From Aphrocallistes beatrix (taxonomy: Eukaryota; Porifera; Hexactinellida; Sceptrulophora; Aphrocallistidae), in contig OY725502.1 of the NCBI GenBank assembly GCA_963281255.1, positions 4,030,001-4,094,000 on the forward strand: a stretch of DNA of 64,000 bases, read 5' to 3'. A program made the position numbers and the translations under genes. Under the pieces are notes generated by a model, which saw nothing but the letters and a program-made list of their open reading frames with translations, was not told the origin of the DNA and searched no databases. This document shows positions 1 to 64,000 of this stretch, in pieces (positions within the stretch are counted from its first letter, which is position 1; each line of letters begins with the position of its first letter).

Positions 1-1
1 T

Positions 2-130
2 TGGGACTTTTTAGATCAACGCTCGCCTGACTATGACTTAACAAGGTTAGAGGAACAAGAAATCTCAAACAGCAACCAAATCGCCAGTTTTGACTATTAC
101 CAAGATTTTTTATACTCAGACAACACATGA
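2..130 (+). CDS. C-terminal end of a truncated protein-coding gene
   Basis: The window opens inside an open frame of 42 codons that ends in TGA at 128-130. The peptide is acidic and rich in Asp, Tyr and Asn, has no stop or low-complexity stretch, and ends in FDYYQDFLYSDNT. Its composition looks coding and unlike the AT-rich DNA that follows. The Tyr/acid-rich tail could be the cytoplasmic end of a membrane protein, but that is a guess and I do not recognise the family. The start and any upstream exons lie outside the window. The coding claim rests only on frame openness and composition. Confidence 0.5.
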   Translation, partial: WDFLDQRSPDYDLTRLEEQEISNSNQIASFDYYQDFLYSDNT

Positions 131-514
131 ATCCTTAGCATGGGCACTTGATTGTATATATGCATAGACCCTCGCCTCCCGTGTCTCTCTTCACTGCAAA
201 TCATAGCTAGAGACAATCATGTTTCCATTTTTGAACAGTATATTGTATACCCTAGTTGTAATTGGATTAATTATCCAGCAAACTAATGTTTTGTTAATTC
301 AGAGAGTGTAGTCAAGATGGCATTTAAAGTGTAATCGTTTCGGTAGCAATTTATTTTAATGTATTGTTTATAGGTTTTCGCGATAATTTTGCGATACGTG
401 TTTTTATAGTCCTCACGAATAGATATTTACAAATAATTGTTAATAGTATATATAAGTTAAAGAAACTTCTCTTTACTACACTTGTATTTACTATTCATTT
501 CTAATAGGCTTTAA

Positions 515-526
515 CCCCCCCCCCCC
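515..526. repeat. Poly-C tract (12 C)
   Basis: A run of twelve C residues in otherwise AT-rich DNA, about 55 bp before a dispersed repeat copy at 574-629. Length calls in such tracts are unreliable. Confidence 0.8.
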
Positions 527-573
527 GATTTAAATTTGGAATGTTGCTAACTTATTTCTGCTTAAATCATTTT

Positions 574-629
574 GGGCTGGGATGCCTTATGAATATGCGG
601 TATTTACTATAAATAGAATATACCCCAAG
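574..629 (+). repeat. Dispersed repeat copy (partner at 12551-12606)
   Basis: About 56 bp that starts GGGCTGGGATGCC and ends ACTATAAATAGAATATACCCC matches a stretch in the third CAND1 intron; the shared core is TTACTATAAATAGAAT followed by ACCCCAAG. The two copies are in the same orientation. The family is unknown and the element edges are not visible. Confidence 0.55.
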
Positions 630-1341
630 TTAAATATTATATGAGGAAATTCTAAATAGAGTTAGGTAAAAGTGTAAGGTAAGGATGACTATTATTGTTT
701 ATTTATGTTTAAAGAGCTTGTCATTCTTTAACTGCTATACTCTCTTGCTGAAATTCAGGAAAAAGATTTCCATTTTACAAATTTTTGACTGTTTTCCCTC
801 CATGAATTACGTGTAATTAAAGTAGTCAATTCTTATACGTATAATTATACATATGTTTCTTGATAACAGTTCAACCCTGGACCTTAAAGTAGCTATCAAT
901 AGCCCGGTTAAGATCGCTTATGGCAAGAGAGGAACAGTTAATGAAGTCATATCTGATCCGACCTGAACCAGATATACATACAAGCCCCTTTATGATACAA
1001 ATTGTGAATGTATTTGTTTATTTTATTACTAGCTTGGCAAATACATAGATAATTCATTACAACCGTTTTATACCACGTTTCACATGATCCTTCATTGCCG
1101 GGAATTTGACTCTCGACATATTTTCTTTGCTCATAAGGGGAGGAGGAAGCCAGCCTGAGGGGTTCATTCCTTCAATGGACGGACGCAATGGTAAGATGAC
1201 GGCGTAATTCAATCTTAATGGATTATTTTTACATCATTTGTTAAGTAAAAGTAGAGTAATAAAGTACACTGCCTGACCCAAAGTATTTGAATACCGCGAT
1301 ACTTTGCCTCATAAATAGTTGTACAGTGGTAGGGCGGGCGA

Positions 1342-1419
1342 GGTGGTCAGGCCGGCCTTTTTAGTATTACAGACCAGCAAACTTCTGCTGGTCTGGAATA
1401 GGCCTATGGCCTTACCACC
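1342..1419. repeat. Foldback hairpin
   Basis: The left arm (GGTGGTCAGGCCGGCC, then AGACCAGC) is mirrored by GCTGGTCT and GGCCTATGGCCTTACCACC on the right, around a short loop. It is the first of four adjacent foldbacks. Confidence 0.65.
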
Positions 1420-1434
1420 TTCAGTGATGATAAG

Positions 1435-1569
1435 GTCATAGCCTGACCCATAGGCGTAACTATTTTGATTTTTTCATGGTTAGCTGGGGTGGCGAGATTC
1501 GTAAACATATATCAAACTAATGTGGCACGCTACCCCTGCCACCCCTGGAGTTACGCCTATGGCCTGACC
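1435..1569. repeat. Foldback element with about 20-bp arms
   Basis: The arm GCCTGACCCATAGGCGTAAC (1441-1460) is mirrored by GTTACGCCTATGGCCTGACC (1550-1569). GC-rich inner segments (GGGGTGGC and GCCACCCC) pair again inside. It is MITE-like and non-coding. Confidence 0.65.
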
Positions 1570-1670
1570 GCATTACAACTGCTTCCGCAGCCCTTGATGA
1601 TTCAATCCTTGGAGGACATTTTATTCAATTCCATAATTTATGCATTTTAATTTAGATGCTTTCTATATAT

Positions 1671-1789
1671 TTCCAAGGGATAATTACTTTATCCTGTGCT
1701 ACCTTGAGCTACTTGTCACTGTCACAACCATATATGATGGTGACAGGTGGCTCAAGATGGCACAGGCTAATAGTAATTAGGCTTTGGAA
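1671..1789. repeat. Long imperfect foldback
   Basis: TTCCAAGG...CCTGTGCTACCTTGAGC is mirrored by GCTCAAGATGGCACAGG...CTTTGGAA around a centre near TGTCACAACCATATATGATGGTGACA. The whole 119 bp can fold into one stem. It is a MITE-like, non-autonomous repeat with no coding content. Confidence 0.65.
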
Positions 1790-1823
1790 GTGTTTAGCCT
1801 ATAGAAGCCTCCAAATTGGCCAA

Positions 1824-1997
1824 TTACGGAATTAGGCAGGAAGGTTCCAGGAAATATGGATACCTAATCTCCAGAACAAATACGGTTCCGGGAATTTAAA
1901 TGCCTACTCCGGACATAGGCTTTTAAATTCCCGAAACCTTATTTGTTCTTGAAATTAGGTGTCTATATTCCTCGGAACCTTCCGCCCAATTCCATAG
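1824..1997. repeat. Long foldback, about 85-bp arms
   Basis: The left half (GGAATTAGGCAGGAAGGTTC, CCTAATCTCCAGAACAAAT, CGGTTCCGGGAATTTAAA, GCCTA) is mirrored almost base for base by the right half (TAGGC, TTTAAATTCCCGAAACC, ATTTGTTCTTGAAATTAGG, GGAACCTTCCGCCCAATTCC). Nearly the entire element is one stem with a loop near 1910. Confidence 0.7.
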
Positions 1998-2455
1998 TTT
2001 GGGCACTAAGATATTTCTTAATGGAATTCTTCCATACCGTTCTGTTCCGTGATTTATGTATACCATTTTACTACCTTTTATGAGGCAAAGTATTGCAGTG
2101 ATATTATTAATATATTCAGATAGGCAGTGCATAAAGCCGAGTATATAGTACAGTATAAATGAAATGATGTATGTAATACAGTTTATATGTTTAGAACTCC
2201 GAAGGGTGGGCTCAACCCATTCGGAGCTCTAATCTCCGTACTCTAGCATACAAACATTCATAAATAGAATAATATAAAGACATTATAAGTAAGAGTTTGA
2301 CTGTGGATTGCATACAAACAAATCAAATAAACATGTATGTTATATTTACTTAGACTATTGTAGTTATTAAGCAAACTCTAGCACATGTAAATGCACCCAC
2401 TAAATTATAAAAGTATACGTACATCAATATAATTTATAAAATTATTATACTAAAA

Positions 2456-2780
2456 ATGGGGCTGTTTACAGAGGCGAAAAAAAGGGATCTCTATCGGAGT
2501 CTCTATCATACATTTATAATCATTGCAATTGAAAGTATGGGCAGATCGAGTATATTCAAATATTTGGTATTATCCCTGGTAATATTAGGCATGAATATGA
2601 TATTTACTATTCACAGTGCCACGTACACGATTCAACTATAAAAATATACGCCTTTTGAGGATACGTATATAAATACGTACACATATGATGATAAATTGTT
2701 TCCTAGAATGCCATACTAATAAATTACTATCAGTCTTAATTCATTTCATTTCAATCATTTAATAATGTAAACAGCCCCAT
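2456..2780. mobile_element. MITE with 15-bp terminal inverted repeats
   Basis: A 325-bp unit is bounded by ATGGGGCTGTTTACA (2456-2470) and its exact complement TGTAAACAGCCCCAT (2766-2780). The small open frame that starts at the left repeat lies inside the element and is not a gene. The sequence CCCCATACAGAATA at the right edge recurs near 4017, suggesting a second degraded copy. Confidence 0.65.
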
Positions 2781-3476
2781 ACAGAATACACACTATAGGT
2801 AAAGCGGTCTTGTTCCGTAACAGCAATGCCTCCTGAATGAATTATTTCTATTACCCAAAATTTCAGGGTTGTAGTGAGGGATCCGATTGACCATGACCAA
2901 ATTGGTTTTAGAAACTGTTACCCTATTTCAACTTATAAAAGAACAATGCATACCCTTCAATGTATTAACTTAGCGCCGAAATTAATTACCTGAGGTCAAC
3001 CATATATCTCAATATTTGGTCCGATCGGACCAAATTTTGTAAGAACCGAATATTTCGTGACACTACTGTTTCCAAGGTGAATTTATGCTATTTCGCTGAT
3101 ATTTTTATAATCAATTGCATTAGTTTATGGATATCTATGCACAAGCTATTTGTAACTGAATCCTTGTATTTACCAATAAAATTTACACTTTGTACGTGTA
3201 TTTACCCAGTGTACATGTGTAAAAGTACGTAAGGCATTGCTGTTACTTCCAAAGCAAAATATATAAAAATAATATTAATTAATATGTATTATAAATAATA
3301 TTATACTGTGTGTATAAAGTATACTATGCTATATAAAGTACAAGTATGACATAATATGTAATATAAAAAGACCGCTTTTGATGCAAAGTTTTACCTGTTA
3401 AGATGCGAAGTGTCTTTAGAACCATTCATCTCATTGTAAAACTTAAATGTTCAGGAACATTCATTCCATTGTAGAG

Positions 3477-3676
3477 ATTAGGTCTCCAGGGAAAAAAATT
3501 ACTTCACTAAGTTTATTTTATATTCATTTTATAAAAAATTTGACATTATTACAAATTTATTGCACATCTTAAATGACATTTATTCATTTACTCATACACT
3601 GCGTTTGCCATTGAGAAAAAAAACAGATCTCTTAAAACTATTCATTTCCCGAAAAAAAAATCCCTGGAGACCTAAT
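3477..3676. mobile_element. MITE with 16-bp terminal inverted repeats
   Basis: A 200-bp unit with ATTAGGTCTCCAGGGA at 3477-3492 and the exact complement TCCCTGGAGACCTAAT at 3661-3676. The interior is very AT-rich and non-coding. The superfamily was not determined. Confidence 0.65.
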
Positions 3677-3725
3677 ATGCCAAATTAAAAATCAAGATTT
3701 ACCACGCGCAATCCAATTATATTCT

Positions 3726-3852
3726 CTGAACCAGACCCTAGGTAGGCCCTCCTAGGAATATTGCCTTTGTCCGGGTTCGTTTGACCATGTATCAAGGTCA
3801 CAGCCTCCTGCAGGCACCTCAGGAAATTACACCTTTGGCCAGTGATACCTTG
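3726..3852 (+). repeat. Dispersed repeat copy 1 (partner at 4172-4299)
   Basis: About 127 bp beginning CTGAACCAGACCCTAGGTAGG and running through GCCTTTGTCCGGGTTC, CCTCCTGCAGGCACCTCAGG and CCTTTGGCCAGTGAT. The same order recurs 446 bp downstream in the same orientation with scattered substitutions. The 5' part can fold (GAACCAGAC against GTCCGGGTTC). Confidence 0.7.
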
Positions 3853-4171
3853 AATAACCTCTAAATTTTATAATTTACCTATTCGATTTATATTTGTATT
3901 GCAAACAGGGGGGTCTTTCCCCTAGAAAAGTACAATAATTTCCTTTAGTATCATTCATACAAACTTATAATTCCAATCGTATAATTTCCCGCAAGCTTAA
4001 TGATGAAATGTATGGCCCCATACAGAATATAATATCTTAGCGATTGATGTGTATTGTCATTTCGACATTTCCCCTTAGCCAGACTGGGATGTGTATTGAC
4101 ATTACATAACTGAACTAGTGTTCGAATCAAACAGAGTAGTTAGTCATTATTGTGTAATTCTCAACACGCCC

Positions 4172-4299
4172 CTGAACCAGACCCTAGGTAGGCACTCCTA
4201 GGCATTATGCCTTTGTCCGGGTTCATCTGATATTATAGCAAGGTCTCACAGCCTCCTGCAGGCACCTCAGGATATTACGCCTTTGGCCAGTGATTCCTT
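4172..4299 (+). repeat. Dispersed repeat copy 2 (partner at 3726-3852)
   Basis: Second copy of the CTGAACCAGACCCTAGG repeat, about 85-90 percent identical by eye to the first. The two copies in one intergenic space suggest an abundant small family, either SINE-like or foldback. Confidence 0.7.
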
Positions 4300-4791
4300 T
4301 AAAAATACCTAATTACGTTTATTTTTAACGAATTTTCTGCCACATGAAATTATACCTACGTACTTGGGAAGTTGGAATAATGACGTTCGTATTTGCACTA
4401 ATTCCGAAATTCCTACTAAGATCTTTATTTCGCATACTGGTTGAATTTCATTAGACTGGATTTTTTTATAAGTGTGTATGAAGTGATACGTTTAAGTATT
4501 TGATTATATTATTAAGCGTGATTGAATTGCGCGTGGCAATATAATTTAGGTGACCCACATCTTCAATATTATCAGTAGCTGCACTCTCCTGAAATATCAA
4601 TTTGAGAAAATGTGGAACATTGGAAATATCAGTTATCAGAGTTAAATATCAAAATGCTGTCATACAGCCAAAACCATAAGCCATCAACAAGAAATGCTAA
4701 GTTTAAGGAAATGATAAATAAATAAATTAGAATGTTCATGCCTAGTACAATAAGTAATGAGGGGGGGAAGGGGATAGTTTTATCTGATATA

Positions 4792-4944
4792 TACAGTAGA
4801 ACCTCGTTAATACAAACGCTAGGGGACAGTCAAATTAGTTGTATTATCCGGAATTCGCATTAACCAGAGTGATTATTTTCCTCAGTAGGGACTAAAACAT
4901 CTGTTCCTATTTTCGGAGTTTCGTATTAAAGAGGTTCTACTGTA
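4792..4944. mobile_element. Pogo/Tc1-like MITE
   Basis: A 153-bp element. The left end TACAGTAGAACCTCGTTAAT is mirrored by ATTAAAGAGGTTCTACTGTA on the right, so both ends read TA-CAGT, as in Tc1/mariner/pogo elements with TA target duplication. It has no coding capacity. Confidence 0.7.
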
Positions 4945-5491
4945 TGCCCTTATTATATAATACTCTTGTATGAAGCATGACTAAATTTGCGGCGAATTCA
5001 TCGTTTTATGATCAATAAAAATGTGTATATAATATGCAATGACTTTATACATAAAATATTTTATTTGTTTTATTTCTTATACGTTCATATAACTATTCCG
5101 AATGTTCGAGAATATAAAATGATTTCGTTGTGAGTGTATTTTGATGTGCACATTTTGAAGCAAGCATAAACAGCTTTAGACCATTCGAATTTAAATCAAA
5201 ATTACTTTGATCAGTTGCAACATTAATCTACTGTTTTGAACTTTGCATAATTGGTAAATTTCGTTGCAAATGGAATTTATTTTCTTGGTGGGAAGCGACT
5301 AGAATTTGCATAAATTAAAATTTATTTCAACTTATGACACTTTTTTCATTCTAGGAGAGATCACGATTATCACGTGGTTCCAATTCAATCAATTAAATAT
5401 CTAATACCTTAATTAGTTGGTAAGGACGAGCTCATGTTATCATACACCGACTTGCATTTTCCTGTTTGCAAATACAGCATTGGAAATTTGG

Positions 5492-5580
5492 TACAGTACA
5501 ACCTCGCTAATCCGAACAGCCAATACCAATGCTAAAAAAATTGTTTCGATTACTAAAATGAATTTAATGTGAAATTAACG
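5492..5580 (+). mobile_element. Fragment of a pogo-like MITE
   Basis: TACAGTACAACCTCGCTAAT at 5492 is a close variant of the terminal repeat at 4792, but I found no matching right end. It is probably a decayed or truncated copy, and the right limit given is arbitrary. Confidence 0.45.
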
Positions 5581-5865
5581 ATAATATATTTGCCATATTA
5601 TAATATTAAGGTTATTATTTCAATTTTTATTGCAAGGTTAAGATTATAAACGGCAAATTAATTGCTTCTAAGAATGAAGTGGTTGGATTCTACGGACGAT
5701 TCCTTACAGACTCTAATTTCCAGGGCGAATGAAGATTAACTAAAGTTAGCTTAAAACTGAAAATTGCTACTTGAGTGTAAGAAATTGAGAGATATCAATA
5801 CTTCCTCAGAGGTAATTGATATTTTTCAATTTACAATCATCCTATGGCATTTAGACGGGGGATAA

Positions 5866-6040
5866 TACAGTAGAACTGGGTTAGTACGTACTCGGGATAC
5901 AACGTACTCATTTCTCTAAACCAGAATTCATGTATTATATAGCTTCCTATGTAATATCAACTCAGTTAGTACGTACTTACGGATAATACGTACTTTTTTC
6001 CGCTTCCCGGAGGGGTACGTACTAACCGAGTTCTACTGTA
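5866..6040. mobile_element. Pogo/Tc1-like MITE, GTACGTACT subfamily
   Basis: A 175-bp element whose ends TACAGTAGAACTGGGTTAGT and ACTAACCGAGTTCTACTGTA are inverted repeats with TA termini. TACGTACT motifs recur inside. The same internal motifs recur in the decayed copy that ends at 6255. Confidence 0.7.
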
Positions 6041-6114
6041 TTAATTAAGAAAAACAGAAAGCACATCTCTCAATTGACAATTTCTCCAGTATAATAAACA
6101 TACAATAAACTAAC

Positions 6115-6255
6115 GTTAGTACCAACACAGATAAGACGTACTTTTTAAATCCCGCATACAGAAATACATTCGAATAACTCCGGTTATTACCAATCTCGGA
6201 TAAGACGTACACATTTGAGTATCCTCTGGTATACGTACTAACGAAAGTCGACTGT
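6115..6255. mobile_element. Decayed relative of the 5866-6040 MITE
   Basis: It contains TTAGTACCAACACAGATAAG, repeated ATAAGACGTAC and a right end TACGTACTAACGAAAGTCGA then CTGTA, similar to the neighbouring element. The left end is not clear. Confidence 0.45.
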
Positions 6256-6837
6256 ATTTGTATATATTTCCTCGATCAGATGCCTTAGTTATCAAAGCCG
6301 CTTCAAATTTGTTCTATAATTTAATGATTCCAAACGCATTTTATTGTTAATAAATCAAGAATTGCACTGAATGCAGCTACATATTCAAGACTGCGGTCTG
6401 ATCGAGGAAATATAATTATTTTATGGAAAAAGTAATGAGATACCTGCCAACATTCGTTTGTCTTCATAATTTTAATCTGAAATATCAATTTTTGATGTCC
6501 AACATCTCAGGTGTTTAAAAGCTCCATAATATATACATATCATCAGGTGGGGGTCCTCCAAAAAGGAAAATTCCATCATTTCTTCACTAGGAAATAGAAC
6601 GAGAGTAGATATGAACTTGTTACATTTTGAAAAATGACTAATTCAGACTGACGAATAATATGATAAATCCTACTTTTATATGATATTAGGTGTAGACACC
6701 TGGCGACTAGTCGCTATGAAGAGAACTCAGTTACAACTTATTACAGTAAACTCAATACTTACAATACACGTCATATTAATTAAAATGGAATTAATCAATG
6801 TGTTATGGTCGTAACAAATCACTAGGTACGTTAGAAA

Positions 6838-7015
6838 TACAGTCGACTCCGCTTAATAGGGCCACATCGGTCAGAGGACATTTTGCCCCGATTAAGCGGA
6901 GGACCCTATTAACCGAAAATATTTTGTATTAGCTTCTATGTGTGAGAGCTATTCTGGTGCCCGATTAAGCGGCTGACCCGATTAAACAGTGGCCCTATAA
7001 AGCGGAGTCGACTGT
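6838..7015. mobile_element. Pogo-like MITE, GTCGACTCCGCTTAAT family, copy 1
   Basis: A 178-bp element with ends TACAGTCGACTCCGCTTAAT and AAGCGGAGTCGACTGTA. Internal CCGATTAAGCGG motifs repeat. A second copy, in the opposite orientation and about 90 percent identical by eye over most of its length, lies at 63661-63819, showing that the family is dispersed. Confidence 0.8.
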
Positions 7016-7332
7016 ATCTGTACAGAAATATCATATTAATTTGTGCAACGAGATGCGCAAATTTATACGACATTTCTGTACACATACTTCTAATTTATCG
7101 CAAGAAATAGTCCATTGCAAACCGTAAACAATTGGCGAGAGACAAGTCCGATTCTTTATCCATAATCATGTCAAAATCCTTTGAAAAGTCGTAAGACTGC
7201 GCAACGGTACGATGATGAGCAGAAAATATTGAGATGAAAGAGTTTTCCTCTCTCAAAGACATTTTTTTCCCAGCAATGCATTCGATGTTTACTTTCAACT
7301 TAGATTTCAATGTTTATTACATTATGCAATGT

Positions 7333-7450
7333 CAAAATGAAAAGTGCCTCCATTTTATATTAGTTTAATACAAATTTCGTTGTAGTTGAACCCCTACAAC
7401 CACTGATTCATCTCTCGATATTAATAAGGGGATAATTCCATCCTTTCACC
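7333..7450 (+). repeat. Direct repeat copy 1 (partner at 7643-7775)
   Basis: CAAAATGAAAAGTGCCTC, AATTTCGTTGTAGTTGAACC, TTCATCTCTCGATATTAA and CCTTTCAC occur in the same order in both copies, about 310 bp apart. Each copy has its own insertions. Confidence 0.65.
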
Positions 7451-7469
7451 ATAACGCCAAGTGTGGGTA

Positions 7470-7495
7470 CCTGGGGGGGGGAGGCCCTCCCCCAG
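7470..7495. repeat. G-rich hairpin
   Basis: CCTGGGGGGGGGAGGCCCTC then CCCCAGG forms a compact GC hairpin in AT-rich DNA between the two direct repeat copies. The G run could also form a quadruplex. Confidence 0.5.
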
Positions 7496-7642
7496 GTTTG
7501 GAGCCTGTGGGGGGCCGTGGAGCTGGACAATGGAGCATTAGAGGAAGCGGTGGTTAACTAAACTCCAAAATTATGTTAATTGAATCTAAATATATATCCC
7601 AATTACATTTTTCTTCCACTATAATCCGATATTTTCTTTTTC

Positions 7643-7775
7643 CAAAATGAAAAGTGCCTCTAAATTTCGTTGTAGTTGAACCCCTACGACCAGACTAATT
7701 CATCTCTCGATATTAAGGGGTTGCACTTGCACAAACCTTAGTGACGCAAAATTTCAGATAATTCCACCCTTTCAC
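7643..7775 (+). repeat. Direct repeat copy 2 (partner at 7333-7450)
   Basis: Second copy of the AAAATGAAAAGTGCCTC repeat. It lacks a segment after GCCTC and carries an insertion with TTGCACTTGCACAAACC before the shared GATAATTCCA/CCTTTCAC end. Confidence 0.65.
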
Positions 7776-8784
7776 GATATCTCGAGTTGATCATGTGTTG
7801 ATCGTATACACTTGAATCCTCAACCTCTGCGAATTCACTGTTCGATCGATTTATATTATAAAATAACACAATTTGTCTTCTCTATTTCTTCAATAAAATT
7901 TCTACATTTGCTTTGAACACAATTGTCTACTACATTTGCGTATCAATCACAATGTCTACTAATTAATGTGTACTTATTCTGAATGGTAGTAACATGTTAT
8001 TCGATTGCAATGCAATTTACAATGATTTATGTTAGCTCAGAATGTTAGATAATCAAACCTAAGTTTCACGTGACCCTTTCAAGTTAATTCATTGTCTTAT
8101 ATTAGCAGTGGATCCAATTAAGAAATAACAGTTCGAGATTCCTTCTGATTTATCTTGTTGCTAATACTGGCGACATTCAATACTCAGAAATGCAGTGATT
8201 TAGAGTGGACTTGTTCCACAGTGCAAATCCAATATTAATTTCTTAGTTTAATTTTATGCGAACACTCATAGCTTGTGCGTTTGGATATTCTCGGAGAAAC
8301 TAATTAATGTTTTATTCAATTAAAATGACTTCACAGTATTGCGTCAGCAGACAACAGGGCTATTTTTAGAATAATTGTTTGTACTTTTGTAGTTCAGCAA
8401 TGCAAAGTATAATATTTCACACTTTGAGCAAGTTCCATTGCGCATTTCACGTAGTTACATCATGAAGTCATATTACATTCCATTTGATGGGGCTATATAA
8501 ATGCAATGTTTTATAAGAATTCTAATTCATTATGCTAATTCTCCGTTATAATACTCCTTGTTCGTAGCAATCACGTTGAAACCATAATAAATGCAATCTT
8601 GGTAGGCACTATCCTTTCCATTGTAAGAGTAATTCCTTGGATTTGTATAAATTAAAGATATATTCAGATAGCTTATAGTTTAGCCGAGAAAATTGTTGCA
8701 GAAATTCTGCAGAAACATTGCAACTAACAAATTCATTAATATTTGCTTATTAGAAGGGTTTTAACTCAGGAAGTTAGAAGACTA

Positions 8785-9453
8785 ATGTACAGCCATCCAG
8801 AAAACAACGTACATGCATCAGCTGCCTTGACTGCCTTGTCTAGACTGCGCCAAGACTACCTCCGTCTCAAGAGAGATCCAGTACCGTTCATATCTGCCGA
8901 ACCTCTCCCAAGGCTCATGTTAGAATGGCATTTTGTTGTAGAAGGTCCGAACGATTCGCCTTATAACGGCGGTTTCTACCATGGAAAGTTACTATTCCCT
9001 AAGGAATTCCCGTTCAAGCCACCAGCAATTATTATGCAAACTCCCAATGGACGTTTTGAAACGAATAGAAGACTTTGCCTATCAATTTCTGATTTCCATC
9101 CAGAGTCGTGGAATCCTTCATGGTCAGTGTCCACCATTCTAACCGGTCTGCTTAGTTTTATGCTTGAAAATTCGCGAACGATCGGCTCTATTGATTCAAC
9201 TTTGAATCAGAAGAGGAGATACGCGCGTGAGAGTCTGGAATACAATCTGAAAAACCGAATTTTCACTGAGCTTTTCCCTGAAATAGTTACACGGATTAGA
9301 ACGCAACTTGAAGCCGATAACATTGAACCACCGATTAATCCTGATGGGCAGTTATCTGATCAGGATACGAGTTGGAAGAAATATGTCTGCACGAACTTTT
9401 GCATTGTAGTTGGCGTAGCGGTGGTAGTATACACAGTTCGTAGCTTATACTAA
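8785..9453 (+). CDS. UBE2J2: Ubiquitin-conjugating enzyme E2 J2 (UBC6-type, tail-anchored)
   Basis: A 222-residue E2 enzyme. It transfers ubiquitin from E1 to ER-associated degradation E3 ligases at the ER membrane. The UBC fold runs from about residue 10 (RLRQDYLRLKRDPVPFI) to 165. The catalytic Cys is in RRLCLSISDFHPESWNP, followed by the UBC6-class signature WSVSTILTGLLSFM. The last 20 residues (CIVVGVAVVVYTVRSLY) are a hydrophobic tail anchor, as in UBE2J2/Ubc6, while the region before it is shorter than in vertebrates. I start at the first ATG, 8785; the frame stays open upstream to 8743 without an ATG, and TTATTAG at 8746-8752 may be the 3' end of a 5'UTR intron. Single coding exon, alone between two repeat-rich spacers. 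UBE2J2 fits better than J1 by its motifs. Confidence 0.92.
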   Translation: MYSHPENNVHASAALTALSRLRQDYLRLKRDPVPFISAEPLPRLMLEWHFVVEGPNDSPYNGGFYHGKLLFPKEFPFKPPAIIMQTPNGRFETNRRLCLSISDFHPESWNPSWSVSTILTGLLSFMLENSRTIGSIDSTLNQKRRYARESLEYNLKNRIFTELFPEIVTRIRTQLEADNIEPPINPDGQLSDQDTSWKKYVCTNFCIVVGVAVVVYTVRSLY

Positions 9454-9707
9454 TAATTTTATCATTAATTTTGCCTTCTAATTGATTTTCTATATTACTT
9501 GTATATGTACTTTATAGCATTGAACTATTATAGCGTAGTGGCTTTTCTAGTTATTTATGAAATTGTAAAACTAGACATCTAAAAATTATTATTTTGCAAT
9601 AGTGTTTTAATGCTTGAATGTGTAATTTAGCAGTATTTGATGAATTTATTTTGTTTAAAAGCTCTGTGGACTGATTCTGAACGATATTTGGGTGTAAAAA
9701 CAGCAAA

Positions 9708-9799
9708 TTTGTCAGGTATTTGAATCATATCTTTGCAAGTTTATCCCAGTGTACACTCACTGGAATAAACTTGCCAAGATATGATTCAGATCAGACAAA
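9708..9799. repeat. Foldback hairpin with about 40-bp arms
   Basis: TTTGTCAGGTATTTGAATC, ATATCTTTGCAAGTTTATCC and CAGTG are mirrored by CACTGGAATAAACTTGCC, AAGATATGATTCAGATC and AGACAAA. It lies about 250 bp past the UBE2J2 stop codon. Confidence 0.7.
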
Positions 9800-10068
9800 C
9801 CTCCGATATGCGACACCATTTGGAGCAGCGCTTGTGCCGGATCTCTGAGATTCACAATGCATTATAGACATGGCAGTCAAGCTGGAGAATAGATTCTTGC
9901 AGTATTCCTGGATGTGCCGTATTTATAAGTTTACCTGCATTCAGTTTCTAGTAATTCTAAATGTTTTGAAGATAGAAAACTGATTCTATATATAACGTAA
10001 ACCCTGTACGGCGATTCAAGGTGTGCTTAGGGGTATATCTTATATTAAATACTTATCAAACATTGCGT

Positions 10069-10306
10069 AACGTAAACTGGGGCGACTTTGGCCCTAAGAG
10101 GTTGCTTTGTCCTACAATAGCAATTTTCATAAAATATACTCAAACTTATGAATCAATGTAATCACATTGATAATATGTTGAATGAAACTCTCAATATATC
10201 CAAAGGTATTTAAACCGCAATATTTCTAAGTTTGAGTATATTTTATTAAAATTTCTATTGTGGGTCAAAGCAACCTCTTAGGGCCAAAGTCGGCCCAGTT
10301 TACGGT
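10069..10306. mobile_element. MITE with about 75-bp terminal inverted repeats
   Basis: About 238 bp. The left arm CGTAAACTGGGGCGACTTTG, GCCCTAAGAGGTTGCTTTG and AAAATATACTCAAACTTA is mirrored by AAGTTTGAGTATATTTTAT, CAAAGCAACCTCTTAGGGCC and AAAGTCGGCCCAGTTTACGG. Long near-identical arms and an AT-rich core are typical of non-autonomous DNA transposons. Confidence 0.75.
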
Positions 10307-10885
10307 AACGTAATTATTATCGTTTCTACATAACTCATTTCTACAATCGATTAGAGTGAGTTACAACACTTTAGTTGTATCAAAAGAAACAAAGAATGGA
10401 GCAAATGTATCCACAAACAATTATGATGAGATCTTTGAATTTGTAGTTAAGTTGGTACGAAGTTGTGTGTAGAAACTTATCAAAATGTAGACAGCGACTA
10501 AACATAACTTTGTCTTGACGATAGAGCCATTGACCATCTGCTTTGGTATTAACTTAGTCCGAGGACCTAGGCTATGTTATGACTTTTCATTAACCGAAAA
10601 CGGCAGAAGTGTTAGAATTTTAACAAACAAATGTTATTTTCAAGCACAATTAATGCAAAATACTACCTTGAAAATCGCATTATATACTCCTTAAATCTGC
10701 AAATATCCTCATATACCATTACATATGCTCTTATCACGTTCATTATCAACGAATTGCTCTCGTAATTATATCTTTGAATTTACACAAATAAACCCATTGA
10801 AAAGATTCATGAATTTGAATCAATTCTCCCTTCAACGAGTTAGCATTAGCACAATCAGAATAGAGAAATACAAAAGCTTGCAACC

Positions 10886-13800
10886 ATGGCCAGCACTCCG
10901 TACCACATCACCACGCTACTGGACAAGATGACTTCCACAGACAAAGATTACAGATTCATGGCCTGCAACGATCTGATCACAGAGCTGAAGAAGGATGTGC
11001 TGAAGTTGGACGAAGAAGCTGAGAAGAGAGTTGCTCAGATGTTACTCAAACTGCTGCAGGACAAGAACGGAGAAGTGCAGAACTTGGCTGTCAAATGTTT
11101 AGGTGAGCTTAGACACAACTCTATACTTGCCAACTGGCCCGTGAAAACTTTCCCGCTTGTCAGTTTATGGGACCTATGAAAAGATACTATGTCCCGCTAA
11201 AATACTACTTATGTCCCGCTTTTTCCTTGCAGAGGTTGGCAAGTATGTAACTCCTTTAAAACTAACTCTTAGAAGGGATTGCTCATATGTCCGGATATTT
11301 AGTGTTGGCTAGCTACTGCTTCCTCAATTGTAAAATATTGGTAGTGAACATATGGACAATGATATTCGTGCTGGTCTGATACAGCCTTTCTACCAATATA
11401 TAACTCTCTATTTCCATTGAGAAAGAATTCTTGTTTTGATCCTGAAATCACGGAACAAAACACTTAGAAAAGGTGATAATGGTTCAACGAATAACAAAGA
11501 GGGAGGGACAAATTTTGGGTAGAAATTTTCAGGGCTGTAAGCCACAGGTACCGTTGGTCCGTTTCAACCAAGTCAGGGGCGCCGAACTTTTCGAAATCTA
11601 AGGACAATTTCGGGGTTCCAGGGGAGAGGTCGAGCCCCCCGGGTTCGGCGCCTATGGGTAGAGTCCAGCGTAGCCTCACCACTACACACACACAGGTCTG
11701 CTGGTGCATAAGTCGAAGGAGAGCAACCTATTCTGGCTCACAGACACGCTCTGTGACAATCTCACCGCTAAAGAGGAGCAGCTGCGAGATATCAGCTCCA
11801 TCGCTCTCAAGACGATCATCTCAGAACTCCCTCCCCCCTCCAACTCTCTCTCCGGACGCATCGCGCACTCTCTGATTCAGAAGATACTCGCGATATTCAA
11901 GGACACCAGCATAGTGCCGCATGTCCAGCTGGAGAGTCTGGACATCATTAGCGACCTCTTGATCAGGCGAGTTCATTTTTATTACGGACAAGTGAGCAAG
12001 ATAAACTGGAATGAATGTTAAATGGACTCCTTGGAATTCCGAACAGGAGTCAGTTTCCAAAAAGATATAACTTCTTTTCCAAGTTCTCTCTCATAGAGAT
12101 ACTCTGACGTATTTGGAATTTGATTGAAACCTTAATTACGTACTACATCAAATGATAGAAAAGTAGAATTAAAATCAACATACCATTCCATCTTTGACAG
12201 GATTCCCTATTCTTCCTAGATACGGCAACCTTCTGCAATCTCAGCACGAAGAGATTCTTGACATGTCTCTCGTTCTGATGAAGAACAGCCGTGCGGCGGT
12301 TAGGAAACGGTCCATCTTAGTGCTGAGTCAGTTGGTCACCTGTTGCACACAGGAAGTGTTCTTGAAGCTAATCGAGTACGTCATTGTTAGGCTGAGTGAA
12401 GTGGAATCAGCTGCGACGTACAAGACATTCATTCAGGTATTGCGTCAGCTCTAGCAGTGAATAAGCTAATGACGTCATAACTCTAAAATTCTAAATCGAT
12501 ATAGATATGAATTCATTAAAATTAGACTGAATTCTGCTAACAATCATTCTGGGCGGGGAAGCCATTAAAATACGGGTTCGTTACTATAAATAGAATTGAC
12601 CCCAAGACTAATTCGGGATTATTTAACGCATCATATAGATTGCCTACGTAAATATGGCTTTGTCTATTTGCTTTAGAGAATGCTTTTAGGCTGGGTTATC
12701 TAATCAATAGTTGGGTAGGCTTGTGAGGTTAGTATTGGGGATTCGGGGTGTGATCAAATATTCAGAGGCATGACTTGTCCAGGTTGAAAAACACAAGCGA
12801 AACCCTACACGCATATGCTCATATGTAGGTAGCCAATTATCAGTACGATTTACTTTTAACAGAGAAAACATATACACTGTGAGGTCTATTATTAGCTTCC
12901 TCAAGGGTGTAGTAATGTATCGACGCAACTACTACTGCCGATTGCACCAATCCTTAATCCTATCTTGTTCGTCTAATAGGCCCTCGGTTCCATCACCAGG
13001 CAAGCTGGCGTGCGTCTGTCTGAGCTACTGTCCAAGATAATCCCCCTCGTACTCCTACCTTGCACCGATGAATCTAGCTTCAAGGATGACGAACTTAGGG
13101 AATGTTGTCTGCAGACATTAGAAGCGTTTTTACAAAAGTGCCCGCGGTACATTGGCCAGTACATTCCAGAGATCACAACCATTACGCTTGTCTATCTAGC
13201 GCATGATCCTAACTACTATGATGAGGGAGAGGAGGCTACAGGATCAGATGATGAAGTGATGGAGACAGATCAAGAACCGGTACTTTAGATTGCCAGTTTT
13301 AAAATTCTAGACAGAGGTGGTTGAGAACTAGTGGGAATATACCTTGTCACCAAATTTCATCCATGTGTTGTTTTACTGGGATAGCGACTACGGAGTAAAA
13401 AGACAAAATATTATGGTGTCAGACTGTTCAGTAAGTGCTATACTAGAATTAGGAGAGTATAGTCGGCAAATAATTTAGTGATCATTATTAACCGAATTTA
13501 ATAATAAAATGATTGATTATATTAGAATTCTAAAAAATATGAAAAATTACTTAGCACTGGAGGTACGAAAAATTATTTATATCTATGATAAATATATTTT
13601 TACTTTTAAAACTGACAAATTATGATGGTCACACATGTAATAGGATTCAGGGGATGAATCTGACCATTACGAAGATTACAGTGACGACGATGACGTGAGT
13701 TGGAAAGTTCGCCGCGCGGCAGCTAAATGCATTTCAGCCATTATATCTTCGCGCCCGGATATGCTCTCTGAGCAGTACACTACTCTCTCGCCCGCCTTGA

Positions 13801-16800
13801 TTAAGAGATTCAAAGAGAGAGAAGATAACGTTAAAGCTGACATATTTGAAGCTTATATTATGTTGTTGAAACAAACGAAGGCTTTCAACATGGTAGTCAG
13901 CCGGAATTGTATTGCGGATTCGAATGAAATGGATACAGATGGACCTTTAATACAGCTGCAACGTCAGGTTTGTGTGTAATTTCCAACTAATACAATGTCT
14001 GAAAAATGTTTCAACACAAATACTGAATTTTTGGACCATGGATTTAAATATTAAGTGTTGCTTAGCCATCTAAAATGTAAGAATGTTGGCAAATAATTTT
14101 AGACTAATTTCTGTAATGAAAAATTAAAGAAAGTGATATTAAAATTGTAATTGGGTGAGACATAAACATGATTTCTTTGGAAATGAAATGACTAATTTCT
14201 GCAAAATCGTGTAATTTCTTCAGAATTTTTACAATTTAATTTTTCAATCATGTCAAGGTGCCTGATTTGGTACGCGCCGTTTCGAAACAACTCAAACAGA
14301 AAAGTGACCGCACAAGACAATGCTGCTTCAGTCTCCTAACCGAGTTAGTCCTGACCCTTCCAGGCTCACTCAGCCTACAGGAGCACCTCAACAAAATCGT
14401 TTCGGCAATTGCAAGCTCGATCAACGACAAAAACGCCGCTTCAAACCTTAAGATAGACATTTTGCATTTCCTTCACGTGTTGCTGTCCAACCATGTACCA
14501 ACTTGTTTTCACCCGCACGTACCTGCTTTATGTCCGTTGTTAGTCAATGCAATCGAGGACTCGTTCTATAAGATAACGAGTGAGGCTCTACTCGTCACGC
14601 AGCAACTGGTTGTAGTGCTGAGACCTGATCCGACCAAAGCACAAGAATTCGATTTTGAGCCATTCATTGATACCTTGTACCAGGTTAGTTAGTTCTTTAG
14701 GAACTTGAAATGCTATGCAACAGTATATATAGCTGTAGTATTGTGAAAATTTCAATGATTTGGCAATTAGGACTTTTGGACCTCTACTTTAACCTCATAG
14801 ATTTCGTTAGAGTTTTTTCTGGGTATTTTTATAGCCTACACTTCTACGTTTGAAAGCAACTGATATCGACCAAGAAGTGAAGGAACGCGCGATTTCATGC
14901 ACCTCTCAGATGATTTCGTCTCTAGGAGATAAACTAACCAAAGACCAACTCAACGAGTGTCAAACCATCTTCCTTGACAGACTCGAAAACGAAATTACTC
15001 GACTTACGACTGTGAAGGGCGTATCCACTCTCGCAAGCTCACCTCTCAATCTTAACCTTAGCTTAATCTTGCCGAAGACATTCCCACTGTTGGCAACTTT
15101 CCTACGGAAAAACCATCGTGCCCTCAGGATTGCATCGCTGCATTGTCTCACTGTATTGTTCCTTAGGTAACTTTTAAGTTTAACTGTACAGTGTTTCATA
15201 CAGGATTTGCATGCAAGAGGGGCATTCTGGGGTATCAAAATAAACAGTAGGGGGACAAAAATTAATAAGGGGCTCTCCCCTGTATGAAACCCCGCTATGG
15301 TAGACCAACGTGAATTTTGGGATCAGTTGTCATTTTATTCATTAAAATAACTTCGGCTAAAATCGATATATTCCAAGCACTTGGTTGGTTGTAACAGCAG
15401 TTGGCCGTATTTCTAGATACCCATCGGTGGTGACACAAGAGCTCTATAGCCCTGTATTAAAGGAGCTAGCGCCTCTCATTTCCGAAGAAGACTTACACAT
15501 CTCACAGTTGGTACTGACTCTGTTGGCTGGCTTGGGCAGGAAGATTCCATCAGCTATGAACTATTTGCATGATGCCTTGATGCCTCGTATTCTATGCTTA
15601 CTCGTGTCCCCATTGCTTCAAGGTAAATAGTGGGATGTTATATAATGCCAAGGTATTGATTGGCGATCTTAATCTATTCTATTTATAGCAGGGACCCCAC
15701 ATTTCTAAGGTTTCCCGCCCAAAATGACTTAATCGGAAATGAGTTAGCAAAATCCAAAGTACATTTTAATCAAATATTGTTTCTAGGCGCGGCTCAGAAT
15801 GCTCTACTTGACTTTTTCACTTCTCTTGTGCACGCTAAAATTTCTTCTTTATCTTTCGACTCACTTCTAACTCTGATAACTCAACCAATCGATACGACAC
15901 CCAAGGATCCATCCACGCGTGTCTTGCATAAGCAGGGATTCCAAAGCATCGCTAAGAGTGTCTCAGCTCTTGTGCTTGCTGTTCCCGGGAAAACTGATCC
16001 TACTGTGAAACGTTTGGTGAAGATTATATCAAGCAATAGCTCCAGTGACAATCAAAGGCTTTACGCTTTGTTAACGATTGGAGAAATTGGTAAGATTAAA
16101 TTTAAGAGTAATACGGAAATGATATTTAACTGTTCTCTATCTAAAAGGCCTAAATTCGCGAATTAACTGAACCTTTTAATAGGAAAGAACCACAATCTCA
16201 GCTCTTTCGGAGAACTCCAGCAGATTTTGATACAGTCTTTCAATCTACCGTCGGAAGACGTAAAGTCAGCAGCAGCCTATGCTCTCGGTAACATCAGTGC
16301 AGGTAACGTTGACCAATTTGTGCCTTACCTTCTAACCCAAATACAAACTTACCCACAGCATGGGTACCTCCTGTTGCAATCGCTGAAAGAGGTTATCATA
16401 TCTCTGAGTCGCCATCCTGACGACTTCTCGAAGTTGAAACCTTGCATTGAAGAGATCTGGTCGCACTTATTCCAAAATTGTGAATCACCGGAAGAAGGAA
16501 AAAGACAGGTGGTAGCTGAGTGCATCGGGAAATTAACTTTGATTGATATAAAGGAGAGACTTCCGAAGTTAGAAGCGGCCTTGCAGTCTGAATCTCCGAA
16601 TGTCCGTGCGACAGTCGTAGCCGCCTTCAAATTCACAATAACAGAGCAGCCGCAGTCATTTGACCCTCTCCTGAAAGAGTACATAGGCCCTTTCCTCAGC
16701 ATGCTAGAAGATCCAGTTTTACTTGTGAGGAGAGTTGCACTGATTGCACTGAACTCAGCCGCCCATAACAAACCTTCTCTGATTAAAGATATGTTGGATG

Positions 16801-17354
16801 TTATATTGCCAAAGTTGTATGCTGAAACGAACGTTAGAAAGGAGTTGATTCGACAGGTTGAAATGGGCCCGTTTAAGCATACTGTTGATGATGGGCTTGA
16901 CATGCGAAAGGCGGCTTTCGAATGTATGTACACACTTCTTGACACGTGTCTAGACCGTCTGGATATATTCGAGTTCCTCACCAACATGGAGAAAGGTTTG
17001 AAAGACCATTACGACATTAAAATGCTGACATACTTGATGCTATCCAGGCTCTCTCTGCTTTCTCCTGCGGCCATCTTAGCTCATCTCGATGCGTTGCTGG
17101 ACGGTTTGAAGGCAACGATACAGAGTAATGTGAAACCTGAGAGTGTTAAGCAAGAGTATGAAAAGCAGCTTGAACTGAAACGTTCAGCGATCCGGGCTCT
17201 AGTCGCTATCTTACAAGTTCAAGATGCGAATAAGAATCCGAGATTAACCGATTTCCTCTCTCAAATCAAAGCTGATAAAAACCTAAACATGGTCCTTGAC
17301 AGTGTGATGCATGACACGAAAACCTTGCCTGGAGACTCGATGGACACAAGTTGA
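10886..17354 (+). CDS. CAND1: CAND1, cullin-associated NEDD8-dissociated protein 1
   Basis: An all-HEAT-repeat protein that binds unneddylated cullin-RBX1 and exchanges SCF substrate receptors. Exons: 10886-11102, 11696-about 11966, 12201-12436, 12980-13279, 13644-13967, 14258-14693, 14835-15166, 15378-15622, 15787-16089, 16183-17354. Except at the exon 2/3 junction, phases agree. The start [17 protein letters not shown] follows a Kozak-like ACCATGG. Recognisable segments in family order are [41 protein letters not shown]-like [51 protein letters not shown]-like [16 protein letters not shown] (TIP120 region) and the terminal SMDTS shared with vertebrates. Predicted length is about 1,275 residues against about 1,230 in vertebrates. 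No GT-AG pair keeps frame between exon 2 (ending near ATCAGG at 11962-11967) and exon 3, so that boundary is approximate. Spacing to DHODH is 413 bp. Confidence 0.95.
11123..11246. repeat. Foldback element in CAND1 intron 1
   Basis: ATACTTGCCAAC (11123-11134) and its exact complement GTTGGCAAGTAT (11235-11246) bound a 124-bp unit that also holds two copies of TATGTCCCGCT. This explains an exon-like CAGAGGTTGGCAAGTATGTA inside the intron. Confidence 0.65.
11575..11653. repeat. GC-rich foldback in CAND1 intron 1
   Basis: AGGGGCGCCGAAC near 11575 is mirrored by GTTCGGCGCCT at 11643-11653. The GC content contrasts with the rest of the intron and suggests a repeat insertion just before exon 2. 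Confidence 0.5.
12551..12606 (+). repeat. Dispersed repeat copy (partner at 574-629)
   Basis: Lies in the CAND1 intron after exon 3. It shares GGGCNGGGANGCC, TTACTATAAATAGAAT and ACCCCAAG with the copy at 574-629. Confidence 0.55.
15192..15290. repeat. Foldback in CAND1 intron 7
   Basis: TGTTTCATACAGG (15192-15204) is mirrored by CCTGTATGAAAC (15279-15290), and GAGGGGC is mirrored by GGGGCTC-type sequence inside. It occupies about half of the intron. Confidence 0.6.
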
Positions 17355-17767
17355 ATCTAATAGTTAGATTAGATAGGCCTAAATGTAGATCTTTTGGAAT
17401 TTAACTAGACTACTTTTAGTGTGAAATCCGTTAGGGAACCCATTTAGATTGACGATGTAGGTAGCAGCCAGCCTGAGTGTATAATTCCATGTGTATATAG
17501 CAGATTTATTCTATTACGTTTCCAATGTAGAGATGGGGACTTCATAAATTTAGGGAATCATGGTTTAATAGTACGTATTTTCTCTGATCTAAAAAAAAAA
17601 GTATCTCTAATAGTATATATAAACTTTGTATCGTTTTTTGACAACGGGGGACCCTGCTAGATTCGAAGCCAAAATAAACATCGATAAAGTCAATTATAAT
17701 CTCTGAAATATTTTTCACTAGCGACTTTTCTCTTAATTAGATAATACCTCACCAATAGAGTCCGTTT
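17355..17767. other. CAND1-DHODH spacer
   Basis: 413 bp holding the CAND1 3'UTR, the AATAAA at 17673 and the DHODH 5' region, with an acceptor-like CTCACCAATAG nine bases before the DHODH ATG. I see nothing else. Confidence 0.6.
17673..17678 (+). terminator. Candidate poly(A) signal AATAAA for CAND1
   Basis: An AATAAA hexamer 319 nt past the CAND1 stop codon and 90 nt before the DHODH start. It is placed sensibly for CAND1 3'-end formation, but it is a short motif and unproven. Confidence 0.4.
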
Positions 17768-18910
17768 ATGCTAAGAAAGCTCGGGGTTATATACTTTTCT
17801 ACACATGGTCTTTTGTACTTAACGTGGAGCTTCGGTGACAAAGATCTAATATGTGACAAAATAATAACACCTTGGCTAAACACGTGGGCTCCCGAAATGG
17901 CGCATAAATTTGTTATCAGCTGCCTTCGTCGCGGAATAGGACCTATCAACTATCCACAAGGAGACCCCATCCTCAAAACCAATCTCGCCCACTATCCAAT
18001 TTCCAGTCCAATTGGCCTGGCAGCTGGGTTCGATAAAGATGCTGAAGCTTTGCCGGGTCTATCCAATTTGAAGTTTAGTTTCATTGAGGTAGGCACCGTT
18101 ACGCCGCAGCCACAGAGCGGATACGAAGGGCCAAGGTTGTTCAAGTTGAAGAAAGACAAAGCTATTATTAACAGAATGGGATTCAATAATGAGGGCGCTG
18201 ATGCAATGTCTGAACGAATTGATAAATTTAATGAGAAATATACGAAAAACTTCATTTTAGGAATTAATCTTGGCAAAAATAAAAAAAGCACCGATGCGAA
18301 TCTCGATTATAGAACTGGGGTGATGAAGCTGGGCTATTGTGCCGACTACATAGTACTGAATGTCTCTTCGCCCAATACCAAAGGCTTGAGGGATCTCCAA
18401 AATGAAAATGAACTGAGAAGTCTTTTGTTAAACGTGAAAAGTGAGATGAAGAAAAGAAAAGTTGAGAGACCTCTTTTTCTCAAGATTAGTCCTGACCTAA
18501 CCACACAAGGAATCGAAGATATTATCAATGTTGTAAGAGAGGATGAGACAAAGGTTGATGGCCTTATTGTTGCCAACTCCACGATACGGAGGGATTTTGA
18601 CCTTCACGGACCGTATTTTAGGTTGTCAGGAGGGTTAACAGGAAAACCAATTCGTAATCTTTCGACAGAAATGATCCGTGAAGTCTATCGGATTAGTAAG
18701 GGTGAGATACCAATCATTGGGGTGGGAGGGGTTTTCACAGGTGATGATGCTTTTGAGAAGATAAAAGCCGGCGCAAGTCTGATACAGTTTTATTCGGCCT
18801 TCGCTTACGAGGGTCCAACCGTTTTGAGGAAAATTGAAAGCAGGTTGGCCCAACTATTAAAAGAAAATAATTTCACTAATGTTAGCGAGGCAGTAGGCAT
18901 CGATGTTTAA
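17768..18910 (+). CDS. DHODH: Dihydroorotate dehydrogenase (quinone), class 2, mitochondrial
   Basis: 380 residues, the fourth step of pyrimidine synthesis: dihydroorotate to orotate with ubiquinone as acceptor at the inner mitochondrial membrane. An N-terminal hydrophobic stretch (about residues 6-22) is followed by the quinone-tunnel helix region, then the alpha/beta barrel. FMN and substrate motifs are IGLAAGFDKDAEALPGL, FIEVGTVTPQPQ, RMGFNNEGAD, LNVSSPNTKGLRDLQ with the class 2 catalytic Ser, KISPDL, NSTIRR, LSGGLTGKPI, IIGVGGVFTGDDA and IQFYSAFAYEGP. Length is close to the animal enzyme (about 395). The start is the first ATG, preceded by AATAG nine bases upstream. Single exon, unlike the neighbouring genes. 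UQCR10, a subunit of the complex that reoxidises the ubiquinol, lies 1.2 kb downstream. Confidence 0.96.
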   Translation: MLRKLGVIYFSTHGLLYLTWSFGDKDLICDKIITPWLNTWAPEMAHKFVISCLRRGIGPINYPQGDPILKTNLAHYPISSPIGLAAGFDKDAEALPGLSNLKFSFIEVGTVTPQPQSGYEGPRLFKLKKDKAIINRMGFNNEGADAMSERIDKFNEKYTKNFILGINLGKNKKSTDANLDYRTGVMKLGYCADYIVLNVSSPNTKGLRDLQNENELRSLLLNVKSEMKKRKVERPLFLKISPDLTTQGIEDIINVVREDETKVDGLIVANSTIRRDFDLHGPYFRLSGGLTGKPIRNLSTEMIREVYRISKGEIPIIGVGGVFTGDDAFEKIKAGASLIQFYSAFAYEGPTVLRKIESRLAQLLKENNFTNVSEAVGIDV

Positions 18911-19123
18911 CTCTAAATTTTATTAAAAGAAATGGATAGAATACGCCTGAATATAAATCCGATAATTTGAATTAACTTTAAGCGATTTTGACTTTTTTTC
19001 TAACTTTTCAATCTTGTCTAAATTAGCTTTTTCTAAAAGTCCAAAATTCCGTACCTCGTAACAAATATCTTTACGAAGCGAGTTGGATTTCCTCACCTTA
19101 TTTTTCGAATTTTCAGAAGGGAA

Positions 19124-19501
19124 ATGAAGCTCATCTCACATAACATTTTGCAGTACAACATGAAAGGTGGTAAAAAGGGTTATCCGTTGATTATCCAAGC
19201 CACCAAGATCGAAGAGGTCAAATCTGAATTTAACCCTGAATTTTTGGTTAAAATGATGGATAGGCTTGAGTACCCGGTGATTGTTCATGCACTCGAAATG
19301 ATTGGGAAGAAAGATTTCCTCCCAGTAATGGTGCCCGAAAAATTTGCTGAAGAAGAAGAGTTCATGAAAAATTTGCACCATGCTCTGCTAGAGATTGACA
19401 TTGTAGAAGGAGATCTGATATGTCCTGAGTCTGGAAGGAAATTCCCAATCAAGGATGGCATACCGAATATGTTACTGACAGAAGAGGAAATTGAAAAGTA
19501 G
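19124..19501 (+). CDS. TRMT112: TRMT112, methyltransferase activator subunit
   Basis: 125 residues, the same length as the vertebrate protein. It is the obligate zinc-binding or zinc-ribbon-like partner that stabilises several tRNA, rRNA and protein methyltransferases (for example TRMT11, ALKBH8, BUD23, METTL5 and HEMK2 in animals). Family marks are the start MKLISHNILQ, EFNPEFLVKM, EEEEFMKNLHHALLEIDIVE, the conserved block GDLICPESGRKFPIKDGIPN and the end MLLTEEEIEK. Only one Cys remains in the central region, as in the animal form. Single coding exon; TTTTTCGAATTTTCAG ends seven bases before the ATG, so a 5'UTR intron or a trans-splice acceptor is likely. It lies 213 bp after DHODH. Confidence 0.96.
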   Translation: MKLISHNILQYNMKGGKKGYPLIIQATKIEEVKSEFNPEFLVKMMDRLEYPVIVHALEMIGKKDFLPVMVPEKFAEEEEFMKNLHHALLEIDIVEGDLICPESGRKFPIKDGIPNMLLTEEEIEK

Positions 19502-20113
19502 ACGTGAATCTTAAGTTCAATTTTTGTCCGTTTGTGTCAATATTTAGTTTATTGTATACACAGCCTTAGAATTTGAAGTTCAAAATACAGTTTACCACAG
19601 GTGAATCAAGGTTTTGTTACAGTCCCATAGTATTATACAATAAGTGCACTGTTTTCATCTTTCCAGTTGGATTTAATTTCGGACCGATGATTAGACTTCA
19701 TGCACCACTTTGATTTCAAATGAAATGAACGTTACAAACTCTATGAGGTCTGAATTGCTACAACTCAGCTAATTTCTCACATATATGTGGTGCTAGTGAG
19801 GGTATGTTGGAAATAGTTCACATGAAAACCACCATTAACCCTAATGATAAAAAGTCGAACTATTTCCTAAATCTGCAATTCGTACTATGTCCGCATTACC
19901 CTAGTTAGTGAGTATGTCCTGAATTTATTTCAAATATATTCATTTCTCCCCAAAATGTCCATCTTTTTTGCGAACTCAACAAAATGGCATAAAATACATG
20001 GTAGGACCAGGTGGGTGGATAAAAAATAACAATTAACGTTTTAGGGTAGAATCTTGTAGAATCTTATAGATTTTGTTTTCGATATTAGCCTTATCTTGTG
20101 TTCCTGAGCGCAC
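19502..20113. other. TRMT112-UQCR10 spacer
   Basis: 612 bp of AT-rich DNA with no open frame of interest and no clear repeat. Just before the UQCR10 ATG is a pyrimidine-rich acceptor-like CCTTATCTTGTGTTCCTGAG. Confidence 0.5.
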
Positions 20114-20302
20114 ATGGTAAATTTAATTCGCGGAGTTTATAACATCTTTCTGAGGAGAGGATCAACATTCTTTCTCACAGTGGTGGTAGGAGCGATAATT
20201 TTCGAGCGAACATCGGACGTCTCGATAGACGGGGCCTGGGAGTACTTAAATCAAGGAAAGTTATGGAAGCACATAGAGCATAAGTATAAGGACGAAGATT
20301 AG
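20114..20302 (+). CDS. UQCR10: Cytochrome b-c1 complex subunit 9 (Qcr9/UQCR10)
   Basis: 62 residues, the normal size of this single-pass complex III subunit of the inner mitochondrial membrane. Family marks are YNIFLRRGSTFFLTVVVGA, the membrane helix ending IIFERTSD, and the C-terminal signature NQGKLWKHIEHKY. It stabilises the cytochrome c1/Rieske region of the complex. Single coding exon, starting at the only sensible ATG, five bases after an acceptor-like CCTGAG. Gaps are 612 bp upstream and 306 bp downstream. Confidence 0.95.
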   Translation: MVNLIRGVYNIFLRRGSTFFLTVVVGAIIFERTSDVSIDGAWEYLNQGKLWKHIEHKYKDED

Positions 20303-20460
20303 AGTGATAGAAAGCGCAATCGAATTTGCAATTTATTTGTACTCACATTACTTGTAACTATATTTAATACTACTTAATTAGGTGGGAAATACTCTACTTC
20401 AGTTCTAAATCAGAATATATTACATTACTTCTATTTCTGGGAGCTATTTACTTAACAAAG

Positions 20461-20466
20461 AATAAA
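20461..20466 (+). terminator. Candidate poly(A) signal AATAAA for UQCR10
   Basis: An AATAAA hexamer 158 nt after the UQCR10 stop codon, before the NOC2L start at 20609. Confidence 0.4.
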
Positions 20467-20487
20467 ATCAGATGTTGTAGGGGGCTA

Positions 20488-20515
20488 ACACACACATATA
20501 TATATATATATATAT
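20488..20515. repeat. (CA)n(TA)n microsatellite
   Basis: A short CACACA run continues into about ten TA units, 94 bp before the NOC2L start codon. Confidence 0.85.
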
Positions 20516-20608
20516 CGCTAATTATTGCCTTTGCATATATGTAAATATCAAGAACAAGGTGTGAATTTAATTATATTTTTTTAAAAGAGTTGACAATCAA
20601 ACTTAAGT

Positions 20609-22755
20609 ATGGCTTCCAAAAAGCTCTCTGAGATGGATTTTGATGAATTCGTCGATGTTGGGTTGGATAACGAATCTGGTATCTCGACTGATAACTCTGA
20701 AAATCCACAAACAGAGACTCGAACTAAATCTAGAGCAAAATCAAAAGTTCGAAAACACAAAGCAGACTTGTCCAAACTAGCAAATGAAGATCCGGACTTT
20801 TATGCGTATTTACTGCAAAACGATAAGGAATTGCTTGACTTTGACGTGAGTGATGAAGGTTCCGAGACTGAAGGGGCGAGCAGTGACAGCGATTCCACTG
20901 TTGAACAGGTAGAGATCGTTTCTGAGACAGGATCTGAGTTGGAAGATGGGTCAGAAGTCTCAGATGAAGGAGAACGCGCTACAGATCTAGCTGAGCTAGA
21001 TGACGACCATTCTGAAGATAAGGAACCAAAAAATATAATAACCAAAAAGCAGGTTTGGGAAACTCAAATTCATAAAAAATATATTCTACGGTAATGAAAA
21101 ATTATATATGTAGACATGAGATTAAATAATTTTTTATATAGATTATCTTCTTGGCAAAAGCTCTCACAACTAAAAATTCAATTTCTGCATACAAACAAGC
21201 CATCAATCTCTTCCACACAGCCGTGCATCAAGTTGGAGGTGGGGCGGATGAAGTTTCTGAAAAAGTCCAGTTTGAGAAAGTTACAACTTTCAATGAATTG
21301 GTTTCCTGTTGCTTAGTGAATATTCCGATATTTTTGAAGCACCAATTAGTCCTTTCGAGTGATGTTATCGTCATACGTGGAAAAAACTGTAGGAAAGTCT
21401 GGTCGAAACTCCGTGAACCAATGAAACAATATCTCTCAGATCTGGTTTTCACGCTTGATAAATTGACTGAATCTTCTTTGCTTTGCACTACACTCTCCTC
21501 TACCCAGCCTCTTGTTCGACTCTTCACTGAATTTCGTAAAATCAGAAAGCAGTATGTTAAAATACTCATAAAATTATGGAGCAAAGATGAACGCTCTGTA
21601 CAATTACAAAGTTTCCTTTGCATGAAAGGGACAATCTTATTTGCTGAATATTCTCTCTTCACACTTCTCTTGAAACGTTCCTACTTAGCTTATGTCCAAT
21701 CAACAAAATTCTCTTCCGAGCAAACTAGACAATACATCGCCTTTCTCACCGATTCGCTGGTTGAACTCTACTCTCTGGATTCCTCGCGTGCCTACCAATT
21801 GGCCTTTGTCTACATTCGTCAGCTGGCCATTCACCTACGAAATGCTATTATATCGAAAACGGATGAAACGACACGTCTCGTGTACAATTGGCAGTTCATC
21901 CATTGTGTTGAATTTTGGTGCAAAGTTCTTTCTACTGAAGGTACAGATAATACGAATTTACATCAATTGATTTTCCCTTTGGTACAGGTCACACTAGGAG
22001 CGATTTCTTTGAATCCAATTGTGAAGTTCTATCCTCTGCGTTTTCGTTGCATCAGAGCCCTGAATAAACTATCCATACAAACGGACACCTATATTCCTCT
22101 TTCGAATTTTATTTTAGAAACACTTGACTATACACGTTCCATAACAAAACAAGGCCCAATGCCTCCGAAGCCACCGAATTTTCACTTTAATCTGAAAATA
22201 TCGAAGCAGTACTTGAAATCCAAGTTCTTTCTTGACTATACGGTTGAACAGGCTTTTGAACTGTTACTCGAGCATCTTTCAAGTTATGAGCATTCGATTG
22301 CATTTCCAGAAATGTGTTTCCCAATAACTTTAGAGTTAAAAAAGTTTGCGAAGGCAACTAAGCATTCGAAGCATCGCAGGGAAGTGAAATCTTTGATAGA
22401 AAAGGTGGGAAAGCAATCTACATTTATTGAAGAATCACGTTCCAGTGTTGAATTTGCCCCTAAAGATATTGAAAAAGTTAGGGAATGGGAAAAGACCATT
22501 GCTTCAAAGCAATCCAACCTTAAGGAATATTTTACTGTATGGCGAAAAACTGTTGAGAAATTGTTTGAGAATCAGGAAAATGGGGACGAATCCATTGACG
22601 ATGATGAAGAGACAGTCACAAATAGGAAAAAGAGAAAATTAGAAAAGGGAAAGGAACCAATCGAGATCGAGCAAGAGAGCACCAGCACCTCTGAGGTAGG
22701 GAGCGACCTAGATGATAAAGTTAGTGATCTGAACTTAGATAATTGGGATGATTAG
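20609..22755 (+). CDS. NOC2L: NOC2L, nucleolar complex protein 2 homolog
   Basis: 685 residues from two exons, 20609-21052 and 21142-22755, joined in phase 0. NOC2 proteins pair with NOC1 (and later NOC3) to move pre-60S particles from nucleolus to nucleoplasm. The N-terminus matches the family (LSEMDFDEFVDVGLDNES, then LANEDPDFYAYLLQNDKELL), followed by a Ser/Asp/Glu-rich acidic stretch to about residue 140. The NOC2 alpha-solenoid core carries the most conserved block SRAYQLAFVYIRQLAIHLRN, then VYNWQFIHCVEFWCKVLST, KFYPLRFRCIRALNKLS and VSFG-like VEFAPKDIEKVREWE. The C-terminus is acidic. An apparent extension of exon 1 past 21052 is intronic. The DNA2 start is only 164 bp past the stop. 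Confidence 0.95.
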
Positions 22756-22919
22756 GTCTCAGCGTTAGTATTCACTGTAGTTTGTGCAAATTAATTAGTT
22801 TTTCAATTATAGCTTTGAAACGGTTTTAAAATTTAAGTATCAAACAATTTAATGTATGAAATACCTGAAAATGGGATTGGAAATAAGAATTTCTCATTCG
22901 TTATAAGCTGAAACTCAGG

Positions 22920-25900
22920 ATGAAACAACGGGTGAACAAGAAACCTAAAAGCACACCAGTCAAGAAAAAGATTGTACCTCCATCGAAAAATACCCAAAAG
23001 ACTTTAACGAGTTTTTTCAAAACAAGTGACAACAAATATTCTGAAGATTATAATCAAATAAAGTTTGGAGGAGTGAAACGAAGTTCGAATGATTCATTAA
23101 AATGCTCTAAAGTTATTATAATTGATATCGATTCAGCCACTTGTGAGTCAGACAAAGTGGATCATGTGAAGGTGAGAACTTAAAATCCGTTGAAATAAAA
23201 ATCTAGGAATGTCAATAGTGTGGCTAAAATGAGGCTCAACGTCTATCCCCAAATGTCATCAGCTTCTTTGCTTCAGAAATATTAGGGGTTTTCATTGCAG
23301 AGAGATGTCCCTAGCAATGAAATTGGTCCAACAAATGCTTGCAAACAAACAGAAGATAAAGTTGTATGTGCCCCGTCTGCAGGAACATGTAACGCTGGAG
23401 ACTCAACTTTGTCAGAATCTGATCACCAACTTGTCAGTTCAGAAATAACTGCTACCAGCACGCCAATGCCTGGAGGTGTCGAGTTATGTTTGGATGACGA
23501 CGCGAGGTGTCAACGCATCTTATTCAGTCCTGTTTTAAGTATCCCTGAAGGTAGTTTCGATTTTTTCCTGCTTTACTATTCTTATGGATAACTTCCCCTT
23601 TATCTCTGTTAACGTAGAATGCGATGGATTAGATGACCTATCTCATCTCAGTGAGCTCTTTGAAGATCTCAGCACTTCGTTTGTGGACCAATTAGATCTA
23701 ACTTTAAAAGCAACGTACGATATGGAATTGCAACAAGGAGTGCATAAGTATATTGTTTTACAGGTCGAACAAGTTAAAGTGCGTAACAATTTGCAAAACT
23801 TGTAAGTTTGAAAAAGACCAATTAATTGTGCCTTAGATTTTTGAAAAGTTTTAACTTATAGGTTTAGAGATGCGAAAAAGTTGGAATTGAAATCGATAAC
23901 TAACGATTTTAAAGTAAACTGTCTCCTGATGGACGACTGGTTAGTTTCGCATTATAGCTCCGTAGAACTTGACATTAAATAAGTATTTCTTTTAGGTTTA
24001 ATACTGAAATTGCGATTAACTGTCGCATCAACCTTATCCTCCTCCAGTCACAAAAGTATCCTCTGAATTCATCTACGAATACGCTAGAGATATCTATAGG
24101 AGCGACTTCTGAAAATGTTTATCTTATCACCTACCCTGACACATTGTTATCTGGTTCTGTGGTATCTGGCAGCTTTTTCTGTGAAAGGAAAACGATTCTC
24201 CAAGATTTTATCCGTATTAAGGAAACTGATTTAGCCAAACACGCGCTTTTTGGCACAATCTGCCACGAAATATTCCAACAGGTAACACAAATCTACAACA
24301 TTCATGGAAATCAACGTCTAGTAAGGTGTTATTTACATAGGCGCTGGTATCCAACAAATTTGGAATGGAAGCGCTAGAACAAGCAAGTAGGAAGATTCCG
24401 ACTGCTATTTCCTATCTCGAGTCTTTTGCATTCCTCGAACTAACAGCTGCAGATGTCCTGGAGAATGCGAATAAGCATCTCTCTCATTTCTCCGATTTTG
24501 GACGAAAGTTTATCAAATCGCAGCCTACCTTTCTTAATGGAAAAATTGACATACCATGGTAAGATGTTGAGCTGCAAATCGATTTGTTCTGTTATGAGCT
24601 TTTGAGTTATTTTGATACTTTTCAGGAAAGGTGACGCCAGCAACCAAACAGAGTCAGCTGTTGCAATCACTGAAGTTTTGGACATCGAAGAGAGTATCTG
24701 GTCACCGAGGTTTGTTGCTTCACCATTTCAACACAAATAATGCTACATTGATTCAGATCCCAATAGTTATGGATTGAAGGGGAAAATTGATGCGAGTGTT
24801 TCTGTCAAGATTCATAAACGCACCAAAGGCCAGCAAAATCTGTTAACTCAGGAACTCGTAATACCATTTGAACTCAAGACAGGAAAAATGGCCTATTCCA
24901 AAGGTTCTAATGAACATCGAGCCCAGCTGATGCTCTATACACTGCTAATGGGAGATAAAATGCACACAGAAATTCCTATTGGTCTCTTGTACTACAGTAT
25001 CACTGGCCATTTACAAGGAGTACTCGCAAACTTCCAAGAAATCAAAGGTACTTACATTTGTTTGGGTCTATTCTTAATGGATGCATGGCCTTTTCATCGC
25101 CTCTCTTACTTGTATTTCTGTCATTCTAGGTATTTTACAGCGGAGAAACGAGCTAGCGAGTTACTTGCATTCTTTTTCTTCCTCGAAATCACCAAGATTA
25201 CCACCAATGCTCAGGGAGCCTAGGATCTGTTCGAAGTGTTCGCATCTGGATGCTTGTCTGCTGTTGCACCAGTGAGTAACTAATTCACTTCGTCCTTAAT
25301 AACAATCTCATTTTCCTCCTTTCTAGAAATCTTGAGGGAGGCGGAGAATTTTCAAGTGGGTTAGGTAGCACCTTTTCAGAGTCCGTTGGGAAACTGACTG
25401 ACATCGAAAACTCATACTTCACTAAATGGTTTGAGATGATTCATTTGGAAAGCATGATGGAGTACAAGGACAACCAAGTGTCTGAGATTTGGACTAAAAC
25501 CAGCCAAGAACGGTGATTGTCTTTCCCTCTTTTTGAGTAATTATTAGATTGCAACTGATTCATATTTTCTAGTGAAGCACTAGGACAATGTCTCGGCCAT
25601 ATGGTCATAAAGTCTTCCATAAAAACTGAGGATGGATGGAAGACGACACTGATGCGTCATCGCACGCATTCAATGTACGTTTAAGCACTTACGTAGATCG
25701 ATTATTTTGTTTCGAGATTATCATATTTGCATCTCAATAGAAAGTTGGATTTAGAAGATTGCGCCATCACAGCTGGCGATAGCCTCATTGTGAGCTATGA
25801 AGACCTATCTCAGCTAGGCATTGCCTGGTGTTCCGTTGTGCAGTTGACTAACTGTGAAGTCGTTGTTGAGTCTGGAGCGAATAATCTAAAGAAACACGAT

Positions 25901-28235
25901 TGCAACTTGGACGGAGATGTAAACCAATTTCGACTGGATAAGTGCGATACATATCGGCCGAGCAGTATCGTCTTAATGAATCTGGTTTCGTTTTTCCAGT
26001 CAAATGAAAGGTTTGTATTTTAACATTTTCTTTCAAAACAGACAAACTCCTTACATTCAATCATCCAGATCTTCTAAATTACGTCAACTAATCATCCATA
26101 AATCTCCTCCATCATTCAACATTATACGACCACTTCCAAACGAGACACTAAAGATCTACTCACATCTCAATACTGAGCAGCAGTTCATTATAGAGCGGGT
26201 TCTTGCGTCATCAGATTACTTGGTTGTACAAGGAATGCCAGGAACTGGAAAAACAACTCTTACAGCCAGTCTGATTCGGGTTTTACTATCACAGAACTGC
26301 GCTATATTTCTCAGCAGCTACACCAACACAGCTCTTGATAACATCCTCCTGAAACTAGTTGAGGTGGAGTTATTTCGAATAAGTATTGTTATCAATATTT
26401 AACAGATAATTATTCAAATTACATCATTCCTGTAGTTTGGTGTTGATTTTGTCCGAATTGGCAAGAAAAGTTCAGTTCACCCCACAATTTCGAAGTACCT
26501 ACCACAAACCTGCTTGAAAGATGTTAAAACTATAAAAGAAGTTGCTTCTTACTACGATAGTAAGGTATCGTATGGTAATTTATATGTTGTGACACAGCTG
26601 GCATAATCCATGGTTACAGTTGTATATTTCTTAGCAACTCTATGCTGCCACTTGTCTCAGCATCACGAATGATTTCGTTCAGAAGAAAGCTTTCGATTGG
26701 TGCATAGTGGACGAAGCTTCACAATTGACACAATTTCTATGTCTCGGCCCTATTCTGCTTGCTAAGCGCTTCGTCCTCGTTGGAGATCTCCACCAACTTC
26801 CTCCGTTAGTGCGAAATGTTGAGGCAAGGTAAGTTGGAGCATTCAATATAATCTAGATTGAGGGTCTGGCTAAATATTCTGGTTCCTAACATGAGCTTTA
26901 CTTACAACTTCTGTAGAACACTGCTAATGGTTTTGACTAAGTAAATTTTACCGAATTTTGTGTGTATTTGTAGTCAGTGATGAATTATCTCAAATAGGAG
27001 GGAAGGCTATGACATAAGTTTGTTCCGTCAACTCTCTGAGGATCATCCTCGCAACGTACTCACTCTCTCATCTCAATACAGAATGAATGAGAGTGTTATG
27101 TCAATATCTAACCATATCATATACGGGAAGCGAATGCAAGCGGCTGAGAGGACTGTATCAGAAGGGAAGTTGAGCATTCCTTCTTGGGGTTTAACGGTAG
27201 AAAATCCTCCCAACACCTGGCTATTATCATGCGTTGATCCTGATAAACCAGTCGTATTCATTGATACAGATTCGGTGAGTCTACTAGAGCGCTTGTTACT
27301 GGTACTTTTTGAAGATTTTAGTGTGCACTCTTCAGCTGGAAAGTCATGAAGTTGAGATTAACCAGAGAGTTTGCAATCAGATTGAAGCTAACATACTACA
27401 GCAGATAGTTTCAACACTGATAATGGTTAGAAACATGGAAATTGCATCGAAAACCAATTCGATATTTATTTATTTTCCCATAGTTCGGTATTTCTAACGA
27501 ACAGATCGGTATAATAACACCTTACCGTCAACAAGTGAGGCTGCTTAACTCCACTATCGGGCAGAGCTTGAGTGGATCAATTGAGATTAGTACAGTTGAC
27601 AGGTTCCAAGGACGAGACAAGGACTGCATACTTGTGTCTACTGTCAGGAATAACGCTGAAGGGAAGGTAGAGGTTGTTCCTTTCTTTTTGGTGATTTTTT
27701 ACTCTTAGTATGCTTCCTATACTACTTGTATTTTCTGGATAATGGATAGGTACACAATTCTAAAATGAGTGTCGGTGTCCAGCCGACCGTAATTCCTCCC
27801 TTAGCAAGAGTTTAAGACAGCGGTTTCAACCTTTTTTGGCTGTGGACCCCCCTATGGCAATTTTCTTATATTATGCGGACCCCCTCATATTAACCCTAAT
27901 GCAAAATTTTGTGGACCCCCTGATATCTTCTATGGACCACTAAGGGTCCATGGACCCCACCCCACGTTGGGAACCACTGGTCGAAGAGATAATGACCTGA
28001 TTTTAAAAAATTTCTTTGCTAGGTCGGCGAGCTTCTTCCTGACAAGCACAGACTGAATGTAATGATTACTCGCGCGAAATATAAACTGATAATCGTAGGC
28101 TCAACCCGAACACTTCGTCACTGTGAGATTCTCCAAGAATTGATAGAATTCTTTGAAGGGAAACAATGGATTCACAAACTACAGAAAGAACAATTCTCAG
28201 TTTTTAATTCAACTTCTCAGAGCGTATGTACATAG
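22920..28235 (+). CDS. DNA2: DNA2 nuclease/helicase
   Basis: A bifunctional 5' flap nuclease and superfamily 1B helicase for Okazaki flap removal and end resection. 19 exons, all phases consistent, 1,246 residues: 22920-23171, 23301-23550, 23618-23801, 23862-23939, 23996-24281, 24341-24558, 24626-24709, 24767-25047, 25130-25271, 25327-25512, 25573-25674, 25741-26010, 26042-26363, 26436-26564, 26635-26828, 26998-27274, 27336-27425, 27484-27666, 28023-28235. The N-terminus has a PCNA-binding-like QKTLTSFF (residues 26-33). The nuclease keeps GLKGKID and FELKTGK; the Fe-S cysteines are SGSFFCER and the ICSKCSHLDAC triad. Helicase motifs: GMPGTGKTT, SSYTNTALDN, VDEAS, GDLHQLPPL, SSQYRM, TVDRFQGRDKD and MITRAKYKL. 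Intron 12 is only 31 nt. The longest intron carries a hAT-like MITE. Confidence 0.96.
27818..27979. mobile_element. hAT-like MITE in the last DNA2 intron
   Basis: About 162 bp from CAGCGGTTTCAACCTTTTTT to GTTGGGAACCACTG. The ends are imperfect inverted repeats of the CAGNGGTT...AACCNCTG type common in hAT elements. Flanks GTTTAAGA and GTCGAAGA agree at 6 of 8 bases, as expected for an old 8-bp target duplication. A relative lies at 44444-44613. Confidence 0.7.
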
Positions 28236-28416
28236 CTAGTTTTGTTTGATCTTATTTTGGTACGCAAACCGAAAGATAATTTACTCTGTTCAGTGTAATT
28301 AGCAGACCTTTCAGTGTAACATGTTATGAATAAGAGTTTTTGCTGTATTTACTCGTATTGAAAAAGTTATAGTTTAATATTCCTGATAAATATTTAAAAA
28401 GTTGATATACTAAAAG

Positions 28417-29471
28417 ATGTTGTTGAGTAAGTACATGGCTAGCAAAGTGAACCTGCAGCCCCAAATCTGCCAACAGATTAAAGAAGTCCCAATCTTTCAA
28501 TACATTAATAGTGCGACGCTCAAAGACTTAGTAAAATCTACTCGCATTCCGCATCTAATAAAAGGGTTTGATGTCGGTCCGTGTAAGGAGCTGTGGACCT
28601 CAGAATACTTGCATTCGGTCTGCGATGCGAGTCCAGTAGCGATACATGTTGGTTTGGATCCAAAGTTAGATTTCGTCACTAAAAATTATGAGTATCGGAC
28701 TTTGCCTCTGAATGAACTGTGCATGCGCTGTGGACAAAAGGTGCAGTCATATTTTTTTCTTGGATCCAACGAATTCTACTATCTCAGAGCGCTGGGCGAA
28801 AACCCTTCGAAAGATGTTGCCGACTTCTATAGCCAACTTCCCAAGTTGGCAAATGATTTTATGTTCCCTGAGATTTTGGAGGAAGGCCAGTATTTTTCTT
28901 CAGTTTTTCGCGTTGCTTCTGCTGACTTGCAACTTTTCACACACTATGACATTATGGATAATGTTCTAGTTCAAGTTCGAGGCAGGAAGCGAGTTGCTCT
29001 GTTTCATCCTCGCGATACGAATAATCTGTATTTGCATGGTGACAAATCACCCATCATAGACATAGATAGCCCAGATTGGAGCAAATTCCCTAACTTTGCG
29101 AATGCTATTCGATGGGAATGCATCCTCGAACCAGGTTAGTTCATCCTTAACATTAGTCACTAAAATAATTCTGCTTTTGACGTTGGTTTATTTTTATAGG
29201 TGACATGCTATATATCCCTGCCCCATGGCTTCACAATGTTAAAAACTTAGAATTTACCGTTGCAATAAACGTTTTTTGGAAGAATTTGGATCCTTCACTT
29301 TACACTACGAAAGACGTCTACGGTAATAAAGACTTAGTCCCAGCACAAAGGGCCAATCAGATATTGAGTAGGGCTTTGAAAATATTGGAAGAATTGCCGC
29401 CGGAATTTAGAGAGTTCTATGGTAGAAAGATGATCAGTAATATCCAGGATAAGACTTTCCATTCACTCTAA
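28417..29471 (+). CDS. TYW5: TYW5, tRNA wybutosine-synthesizing protein 5 (JmjC hydroxylase)
   Basis: 329 residues from exons 28417-29134 and 29200-29471 (phase 1). TYW5 is a 2-oxoglutarate and Fe(II)-dependent oxygenase that hydroxylates wybutosine at position 37 of tRNA-Phe. Family marks are GFDVGPCKELWTSEYL, KNYEYRTLPL, YYLRALGENPSKDVADF, SSVFRVASADLQLFTHYDIMDN with the HxD iron ligands, QVRGRKRVALFHPRD, and in exon 2 GDMLYIPAPWLHNV with the distal His, then NVFWK and VYGNKD. The vertebrate protein is about 315 residues. The start ATG directly follows CTAAAAG and gives about 14 residues more than vertebrates before the conserved region. It lies 181 bp after DNA2. Confidence 0.96.
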
Positions 29472-29872
29472 TTTCTTTTGTATACGTAAATGCTATGTCG
29501 AAACAAAAGCAATGGCTGGTTGACTCTAAGGTAATGTTAGATTAAAAGTCCTTAAGTATAAACGTATGTTATATCATCTTATTTTTCTTGTAGGTTGGAG
29601 ATGCTATTGTTTTTCAGTTTTTTCAGTTTTTCAGGTTCTGGTGTGTCTAGAATCTAATGAGAAATAATTTCTCGATACAACTTTTTTTAAACATTCAGCT
29701 CTCACTGAATTTATTTTTGGAGCTGAAACGAGTTTCTATTAACAGTAATTACACTAATTTTTCTTATTTTGAACACAGATGAGACGTAATTCCAGAATGA
29801 ATCCACCCTAATGCCTGTTACTAGATATTTCCTGATAATTAGCTTTTCAAACCATTATTGAGCTGTAGCCTC
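29472..29872. other. TYW5-U2SURP spacer
   Basis: 401 bp of AT-rich DNA with no gene or clear repeat. The end (CCATTATTGAGCTGTAG, then four bases, then ATG) resembles a splice acceptor. Confidence 0.5.
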
Positions 29873-33500
<3,628 letters not shown>

Positions 33501-35545
33501 TTCCTATTTTTGAATCGTGATAGTTGTAGTGCATACATTTAGCATTTCGATTTTATGAAATATTTACTTTGAGCTGCATAAGCTCACTTTCTTAAAAATC
33601 AATCGAAATGTTAGATTTGTGCGAATATGTGACATTCCAATTTATATTTTCCATTTGTAGTGTCTATACTCAGTTCAAACATGTTTGATGGATAATTGGC
33701 ACCTTTTGTAATGATTTATCCCATCCATCCACCATTTGGAATTAGAACGATTCTTAGTTTAATTGAGGGGACATAATGTATGATACATTTTTGGTTCAAT
33801 TAATATTAATTGATTTCTGATAGTATAACTGCTAAACTTCCCAGAATTTGATAAGTACACGTGTTTTCTCAAGTCATATCTCTCCCACTATTTAATCTTA
33901 GGACTTAGGAGATGATTCAATAGATTTTATCTTTTACTTCGTCTCCCTTTCTCCTGGAATTGTTCCTGTGAAATCAAACAAATATATCTTATTACCTGTA
34001 AAGTAATACTACTACAGCCTTTAGGTATGTTCTATTATGGCAATCCATTTTAATTGCTGGGCATGAACTCTTGGATCTAACTTCCCTTTCCTTTTGCTCA
34101 ACTAACAAATTCATTTATTGTGGAATCAAGTACTTTCACCTGCTAATGGTTTTGCTTCGTTTTGTCATTGCTGTTCCGCTTGGCAGGTGGACTGAAATAG
34201 TTATTCTTCTCTTATGCAGCTTCACAATGCGTCATCTCCATCAACCTTGTGTAATAAGGTAATTCGCCTATTGTAATCCTGATAGTGGTATTATCGTATC
34301 TTTTCATCATTTTGATAAAAAAGTTATTCGAATACGTACTTACGTGTTATATGATATTTCTTTTGCAGATAGAATGTGCATGTTTAGTGTCAAAGTCTGT
34401 TCTTTTTAGGTTTTATTAAAACAATCATTTATTTGTATATTTAACAAAAAAAAGAACTTTTTGGACATTCGATATAAAGACATTGAATATATTTCCTTAT
34501 ACTTGTATTACTTCAATTGTGTGTGTGCTGAATTAAACTCAGCCATGAATCCATTTGCAAATTCTTCTGCTCCCTTACCCATAAGTTTAAGGGAATATCC
34601 AAATAATTTATCCTACAAGTTTAATATTGCTACCATTGTATCGGGTAACAGTGCCAGATTTAAAATCGCTGATTCTTAGCATCTACACAGCTACGCATCT
34701 ATGGAAACCTGTAATTGCTCTACTGATGGAATGTAGGATAATATAATTTGGTAGATCATTATTTGTAAACATTGATCTTTGCTGGATTACGAGGACTATT
34801 ATCTCAGATTTCATTTAAGACTTATCTTTTGGAGAACTATTAATACTCATCGTATAGGTAGTAGCTCTCATTGCGAAGCACTTTCCAATCTGTAAATCCT
34901 TGAATAGTAGCCGGACCGTTATTAATTTTTAGCTTTACTTACCCGTTAATGGGAAATTAATATTTCAGGTATGAGACTTTTCAATGAATACAACCACACG
35001 AGTGTGTGAGTGGATGGAAAGAAGGAATCATTTGCTATAAAACTTTATTCAAAGGGGGTAGCAAAAAGATTTCAACATCCTCTTTGAGGAGGGGGGCGTT
35101 TATTCAAGTATGTATGGTACAAAAATTCTTTTATTTTATTGATTATTCTAAGATTGTATAGAATTACAGATCGTGAATCTAATTTAGATAATCACTGAAA
35201 ATATTTAAATCAGAGGTCTTTGATATATCCCGGTTATAGTAAACCTTTTTCGTCCTAAAAAGAGTTTTGTTTGTTTGTTTTTTCGTCCTAAAAGGAGTTT
35301 TTTGTTTGTTTGTTCACTTTCCATGTCAGAGGATAATGACACCATAGCATACGCCATTTGTAAGCCTTATGTCCATACCTCCCCTGCTATCTCCTCCCAC
35401 TTTATATCTTAATTTTATTGCTGCACAAGTTTACGAATGTTTTTTTAATTATCGAAGTACGCATAAATGTAAATTTATAGAATGCATTGACAAAATCGGT
35501 TAATATAATTTGATGAAAGCAGCCGCGCAATCTTCTCTTCTGCCT
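33501..35545. other. Gene-free spacer after U2SURP
   Basis: About 2 kb of AT-rich DNA. Short open frames at 34071-34262 and 34461-34679 start at non-ATG or isolated codons and show no family or splice context. A tandem repeat occurs at 35245-35314. I see nothing else. Confidence 0.5.
35245..35314. repeat. Two-unit tandem repeat, about 35 bp each
   Basis: TTTTTCGTCCTAAAAAGAGT followed by a TTTG run is repeated immediately with one substitution and a small T-run difference. Confidence 0.75.
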
Positions 35546-35597
35546 TAGTTAAACTGTTGAGTGTTGTGGTGTAGTTAAACTGTTGAGTGTTGTGGTG
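35546..35597. repeat. Exact 26-bp tandem duplication over a stop codon
   Basis: Positions 35546-35571 and 35572-35597 are identical (each starts TAGTTAAACTGTTGAGTG). One copy encodes the last residues and stop of the minus-strand gene at 35575-36588; the other lies just after its stop. Identity implies a recent event or conversion. Confidence 0.85.
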
Positions 35598-36588
35598 TAA
35601 CCCTTTTCGAAGAGTTATCGAGTTTTATAAATCTAATTCTATAAGCCATATCGAGCTTATCTTCCAGTTCCATGATCGCCTCGAGTTTGATCGGCTCCGT
35701 ATTAGTTTTTGGAACCGATTGGAAACCGAGCAACGATATCATTTTCAGCGTAGCTCCGTTCGATTTTGAAGTATATTTTAAACTACCAGCCTGCAGTTGT
35801 TTGAGTTTCCTTCTTAGATGTGTTTTAAGCTCGGGTTCCATCATAGAATCAATGTAGTGGGTAGGCCGTACATCCGTTTCGCTCCGTGAGCGTTTTCGAA
35901 TTGCAACTGGAGACCTTTCTTCTGAAATACTTTCGAGTTTCGGGAATTCAATGGGGGTAGATGGCAATGACAAATGTCCTAGTTCATCTTCAATTGACTT
36001 TCTTCTGGACGAAATGCGGTCATCCATCATTGCACTGGAAATAAGTGCGTTGTTTGAGATTTCTTTATGAAAACTCATATTGCAGATGGGTTCGAAATCG
36101 AACCCCTGCCTACCTAAGGTGGCCAGGACAAGATTAAGGGAGGCGCGGATTCTAATTGTGCGCAGCTCATCATATCTTGCAAGGACCTCGATCTCGTTTT
36201 CAATGATGTCTACTGGGATATCAATTGCTGTGTACAGCCGAGATGCTATCTGATGGCCTATCTCGAATGGTTGAAGTTGAGAGATTTTGGTCAATGACCA
36301 TATCTCGTAATCAGGAATACGGATGTCAATGGAATAGTCCGGGGTCTTCTTCACTGTTAACGTATGGCAATTTGCATTGATAATCTTTGTGAAGGTCTGA
36401 TATGCTTTAACCATGGTGAAACTTTGCACGTTTCCAAATATCCTGTATGCATTTAGTAATTCAGAAATGGGAATTTGGGAAATGGTAAATTTTTTGCTTT
36501 CCAAGAGCTCTGAATACATCGATTCCAAACTCATTGGATCGCTTATTAATTCTGAATACGAGTAATCTGAGTCGCTGTAAATCTCCAT
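35575..36588 (-). CDS. Unrecognised 337-residue protein, intronless
   Basis: A long single frame on the strand opposite to its neighbours. I do not recognise the family. The N-terminus is acidic and Ser/Tyr-rich (MEIYSDSDYSYSELISD). Residues about 35-175 look globular and mixed alpha/beta, for example FTMVKAYQTFTKIINANCH and IPDYEIWSLTKI. Residues about 195-250 are Ser/Pro-rich with a basic cluster AIRKRSRSETD that could be a nuclear signal. The end is basic (LRRKLKQLQ) and then SSKRVTPQHSTV. No signal peptide or membrane segment is visible. The ATG at 36588 is the first Met, 12 bases after an AG; a TATATATA lies about 60 bp upstream. It could be lineage-specific or an extremely diverged gene. 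Coding status is supported by length and composition only. Confidence 0.7.
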   Translation of the reverse strand: MEIYSDSDYSYSELISDPMSLESMYSELLESKKFTISQIPISELLNAYRIFGNVQSFTMVKAYQTFTKIINANCHTLTVKKTPDYSIDIRIPDYEIWSLTKISQLQPFEIGHQIASRLYTAIDIPVDIIENEIEVLARYDELRTIRIRASLNLVLATLGRQGFDFEPICNMSFHKEISNNALISSAMMDDRISSRRKSIEDELGHLSLPSTPIEFPKLESISEERSPVAIRKRSRSETDVRPTHYIDSMMEPELKTHLRRKLKQLQAGSLKYTSKSNGATLKMISLLGFQSVPKTNTEPIKLEAIMELEDKLDMAYRIRFIKLDNSSKRVTPQHSTV

Positions 36589-36646
36589 TGTTTGTAATTG
36601 CTGATTATATTCAGAGGTGAATTTATCGCTCTCCCCTATCTATCCC

Positions 36647-36654
36647 TATATATA
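36647..36654 (-). promoter_or_regulatory. Candidate TATA box for the 337-residue gene
   Basis: TATATATA, read GCTATATATAGGG on the minus strand, lies 59-66 bp upstream of the ATG at 36588. That is compatible with a core promoter about 30 bp upstream of a short 5'UTR. The motif is short and AT-rich DNA makes chance occurrence likely. Confidence 0.35.
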
Positions 36655-36659
36655 GCAAA

Positions 36660-37671
36660 ATTATGTTTATTGTAATCAAACATGATGAAATCTAATACTC
36701 GTAGCTTCCACTCTCCCTTACACTCTCAACTCTACTAATATTGGAAATTGAACAATAATATACACGGGTGTAATCGTAGAAAAATTTAATGCTTCAAAAT
36801 CACTTTGTATGGATATTCATCTGCTTTATCTATTGTACCCGTCTGCTCATTTGTGAGATATGCTGGGTTCAATCTTTTGGCGCCAAACTCTTGTGTAATT
36901 TCCAATCGGCTTTTACGTATTTTATAAACTGATTTATGATAGTATCAGCAAATTAATTCTATCTCTCTAATCCGTAAAAGTTATTCATTAGACCTAATTA
37001 ATGAACATTTCGTATTATTCACACAAGTGTATCTGAATGGCTGATTGGATGCAGATGGCTCTGTTCACTTTAACAATGCACCGAAGCCCCCAAACTAAAC
37101 CGTTTTAGTGCAGCTCCATGGACCGTCCATGGAGCTGCACTAAAATGGTTTAGTTTGGGGGCCTTTCTAGCTTTCTGAAAATGGAGGGGCAAAGTGAGTA
37201 ATGACAAAATCTCCGTCATCCGTTTTAATAAATGGAAAAGATAGTTATTGAGGAATCATAATTATATTAGAATATCAAATTTGTGTAGACCTTTGTTGAA
37301 GTCTATAAGACTTGGTTTGGGTCTAAGTTTGTGAACTTTTGGACCATCGACCCGTCCAAGTGTAACCTACACCGAAATCGATAGCTTTTATTTTGTTCCT
37401 TTAAAATTGTATTAATTATTTCCACAAAGTCTAATTATCTGAAAACTTCCTGTATCCTGAGATTGATATCTAGGCAATAATATTTAATGTTGTCTGTCTG
37501 CAAATCCTTTTCCCGGATTCAATTCAAGTTCAAAAGGATTTAGAGTCCAAATCTTAGCTTAGCGTCTCTTTCGGTTCTTTTTTCCTGGGTTGCGACATAC
37601 CATCTTTAGCTTATGTTATTTTTCTAAAATGAAAGGCTAGAATACGATTATATTATTTATAGGAGAGAATT
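36660..37671. other. AT-rich spacer with one strong hairpin
   Basis: About 1 kb without an open frame of interest. The only structure seen is the 37-bp-arm hairpin at 37086-37162. Confidence 0.5.
37086..37162. repeat. Near-perfect 37-bp-arm inverted repeat with 3-nt loop
   Basis: The arms 37086-37122 (GCCCCCAAACTAAACCGTTT, then TAGTGCAGCTCCATGGA) and 37126-37162 are complementary except for one base. The three-base spacer CCG makes it almost a pure palindrome. It has no coding content and no visible target duplication. Confidence 0.85.
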
Positions 37672-38197
37672 TTAAAAAATACTGATTCTCAGCATCGATC
37701 GTTTTGTGATTATAACAAGCGAATGAACAGTATATTGTGCTGTGCAGCTATATGTGCACATTTTATTCCTTATATGGTAATAATAAAGGTTCAATGCCAC
37801 CGAGAAAAGATTGCACCCGATGCTAACACTAACTTTTCTTGTATTTAATTGGCTGTGATTCATACCCTGCATACACCCTACAGCCTCCAAGTCTGAAAGC
37901 ATTTTACGTCTTATAAGGGAAGAAAATCATTTTCAATTTATTTCCTACTATGGGCATTTGTAGTAGGTTGTAGTTCATCCTGATAATGTTATTATCAACT
38001 CTGGAAGGTCCAAACTGATAGCATCGCATCTCTGTTGGTAATTTGTAAGTCTCGCCATCCAAGGAAATGAGGAATTTACTAGCTATCGTAAAAAAGGGGG
38101 ACTTTTTCATTGGGTCATTTTTTGCAACATACCTATTAGTGAAATAAAGGCAATCAAATTTGGAGAGACCTTCTAATGATTGAATTAAGTAAACCAA
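37672..38197 (-). pseudogene. Serpin-like relic with a frameshift
   Basis: Two abutting minus-strand frames, 38197-37904 and 37902-37672, resemble the middle of a serpin in the correct order. The first has FDCLYFTNRYVAKN, a segment like the serpin YFK-W-F region, then LISLDGETYKLPTEM and NLLQMPIVGNKLKMIFFP, like the s3B region LELPYKGNxLSMxxxLP. It stops, and the next frame, shifted by one base, continues with MLSDLEAVGCM and SQLNTRKVSVSIGCNLFSVA, like the RKVxVSLPKF strand. I see no reactive-centre loop or C-terminal strand, no ATG start for the first frame and no N-terminal helices. This looks like a decayed gene; the assignment is by eye and moderate. Confidence 0.45.
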
Positions 38198-38315
38198 TCT
38201 ACAAGTGTTTTTTTATCAAACTAATTAGGTTTTTTTCAAGAATTTTACATTTAACTTAGATATTTTATGTACATTAGTCACTCCTGACTGACATATTTGT
38301 TTTGTGTCAAATAAA

Positions 38316-39380
38316 ATGGCGAAAGCACCTAGTTTGCTGGATGAAGAGGAGATTGCTCATCAGAATTACGACTATTCCCTTTTAATTATCGGAATGACGG
38401 GATCCGGTAAGACATCAGTAACTAATTATTTTCTTAACGAAAAGGTATTCAAAGAAGGCCGTGGCCTAACTTCTGTTACCAAAAAGGCCCAACATGCCTT
38501 GTGCGAAAACGGAGAGAAGAAAATATTCATTGTGGACTGTCCTGGATTTTGTGATCCGAATGCAACACATGAGACGATAATGAGCGAAATATTTCGTTGT
38601 GCTATTTGGATTCACGGTGGTGTTGATGCTGTAGCTATTGTGGTAGATATTTCAAAGCGTTTTAGCGATAATTGGGACGTTGGATTTCAGCAGGTAGAAC
38701 AAATTGGGGTTGCTTTATGGAAATTCGCCTTTATTATATTTACACATGAATATGTGATCCTAGATAAACCTAAAATTTCAAAAGGAAGACATTATTTAAA
38801 GAATTTGGTTGACGAAAAGGCAATGCCTGAAAAACTTCATGAGTTATTAGTTAAAGTTGATCAAAGATTTTTTTGTTTGGACACAAGTGAAAAAGATCCT
38901 AGCATTCGTAATAAACATTTCATGAAGTTGGTGGACATAATTGAAAGAATTCGTTTGGAAAACGCAAAGAAAAAATATACAAATCAATTAATAAACATGT
39001 TTTATGAGCAACATCTACAAATATTATATCACAAGGCAAAAATTACTGAACTAGAAAGGTCAAATCAACTTTTAAGATCTCCCTCACCTGCAATGCAAGT
39101 TCCACAATCTCCCCCAACAAAACAAGCTCCATCATCTTCTCCAACAAAACAAGCTCCATCATCTTCTCCAACAAAACAAGCTCCATCATCTTCTCCAACA
39201 AAACAAGCTCCATCATCTTCTCCAACAAAACAAGCTCCATCATCTTCTCCAACAAAACAAGCTCCATCATCTTCTCCAACAAAACAAGCTCCATCATCTT
39301 CTCCAACAAAACAAGCTCCTCAGGATGAGGGTAAACACTTTGATAGAGATCTTAAAAAAATGAAATGCAACTTTGTATAA
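38316..39380 (+). CDS. AIG1/GIMAP-type GTPase with repetitive C-terminal tail
   Basis: 354 residues in one exon. The AIG1-type G domain spans about residues 18-215: P-loop GMTGSGKTS (26-34), a switch-I-like region GRGLTSVTKKAQ, the G3 motif DCPGF at about 74-78, the conserved box GVDAVAIVVDISKRF, and IIFTHEY in the G4 position. These septin/TOC-related GTPases of the GIMAP group act in membrane scaffolding and, in vertebrates and plants, immunity. Residues about 215-255 are a charged, coiled-coil-prone helix. The tail has eight PTKQAP units separated by SSS and ends basic (DLKKMKCNFV), without a membrane anchor. Start: ATG at 38316; the upstream GTG in frame is ignored. It is divergent from the serpin relic and 216 bp from WDR11. 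AIG1 genes are often expanded in invertebrates. Confidence 0.85.
   Translation: MAKAPSLLDEEEIAHQNYDYSLLIIGMTGSGKTSVTNYFLNEKVFKEGRGLTSVTKKAQHALCENGEKKIFIVDCPGFCDPNATHETIMSEIFRCAIWIHGGVDAVAIVVDISKRFSDNWDVGFQQVEQIGVALWKFAFIIFTHEYVILDKPKISKGRHYLKNLVDEKAMPEKLHELLVKVDQRFFCLDTSEKDPSIRNKHFMKLVDIIERIRLENAKKKYTNQLINMFYEQHLQILYHKAKITELERSNQLLRSPSPAMQVPQSPPTKQAPSSSPTKQAPSSSPTKQAPSSSPTKQAPSSSPTKQAPSSSPTKQAPSSSPTKQAPSSSPTKQAPQDEGKHFDRDLKKMKCNFV
39114..39320 (+). repeat. Perfect coding minisatellite, 27 bp x 7.7
   Basis: Seven full 27-bp units (CCAACAAAACAAGCTCCATC, then ATCTTCT) and one 18-bp partial encode (PTKQAPSSS)7-PTKQAP. I see no base difference between units, not even at silent sites, which implies recent expansion or homogenisation. 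Confidence 0.95.
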
Positions 39381-39596
39381 ATTTAATTCAAAATAAGTAC
39401 GCATTTTATGAACTTTATTTTCTACTAAGAACATGTATAATCTTTAACTATAACACCCTCACCCGACCCAACTTATATCTTGGGCCCCTACGATTTTAGT
39501 TTAATGCACCAACATTAACATAACCTAGAAGAGTGCTGTGTCTTTATCAATCAGCTCAGCTTTTCAATCCATTCTAGTTAGCCTAATCCGAAGCCC

Positions 39597-42500
39597 ATGA
39601 GCTTCAAGCATATACAAACGCGCTATATCCACGGCTCATCAGTGCCTGCAAACCAGAATGCAAGCGATCTCAGCAGACAGGGACTGCTCGCGTTCGGTTG
39701 CCGTAACCTTATAGTCGTGGTGCATGCTGACACGGGACAGTTAGTCCAGACTCTGAGTTCCCATCATGCCAATGTTATCCTGGTGAAGTGGTGGCATGAG
39801 GTGCAGCCGTACTCTGCTAACATTCCTTATTCCCTCACACTTGCATCAGTGGATGCGTCTGGCATGGTCTATGTGTGGGATGTTAAAGAGGCTCAAGTAA
39901 GTTTAACCAATAATTAATGCAAATACGATTATAAATGAAAAGTTGGTGTTCCATAACTTATCCTTCGTCTTTGTAACTGATTTAGTATATCTCTATTCAG
40001 TGGTATTATATTGGAAGATTAATTCGGACCTTTGTTAGTTCATAATAATGAAATCTCTATTTCATTAGGCCTTGACTTACTTCCAAGTATCGAATAGTCC
40101 AAAGCAGTCTTTAGTTCGAATCGAATGGATGAACCAACACGAAGGATGTCGCGACTCGTTAGCTGTAATGATATCTTCAGGCCAGCTGGCTGTCTGGAAC
40201 TCGGGAACTGGCAGTTGTATATGGAAGAAAAATGTGATAGATTCAGCAGTATCGCTTCAGATAGATCCTTTCGACCACACTAGAATGATGGTAAATATGC
40301 ACACTAACATTGCCATGATCTTCCACAGTCGATAAAAACATTTAGACCCCTGATTCCTGATTCGACAAGTGAGTGAAGATTAATGTTTATTGTAGATCCA
40401 AGGCAGTGACCAAATATTACTGATTGATGACGCTACACCATACAAGCAGCCTCAGTCATTAAACCATTTATACTTGCGTTATCTACCGCAAGGCTATCCA
40501 TCTCGCAGCAAGCAGAACATTGATGTATATCTCTCCACTGAGAAAGCTTTGAAGAATGAGAGCACTCCGCATCAGAACTTGTTGGCTGTACACTTTTCAA
40601 AGTTCCACCGTAACGTTATCCTGTTGCTGTACAAGTTCAGTGTAGTTGTATTGCATCTAACCGGCGGACAAGCGATTACAGAGATAACTTTAGAGAAACC
40701 AGCATCGCCTTTTCTCAAGGTTTATATACATTCTAGGATTTTGTTTTTTTGACACCTTTTGGAAAATTAATGTGTTTATTTGTTAGATTTTTCCTTGCAA
40801 ACAAAGAGATGCTATATACGCATTACATGAAAACTGCTCTGTATCATTCCGACTGCAACAAACTTCCAAAAATCCATCTCGAATCAGCAGCGAAGATATC
40901 GCAGAGAACCAATCCAATGAGTTGCTAGTCTCCTCTCCTCTTTCACGAGCGAAAAACCTTGCATCTTTAAGCTCAGCGGAAGCCGCGACTCAGTCATTAT
41001 TCTCGCTATCATCTGACTTCTTCTATGAGTTGAAATGCCAATCAGATATCATGAGGGAGGTGACCAGAAGTGCGAGACAAGTATGGAGATCTCTACTAAC
41101 ACATCTCCATTCGGAAATGAGTTGAATGTATGTTTAATTTAGGTCCAAATTAACTTGTGTCTTTCTACCGAGACGAAAATCGTGATTCTCTACCCAGAAA
41201 GCAAAATCCAGGTTTGGGAGTTGGTTCCTAAGAGCCTCGGGCAGATCGGTACATCAACGCTAGCAGTCCACCAAGCGATAGGACCGGTCTGCACTCCGAC
41301 AGAATATCTCCCTAAGACAACTCCCGTCAACGCACTAGCCAACTTTGTAGCTAGCGAGGCCAATCTTCTCTGCAACGAAACGCATAGAGAGAAATGCCAT
41401 ATCATAACATTCAGCTTTTCTATAGGTTAGTTTTAACATGTTTATACTAGCAAAATAAGAATTTTAAAACGAGATTTCCTTTGTTTAGTAAGCTATTATG
41501 AAGGTATATTTCACAATCCAACTTGCATCAGAATGGGCCCTGCAATGACCTCAAAGAACAAACACGTTTATAAGCCTCTTCTTGCCGTCGGTAGCCATCA
41601 GGGTAAAATCCAGATATTTGATCTCTACCATCATACTCCCGTCAGAACCTTGTCCGCTCTGAACTGCCCAATCATCGGCCTACAGTGGACGAGTATGTTC
41701 AGTATGCTGGTCTACGGCCATACTGAACCTGGACTCAGCGGTCTTGTGAGGTAAGTTTTGAAAATTTACGCCAGCAGATATGCAATGTGCAAAGTTTGGA
41801 TGATATTTGATGGATTCTATTAACAAAATCAAAATTTGTTGTCACATACAAATTTATTACATTTGAGTTAAGATATTTCACAAATGGAAGATACACACCT
41901 CAGGAAAAATATGAAAGATAGATGTGTCCTTATTTTATCGTGCACGGATACATTTGTTAGGAACGAGATCAGCTACCTCGACCTCAATTCTGGTGAATCT
42001 ATCAGCCTCCGTAAAGGCCATCTATCTGACCCCGACACTCCCATTGAGAGCATCAAAGTGTCCAACTTAAAGCAGTATTTCTTGGTTCTTTTCAAAGACA
42101 AACCTCTGGAATACTGGGACCTTTTCACTCTCAGTCCTCTCCGCGTACTATCAGCACCTAGTCCAATCGCAACAGCTGTTGAGTGGGCGCCTGCGAATAT
42201 GACCGGGAAAATGCGGATGCAACAAAGTCAGAGGAAACCTGGCAAAGGAGAGACCTATCACCAAGAAGTCTACTTGATGGCAGACGTTGATGGAATACTT
42301 TATCAGGTATCGTCATTTTCTGGAAATGCCATGTTTGACGGTTCAAACATTGGCCAAAACTTGACATATTTGACTTCAGAATTCTTGAACGCTTGAAATC
42401 TGTAGATTATTGCCGAAGGTACCACACTACGCGAAGCGTCCAGATTCAGTCCTGACACAGCCATGGGCATCGTGACTTGTATTTCATGGAAGGGCGACCT

Positions 42501-45158
42501 GATCGTGATAGGTGACAATGACGGCAATCTCTCACTCTGGGATACAAAGACCAAGAAGTATAAGGTAATAGTCAGATTCAGGGCTCATGTTGCTTTGAGC
42601 CATTCCATAACTGATTTCTTTCTGACGTCATTTAGATGCTGCAAAATGCTCGTGGCGGTATTAAGCAATTGCGTATTGGACCTGGCAAGGACAACTTTAA
42701 GATTTTCATTCTCACGAACAATTGGATGGAGGTGAAGGACCTTGCTAAGAATACGGAGTTGTGTGGACAACTCAGGCAATCTTTTGATGCCTGCGAATGG
42801 GTGAATCCAGAGAAAGTATGCCTCTTCAATCAAACTGAAGGTTGGCTTAGGATTTCGGATGTTTCTTTCCTAAAAGAGAATGACTCATGCCTAAAGGAAC
42901 AGTTTATAACGCCCATTTTCTGTCCACATTTAATGCAACAGCGAAAATCAGCTTTCCTTCTGCGAACACTTCTCCAGCATCAACCATGGATGGAGCAGTA
43001 TGATGCTACATCATTTAAATTTGCAAATTTATCCAATTTATCAGTCAAACGCGAATTGGAAACAGCTTTGCTTACGATTCCTAATATTTACGTGTCGCTA
43101 CTGAACAATGCTAAATTCGGCATAGCTGAGCGCTGTTGTTTAACATCGATTTTGTATGGAGACTCGAGTGAGACTCAGTTTTGGTCGTTAGTATTGCATT
43201 ATCTGAGAAGCTTCAAGAGAGTTAGAAAACTTAGCTCAAGCAACTTGGAAGGTTTGTACACTTTGTTACCTTTATTTTGAGATGCATCTCTCCTATACTA
43301 GGAGCTGTACTTACATTCAGTTTTGATCTCTATAAGTAATGGTGCTGATAAATTATCACTTTGACCGATTCTTCAGAAAACGGAGATTCTATACTTGGAT
43401 CGAAATCGCCTGATAAAAATTCTCAGAAATCAGACTTATTCGTGCCTGACAGAGATGCGCTGGAGAAGATAACTTCTTCCAGAGAGTGCCTGAATGATCC
43501 TGAAATGATTGAGGGGGAGCAAACTGAAAGTGCCACCAACATCAGTTCAGGATTCAATGGTATAATAACGACTAAATTTTGAAATTTTCGTATCGATTTT
43601 AAATCCGAAATCTATTTTTTGGAACTACTTCCGGAATATATAGAGACCGAATCGATGAATTAACTGAGTTAACCCGTTTAGAAAGTTCAAAGCTTGAGCT
43701 GTCAGAGGGGCTGTTGTGCGACCATTCCACCTACCAGCTGCTGACCTTGAAATGGGAAGACCTCTTAGAAACTCGCCGGCGGACGCCCCTGCAAACCCGA
43801 GCCTGTGCAGCTCAACTCATTCGGATCAATGAGGCAGACCGAGCAGTGCAATTGCTGCTTGAAACAGATCCCAGCGATCCTAATTACCACGCAGACAGTC
43901 TTCGTGCCTGCCTCGTGGCTACGATACGATCCAGCGGAGCTTCTCAGAGCACGATTAAGCTGGTGGCCACGAGTCTGATAGCAAACGGACACCTTGAGAA
44001 GGGAGTGGAGCTGCTATGCCTCATTGACAAGGGCCTGGATGCGTGCAGGTAATGATTATTTGCATATAAATAACCATGGATAATTAGTTACAGAGCGATT
44101 GTCTGCTATGCCTATGAAGTTTTATGATAATTCTCTGCTCTTTGGATGGCATACGTAGACCGTTAGTAAGTTGTAAGGTTTTGGTGGAAACCTGTCTGAC
44201 TGCCAGGAAAGTTAATCAGCAACACAGTACAAGCGAGTACTTCCAAATTATGTATCAAACTCAAAGATCTTGTTTCTTCGTGTGAGTGGAACTGGTGTTT
44301 GATAGAACAGGGAATTTGGCATGGAGGTTAATAATATTGAATACACATACGAGTTTGAATATCTAAGCGGAATCTTGACACTTCGCCGAGAAAGATTACG
44401 AATTGTATTGAGCTTTTTAGAATAGAGCGAGATCCCTCTAGTGCAGCGATTTTCAACCTTTTTGGCTGTGGACCGCTATAGCAATTTTCCTCTATTCTGT
44501 AGACCTCCTCCTATTAACCGTACTACAACATTTCGAATCCTGTGGACCCCCTGATATCTTCTGTGGACCACTAAGGGGTCCATGGGGGCATGGACCCCAG
44601 GCTGGGACCACTGCTCTAGCGACAGTTATCAATGACTCGATGTGTGTCGCCCGATATTTACTAACATTTTAACATCCTAGGTACCTACAGACGTACAATA
44701 AATGGCATGAAGCTGCCCATCTTGCTAAATCTACGCTCAGCCCCAGTGAGTGCCATGAGGTCTTTATGCGGTGGGGCGACCACCTCACAAGCCCTATGGC
44801 CAACAGGCAGCAGGGAATACTGGTCTACATCACGATGTTCGAATTTCCGCGCGTGTTGGAAATGCTCTACGCGATGCGATATTTCGAACGAGCAGCCTTG
44901 CTTGCGGAAGCTTGTATCGAAGTGAATGCTTTGGACTTAGCGACTTTAGAAGTTCACTGCTTGTGTGAGGCGATTTTCCTTGAATATGCTCGGGTTCTGT
45001 ACGGCTTAGAGTATGTTATGGCTGCGGAATATTATGCCAATAAATCCGGGGAGAATGGAAAGAAGTTATTGGAAGAGTTTCGATCGAAGCAAGAAGAAAT
45101 CGATTCAAATTCTGATATGGAAGCTGATGGCAAGGAGAAGTCCTTATTTCAAGTATAG
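39597..45158 (+). CDS. WDR11: WDR11, WD-repeat protein 11
   Basis: 1,289 residues, twelve exons in consistent phase: 39597-39896, 40069-40290, 40396-40719, 40787-41080, 41143-41425, 41489-41750, 41961-42306, 42406-42564, 42636-43251, 43377-43559, 43646-44048, 44681-45158. WDR11 forms a complex with FAM91A1 and C17orf75 at the trans-Golgi for vesicle tethering, and affects ciliary signalling in vertebrates. Two WD-repeat beta-propellers take up the first two-thirds (GLLAFGCRNLIVVVHADTGQ, ASGMVYVWDVKE, KPLLAVGSHQGKIQIF, SIKVSNLKQYFLVLFKDKPL, CISWKGDLIVIGDNDGNL). An alpha-solenoid C-terminus follows (RAVQLLLETDPSDPNYHADS, STIKLVATSLIANGHLEKG, RYLQTYNKWHEAAHLAKS, EMLYAMRYFERAALLAEA). Exon 10 is a family-divergent Ser/Glu-rich insert. 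The exon 11 start (after TATATAGAG) is the weakest boundary. The tetraspanin start lies 146 bp after the stop. Confidence 0.95.
44444..44613. mobile_element. hAT-like MITE in WDR11 intron 11
   Basis: A 170-bp relative of the element at 27818-27979: both read CAACCTTTTTGGCTGTGGAC, later TGTGGACCCCCTGATATCTT, then GGACCACTAAGGG. It is flanked by CTCTAGTG and CTCTAGCG, an 8-bp target duplication with one mismatch, which supports the hAT superfamily. Confidence 0.8.
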
Positions 45159-45304
45159 ATCTTGGAATTATCAATGTATCTGGATTAACTTTTCCGGTGT
45201 AATATTTATTGCTAGAATTGAAGAAATGAAATATTAACATAGCGTGAAGGTATTTTATATGATTCTAATATTTGTTCATTTTGTCGTACATATTAGCAGA
45301 CACG

Positions 45305-48300
45305 ATGGAAATAGTCAAGAAGAAGTACATCATTTTATCTCTGTTGCTTGGTGCTACCATGGCCATTTTAATTGTAAGTTCATAGCCGAAATTATAGATA
45401 TACGTATTTGTGTGGTATTTATTAAATTCCTCTGGTCTTAGATGGTTGCCCTGATTCTCACTATCCTGACTGGGCTGCTTGGAGGCTATGCTGTGTTTTG
45501 GAGTGTTAATTCAGGCTCGGCGTTGTCTGGGGTGAGTGCATGTGTTGATTGTGATTATTTTAAGTTTTTCAGTTATTGAAGTTTGATTTCTTTGCTAGAC
45601 CTCAATTGTATATTTCCATGCAATGTTCGGATTCGCCGCAATGGGAATATTTCTGATTATTACAGGTGAGCATTGTTTATTAAATATTTTTTTTAGAAAA
45701 TTAATATATAAATTCATGGCCACTAAACAGGATCGGATTATTAAAAGTTCATTAGAAAACTATGCCTATGCTTACTACTAAGTATTTCGTATTTATTTAA
45801 GATAATATCACCAGAAACCATTGATTTTAACTCATTCATTATGGAGCCGAGCTATCCATGGTTCAGCTTACTCTTATTTGCACTAATTGTACTGGAAAGA
45901 CATAGCTCCATAGTAAACAGCAGTTAATTTCTCCATTTTACTCCAATTAGCAATATTAGCTTTTAATGCTAGCAGAACCTAAAGCTAAAAAGCTCAAATG
46001 GAGCTCAGACCCTCAAAACCTTCGTTGGGCAAACGATCAAAGTAAATTTGGTCTTAAAATGCTGGAGAAAATGGGTTGGGAAGAGGGAAAGGGACTAGGA
46101 AAGGACGGTACTGGGATGAATAGCCACGTTGAAATACGTCCGATAGTCGACAATAAAGGTCTAGGTTTCGAATCAACCGATACAACTGTACAGTTAGCAC
46201 AGCAATCCGCTTATGACAATCTGTTGGAGTCTCTGAATAAGAAATATCCTCAAAAGAAGGAGAGAGAGGTTACCTCTGCTACTAATGATTCAGTGGAAAG
46301 AACTTGTTTCGCCATTGAAAAGGGAACCGCTAAAACTCGCCCTTTAAGGTACAAGAAAATCATTCAAGAAAAAGACCTCTCTACCAAAAGCAAAGAAGAA
46401 ATTTCTTCGATATTCTACAGAGAGAAATCCAGTAAAAAATCTCTCAAATCTGACTCTAAAACATCAAATTTTTGTGGCATTAAAACTCAGCAAAGCCGCT
46501 TAGATTCTAAGAAATATTTCATTGGAAAGACAGAAAGTCATCAAAAAGCAAAATATTCGATTAAAACATATCCGAATAATGATTGTAAGAATGGCACAAA
46601 GTCGAACTGAAACCTGGAAACTCGCCTAGAAAGAAACGAGTGCAGTAATAAGCTAATTCTTTATGACTGTGTAGTTGTGTGAGGTGATAATGTGAAAGAT
46701 TAAATAATCAAAACGCTCATGCATCTACTCTGTAATTGCGTTAAGGTGTTGAATCATGTTAAATTAATTAATTTACTGTCTAATAAACAGGTCTACCTTA
46801 TTTTGTGTATAGCTTTCTTCGGCTACACTACGATCGTCTTCAAATGGAAGCAAGGCTTCATCTGGGTACGTATTTCTCGTATGAGTATTACTTTATGTAT
46901 GAGGTTTAATAGCACAAGGTTACACAATCATCAAACTTAGATTGTTGCTGAATCGGAAAGATATCATATCTGGGTTCGGGGTTTTCTCATTGTTTGGTTC
47001 TATAAAAATTTCAAAAGAAAATTACTTTGTTTTCTGAATTCTGAAAATAATTAATTAATTAATTGATTTCTCTAATGGATTAGTTTTGTCTGAGATAACA
47101 GCGTTCAAGTACACTAATAATCAGAAATGGATATACAACTCTACTAGAACGGACTACTTTGAACCAGAAGTCCGTTGCGCATTGATCGGTTGTTTTACGC
47201 AAACAAACGAAGTCAGTGATACAATTCCATGTGAATTGCGGGGAAATATCGCTTTTGCAGATTATAATCATCTCCCATGTTCTAATTATACTTCATTGAA
47301 GATTTTATGTTAGATCCATTAGCCCCGTTACTTCATATGAGTCCGAGTTTTTCGGTTGGATTCTAATTGGATTATTGGTTAAATGTGTCGAGGCTGGAGC
47401 ATGGCTGCGTATCAATGTTGACTTTCCTTAATATAGCCTTGAGTGTCCGTTTTAGTTTGTAGCATATGCTCGTCTGAAGTCTCGTATAAGCTCGAGACTT
47501 GAGTGGTCGGTGGTAACTTTTGTTTGTTAAGCAGAGTTCATTTTGTATTGTAAGATCAGTGCACTTATGGATGATTTGTTTTTATTTTCTAATTTGTTTA
47601 CTATTGGCTATGACTTGTGCAACTATATCTAATTGCAGAGTTAGAAAACACTTTTACGTCCGAACCTTCTGAACCTGTACTGCTGTGTTCCATTAAACTC
47701 CATTGTTTACTTCTTGTTTGGGTCAATTAGAATGGAGATATTAACTTTGGTGCTATCGCTACGTAATATTTGTAAATAACAAAGGGCTGTCTGTATACAG
47801 AATCGATCAAATTTCATCCCAGATTATGTTAACTTGATTTTTATGATTAAATCCTAGGTTTAATCAATTAGACAAATTGTTGCATACAGGACAAATATAT
47901 TTCTTACTTAAATGACACCATAATTTGCAATATCGATTGCGTAGAATGGCTCATCTATTTCCTACGTTAATGAATTGATTGGTACCTGCTGCTTAATCAA
48001 TAATCATTTTGTGGAGGCAATTCCATTCTACCCTCAATCAAATTTTCTCAGAGAATTTGATTAATTATACAAGGATCTGTGTTTATGAAATTAATTGTTG
48101 AATCATGTTTTTTAGGTGAATTATGGTACAATTTGGCTTTTAATCCGAATTTATTTTTACTTCAGTTTCTTTATCTGCATTTGTGTAAAAGCTCTATTGT
48201 TGTTGCAAGTGTCAACGGATGTGGGTCTCCCGAAATTCTAGTAAAATGTAAAATCATTTTACAATACGAATGTTTCCTTGAATCGATTGCTGTTCTATCA

Positions 48301-51300
48301 AAATAGAATTGCTAAAGTCATTTCCCTCGAACTCTCAGATATATTCTGCTTACAGGATTTTTACCCTTTTAATATGACACAATTTTTATTTGTTTTCATT
48401 ATGAATTCAAACTGAAATGCTATCGCAAACACAAGTTACATCATCTCCATGTTCAAATAATTTGAATTGAACTCCGCATGGTAATTTACCGTTAAAGACA
48501 ATACATCAGTGTTAAACATGAGTTTCAGCAAATTAATCTTTCATTTCATTAATTTAGCGAGCATAACCTCCCCACTCACGCGTCCTTACAGTAGTTTCCC
48601 TCACCAATCATATTTATCAGCATATTTGTGTATGAATTGTCCATAGGTGAATTTAATAGAATCTATGCAATCAATATTAAGTAATGATTATTAGTGTTAC
48701 TCGTTCGGAGTTTTTAATCAATCTTCAATGATCCTTCATGTTTTCAGCTAATTTTCTTCTTCCTTATCATCGTGATCGGTGAGATCGGGATGGCTGTCTA
48801 CATCTACCTTGAAAGAACCAGCGTAAGTTTTTGAACTCTTAATGGAATTAATTTCTAACAGTTAAAGTCACCACATTTATAAAGAAATCATTGCACGTCT
48901 CTGATAAACATTACTTTCCTCGTTAACTCATCGGTGCATTGCATTCATAGCTTCACGGTTGGTCGCTAATATTTCTGATTAGTCAGTGATGTGTTTTCTC
49001 CAATTTATCCTTTGAAAAAAACACTTAGTAATACTAAATAATAGGAATTATATTGCAATTTTAATGAAGTAATATTCCCTCCATCTTATTTTATATTTAG
49101 TAATTAGTTATTGTCATATTAACCCGAGTTCAACATGAGGTAATAGGTAATTTTCAGCTTTACGGTTATTTACCTCTTTCTGCCTTTTAGCATTGCTGGA
49201 TATCGTAACTAATTCCTAGCAAATCACGTTTAGGACTGCCTTAATTAATGTTAGAGTTCAAATGGTGCATCACATGAAGTCTCATTACTCTCCTTTCTAC
49301 CTATGACCTAGCTCAATCTTTTAGCTTGTGGAGCTGTTACCCTATATCTGGAACTTTGTAGACGATACTTTCAGGAGTGTCATACAGGATCAGGTATTGC
49401 ATCTTAGCTAAGTGGATTGTTTGTTCCAACTATCGAATATTGGGCTGTACGTATTTGGTGGTTATTTTGTCCATGCAATCCAATCCGATCTGATTTCAGT
49501 GTTTATGTATTATCTGCTCTCAAATATTTTTGTAATAAATATCTATCAATACACCATCCACACTGTACATGAATGCTGATAGCAATTGATGGGTAGTTAT
49601 CGAGTAGGGTTGTTATCTGAATGATGAGAAGCTAATATAATTATGTTTGCTGGGAGTTTCTCTTAGCCAATTAGCATTGAACTTATCAACTAGATCATGG
49701 TTAGCTTCTTAAATGATTTCATTTTCTGTTTTCAAACACAGAACTTTGTCATACTTCAATGATATTGTGATTTAATTGGATATTTATAAACTTGTTTAAA
49801 GTAAATTTGATAATATCTTTGTCCTAATTTATGTTTTTCAGATATACGTGAGATATACAAATCTCCCACAGTTTAGAAATGTTTATTTAGCACATATATT
49901 TTAAAATTAATCCAAGTTTGAACTTCGTTTCACTCAGTCCGCACCTGTTTGTTTACAACTTCGTTGGTTTATTCCAATAATTATGCTCCAATTGTAAATG
50001 GAGAGAGAACATAGTTTTAAGTTTGATATCTCTCTGCAACATTCTTGATTGTATTTCATAACTAATTAAGCTTTCCACTCGTTCTTATCATAAATCTTCA
50101 AGATTGAGATTCATTTAATGAGGGAACTAATCATTTTGACGACATCGCACGAAATCTTATCATAACCCAATACCTACACACGATTACCTTAGCATTTCCT
50201 TTCAATAAAAATTTAATGCCTTTAAGTGACTGTTCAATATCGAAAATTAATACGTCTGAGTCCTTTGATAGTTCTGACAATTAGCCAATAATTTCAAAAA
50301 TTCGGCGTTCCAGCTGTTCGATTTCGTGAGTTTCTATAAGTCATGACTTTAAGAGAATGCATTCTCTCAGAGAGATATCCAATAGCTTCATTTAGCGTGG
50401 AATTTGCAAAAGTCTTATTTAATTTTATTTCTATTTCTGCATTCCCCACTTATAGAGAAATCACATAGTGATATCGCGGCCATTTCGTTATTACTTTCTA
50501 CTTCCATTTGTAATTGTGGCACTTTCTCTAGCTAGGTTGCTGTAACTTTGGTAATATCACCTTCAACAATGAAACTTTCATTGCCGTCTTTACCAACACA
50601 AGCGAGGCTTGCCGAACTGGACAAACAGTGAGTTACACCTACGCCATTTTTGTGTCTCTCAAAATGCTTCCTAGCCTCTTGCGTTATCGATTTGCTAGCT
50701 CTGTTGAGAGTTGTGGTAGGAGAATTCCTCAAATGGAAGTTTGAATATTAGCGTTGGCTGAGCCATTATTCTAAAATGACGATAGCCATGAAGCCGTTTA
50801 CAGGTATTTTGATTAGAAGCTAACTTTTGCCATGTTGTGTGGGATCAATGCTTTTTAAGAGAATCTGGAATTATAATTTTACTCATCGTTAGAGCGTAAA
50901 CATTTTTGCAAAATTATATTAATTATTTTAGAGTGGGCACTTAAATCTGAGTCCTTTTAATTCGCGATTTACCATTTGGAAGAAATCAATTAAGTTATTT
51001 GCATTTGGGATTGTCGAGAAACAATGATAAGATACACCTACTCGTAACATATTTGTGTCAGAACTTATTTCCTTTTTATAGTAGATAACGTCAAAGAGCA
51101 TTCCACACTTTGCAGATATACCACACACATTCTAGAGTAGAATATGCGACTGCACCAAGTTTTAATTTAACTTAATTACCAATGTTATTGAATATAAAAT
51201 GTTCTACCCCTTCCCAATCAGTGAACTTCATATCATGTTTGTGTGAACCCTGTTTGCCGTATTCATTTCAGAACTTACGTGCAACCTATTGTTGGCTACT

Positions 51301-53034
51301 GGTGCAATTCTACCTCAAAATGTTTGTATACGTTGCGTGGCCAATCTAAGTTTCGCGTATTGTTTCGAGTACAATCTCGTTGTACCAGCTAAGGGATATT
51401 AATTTCCCAAAAAGTGTTTTATCAGACGCACAAATATATTCTGATTCGCTGGCGTTTTAATTCACTGATTGCCTCAGCCATTTCTAAATGAATCTGGAGT
51501 AAGTGTAATTGTTTTTTAGTTATAAATTATTGAAATGAACTGTAAATGATTTTTCATTACATATATTTCTAGTAATTTTGGAAATGGCTACGCCAACTTT
51601 TTCTTTCTTCTGTCTGTGGCTTTATCAACTCTTTCCATTTTAGGCGCTGTGTTATGATAAACTGGTGGAAGTTCTTGGCATATCAGTCTACGTACTAATC
51701 GGATTTATGGTCGCACTCATTCTGTTACAGGTTAATGATATATTTTTTAGTTTATTTCAAGCACTTTTATGGACATCTGAGCATGTCCGTTCTTAAGATG
51801 GCTCGAGTTCTAACTCATAAGCTCATAAGACCGACCCTGTGTCTGTTAGTTTTGGAACCTCAATTTCTGCATAACTTTTATTGATAATTCCATCACTCAA
51901 GGTTGATGCAAATTTAATTATTTCATTTTCCATATTACCTTTGCGGTCCAAATAGCTTTGCTCTAACATTTAATGTTTAATAAGCAGTTTGAATCAAACT
52001 GAATAGCGTGTGCCATCTCCTCACGATTTTCACCTCTTTCAACGTTGGATGAGCTTATCAAATTCTTATATCCAAATATTCTAGTTAAATGTCCATAATT
52101 CTTCTTAGCATGTGTTATCCGTTATGAATGCTCGGACTGTTTCACTATGAAACCTCAAATGCTGGTACGAACTAACAAACCTATGAAACTATTTATGACC
52201 TAACCATGCCGTATTAATTCACGAGATCTGTGCCTTCCAGTTTCTTTCAAGTTTTTAAAATCGAAATGTTATAATTTTGTTATTAGCATTTAAATGTAAT
52301 TGAATTGATGTTTTGAAGAAAGTCACAGTACATAGAACTTATATTGACCATATTTCTCCTACACAGCTTGGAGCAGTTGTTTTCAGCACTCTACTGGCAC
52401 AGATCACAAACTCCTATAAGAGGTACAAGAAGATGGAAGCTAATGAGGTGAGGTGGTAACCAATCACTTAGTGATAATTAGTGCACTATCCATTTCATTC
52501 TCCGCCTTCACATTCAACTTCTTATCTTTTCCTTTGAAACGTCCACGCAATTTGAATTTGAACAAATATATTAAAAGGATGTACTGGGTGGTCTTAGACT
52601 CCTACGAGTGACTGCATGGGGGAATTAAGACCAATATTTTTTTATCTAACAAATGATCATATCATTTCTTGGAAATTTTTTTCTTAGTAGAAGGATGATA
52701 TGGAAAATATACATGTGTTAAATACCTCCAAGTGCTAGGGTTACCAGATAGCATTTTTTCCCTGGACAATCTAGTTGTTTTGGGGAATTTAGGGAATGTC
52801 CAGTTGTTTTCCAGTCTATTATTTTTATCAAGTTCTTTTCCATACGGTATTCAGGAAAGTCCTAGTTTTTGTCAAAATCCAAAATCCCCTTCATAAATTT
52901 TGATGCCATTTGAAAACCTTATCTTTTAGAAATCCGCTAAAACCTCCAACGCTCGCATTCCTCGTGGTAAGCAGAACGATCCTAGCAGACCCCTCAACCC
53001 GTCCGCTCCCAAATACTCAGAAACGACTCACTAG
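45305..53034 (+). CDS. Tetraspanin, ten small exons
   Basis: A four-pass membrane organiser of about 270 residues. Exons: 45305-45373, 45442-45531, 45599-45665, 46791-46865, 48748-48822, 49325-49393, 50532-50627, 51644-51730, 52367-52447, 52930-53034. Every splice is phase 0 except the end of exon 3, which leaves one extra base, so a microexon or sequence error lies between exons 3 and 4. TM1 is in exons 1-2, TM2 spans exons 3-4 (FGFAAMGIFLII, VYLILCIAFFGY), TM3 is LIFFFLIIVIGEIGMAVYIY. The large loop has the LGCCNFG motif and further Cys in EACRTGQT and ALCYDKL. TM4 is VLIGFMVALILLQLGAVVF, with the family-typical STLLAQITNSYKRYK. The cytoplasmic tail is basic, then PSAPKYSETTH. Introns of up to about 1.9 kb are far longer than elsewhere; PINX1 sits inside intron 3. 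The first exon is the least certain. Confidence 0.85.
45966..46610 (+). CDS. PINX1: PINX1-like G-patch protein, nested in a tetraspanin intron
   Basis: 214 residues in one exon, on the same strand as and wholly inside the third tetraspanin intron. PINX1 (yeast Gno1) is a nucleolar G-patch cofactor of the DHX15/Prp43 helicase in ribosome and snoRNA maturation, and a telomerase regulator in vertebrates. The N-terminus matches closely: MLAEPKAKKLKWSSDPQN, WANDQSKFGLKMLEKMGWEE and the G-patch glycines GKGLGKDGTG, then DNKGLGFE. A second conserved part, LSTKSKEEISSIFYREKSSK, corresponds to the family KDLSxRSKxDLxxIFG block. The C-terminus is Lys/Ser-rich and shorter than in vertebrates (about 328). 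The ATG follows CCAATTAGCAATATTAG by six bases. It has its own start and stop, so it must be transcribed independently or processed from the host intron. Confidence 0.92.
   Translation: MLAEPKAKKLKWSSDPQNLRWANDQSKFGLKMLEKMGWEEGKGLGKDGTGMNSHVEIRPIVDNKGLGFESTDTTVQLAQQSAYDNLLESLNKKYPQKKEREVTSATNDSVERTCFAIEKGTAKTRPLRYKKIIQEKDLSTKSKEEISSIFYREKSSKKSLKSDSKTSNFCGIKTQQSRLDSKKYFIGKTESHQKAKYSIKTYPNNDCKNGTKSN
46866..48747 (+). other. Long tetraspanin intron 4
   Basis: About 1.9 kb, AT-rich. The only longer open stretches, 47086-47313 (Cys-containing, no ATG) and 48079-48306, show no family. Long introns may carry regulatory DNA, but I see no specific motif. Confidence 0.4.
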
Positions 53035-53375
53035 GCTAAGCTATTGCGAACTTGAGATTTTGCATAGGAGGCTTTTATATTTATTATTACTATTATATGT
53101 ATTTTACCATTATGCTATCATTGTGAATAATTACTCCTTGCAATGAGCTGGCTTATTGTATTACACATAGACTGTATGTCTACAAGATATCCTGTTGTGG
53201 TAACCAATACACATTGTTGTTTATCATCTAAAATTCTCAAGCATTATACTCTGTAATAACCTCATTCTATCACAGATATTATTAGTTTGGACCAATTGAA
53301 AGGTTGTGTGGTTATTGAGGGGTAATGATCTTTCATTTTTTTCAATTCACTTATTAATTTAGTCACTTTATTTAT
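53035..53375. other. Spacer before the ankyrin-gelsolin-MRL gene
   Basis: 341 bp, AT-rich. It ends in a strong acceptor-like TTTTTTTCAATTCACTTATT then AATTTAG, 13 bases before the ATG at 53376. I see no repeats. Confidence 0.5.
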
Positions 53376-56300
53376 ATGAAATCCAGCAAAGGCCTCTGCG
53401 ACGCTTGTTCTGAGTCAACTCGCCCCGCACTATTCGCAGCGAGAGAAGGACATCTGAATTGCCTCGTATTTGCATGTGACTCGCTAGGGCAAGCCAGTGA
53501 GCAGGATGGTTATAGTGCAACGCCATTACACTTCTCTGCCAGGAACGGACATCTTGACTGTGTGAAGTGGCTCGTGCAGCACAATGTGATATCCCCGACC
53601 TCGGTGACACGAGGAGGCACCACCCCAGCACATGATGCTGCAGTTACAGGGCAAATTGAATGTCTGAAATACCTTCTTGATAACACCAAATGCTCCCTAA
53701 ACGATCGAACGGTTGAGGGCTCTACCATGTTGCATATGGCATGTCGATTCGGGAGGTTGCCGATGGTGAAATGGCTTGTGGGCGAATCTGGTGTTTCGCC
53801 GAACGAAACTGGCATCAACAACGTGACTCCAGTTCATATTTCTGCCGCCAAAGACCATTTGAAATGTCTCCAATGGCTGACGAGTCATGTTCGTTATGTT
53901 CCTAATATGGAAACTGTCCACGGTGCAACTCCCACGTATTTTGCTGCTCAAGAAGGCTGTCTTAAGAGTCTGGAATGGCTGCTCGACCGTGCCAATGGAA
54001 ATCCAAATATAGCAGCGAAGGATGGAATGCTGCCCATCCATGCAGCTGCACAGGCAGGCCATCTAGACTGCATTCGGATGTTGGTTTCCAGAGGTTTGGC
54101 CACTGTGAACGAGCCCTCGAAGGACGGAGGTAGCCCAGTGCATTTCGCAGCGGCCGGGGGGCATGTTGATACCCTCCTCTGGCTAATTCGAAACGGTGCA
54201 AGGGTTAACACAAAAGACGACTGCCACAGTACACCCTTGCATGACGCTGCGGAGCAAGGCCAGCCTGCTACGGTGAGATTGTTGTTAGAGTATGGGGGCG
54301 ACCCTAAGGCTATGGATGACGAATGCTTTACCCCACTCGACCTTGCAGAGGATTCCGGATCGTCTGAGTGCATATATTTGATAAAAGCTTCCATTTCAGG
54401 TGAAAAGATTCCTTCGAACCTCAATGCCTACCAACCAAGCCCTCGCAAAGTGAAACGGAAGGCAGAACATGTAGAAAACCCGGGCTACCAGCAAAGAGAT
54501 TTTGATTTTCTATCTTCTCCCACTGACATTGAAATCCAAACACCAAAGCAAAGGAGAAAAGGAAGATTTAATTTCAAGTTTTTCCGAGGAAACTCTCTGT
54601 TCGGTAGGCGTTCGTTTAGCTCTGTTGAGCACGAAAGTAGTATGGGAAGAAAATTTAAACGTTTTAAAAACAAGAGTAACCCTGTATCCAGAAATATATC
54701 ACAGTCAGATATATTAAGCAATGAAACACCTTCAAATATTGACAATGAAATACCTCACTTGAAAGATGCGCTCATTAGCTCAAAGTCACCCGACGTCATC
54801 AGAGTAGTTCGCCAAACTCCACAAACTGCCTCAGAGAATCCTAGATTTACTCCAGAAGCTCGTAGAAAGTCCGTTACCTCGATGTCAAAGGACTCATCGA
54901 ATTCTTCGACGCCTGAACTCGTGCTTCCACAATCGACAGCCGTTAAGTCGATAGGAGATGAGTTAAGCAATTTCAAAGCATGGGCTCAGTCCCAAAGTGA
55001 ACATCAAAAAGCTGAAAACAGTCTTGAAACTCAAGCGGTAAACAAAAAGAGAATTTTTGCTGTGAACAGTCCATTCATTGAAAATGAATTCGAAGCCAGT
55101 CGATCCACGGAGCAACACCTGGAGATAGGAAGAGGCAACGTTGCTAAATCTGTAGTTCCACCTAAACAAAATTTCCTAGAAAGAAAAGGAAATAAAAGTG
55201 TTCAGGATGTTAGGCCACCTCTAATTCCGCCAAAGCCAGCACTTACTCCGATAGAATTGCGTAAATTAGGAAATCGAAACCAAGTAGATTCTGATAAGGG
55301 AGAGCCAATTGATATCCAAAATGTTCAACTTGGCATCGATGCATTTGTTAAACATAAACAATTGTCTTTGGTTGATGAAGCAGATGAGGTAACCCACTCA
55401 ACTTCTACAAATAGAAATGCTCGCTCGCAGTTAGATATTCTAAAAGAGAATTCTCAACCAAAACAAGCTCACAAGTTAGTTGATGCTGATGTCGAAAATC
55501 AAAAGCTCCTTAACGCTTCCTATTTTGCAGAGATGAAACAAAAACGACTTGAAACGCTAGAAGCAGCTAGTTTGGCGCTGCTCGGTCCTCCCCTCCTTGG
55601 ACAGAGGCGAGTTAAGAAAATCTTCGTTGGGATTGGCAATGATCCCGGAATACATTGTTGGAAAGTAGGCCCAACTGCTAATAAGGTAACTGACATTACA
55701 AACTCTGTCGTGCTAAACGGACATCTACATGTGCTGGATGCCTACATATTCCTTCGTGTCTCTGCGAATGGGCCTGTGTTCCATCAGATTCACGTTTGGA
55801 AAGGACACCTGGCTGAGTGGGGTGTGTATGAAAAGACTACTGACCTGGCGCAAGAGCTTAGCAGTTCTCTGTCTGGTGTCAGCCAAATCTACAAAGAAAT
55901 ACAAGGACTCGAGAGTGTGCAATTTCTATCATATTTCAAATCAAAGGTATTATTCTACCACCAAACAACCAACAAACCATTTTCTCAGCCATGTCTCTAT
56001 GAAATATCTGGGACCCATGTTTTGCGTTGCAATCAAGTAAGCATCAGCCAACAACAATTTTCTCCCACGATGATGTATATTCTGATTATGCAGAAAACTT
56101 TGTATTTATACATCGGTCCACAGGCTTTGGAAAATTTGAAGGTACGTGCATACAATATTGCATTGGAACTCCGTGAAAAAGAGAAAATGACTTCTTTCCT
56201 CGTTCTTGATCCATCGCAGAAGAACGAAACGTTTCAGTCTGCATTGAGAGTTGTTGAGCGGCAAACCCTGAAGCACTTCACTAAACTATACCAATCTGTC

Positions 56301-59300
56301 CAAAACTCCGCAATCTCGGTGAAGTATTATCGTACTGTCTTCCAAGCAGGAAATCGAATCGGCTATCGGGAGATTAGATATGCACCCATTATTTTTGACC
56401 GAAATGAAGTCATCCTAATCGTTTCATCAGTTCGACTGATGGTGTGGGTTGGCCATAACCTAAGGCTACAACCACTTGACTTTCTGAGTATCGGACAATC
56501 ATTACTGAAATCTTCCTTCTATCCCGAATTGCTGCCGATCATAGTTCTCCATGAGTTTGGAGAGGATCAACTTTTTGATCAACAATTTCCCGATCATGAG
56601 AGAGTAAACCTGAATCTTTCAGATTCAGAAATCCGTGACGAGCTAAATGTGTCTTTCTTTCCTGTGCCTTCTATGCATGATGCCGGATTGGGGCGTATCA
56701 AAGTGTATGAAATAAATGCAGGCGGTAAGAGGGAACAACCCATTTCAGAATTTGGCCATTTCAAGTCTATTTACTGTTACTTTGTTCTTTACTCTTATCG
56801 TCGCGAGATTAAATTTCTTTCGCTGATCTACGTTTGGATTGGAAGCGAGGTCAGCGATAGTATTGTCCGAAATCAAGAAATCCAGTTACGCGAATTACAG
56901 TCGAATACTCCGGGCGACCAGGCTGTCTTCTACATTCCACAGGGACAGGAGACCGATCACTTCTTAAGCATTTTCAAGGCCAAATTTATTATTCACCAGG
57001 ATTCCATGGTAAGATCTTCCAATGACAATACCGTGTCTCTTTTCCGGATATTTTCATACAATTTGCTAAGTATCAAAGCAGTGCAAATTGAAGCCAATTC
57101 TTCAAACCTCCTTTCGAATTCGGCCTTTGTTATTAGTTCTCCAGCAAAGAGTGTAGTTTGGATCGGACAAGCTGCTTCACAGAACGACCGCCGTGGTGCT
57201 ATGCTCATTGCAAAGGAATTGAAACCACAGGAGCCATTGATTCTGATGGAGGGAGACGAAAATGAGAGATTTTGGATACAGCTTGGCGGAAAGCATTCTT
57301 ACCATCCTTTCCCTCAGGAATATTGGCCCCCTTATAACGCTTCACCTCTACTTTTCCACTTTGGTAAAGGCATCAAGCCTGTCTTTACGCCGATACCCAA
57401 TTATTCTCAAAAGGATTTACACATTGATGCCGTCTTTATTCTAAGCACAAGTTCTCATCTGTTCATTTGGAATGGTAGCATGGTAGAGACACTCGACTCC
57501 AAAGCAATTGCACAAGACTTCCTGCTACAAGTGACTCCAGAGAAAGCACTCGAGAGTCTGGTGCTAGTTGTGCTAATCCAAGGCGCAGAGCCTTCCAACT
57601 TCACAAGTCTGTTTCCCTCGTGGAATGACAACTGGTGGAAGGATGCCCATGTACAGCTAAGCAAGATACTAGCCAGTAGACCTATCTTAAAGCAGCCACC
57701 GCCTAAAATTGCTAAAGAATCAGCAAAATCTCCAGAGAAACCTGATACCGACTTCAAGATTGAGTCATTCCACGACATTTTGTCTAGCCCAATTGAAAGA
57801 AATACGCCAGTCTCCAGTGATAAACTGAAGAGCGCTTCAGCATCTTCGATAATGATTCCAGATACCTTTAAGGTCCAGGCTGAAGCTGTGAAAGGAGATT
57901 TAATGAAGGAGATCAACGAATTGGATGAAGTGCTTAGAAGTTTTGAATTGGAAGCTGCGCTCACCAAACCTGTAGCTGAGTTAGAAAAAGAGAAACGTAA
58001 GCAGACTAAGTTGGAGGCTTTGAGGAGAGGCGATTTTACTAAATTCACTGGAAAGAACGAACAACCAGAAGATGTAGACACTGACGCTCTCATTAAAGAG
58101 CTCGACTCTACTCTGAAACAGGTAAGTAAGAATGCGCAGATGGAGGAGCATAGGAGTAGATCAAATTCCAATCCAGACAGTTTGCAGCGGCCGAGAGCAA
58201 GTACAGACGTGTCGGCTCCGAACCTTCTTCCATACATGCCGGCCTCCAGGATCGCAAGTTCTGAAGCGGTAGATAGTACTGAAAGGAGAGACCGTACCGA
58301 GTCGTTTGTTAGCATAAGTGGATCTAGTACCGGGGTTCCCACACAGTTGTCTCAGGTAACGTCTCCGTTGATGCCGAAAAAGGGGCCTACCGTTAAGTCG
58401 TATACTCCTGGGCCTCAACGTAAACTGGCTCCTGTCCGTGGACAATTGACTAAAACAGCCCCAGAGAAAAGTCCAAATTTGACGCAAACTCAGCCAGGCA
58501 TTGGTGCCTGGGCTCCAAGTGTTGTGACACAGGAAGGACGTTACAAACCTCCAAAACCAAACGACAAAAATATTCAAGAAATATCAAAAAATATTAGATC
58601 GAATGTACAAGCAAAAATAGCCATGACGAAGGCCAAAGTCGATCCTGGGAAATCAGGTGCTCCTACCCAGGGCAGCAAATACTTGCTGTCGTTGGAACTT
58701 GAAGCGACTGGCCAGATTGTAGAGTTGGTAATCAAGCGTAACACAACCAGTCAAAACGTTATCTATAAAGTGGTTGAAAAGTGTCGTTGTAAATTAACAC
58801 CTACGCTTTCTCTGATCGAAGTTCTCACGGAGTTGAATTTGGAGAGGAAACTGGAGGACCATGAGCTCCCTTTGGATGTTGTCGACCAATGGCCTTCCAA
58901 CGAATCTCCAAATTTCAGGTTCAAATTAGTTGTGAGAGACTTCCCTGACAAGTACTCTATCTTTGGTGGGATTCTAAGTATTGATGAAATTGAGACTTCT
59001 CTCCATGACAGAACCCTACCTCGCCTTCAGTCAGAATTATTCGTGAATAAGACAAACCCGTTTGACAGTAACAACGATGGTTGGAGCAAAGAGAAGCTAG
59101 AGTTCGGAATGGATGGCATTTATATGTGGCAGGATTCAAAGACTCTCAGATGTATTTCCCAATTTTCTATCAACCAAGTTTATACGTTCATAGATAATAC
59201 CGACGCGAATGAATCGCGGTTTCCGGTTCCTTACTGTTTCGCTCTAAAACAGCTGAACTCTTGGGAAAAGAATGACTTTCATATTTTCGGTTCTGAGAAC

Positions 59301-59459
59301 AAAGAAATCTCCGTTACTTGGCATGGGTATGTTACCATCGCAATATTTGGATTGAAAAATCTGTATAAAGACTGGCAGATGATGCGAAAACAGTTCTCTG
59401 AACTTTTAGAAATGAAAACAACCCAGTCTGGAACAATTTTTAGTGAAAAACTTTCATAG
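53376..59459 (+). CDS. Espin-like ankyrin / six-gelsolin / MRL-type RA-PH fusion protein
   Basis: 2,027 residues in one uninterrupted exon. Residues about 15-335 are ankyrin repeats closest to espin (GGTTPAHDAAVTGQIECLKY, LHMACRFGRLPMVKWL, HDAAEQGQPATVRLLLEYG). FDFLSSPTDIEIQ at about 375 resembles the segment after the espin repeats. Residues 390-740 are a disordered linker with RPPLIPPKPA. Six gelsolin-like repeats follow at about 746-870, 871-955, 981-1070, 1104-1207, 1219-1305 and 1325-1422. The first has HVLDAYIFLRV, IHVWKG and REVQGFES-like KEIQGLESVQFLSYFKSKV. There is no villin headpiece. A helical stretch at 1490-1590 precedes an RA domain (about 1768-1861; SLIEVLTELNLERKLEDHE) and a PH domain (about 1872-2015; QVYTFIDN, PYCFALKQ, YVTIAIFGLKNLY) of the lamellipodin/RIAM type. 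Inferred role: linking small GTPase and phosphoinositide signals to actin capping/severing at the cell cortex. Confidence 0.9.
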   Translation: MKSSKGLCDACSESTRPALFAAREGHLNCLVFACDSLGQASEQDGYSATPLHFSARNGHLDCVKWLVQHNVISPTSVTRGGTTPAHDAAVTGQIECLKYLLDNTKCSLNDRTVEGSTMLHMACRFGRLPMVKWLVGESGVSPNETGINNVTPVHISAAKDHLKCLQWLTSHVRYVPNMETVHGATPTYFAAQEGCLKSLEWLLDRANGNPNIAAKDGMLPIHAAAQAGHLDCIRMLVSRGLATVNEPSKDGGSPVHFAAAGGHVDTLLWLIRNGARVNTKDDCHSTPLHDAAEQGQPATVRLLLEYGGDPKAMDDECFTPLDLAEDSGSSECIYLIKASISGEKIPSNLNAYQPSPRKVKRKAEHVENPGYQQRDFDFLSSPTDIEIQTPKQRRKGRFNFKFFRGNSLFGRRSFSSVEHESSMGRKFKRFKNKSNPVSRNISQSDILSNETPSNIDNEIPHLKDALISSKSPDVIRVVRQTPQTASENPRFTPEARRKSVTSMSKDSSNSSTPELVLPQSTAVKSIGDELSNFKAWAQSQSEHQKAENSLETQAVNKKRIFAVNSPFIENEFEASRSTEQHLEIGRGNVAKSVVPPKQNFLERKGNKSVQDVRPPLIPPKPALTPIELRKLGNRNQVDSDKGEPIDIQNVQLGIDAFVKHKQLSLVDEADEVTHSTSTNRNARSQLDILKENSQPKQAHKLVDADVENQKLLNASYFAEMKQKRLETLEAASLALLGPPLLGQRRVKKIFVGIGNDPGIHCWKVGPTANKVTDITNSVVLNGHLHVLDAYIFLRVSANGPVFHQIHVWKGHLAEWGVYEKTTDLAQELSSSLSGVSQIYKEIQGLESVQFLSYFKSKVLFYHQTTNKPFSQPCLYEISGTHVLRCNQVSISQQQFSPTMMYILIMQKTLYLYIGPQALENLKVRAYNIALELREKEKMTSFLVLDPSQKNETFQSALRVVERQTLKHFTKLYQSVQNSAISVKYYRTVFQAGNRIGYREIRYAPIIFDRNEVILIVSSVRLMVWVGHNLRLQPLDFLSIGQSLLKSSFYPELLPIIVLHEFGEDQLFDQQFPDHERVNLNLSDSEIRDELNVSFFPVPSMHDAGLGRIKVYEINAGGKREQPISEFGHFKSIYCYFVLYSYRREIKFLSLIYVWIGSEVSDSIVRNQEIQLRELQSNTPGDQAVFYIPQGQETDHFLSIFKAKFIIHQDSMVRSSNDNTVSLFRIFSYNLLSIKAVQIEANSSNLLSNSAFVISSPAKSVVWIGQAASQNDRRGAMLIAKELKPQEPLILMEGDENERFWIQLGGKHSYHPFPQEYWPPYNASPLLFHFGKGIKPVFTPIPNYSQKDLHIDAVFILSTSSHLFIWNGSMVETLDSKAIAQDFLLQVTPEKALESLVLVVLIQGAEPSNFTSLFPSWNDNWWKDAHVQLSKILASRPILKQPPPKIAKESAKSPEKPDTDFKIESFHDILSSPIERNTPVSSDKLKSASASSIMIPDTFKVQAEAVKGDLMKEINELDEVLRSFELEAALTKPVAELEKEKRKQTKLEALRRGDFTKFTGKNEQPEDVDTDALIKELDSTLKQVSKNAQMEEHRSRSNSNPDSLQRPRASTDVSAPNLLPYMPASRIASSEAVDSTERRDRTESFVSISGSSTGVPTQLSQVTSPLMPKKGPTVKSYTPGPQRKLAPVRGQLTKTAPEKSPNLTQTQPGIGAWAPSVVTQEGRYKPPKPNDKNIQEISKNIRSNVQAKIAMTKAKVDPGKSGAPTQGSKYLLSLELEATGQIVELVIKRNTTSQNVIYKVVEKCRCKLTPTLSLIEVLTELNLERKLEDHELPLDVVDQWPSNESPNFRFKLVVRDFPDKYSIFGGILSIDEIETSLHDRTLPRLQSELFVNKTNPFDSNNDGWSKEKLEFGMDGIYMWQDSKTLRCISQFSINQVYTFIDNTDANESRFPVPYCFALKQLNSWEKNDFHIFGSENKEISVTWHGYVTIAIFGLKNLYKDWQMMRKQFSELLEMKTTQSGTIFSEKLS

Positions 59460-59663
59460 TTAAAACATTTTACTTTTCTTTACGAATTTTAGTTATATTT
59501 TGTGACCCCTTTTCTCATTTATCTATATGCATTCTATTATATCTATATTTCAACGAGAGTGAAATAACTAACGTGGGCGATGAAAGGGATAATTAGCATA
59601 GCCGACTTGATGTCTGAAATTAATCTCCGTAATGACTTTAAATGTTATTAGTGTTTTAAAATA

Positions 59664-59999
59664 ATGGAAGACGTGGATGACGCAACTTTCAATAGGAAAA
59701 GATCAAAAAGGCCCTTGAAGAAGCGGATTGTTATAGAATATAATGAAGCTGCACGGAACAGATTTGTGACTGGCTTTCAAGGCAATAAGAAAAAGAAAAA
59801 GAAGATTGCGCTGAAGCAGAGATTAGCTAAGGAGAAGGCTTTGAGAAGAAAGATGAAATCGGACCAGAAGAAAAAAATGTTGGAACAAGTTGAGCTGTTA
59901 AACCCTCCACCGGATAAAGTGGGTATGGCATCACCAACAGTGAAAGTGAATCTATCAAATAATGTAGTTGAAATATCGGAAATCGATCTCTCAGTCTAA
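59664..59999 (+). CDS. NOL12: NOL12 (Nop25/Rrp17 family) nucleolar protein
   Basis: 111 residues, one exon. The family is RNA-binding and exonuclease-linked, needed for 5' processing of pre-60S rRNA in the nucleolus. The signature is IEYNEAARNRFVTGFQGNKK, equivalent to the family FDExxRxEYLTGFHKRK, followed by a very basic helix (KKKKIALKQRLAKEKALRRK) and a short C-terminal block TVKVNLSNNVVEISEIDLS, like the family VTVTTISDLDLS. The vertebrate protein is about twice as long; the Lys/Arg-rich extension after this block is absent, so this is a minimal version. Start: the only ATG, 12 bases after GTTATTAG. It lies 204 bp after the fusion gene. Confidence 0.85.
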   Translation: MEDVDDATFNRKRSKRPLKKRIVIEYNEAARNRFVTGFQGNKKKKKKIALKQRLAKEKALRRKMKSDQKKKMLEQVELLNPPPDKVGMASPTVKVNLSNNVVEISEIDLSV

Positions 60000-61117
60000 A
60001 GCCTAAAAATATTTTACATTTGTAATTAAATTTGAGCATTTGAATATTTCCCTCCCACGATTGTAAACCGGATCTTCAGAATTAATACTAGCAAAGAAAC
60101 ACCCCGCAATAATTCTGATTAATAAGCAATTATGTAGCCAAAAATTACATTTGGGATATTGCTTTTTTATCAGAATTAGATTAGTCTAGAGGAGGTTGCT
60201 CATTGATGAGCAGTTGAGGTTGGTAGAGATACATCACTAATGTCTAGCGAGCAAAACAATGTCTGTGAGTAGATTTGGACATTCCCATTCAGATTTGCTG
60301 AACAATCTCTTGGATGTTAGCAGTTTAGTTGTTTTGTTTTTAAGGCGGGGTAACTTAATATCTTTCTACTCAGGAATATCTAATCTGGTCGTGAGATAAA
60401 ACCTTGCATTTGCGTACGTACCTCTGTTGATTGTGCAATGCAAGTGATCTTTCAATTTGCAAATGGGTTTTCAGGTAGTTTTATGTTCTAATAATTATTA
60501 GCGATGGCTCTGCTATTTGATTTATTCATGTATGGTCAGTTTTGCTATCTGTATCATCGTCTTCATTATTCATTCTACCTTAAAATATTTCATTATTAGC
60601 GTAGGATCAGGTTGTAATTATGACATAAATTTGCCGTTATTATTAGCTGAGATCTAATTACGCTCAGTTGTAATGAGTGGGCTGGCTAGCATTATCTACT
60701 TCATATGTCGCAATAAAATGCGAAATTTATCTCAATTATATCACTACTATCATATAGATTCTAAAATTTTGGGTTATTACGAAAATATTATGCAATTCCC
60801 TCCAGATGAAAGGGAACTTTCTCTTACCGTACCAGTATTGTGCTATTTTCTGCATACAGGGCACTTTAATTGATTATTGTTTTAAAGATTATTATAAAGT
60901 TAAATGAATATTTTGTATAGGTTGCATACTATCTCTTTGTCAACACCCACTGGGGTCTTAACAAAGTAGAATGATGATATCAATGTGTATTATTGCTATT
61001 TAAGTGTATGGAATTTCAATTGTCTGGTGTGTATCTCTATCTTGTTGTGTCTGGTTAAACTAGTCAATGATCAGGTTTTCTACTGATTTATCTTTTAATC
61101 CAAGTTAGACACAGGAA
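60000..61117. other. NOL12 to aldo-keto reductase spacer
   Basis: About 1.1 kb, AT-rich. A 66-codon frame at 60673-60873 has an ATG but no family and AT-rich composition. No repeat was recognised. Confidence 0.5.
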
Positions 61118-62152
61118 ATGGCTGTGAAAGAAGGTTTCAACACAGTCCTCCGCCAAATTAAACTGAATACAGGCGCGAGTATGCCGATCCTGGGAGCCGG
61201 AACCTGGGCCCTTGGGGATAATGCGGTAGATTCTCTTCAACAAGCAATAAAGATGGGATATCGACTGATCGATTGTGCTGAAATGTACAAAAACGAGGAA
61301 TTAGTCGGTAAGGCACTTAACCAATCCATTGATAATGGTGTTTGTAAGCGCGAAGATTTATTTTTGACTTCAAAACTGAGTCCATATTCCCTTTTTCCAA
61401 ATAAAATGCGCGACTCACTGCATAAAACGCTCGCAGATCTTAAGACGGATTATTTGGATCTTTATCTTATACATTGGCCACACCGACTACGTCCCCGTGC
61501 ACCAAGTTCTCCGAGGTTATCCCCAATGTTCGACTATTCTCACATTGAACCATATCGCCAAGATTGGATGAACGAGATCTGGGCTATCCTTGAGTCTTAT
61601 GTCAACGCTGGTACCATAAAGGCCATTGGTATGTCCAATTTCACTATGAAACAGATTGATAACTTGCTTGAAAGTTCCCAAATCGCCCCCGCAGTTTGTC
61701 AGGTAGAGAATCATCTCTACTTTCAGCAGTCTTGGATGAAAAAGTTCCTCGATTCAAAAGGAATCGCAATGCAAGCTTACAGTCCTCTCGGATCGCCGTT
61801 CTTCACAGAACAGAGGTTTGACAATATGTCAATCCTGAAGAATACAACTTTGTCTGGAATTGCTAGGAAGCATGGCATCACTTCTGCTCAGACCGCCTTG
61901 GCCTTTCTGATGGCAGACAACAAGTCTGTCATACCTAAAACCGCCAATGGGAAACGGCTGAGGGAGAACTTTGACTCGCTGAACATCCAACTGGACGAGC
62001 AGGATCTAATGGACCTTCGAGACGAAGATAAGAGAACAAGACTCGTACGTGGGAGGTTCCTCATCCCGATCTCTTTGCATGATGATTTTTGGGACAGAGA
62101 GTACGAAATGAAATGTAGAAAATTGTTGAGAGAAAATTCAAAAATAGAATAA
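61118..62152 (+). CDS. Aldo-keto reductase (AKR family, aldehyde reductase-like)
   Basis: 344 residues, one exon. An NADPH-dependent oxidoreductase with a TIM barrel that reduces aldehydes and ketones in the cytosol; the substrate cannot be told. The catalytic tetrad is visible: Asp and Tyr in RLIDCAEMYKNEELVGKAL, Lys in LFLTSKL, His in YLDLYLIHWPHRL. Other marks are MPILGAGTW near the N-terminus, KAIGMSNF, PAVCQVENHLY, IAMQAYSPLGSP and the cofactor motif SVIPKTANGKRLRENF. It is longer than the typical 315-325 residues because of an insert after the catalytic His (RPRAPSSPRLSPMFDYSH) and a longer charged end. The start MAVKEGFNTVLRQIKLNTG gives a normal first strand. The ATG lies 17 bases after TTTAATCCAAG. 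Confidence 0.93.
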   Translation: MAVKEGFNTVLRQIKLNTGASMPILGAGTWALGDNAVDSLQQAIKMGYRLIDCAEMYKNEELVGKALNQSIDNGVCKREDLFLTSKLSPYSLFPNKMRDSLHKTLADLKTDYLDLYLIHWPHRLRPRAPSSPRLSPMFDYSHIEPYRQDWMNEIWAILESYVNAGTIKAIGMSNFTMKQIDNLLESSQIAPAVCQVENHLYFQQSWMKKFLDSKGIAMQAYSPLGSPFFTEQRFDNMSILKNTTLSGIARKHGITSAQTALAFLMADNKSVIPKTANGKRLRENFDSLNIQLDEQDLMDLRDEDKRTRLVRGRFLIPISLHDDFWDREYEMKCRKLLRENSKIE

Positions 62153-62611
62153 TCTCGGCTAAAACGTGAAGATCTATTCTCTAGTTATTGGCTAATTCCA
62201 CTTCGATGAAACAGCCACAAAATTAATCAATGTATTGACTGTTTTAGAATTAATTAATAGGCTTTTTAGTATTCTACCATTACAAATGTAGTACCGATTA
62301 TTTTCATTGAATTCACTAATTATGATTTCACTAATCGGGAAAAATCCACTTTGAATCGAACGAGTTTTTCTATCATTGGAACGAGTTGATTATTCGCGAG
62401 GGTGTATTGCATCATTATTATGCTTCGAAAGTTTACCCAAACCTCATTTCGCTATCTCGATTGTTAAATTAGCTAAGTTCGAAGGAAACAGGGGTCAGAT
62501 AATCCATCACTTAAATTTTCCACCAATTAAATGTATTGTTCTAAATAATCTATTTCCTACACAGCACAAAGAGTAACAGAATATCACACTAGACTCACTC
62601 CTACGTCCTAA
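62153..62611. other. Convergent spacer between aldo-keto reductase and SMCO4
   Basis: 459 bp between the convergent stop codons. AT-rich; the frame at 62376-62576 is not supported. No clear poly(A) signal or repeat seen. Confidence 0.5.
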
Positions 62612-62788
62612 CTATCCCCTAGTGATCAGATACATCAGAATAAACAAAACGATGAATATGACAATAATTGTTGGCACGACAATCTTTGGGATTTTCTCTC
62701 TCGCTGTAGTGAACTGGGCTTTCCTTTCCACCTTCTGTTTTTTCGTTTCCTTCATTTCCGGATTGTTCTTCTTCGTGCGTGTTGGCAT
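62612..62788 (-). CDS. SMCO4: SMCO4-like single-pass membrane protein (58 residues)
   Basis: A 59-codon frame on the minus strand, ATG at 62788-62786 and TAG at 62614-62612. The peptide starts MPTRTKKNNPEMKETKKQKV, continues ERKAQFTTAREKIPKIVVPT and ends in a membrane helix IIVIFIVLFILMYLITRG. Vertebrate SMCO4 is 59 residues with the same plan: a Lys/Glu-rich coiled-coil-prone N-half, then Q-I-x-x-VVLPT, a C-terminal helix and TR at its end. The plus-strand frame across this region (62622-62852) is the antisense shadow. The function of SMCO4 is not well defined. An AG-like TTTACAAG is five bases before the ATG. Identification is from similarity by eye over nearly the full length. Confidence 0.8.
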   Translation of the reverse strand: MPTRTKKNNPEMKETKKQKVERKAQFTTAREKIPKIVVPTIIVIFIVLFILMYLITRG

Positions 62789-64000
62789 TTTGACTTGTAA
62801 ATCGTGTTTTTCAAATGTGAGATTCTCTTTTATCGTCCTACCTCTTACTTGAGTACAGAAAATCTAGATGAAGCAGCTCAGTATAGTTTTAGATTACAGC
62901 TCTGATTGATTATTATGGTAGGATAAATTATGTGCCATTTGAAGCCATTAATAGAAGCCAGCATAGTTCCAGCCAGATGTGATCTCTAGATAGTAAGTGT
63001 GAATTGATCATGATAGATAGCACCTGATAATAATCCGCTAAAATGATATTGCAATTCATTATCTCTGCTTCTCTACAGAATTATATCCGAGTTCAGAATG
63101 TAATCTATTTAATCGGTTAAGACCGCCTTAGTGGTTCTAATCTCGTTAATTTGACTGCAGTCGGAGAGATAACGGAGCTTATCTTGGGGGTTCTGGATGC
63201 GCATGCAGGTGCGAATTGGAGTTTTGGGCCTTATGAGATGAGGAAACGATCGAAAGTATTTCTCACGTTATTGTCGACAAGGCAGATCGACTCCATCAAT
63301 ATTTCTTCAGTTAGGTGCAAATAGTTTTTTTTCTAAATTTGTCTATTATCAAGGTCATTTTTCAAGTTATTTAAAATGCTGTGCATTCTATAGACAAGTT
63401 AGTGCGAAAATTCACGAATAAACGCTAGCTGTTAACTGAACTTCTTTAGCTGGTAAATGTTAAGTCAGATAAGCTGATAGAATTGGACAAGAATTAAATC
63501 TAAAAATGCTAGCGAAGTTGATTAGAAATCTATAAAATCCCTAATTACTCTCGTTATCTAACGGATTTTCGTAGCATTCACTTGTTAAATGTAAACTAAA
63601 TTTAGTCGAGTTCCTCAAATGAAAATGCATTTTAAAAGGAATTTCCTCACTGATATAAAATACAGTCGACTCCGCTTAATCGGGCCACTTTTTGCAGGAC
63701 CGGAATAGCTCTCACACATAGAAGCTAATGCAGAATATTTTCGGTTAATAGGGTTCTCCGCTTAATCGGGCCAAAATGTCCTCTGACCGATGTGACCCTA
63801 TTAAGCGGAGTCGACTGTAGATATATATATTAACGACATATCATCCCTTAACCCCTCAAGAGAAAACGGCCACTCTTTCGAATTCCTATTAGACACCACG
63901 ATGTAAGTTGAACAATCTGTGGGTTATATTTGGATAAATATTAATTCTGTCGCCATACGTATAACCCAATTCATTTTCAAGTTGCTTCATTAATTAGTAG
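62789..64000. other. Window end: spacer with one MITE and a possible exon
   Basis: About 1.2 kb. It contains a pogo-like MITE (63661-63819) and a less AT-rich stretch at 63122-63324 with an open frame preceded by an acceptor-like TTTGACTGCAG. No recognised gene. Confidence 0.45.
63661..63819. mobile_element. Pogo-like MITE, GTCGACTCCGCTTAAT family, copy 2
   Basis: 159 bp, from TACAGTCGACTCCGCTTAAT to ATTAAGCGGAGTCGACTGTA, an exact 20-bp terminal inverted repeat with TA ends. It is the same family as 6838-7015 in reverse orientation, with shared interior TAATGCAGAATATTTTCGGT-type and TGTCCTCTGACCGATGTG-type segments. Confidence 0.85.

Follow-up and report, generated by a model that had tools for sequence, protein, structure and literature searches.

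The 64-kb stretch of DNA analysed here (the window) contains one very long open reading frame. The question raised by this locus is whether the frame encodes a single protein in which modules of the types found in espin, gelsolin and the MRL proteins are joined and, if so, what such a protein would do to actin. The features on which our answer is based are listed in Table 1.

Table 1. Features of the locus, with positions in the window and residues of the predicted protein
Feature	Position	Strand	Residues	Basis or remark
Single open reading frame	53376..59459	+		2,027 codons plus stop
Espin-type ankyrin-repeat domain	53421..54383	+	16-336	phmmer, single stretch to espin 5et0/5et1
Polybasic-aromatic stretch, linker 1	54546..54677	+	391-434	candidate membrane or filament contact
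SH3-ligand-like PLIPPK, linker 1	55218..55235	+	615-620	regular-expression match alone
Gelsolin repeat 1	55623..55949	+	about 750-858	alignment; approximate boundary
Gelsolin repeat 2	55989..56255	+	about 872-960	alignment; approximate boundary
Gelsolin repeat 3	56274..56600	+	about 967-1075	alignment; least certain repeat
Gelsolin repeat 4	56673..56978	+	about 1100-1201	DUF7904, alignment
Gelsolin repeat 5	57033..57311	+	about 1220-1312	alignment
Gelsolin repeat 6	57342..57641	+	about 1323-1422	top PF00626 stretch 1339-1409
Two acidic LD-like segments, linker 2	57909..58127	+		candidate talin-binding helices
RA domain, MRL-type	58674..58919	+	1767-1848	Pfam, profile, alignment
Probable PH half of MRL-type RA-PH	58920..59390	+	1849-2005	weak

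A single long open reading frame

Translation of positions 53376-59459 of the forward strand yields 2,027 residues (calculated mass ~228 kDa) without internal stops; measured from stop to stop, the frame is 2,033 codons long. When 64 kb of sequence was simulated 60 times with a Markov-1 model, the longest open frame was 191 codons, and the length of the 2,027-codon frame far exceeds chance. Coding signal was scored in six segments (ANK, linker 1, gelsolin, linker 2, RA and PH) by a codon log-likelihood whose training set consisted of 15 neighbouring pieces picked by hand, 3,885 codons in all. Frame 0 had the highest mean value among the six frames in all six segments, linkers included, and the remaining two forward frames contained 5-45 stops per segment. 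Only 4 of 99 sliding windows of 60 codons were slightly negative for coding, all of them within the gelsolin part. Thus, by their codon signal both linkers look translated, which argues against separate genes having been joined. The stop-free frame reported in a preliminary description of the locus is therefore borne out by translation, simulations and codon signal.

The gene content of the window is eukaryotic, and the presence of espin- and MRL-type modules suggests that this compact genome is that of an animal or of a near relative of animals. Pfam matches were obtained for 14 of the 16 coding pieces that were chosen from it and scanned, and the neighbours identified in this way include a ubiquitin-conjugating enzyme, TIP120 (CAND1), dihydroorotate dehydrogenase, Trm112 and Noc2, as well as cupin-like, CID/Surp, AIG1 GTPase, WDR11, G-patch, Nop25 and aldo-keto reductase matches. 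Several neighbours are distributed over multiple frames, and their top-scoring candidate introns are 63 to 392 bases long. The Nop25-like gene begins 205 bases past the stop of the long frame.

The split organisation of several neighbours, unlike that of the 6.1-kb frame, is a point in favour of two other readings of the locus. According to one of these, the frame corresponds to two or three genes, either expressed as separate transcripts or brought together in frame by the assembly. Our intron scan of the frame covered donor-acceptor pairs that span 40-400 bases and lie above a signal filter, weaker or longer introns falling outside it; three of the 18 pairs that passed preserve the frame, as this reading would require. 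However, removal of the in-frame pair 54284-54607 would cut the last ankyrin repeats and removal of pair 57009-57317 would cut gelsolin repeat 5, and both of these are regions that align; pair 58932-59030 is not favoured because the RA-PH junction located there aligns with MRL proteins. In addition, the two linkers (404 and about 330 codons) lack stops and have a codon bias that favours frame 0, and each of two joins would have had to preserve the frame. We consider it very improbable that several genes are involved. The other reading, a retrocopy of a fused transcript, would account for the absence of introns and might imply little function. This, too, is improbable in our view: the frame is intact, and the dihydroorotate dehydrogenase, AIG1 GTPase and aldo-keto reductase neighbours are likewise single-frame. 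Neither exact direct repeats of 12-20 bases shared by regions 52901-53375 and 59460-59990 nor A runs longer than 7 in the latter region were found, although such traces would be gone from an old retrocopy. A single gene encoding one long protein is the reading that we adopt below.

The N-terminal ankyrin domain is of the espin type

In the whole protein, the Pfam family Ank_2 is matched with an E value of 3.5e-56. Espin matches the ankyrin domain as one collinear stretch (E 1.8e-65), in agreement with the espin-type block that had been described before. In the first half of the domain 63 of 154 aligned residues are identical to espin, and over the first 175 residues the best stretch of espin scores 107.4 bits vs 67.3 and 62.7 for two ankyrin chains (three chains aligned). 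Over the whole domain the summed scores of ankyrins, a TRP-type channel and designed repeat proteins are higher than that of espin, because these contain many repeat copies. The top single stretch in this comparison is one of 139.5 bits (ankyrin-1, among five chains); the espin total is 228.9, with one stretch passing.

The C-terminal bundling motif of espin is PxWK/R. A pattern search for P.W[KR] across the 2,027 residues gave no match, and a search of both linkers for the YY motif was negative as well; the sole YY of the protein lies in gelsolin repeat 3. Residues N69, S103, L110, Y144 and D205 are named in the consulted part of a study of Myo3 binding by espin (PMC4758956). Their counterparts are G80, E114, M121, I155 and D216, the last of these being assigned manually on the basis of the constant offset. 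Hence, one of the five residues is identical, one is a conservative replacement and three are changed.

A six-repeat gelsolin core whose calcium sites look altered by alignment

Gelsolin matches residues 750-1422 end to end in a single stretch (E 7.9e-49); when the core is used alone as the query, some gelsolin chains align as two pieces. The core contains five PF00626 stretches plus DUF7904, is 27% identical to human gelsolin, and its local score against gelsolin is 495, the best of 200 shuffles being 58. The six-repeat core of the preliminary description is thus upheld by the whole-length match and the order of the repeats, repeat 3, which is left uncovered in one of the core-gelsolin alignments, being the least certain. 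The same description regarded the first unit as the most typical one. This view is not sustained: G4-G6 obtain 120.1 bits vs 43.8 for G1-G2, and the top Pfam stretch lies in repeat 6, so that, judged by these scores, the C-terminal half (G4-G6) is the best-preserved part of the core. DUF7904 was considered as a special mark of this protein and rejected, since the C-terminal half of human gelsolin matches it more strongly (E 2.1e-15 vs 4.5e-11). Structure prediction of the core without an alignment gave a mean pLDDT of 31.7. The absence of a villin headpiece noted previously was confirmed in that Pfam gave no headpiece match in the whole protein (E up to 1) or in linker 2 (E up to 10).

Gelsolin-family proteins are calcium-switched actin regulators. 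According to the accessible portion of PMC13013752, gelsolin has one type-2 calcium site per repeat plus two type-1 sites, and the calcium residues of G2 are G186, D187, E209 and D259. The pairs aligned to G186-D187 are, from G1 to G6, LD, TM, EV, IY, NS and DA, and the positions aligned to E209 are V, L, P (or Q), I, D and T. In this comparison, which uses one comparator (human gelsolin, 27% identity, its sequence partly entered by hand) and our own homology assignment of the positions outside G2, the homologous calcium Asp is retained in one of six repeats (G1) and the Glu in none, G5 having Asp instead and G6 a Glu one position away from that expected. Consequently, not one of the six repeats combines the Asp and Glu of a type-2 site in the alignment to human gelsolin. 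The acidic positions taken as type-1 ligands in G1 and G4 are changed as well. We infer that the calcium switch of the core would no longer be intact. In addition, the basic run following G1, KSGLKYKK in gelsolin, is replaced by KSKVL plus a gap; we take the gelsolin run to be one that binds phosphoinositide.

An RA domain followed by a probable PH half

The RA domain is recognised over residues 1779-1847 by both RA_2 (E 2.7e-8) and RA (E 1.9e-7), which pass the Pfam cut-offs. The nearest relative of the RA-PH tail is lamellipodin, which aligns over both halves (E 7.9e-8); RIAM (4.2e-6 at best), Grb7 (4.6e-4) and Grb14 (0.003) align over the RA part alone. The PH half on its own gave no Pfam match and no PDB sequence match at E up to 10. 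Its score against a lamellipodin/RIAM profile is 14.0 bits, with 8.4 as the maximum among 5,000 shuffles; when the profile covers both halves, the tail obtains 38.6 bits and RA alone 27.0. In hhalign the PH half obtained a probability of 12.5% (P 0.0023), and the RA piece used as negative control 0.1% (P 0.5). Together, these scores indicate that a PH domain probably follows the RA domain. Of the MRL-type RA-PH module proposed earlier, the RA domain therefore stands firmly and the PH domain weakly. In the alignment, the counterpart of the MRL loop KKSWKKRYF is NDGWSKEKLEF. Little of the basic loop is left, which makes lipid binding by the PH half doubtful. Structure prediction of the tail without an alignment gave a mean pLDDT of 32.5.

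MRL proteins contain tandem FPPPP motifs, as stated in the part of PMC4543927 consulted. A pattern search of all 2,027 residues for FPPPP/LPPPP motifs, which bind Ena/VASP EVH1 domains, was negative. The same part of that paper states that no direct interaction of a small GTPase with MRL proteins had been reported, and RIAM is treated as a Rap1 binder in the abstract of PMC3327698.

The linkers contain candidate contact segments

Residues 391-432 in linker 1 comprise 14 K/R, 8 F and 2 D/E, a make-up that was matched by 0 of 5,000 shuffles of the linker, the statistic having been chosen after the stretch was seen. We take this stretch to resemble the MARCKS effector stretch in make-up, and the polybasic-aromatic region to which it belongs may touch the membrane. 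The LD-like segments of linker 2 are EINELDEVLRSFEL at residue 1512 and DVDTDALIKEL at residue 1566. Compared with PDB, linker 2 gave two unrelated matches (E 0.37 and 1.3) and no MRL match. The two segments recall, as candidates, the short amphipathic talin-binding helices that MRL proteins possess according to the consulted text of PMC4589889.

What the fused protein may do

The results described above support the presence of one protein that would join espin-type ankyrin repeats to a gelsolin core of six repeats and to an MRL-type RA domain with a probable PH domain. Its modules are known and their combination is unusual, a novelty that is provisional because it is judged from the literature, without eukaryotic protein databases. 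The literature matches listed, as far as their text could be consulted, include no description of the order ankyrin-gelsolin-RA. Searches of viral contigs (queried with the whole protein, RA-PH, gelsolin and ankyrin parts) and of prokaryotic genome contigs (gelsolin part, RA-PH alignment) yielded no confirmed relatives, and both are uninformative on eukaryotic distribution.

The preliminary description had proposed a signal-gated actin remodeller. As a general idea this is a fair one, but the functions that it implied need trimming: neither the bundling motif nor Ena/VASP motifs were found, three of the five Myo3-binding residues differ, no repeat combines both calcium ligands in the alignment, and the PH domain is weak. 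We propose instead, with about an even chance of being right, a calcium-independent actin-capping or side-binding scaffold that is recruited by Ras-family GTPases and the membrane, and whose modules are permanently joined by the two linkers. An active Ras/Rap-family GTPase would, through the RA domain, place the protein at a protruding membrane, aided by the basic linker stretch and perhaps also by the PH half. There, the gelsolin core would cap or hold the barbed ends or sides of filaments without calcium control, and the ankyrin groove would recruit a partner, which in espin is class III myosin and here would probably be different or altered. The input of a gelsolin/villin-type regulator would thus be switched from calcium to a small GTPase and membrane identity.

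The main alternative is that the gelsolin fold neither caps nor severs and serves as a platform that binds filament sides or proteins, the flanking modules doing no more than localising it. Supervillin provides a precedent for such a platform. Both calcium ligands are found together in none of the repeats, the positions taken as type-1 ligands in G1 and G4 are changed too, and identity to gelsolin is just 27%, all of which fits this alternative. Against it, the similarity spans the entire length of gelsolin, and losing calcium control alone need not abolish barbed-end binding. We regard a platform without capping or severing as possible though rather doubtful, and retain the calcium-independent scaffold that caps filaments or binds their sides as our working model.

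A broader and tentative proposal, which we would sooner doubt than accept, is that the protein represents a lineage-conserved family in which a calcium-uncoupled gelsolin core is wired to Ras-family GTPases and the membrane by an MRL tail, with the espin groove as a dock for cargo or motor. If true, three filopodium/microvillus regulators of other animals would be present as one obligate polypeptide. More generally, a natural fusion that lost its calcium ligands and gained an RA-PH tail could serve to study how evolution swaps the signal inputs of actin. By the logic of gene fusion, it would also hint that the functions of espin, gelsolin/villin and MRL proteins share one place.

Comparison with known systems

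Supervillin, flightless I and villidin are gelsolin cores joined to other modules, whose known partners are other than those found here. A further protein, set beside this one by published description only, is VILN-1 of C. elegans, referred to as a homolog of human supervillin in one partly consulted paper (PMC7144083) and as a villin homolog in another (PMC13072950). Choanocytes of a freshwater sponge have villin and four espin homologs, according to the portion of PMC4942974 consulted; neither ankyrin nor gelsolin is mentioned in the main text of that paper.

With espin (5et0/5et1) the protein shares an ankyrin domain that is collinear over 320 residues; unlike espin, it is without the PxWK/R motif and a linker YY, and three of five Myo3-binding residues are changed. 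The whole-length match and six repeats in order are shared with gelsolin, villin and adseverin, from which it differs in that no repeat has both calcium ligands, the basic run after G1 is shortened, the villin headpiece is missing and the core is fused to further modules. Finally, the RA domain, the probable PH domain and the LD-like acidic segments upstream recall the MRL proteins lamellipodin, RIAM and MIG-10. The differences are the lack of FPPPP/LPPPP motifs and a weak PH half with a depleted basic loop and, unlike in MRL proteins, the RA-PH module here forms the end of a gelsolin protein.

The two linkers of the 2,027-codon protein, one between its ankyrin domain and gelsolin core (linker 1) and the other between the gelsolin core and RA (linker 2), each contain one of two similar short motifs, DFDFLSSP and SFHDILSSP, respectively.

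Coordinates of linker motifs and neighboring frames
Feature	Window position	Residue	Strand	Context
DFDFLSSP	54498	375		linker 1
SFHDILSSP	57765	1464		linker 2
AIG1/GIMAP-type GTPase	38292-39380			single frame
354-codon frame	35575-36639		-	

All 14 scanned coding pieces with a Pfam match (window 8740-62152) are located on the + strand, in part because most of the chosen pieces (15 of 16) are on this strand. Intergenic gaps are short across the same region. PTKQAP occurs eight times in the C-terminal part of the GTPase, where the tandem unit is nine residues long. No Pfam match was obtained for the 354-codon frame at E values up to 0.001.

The linker motifs could constitute a docking or phosphorylation site common to both linkers. 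Espin may contain a segment resembling these motifs downstream of its ankyrins.
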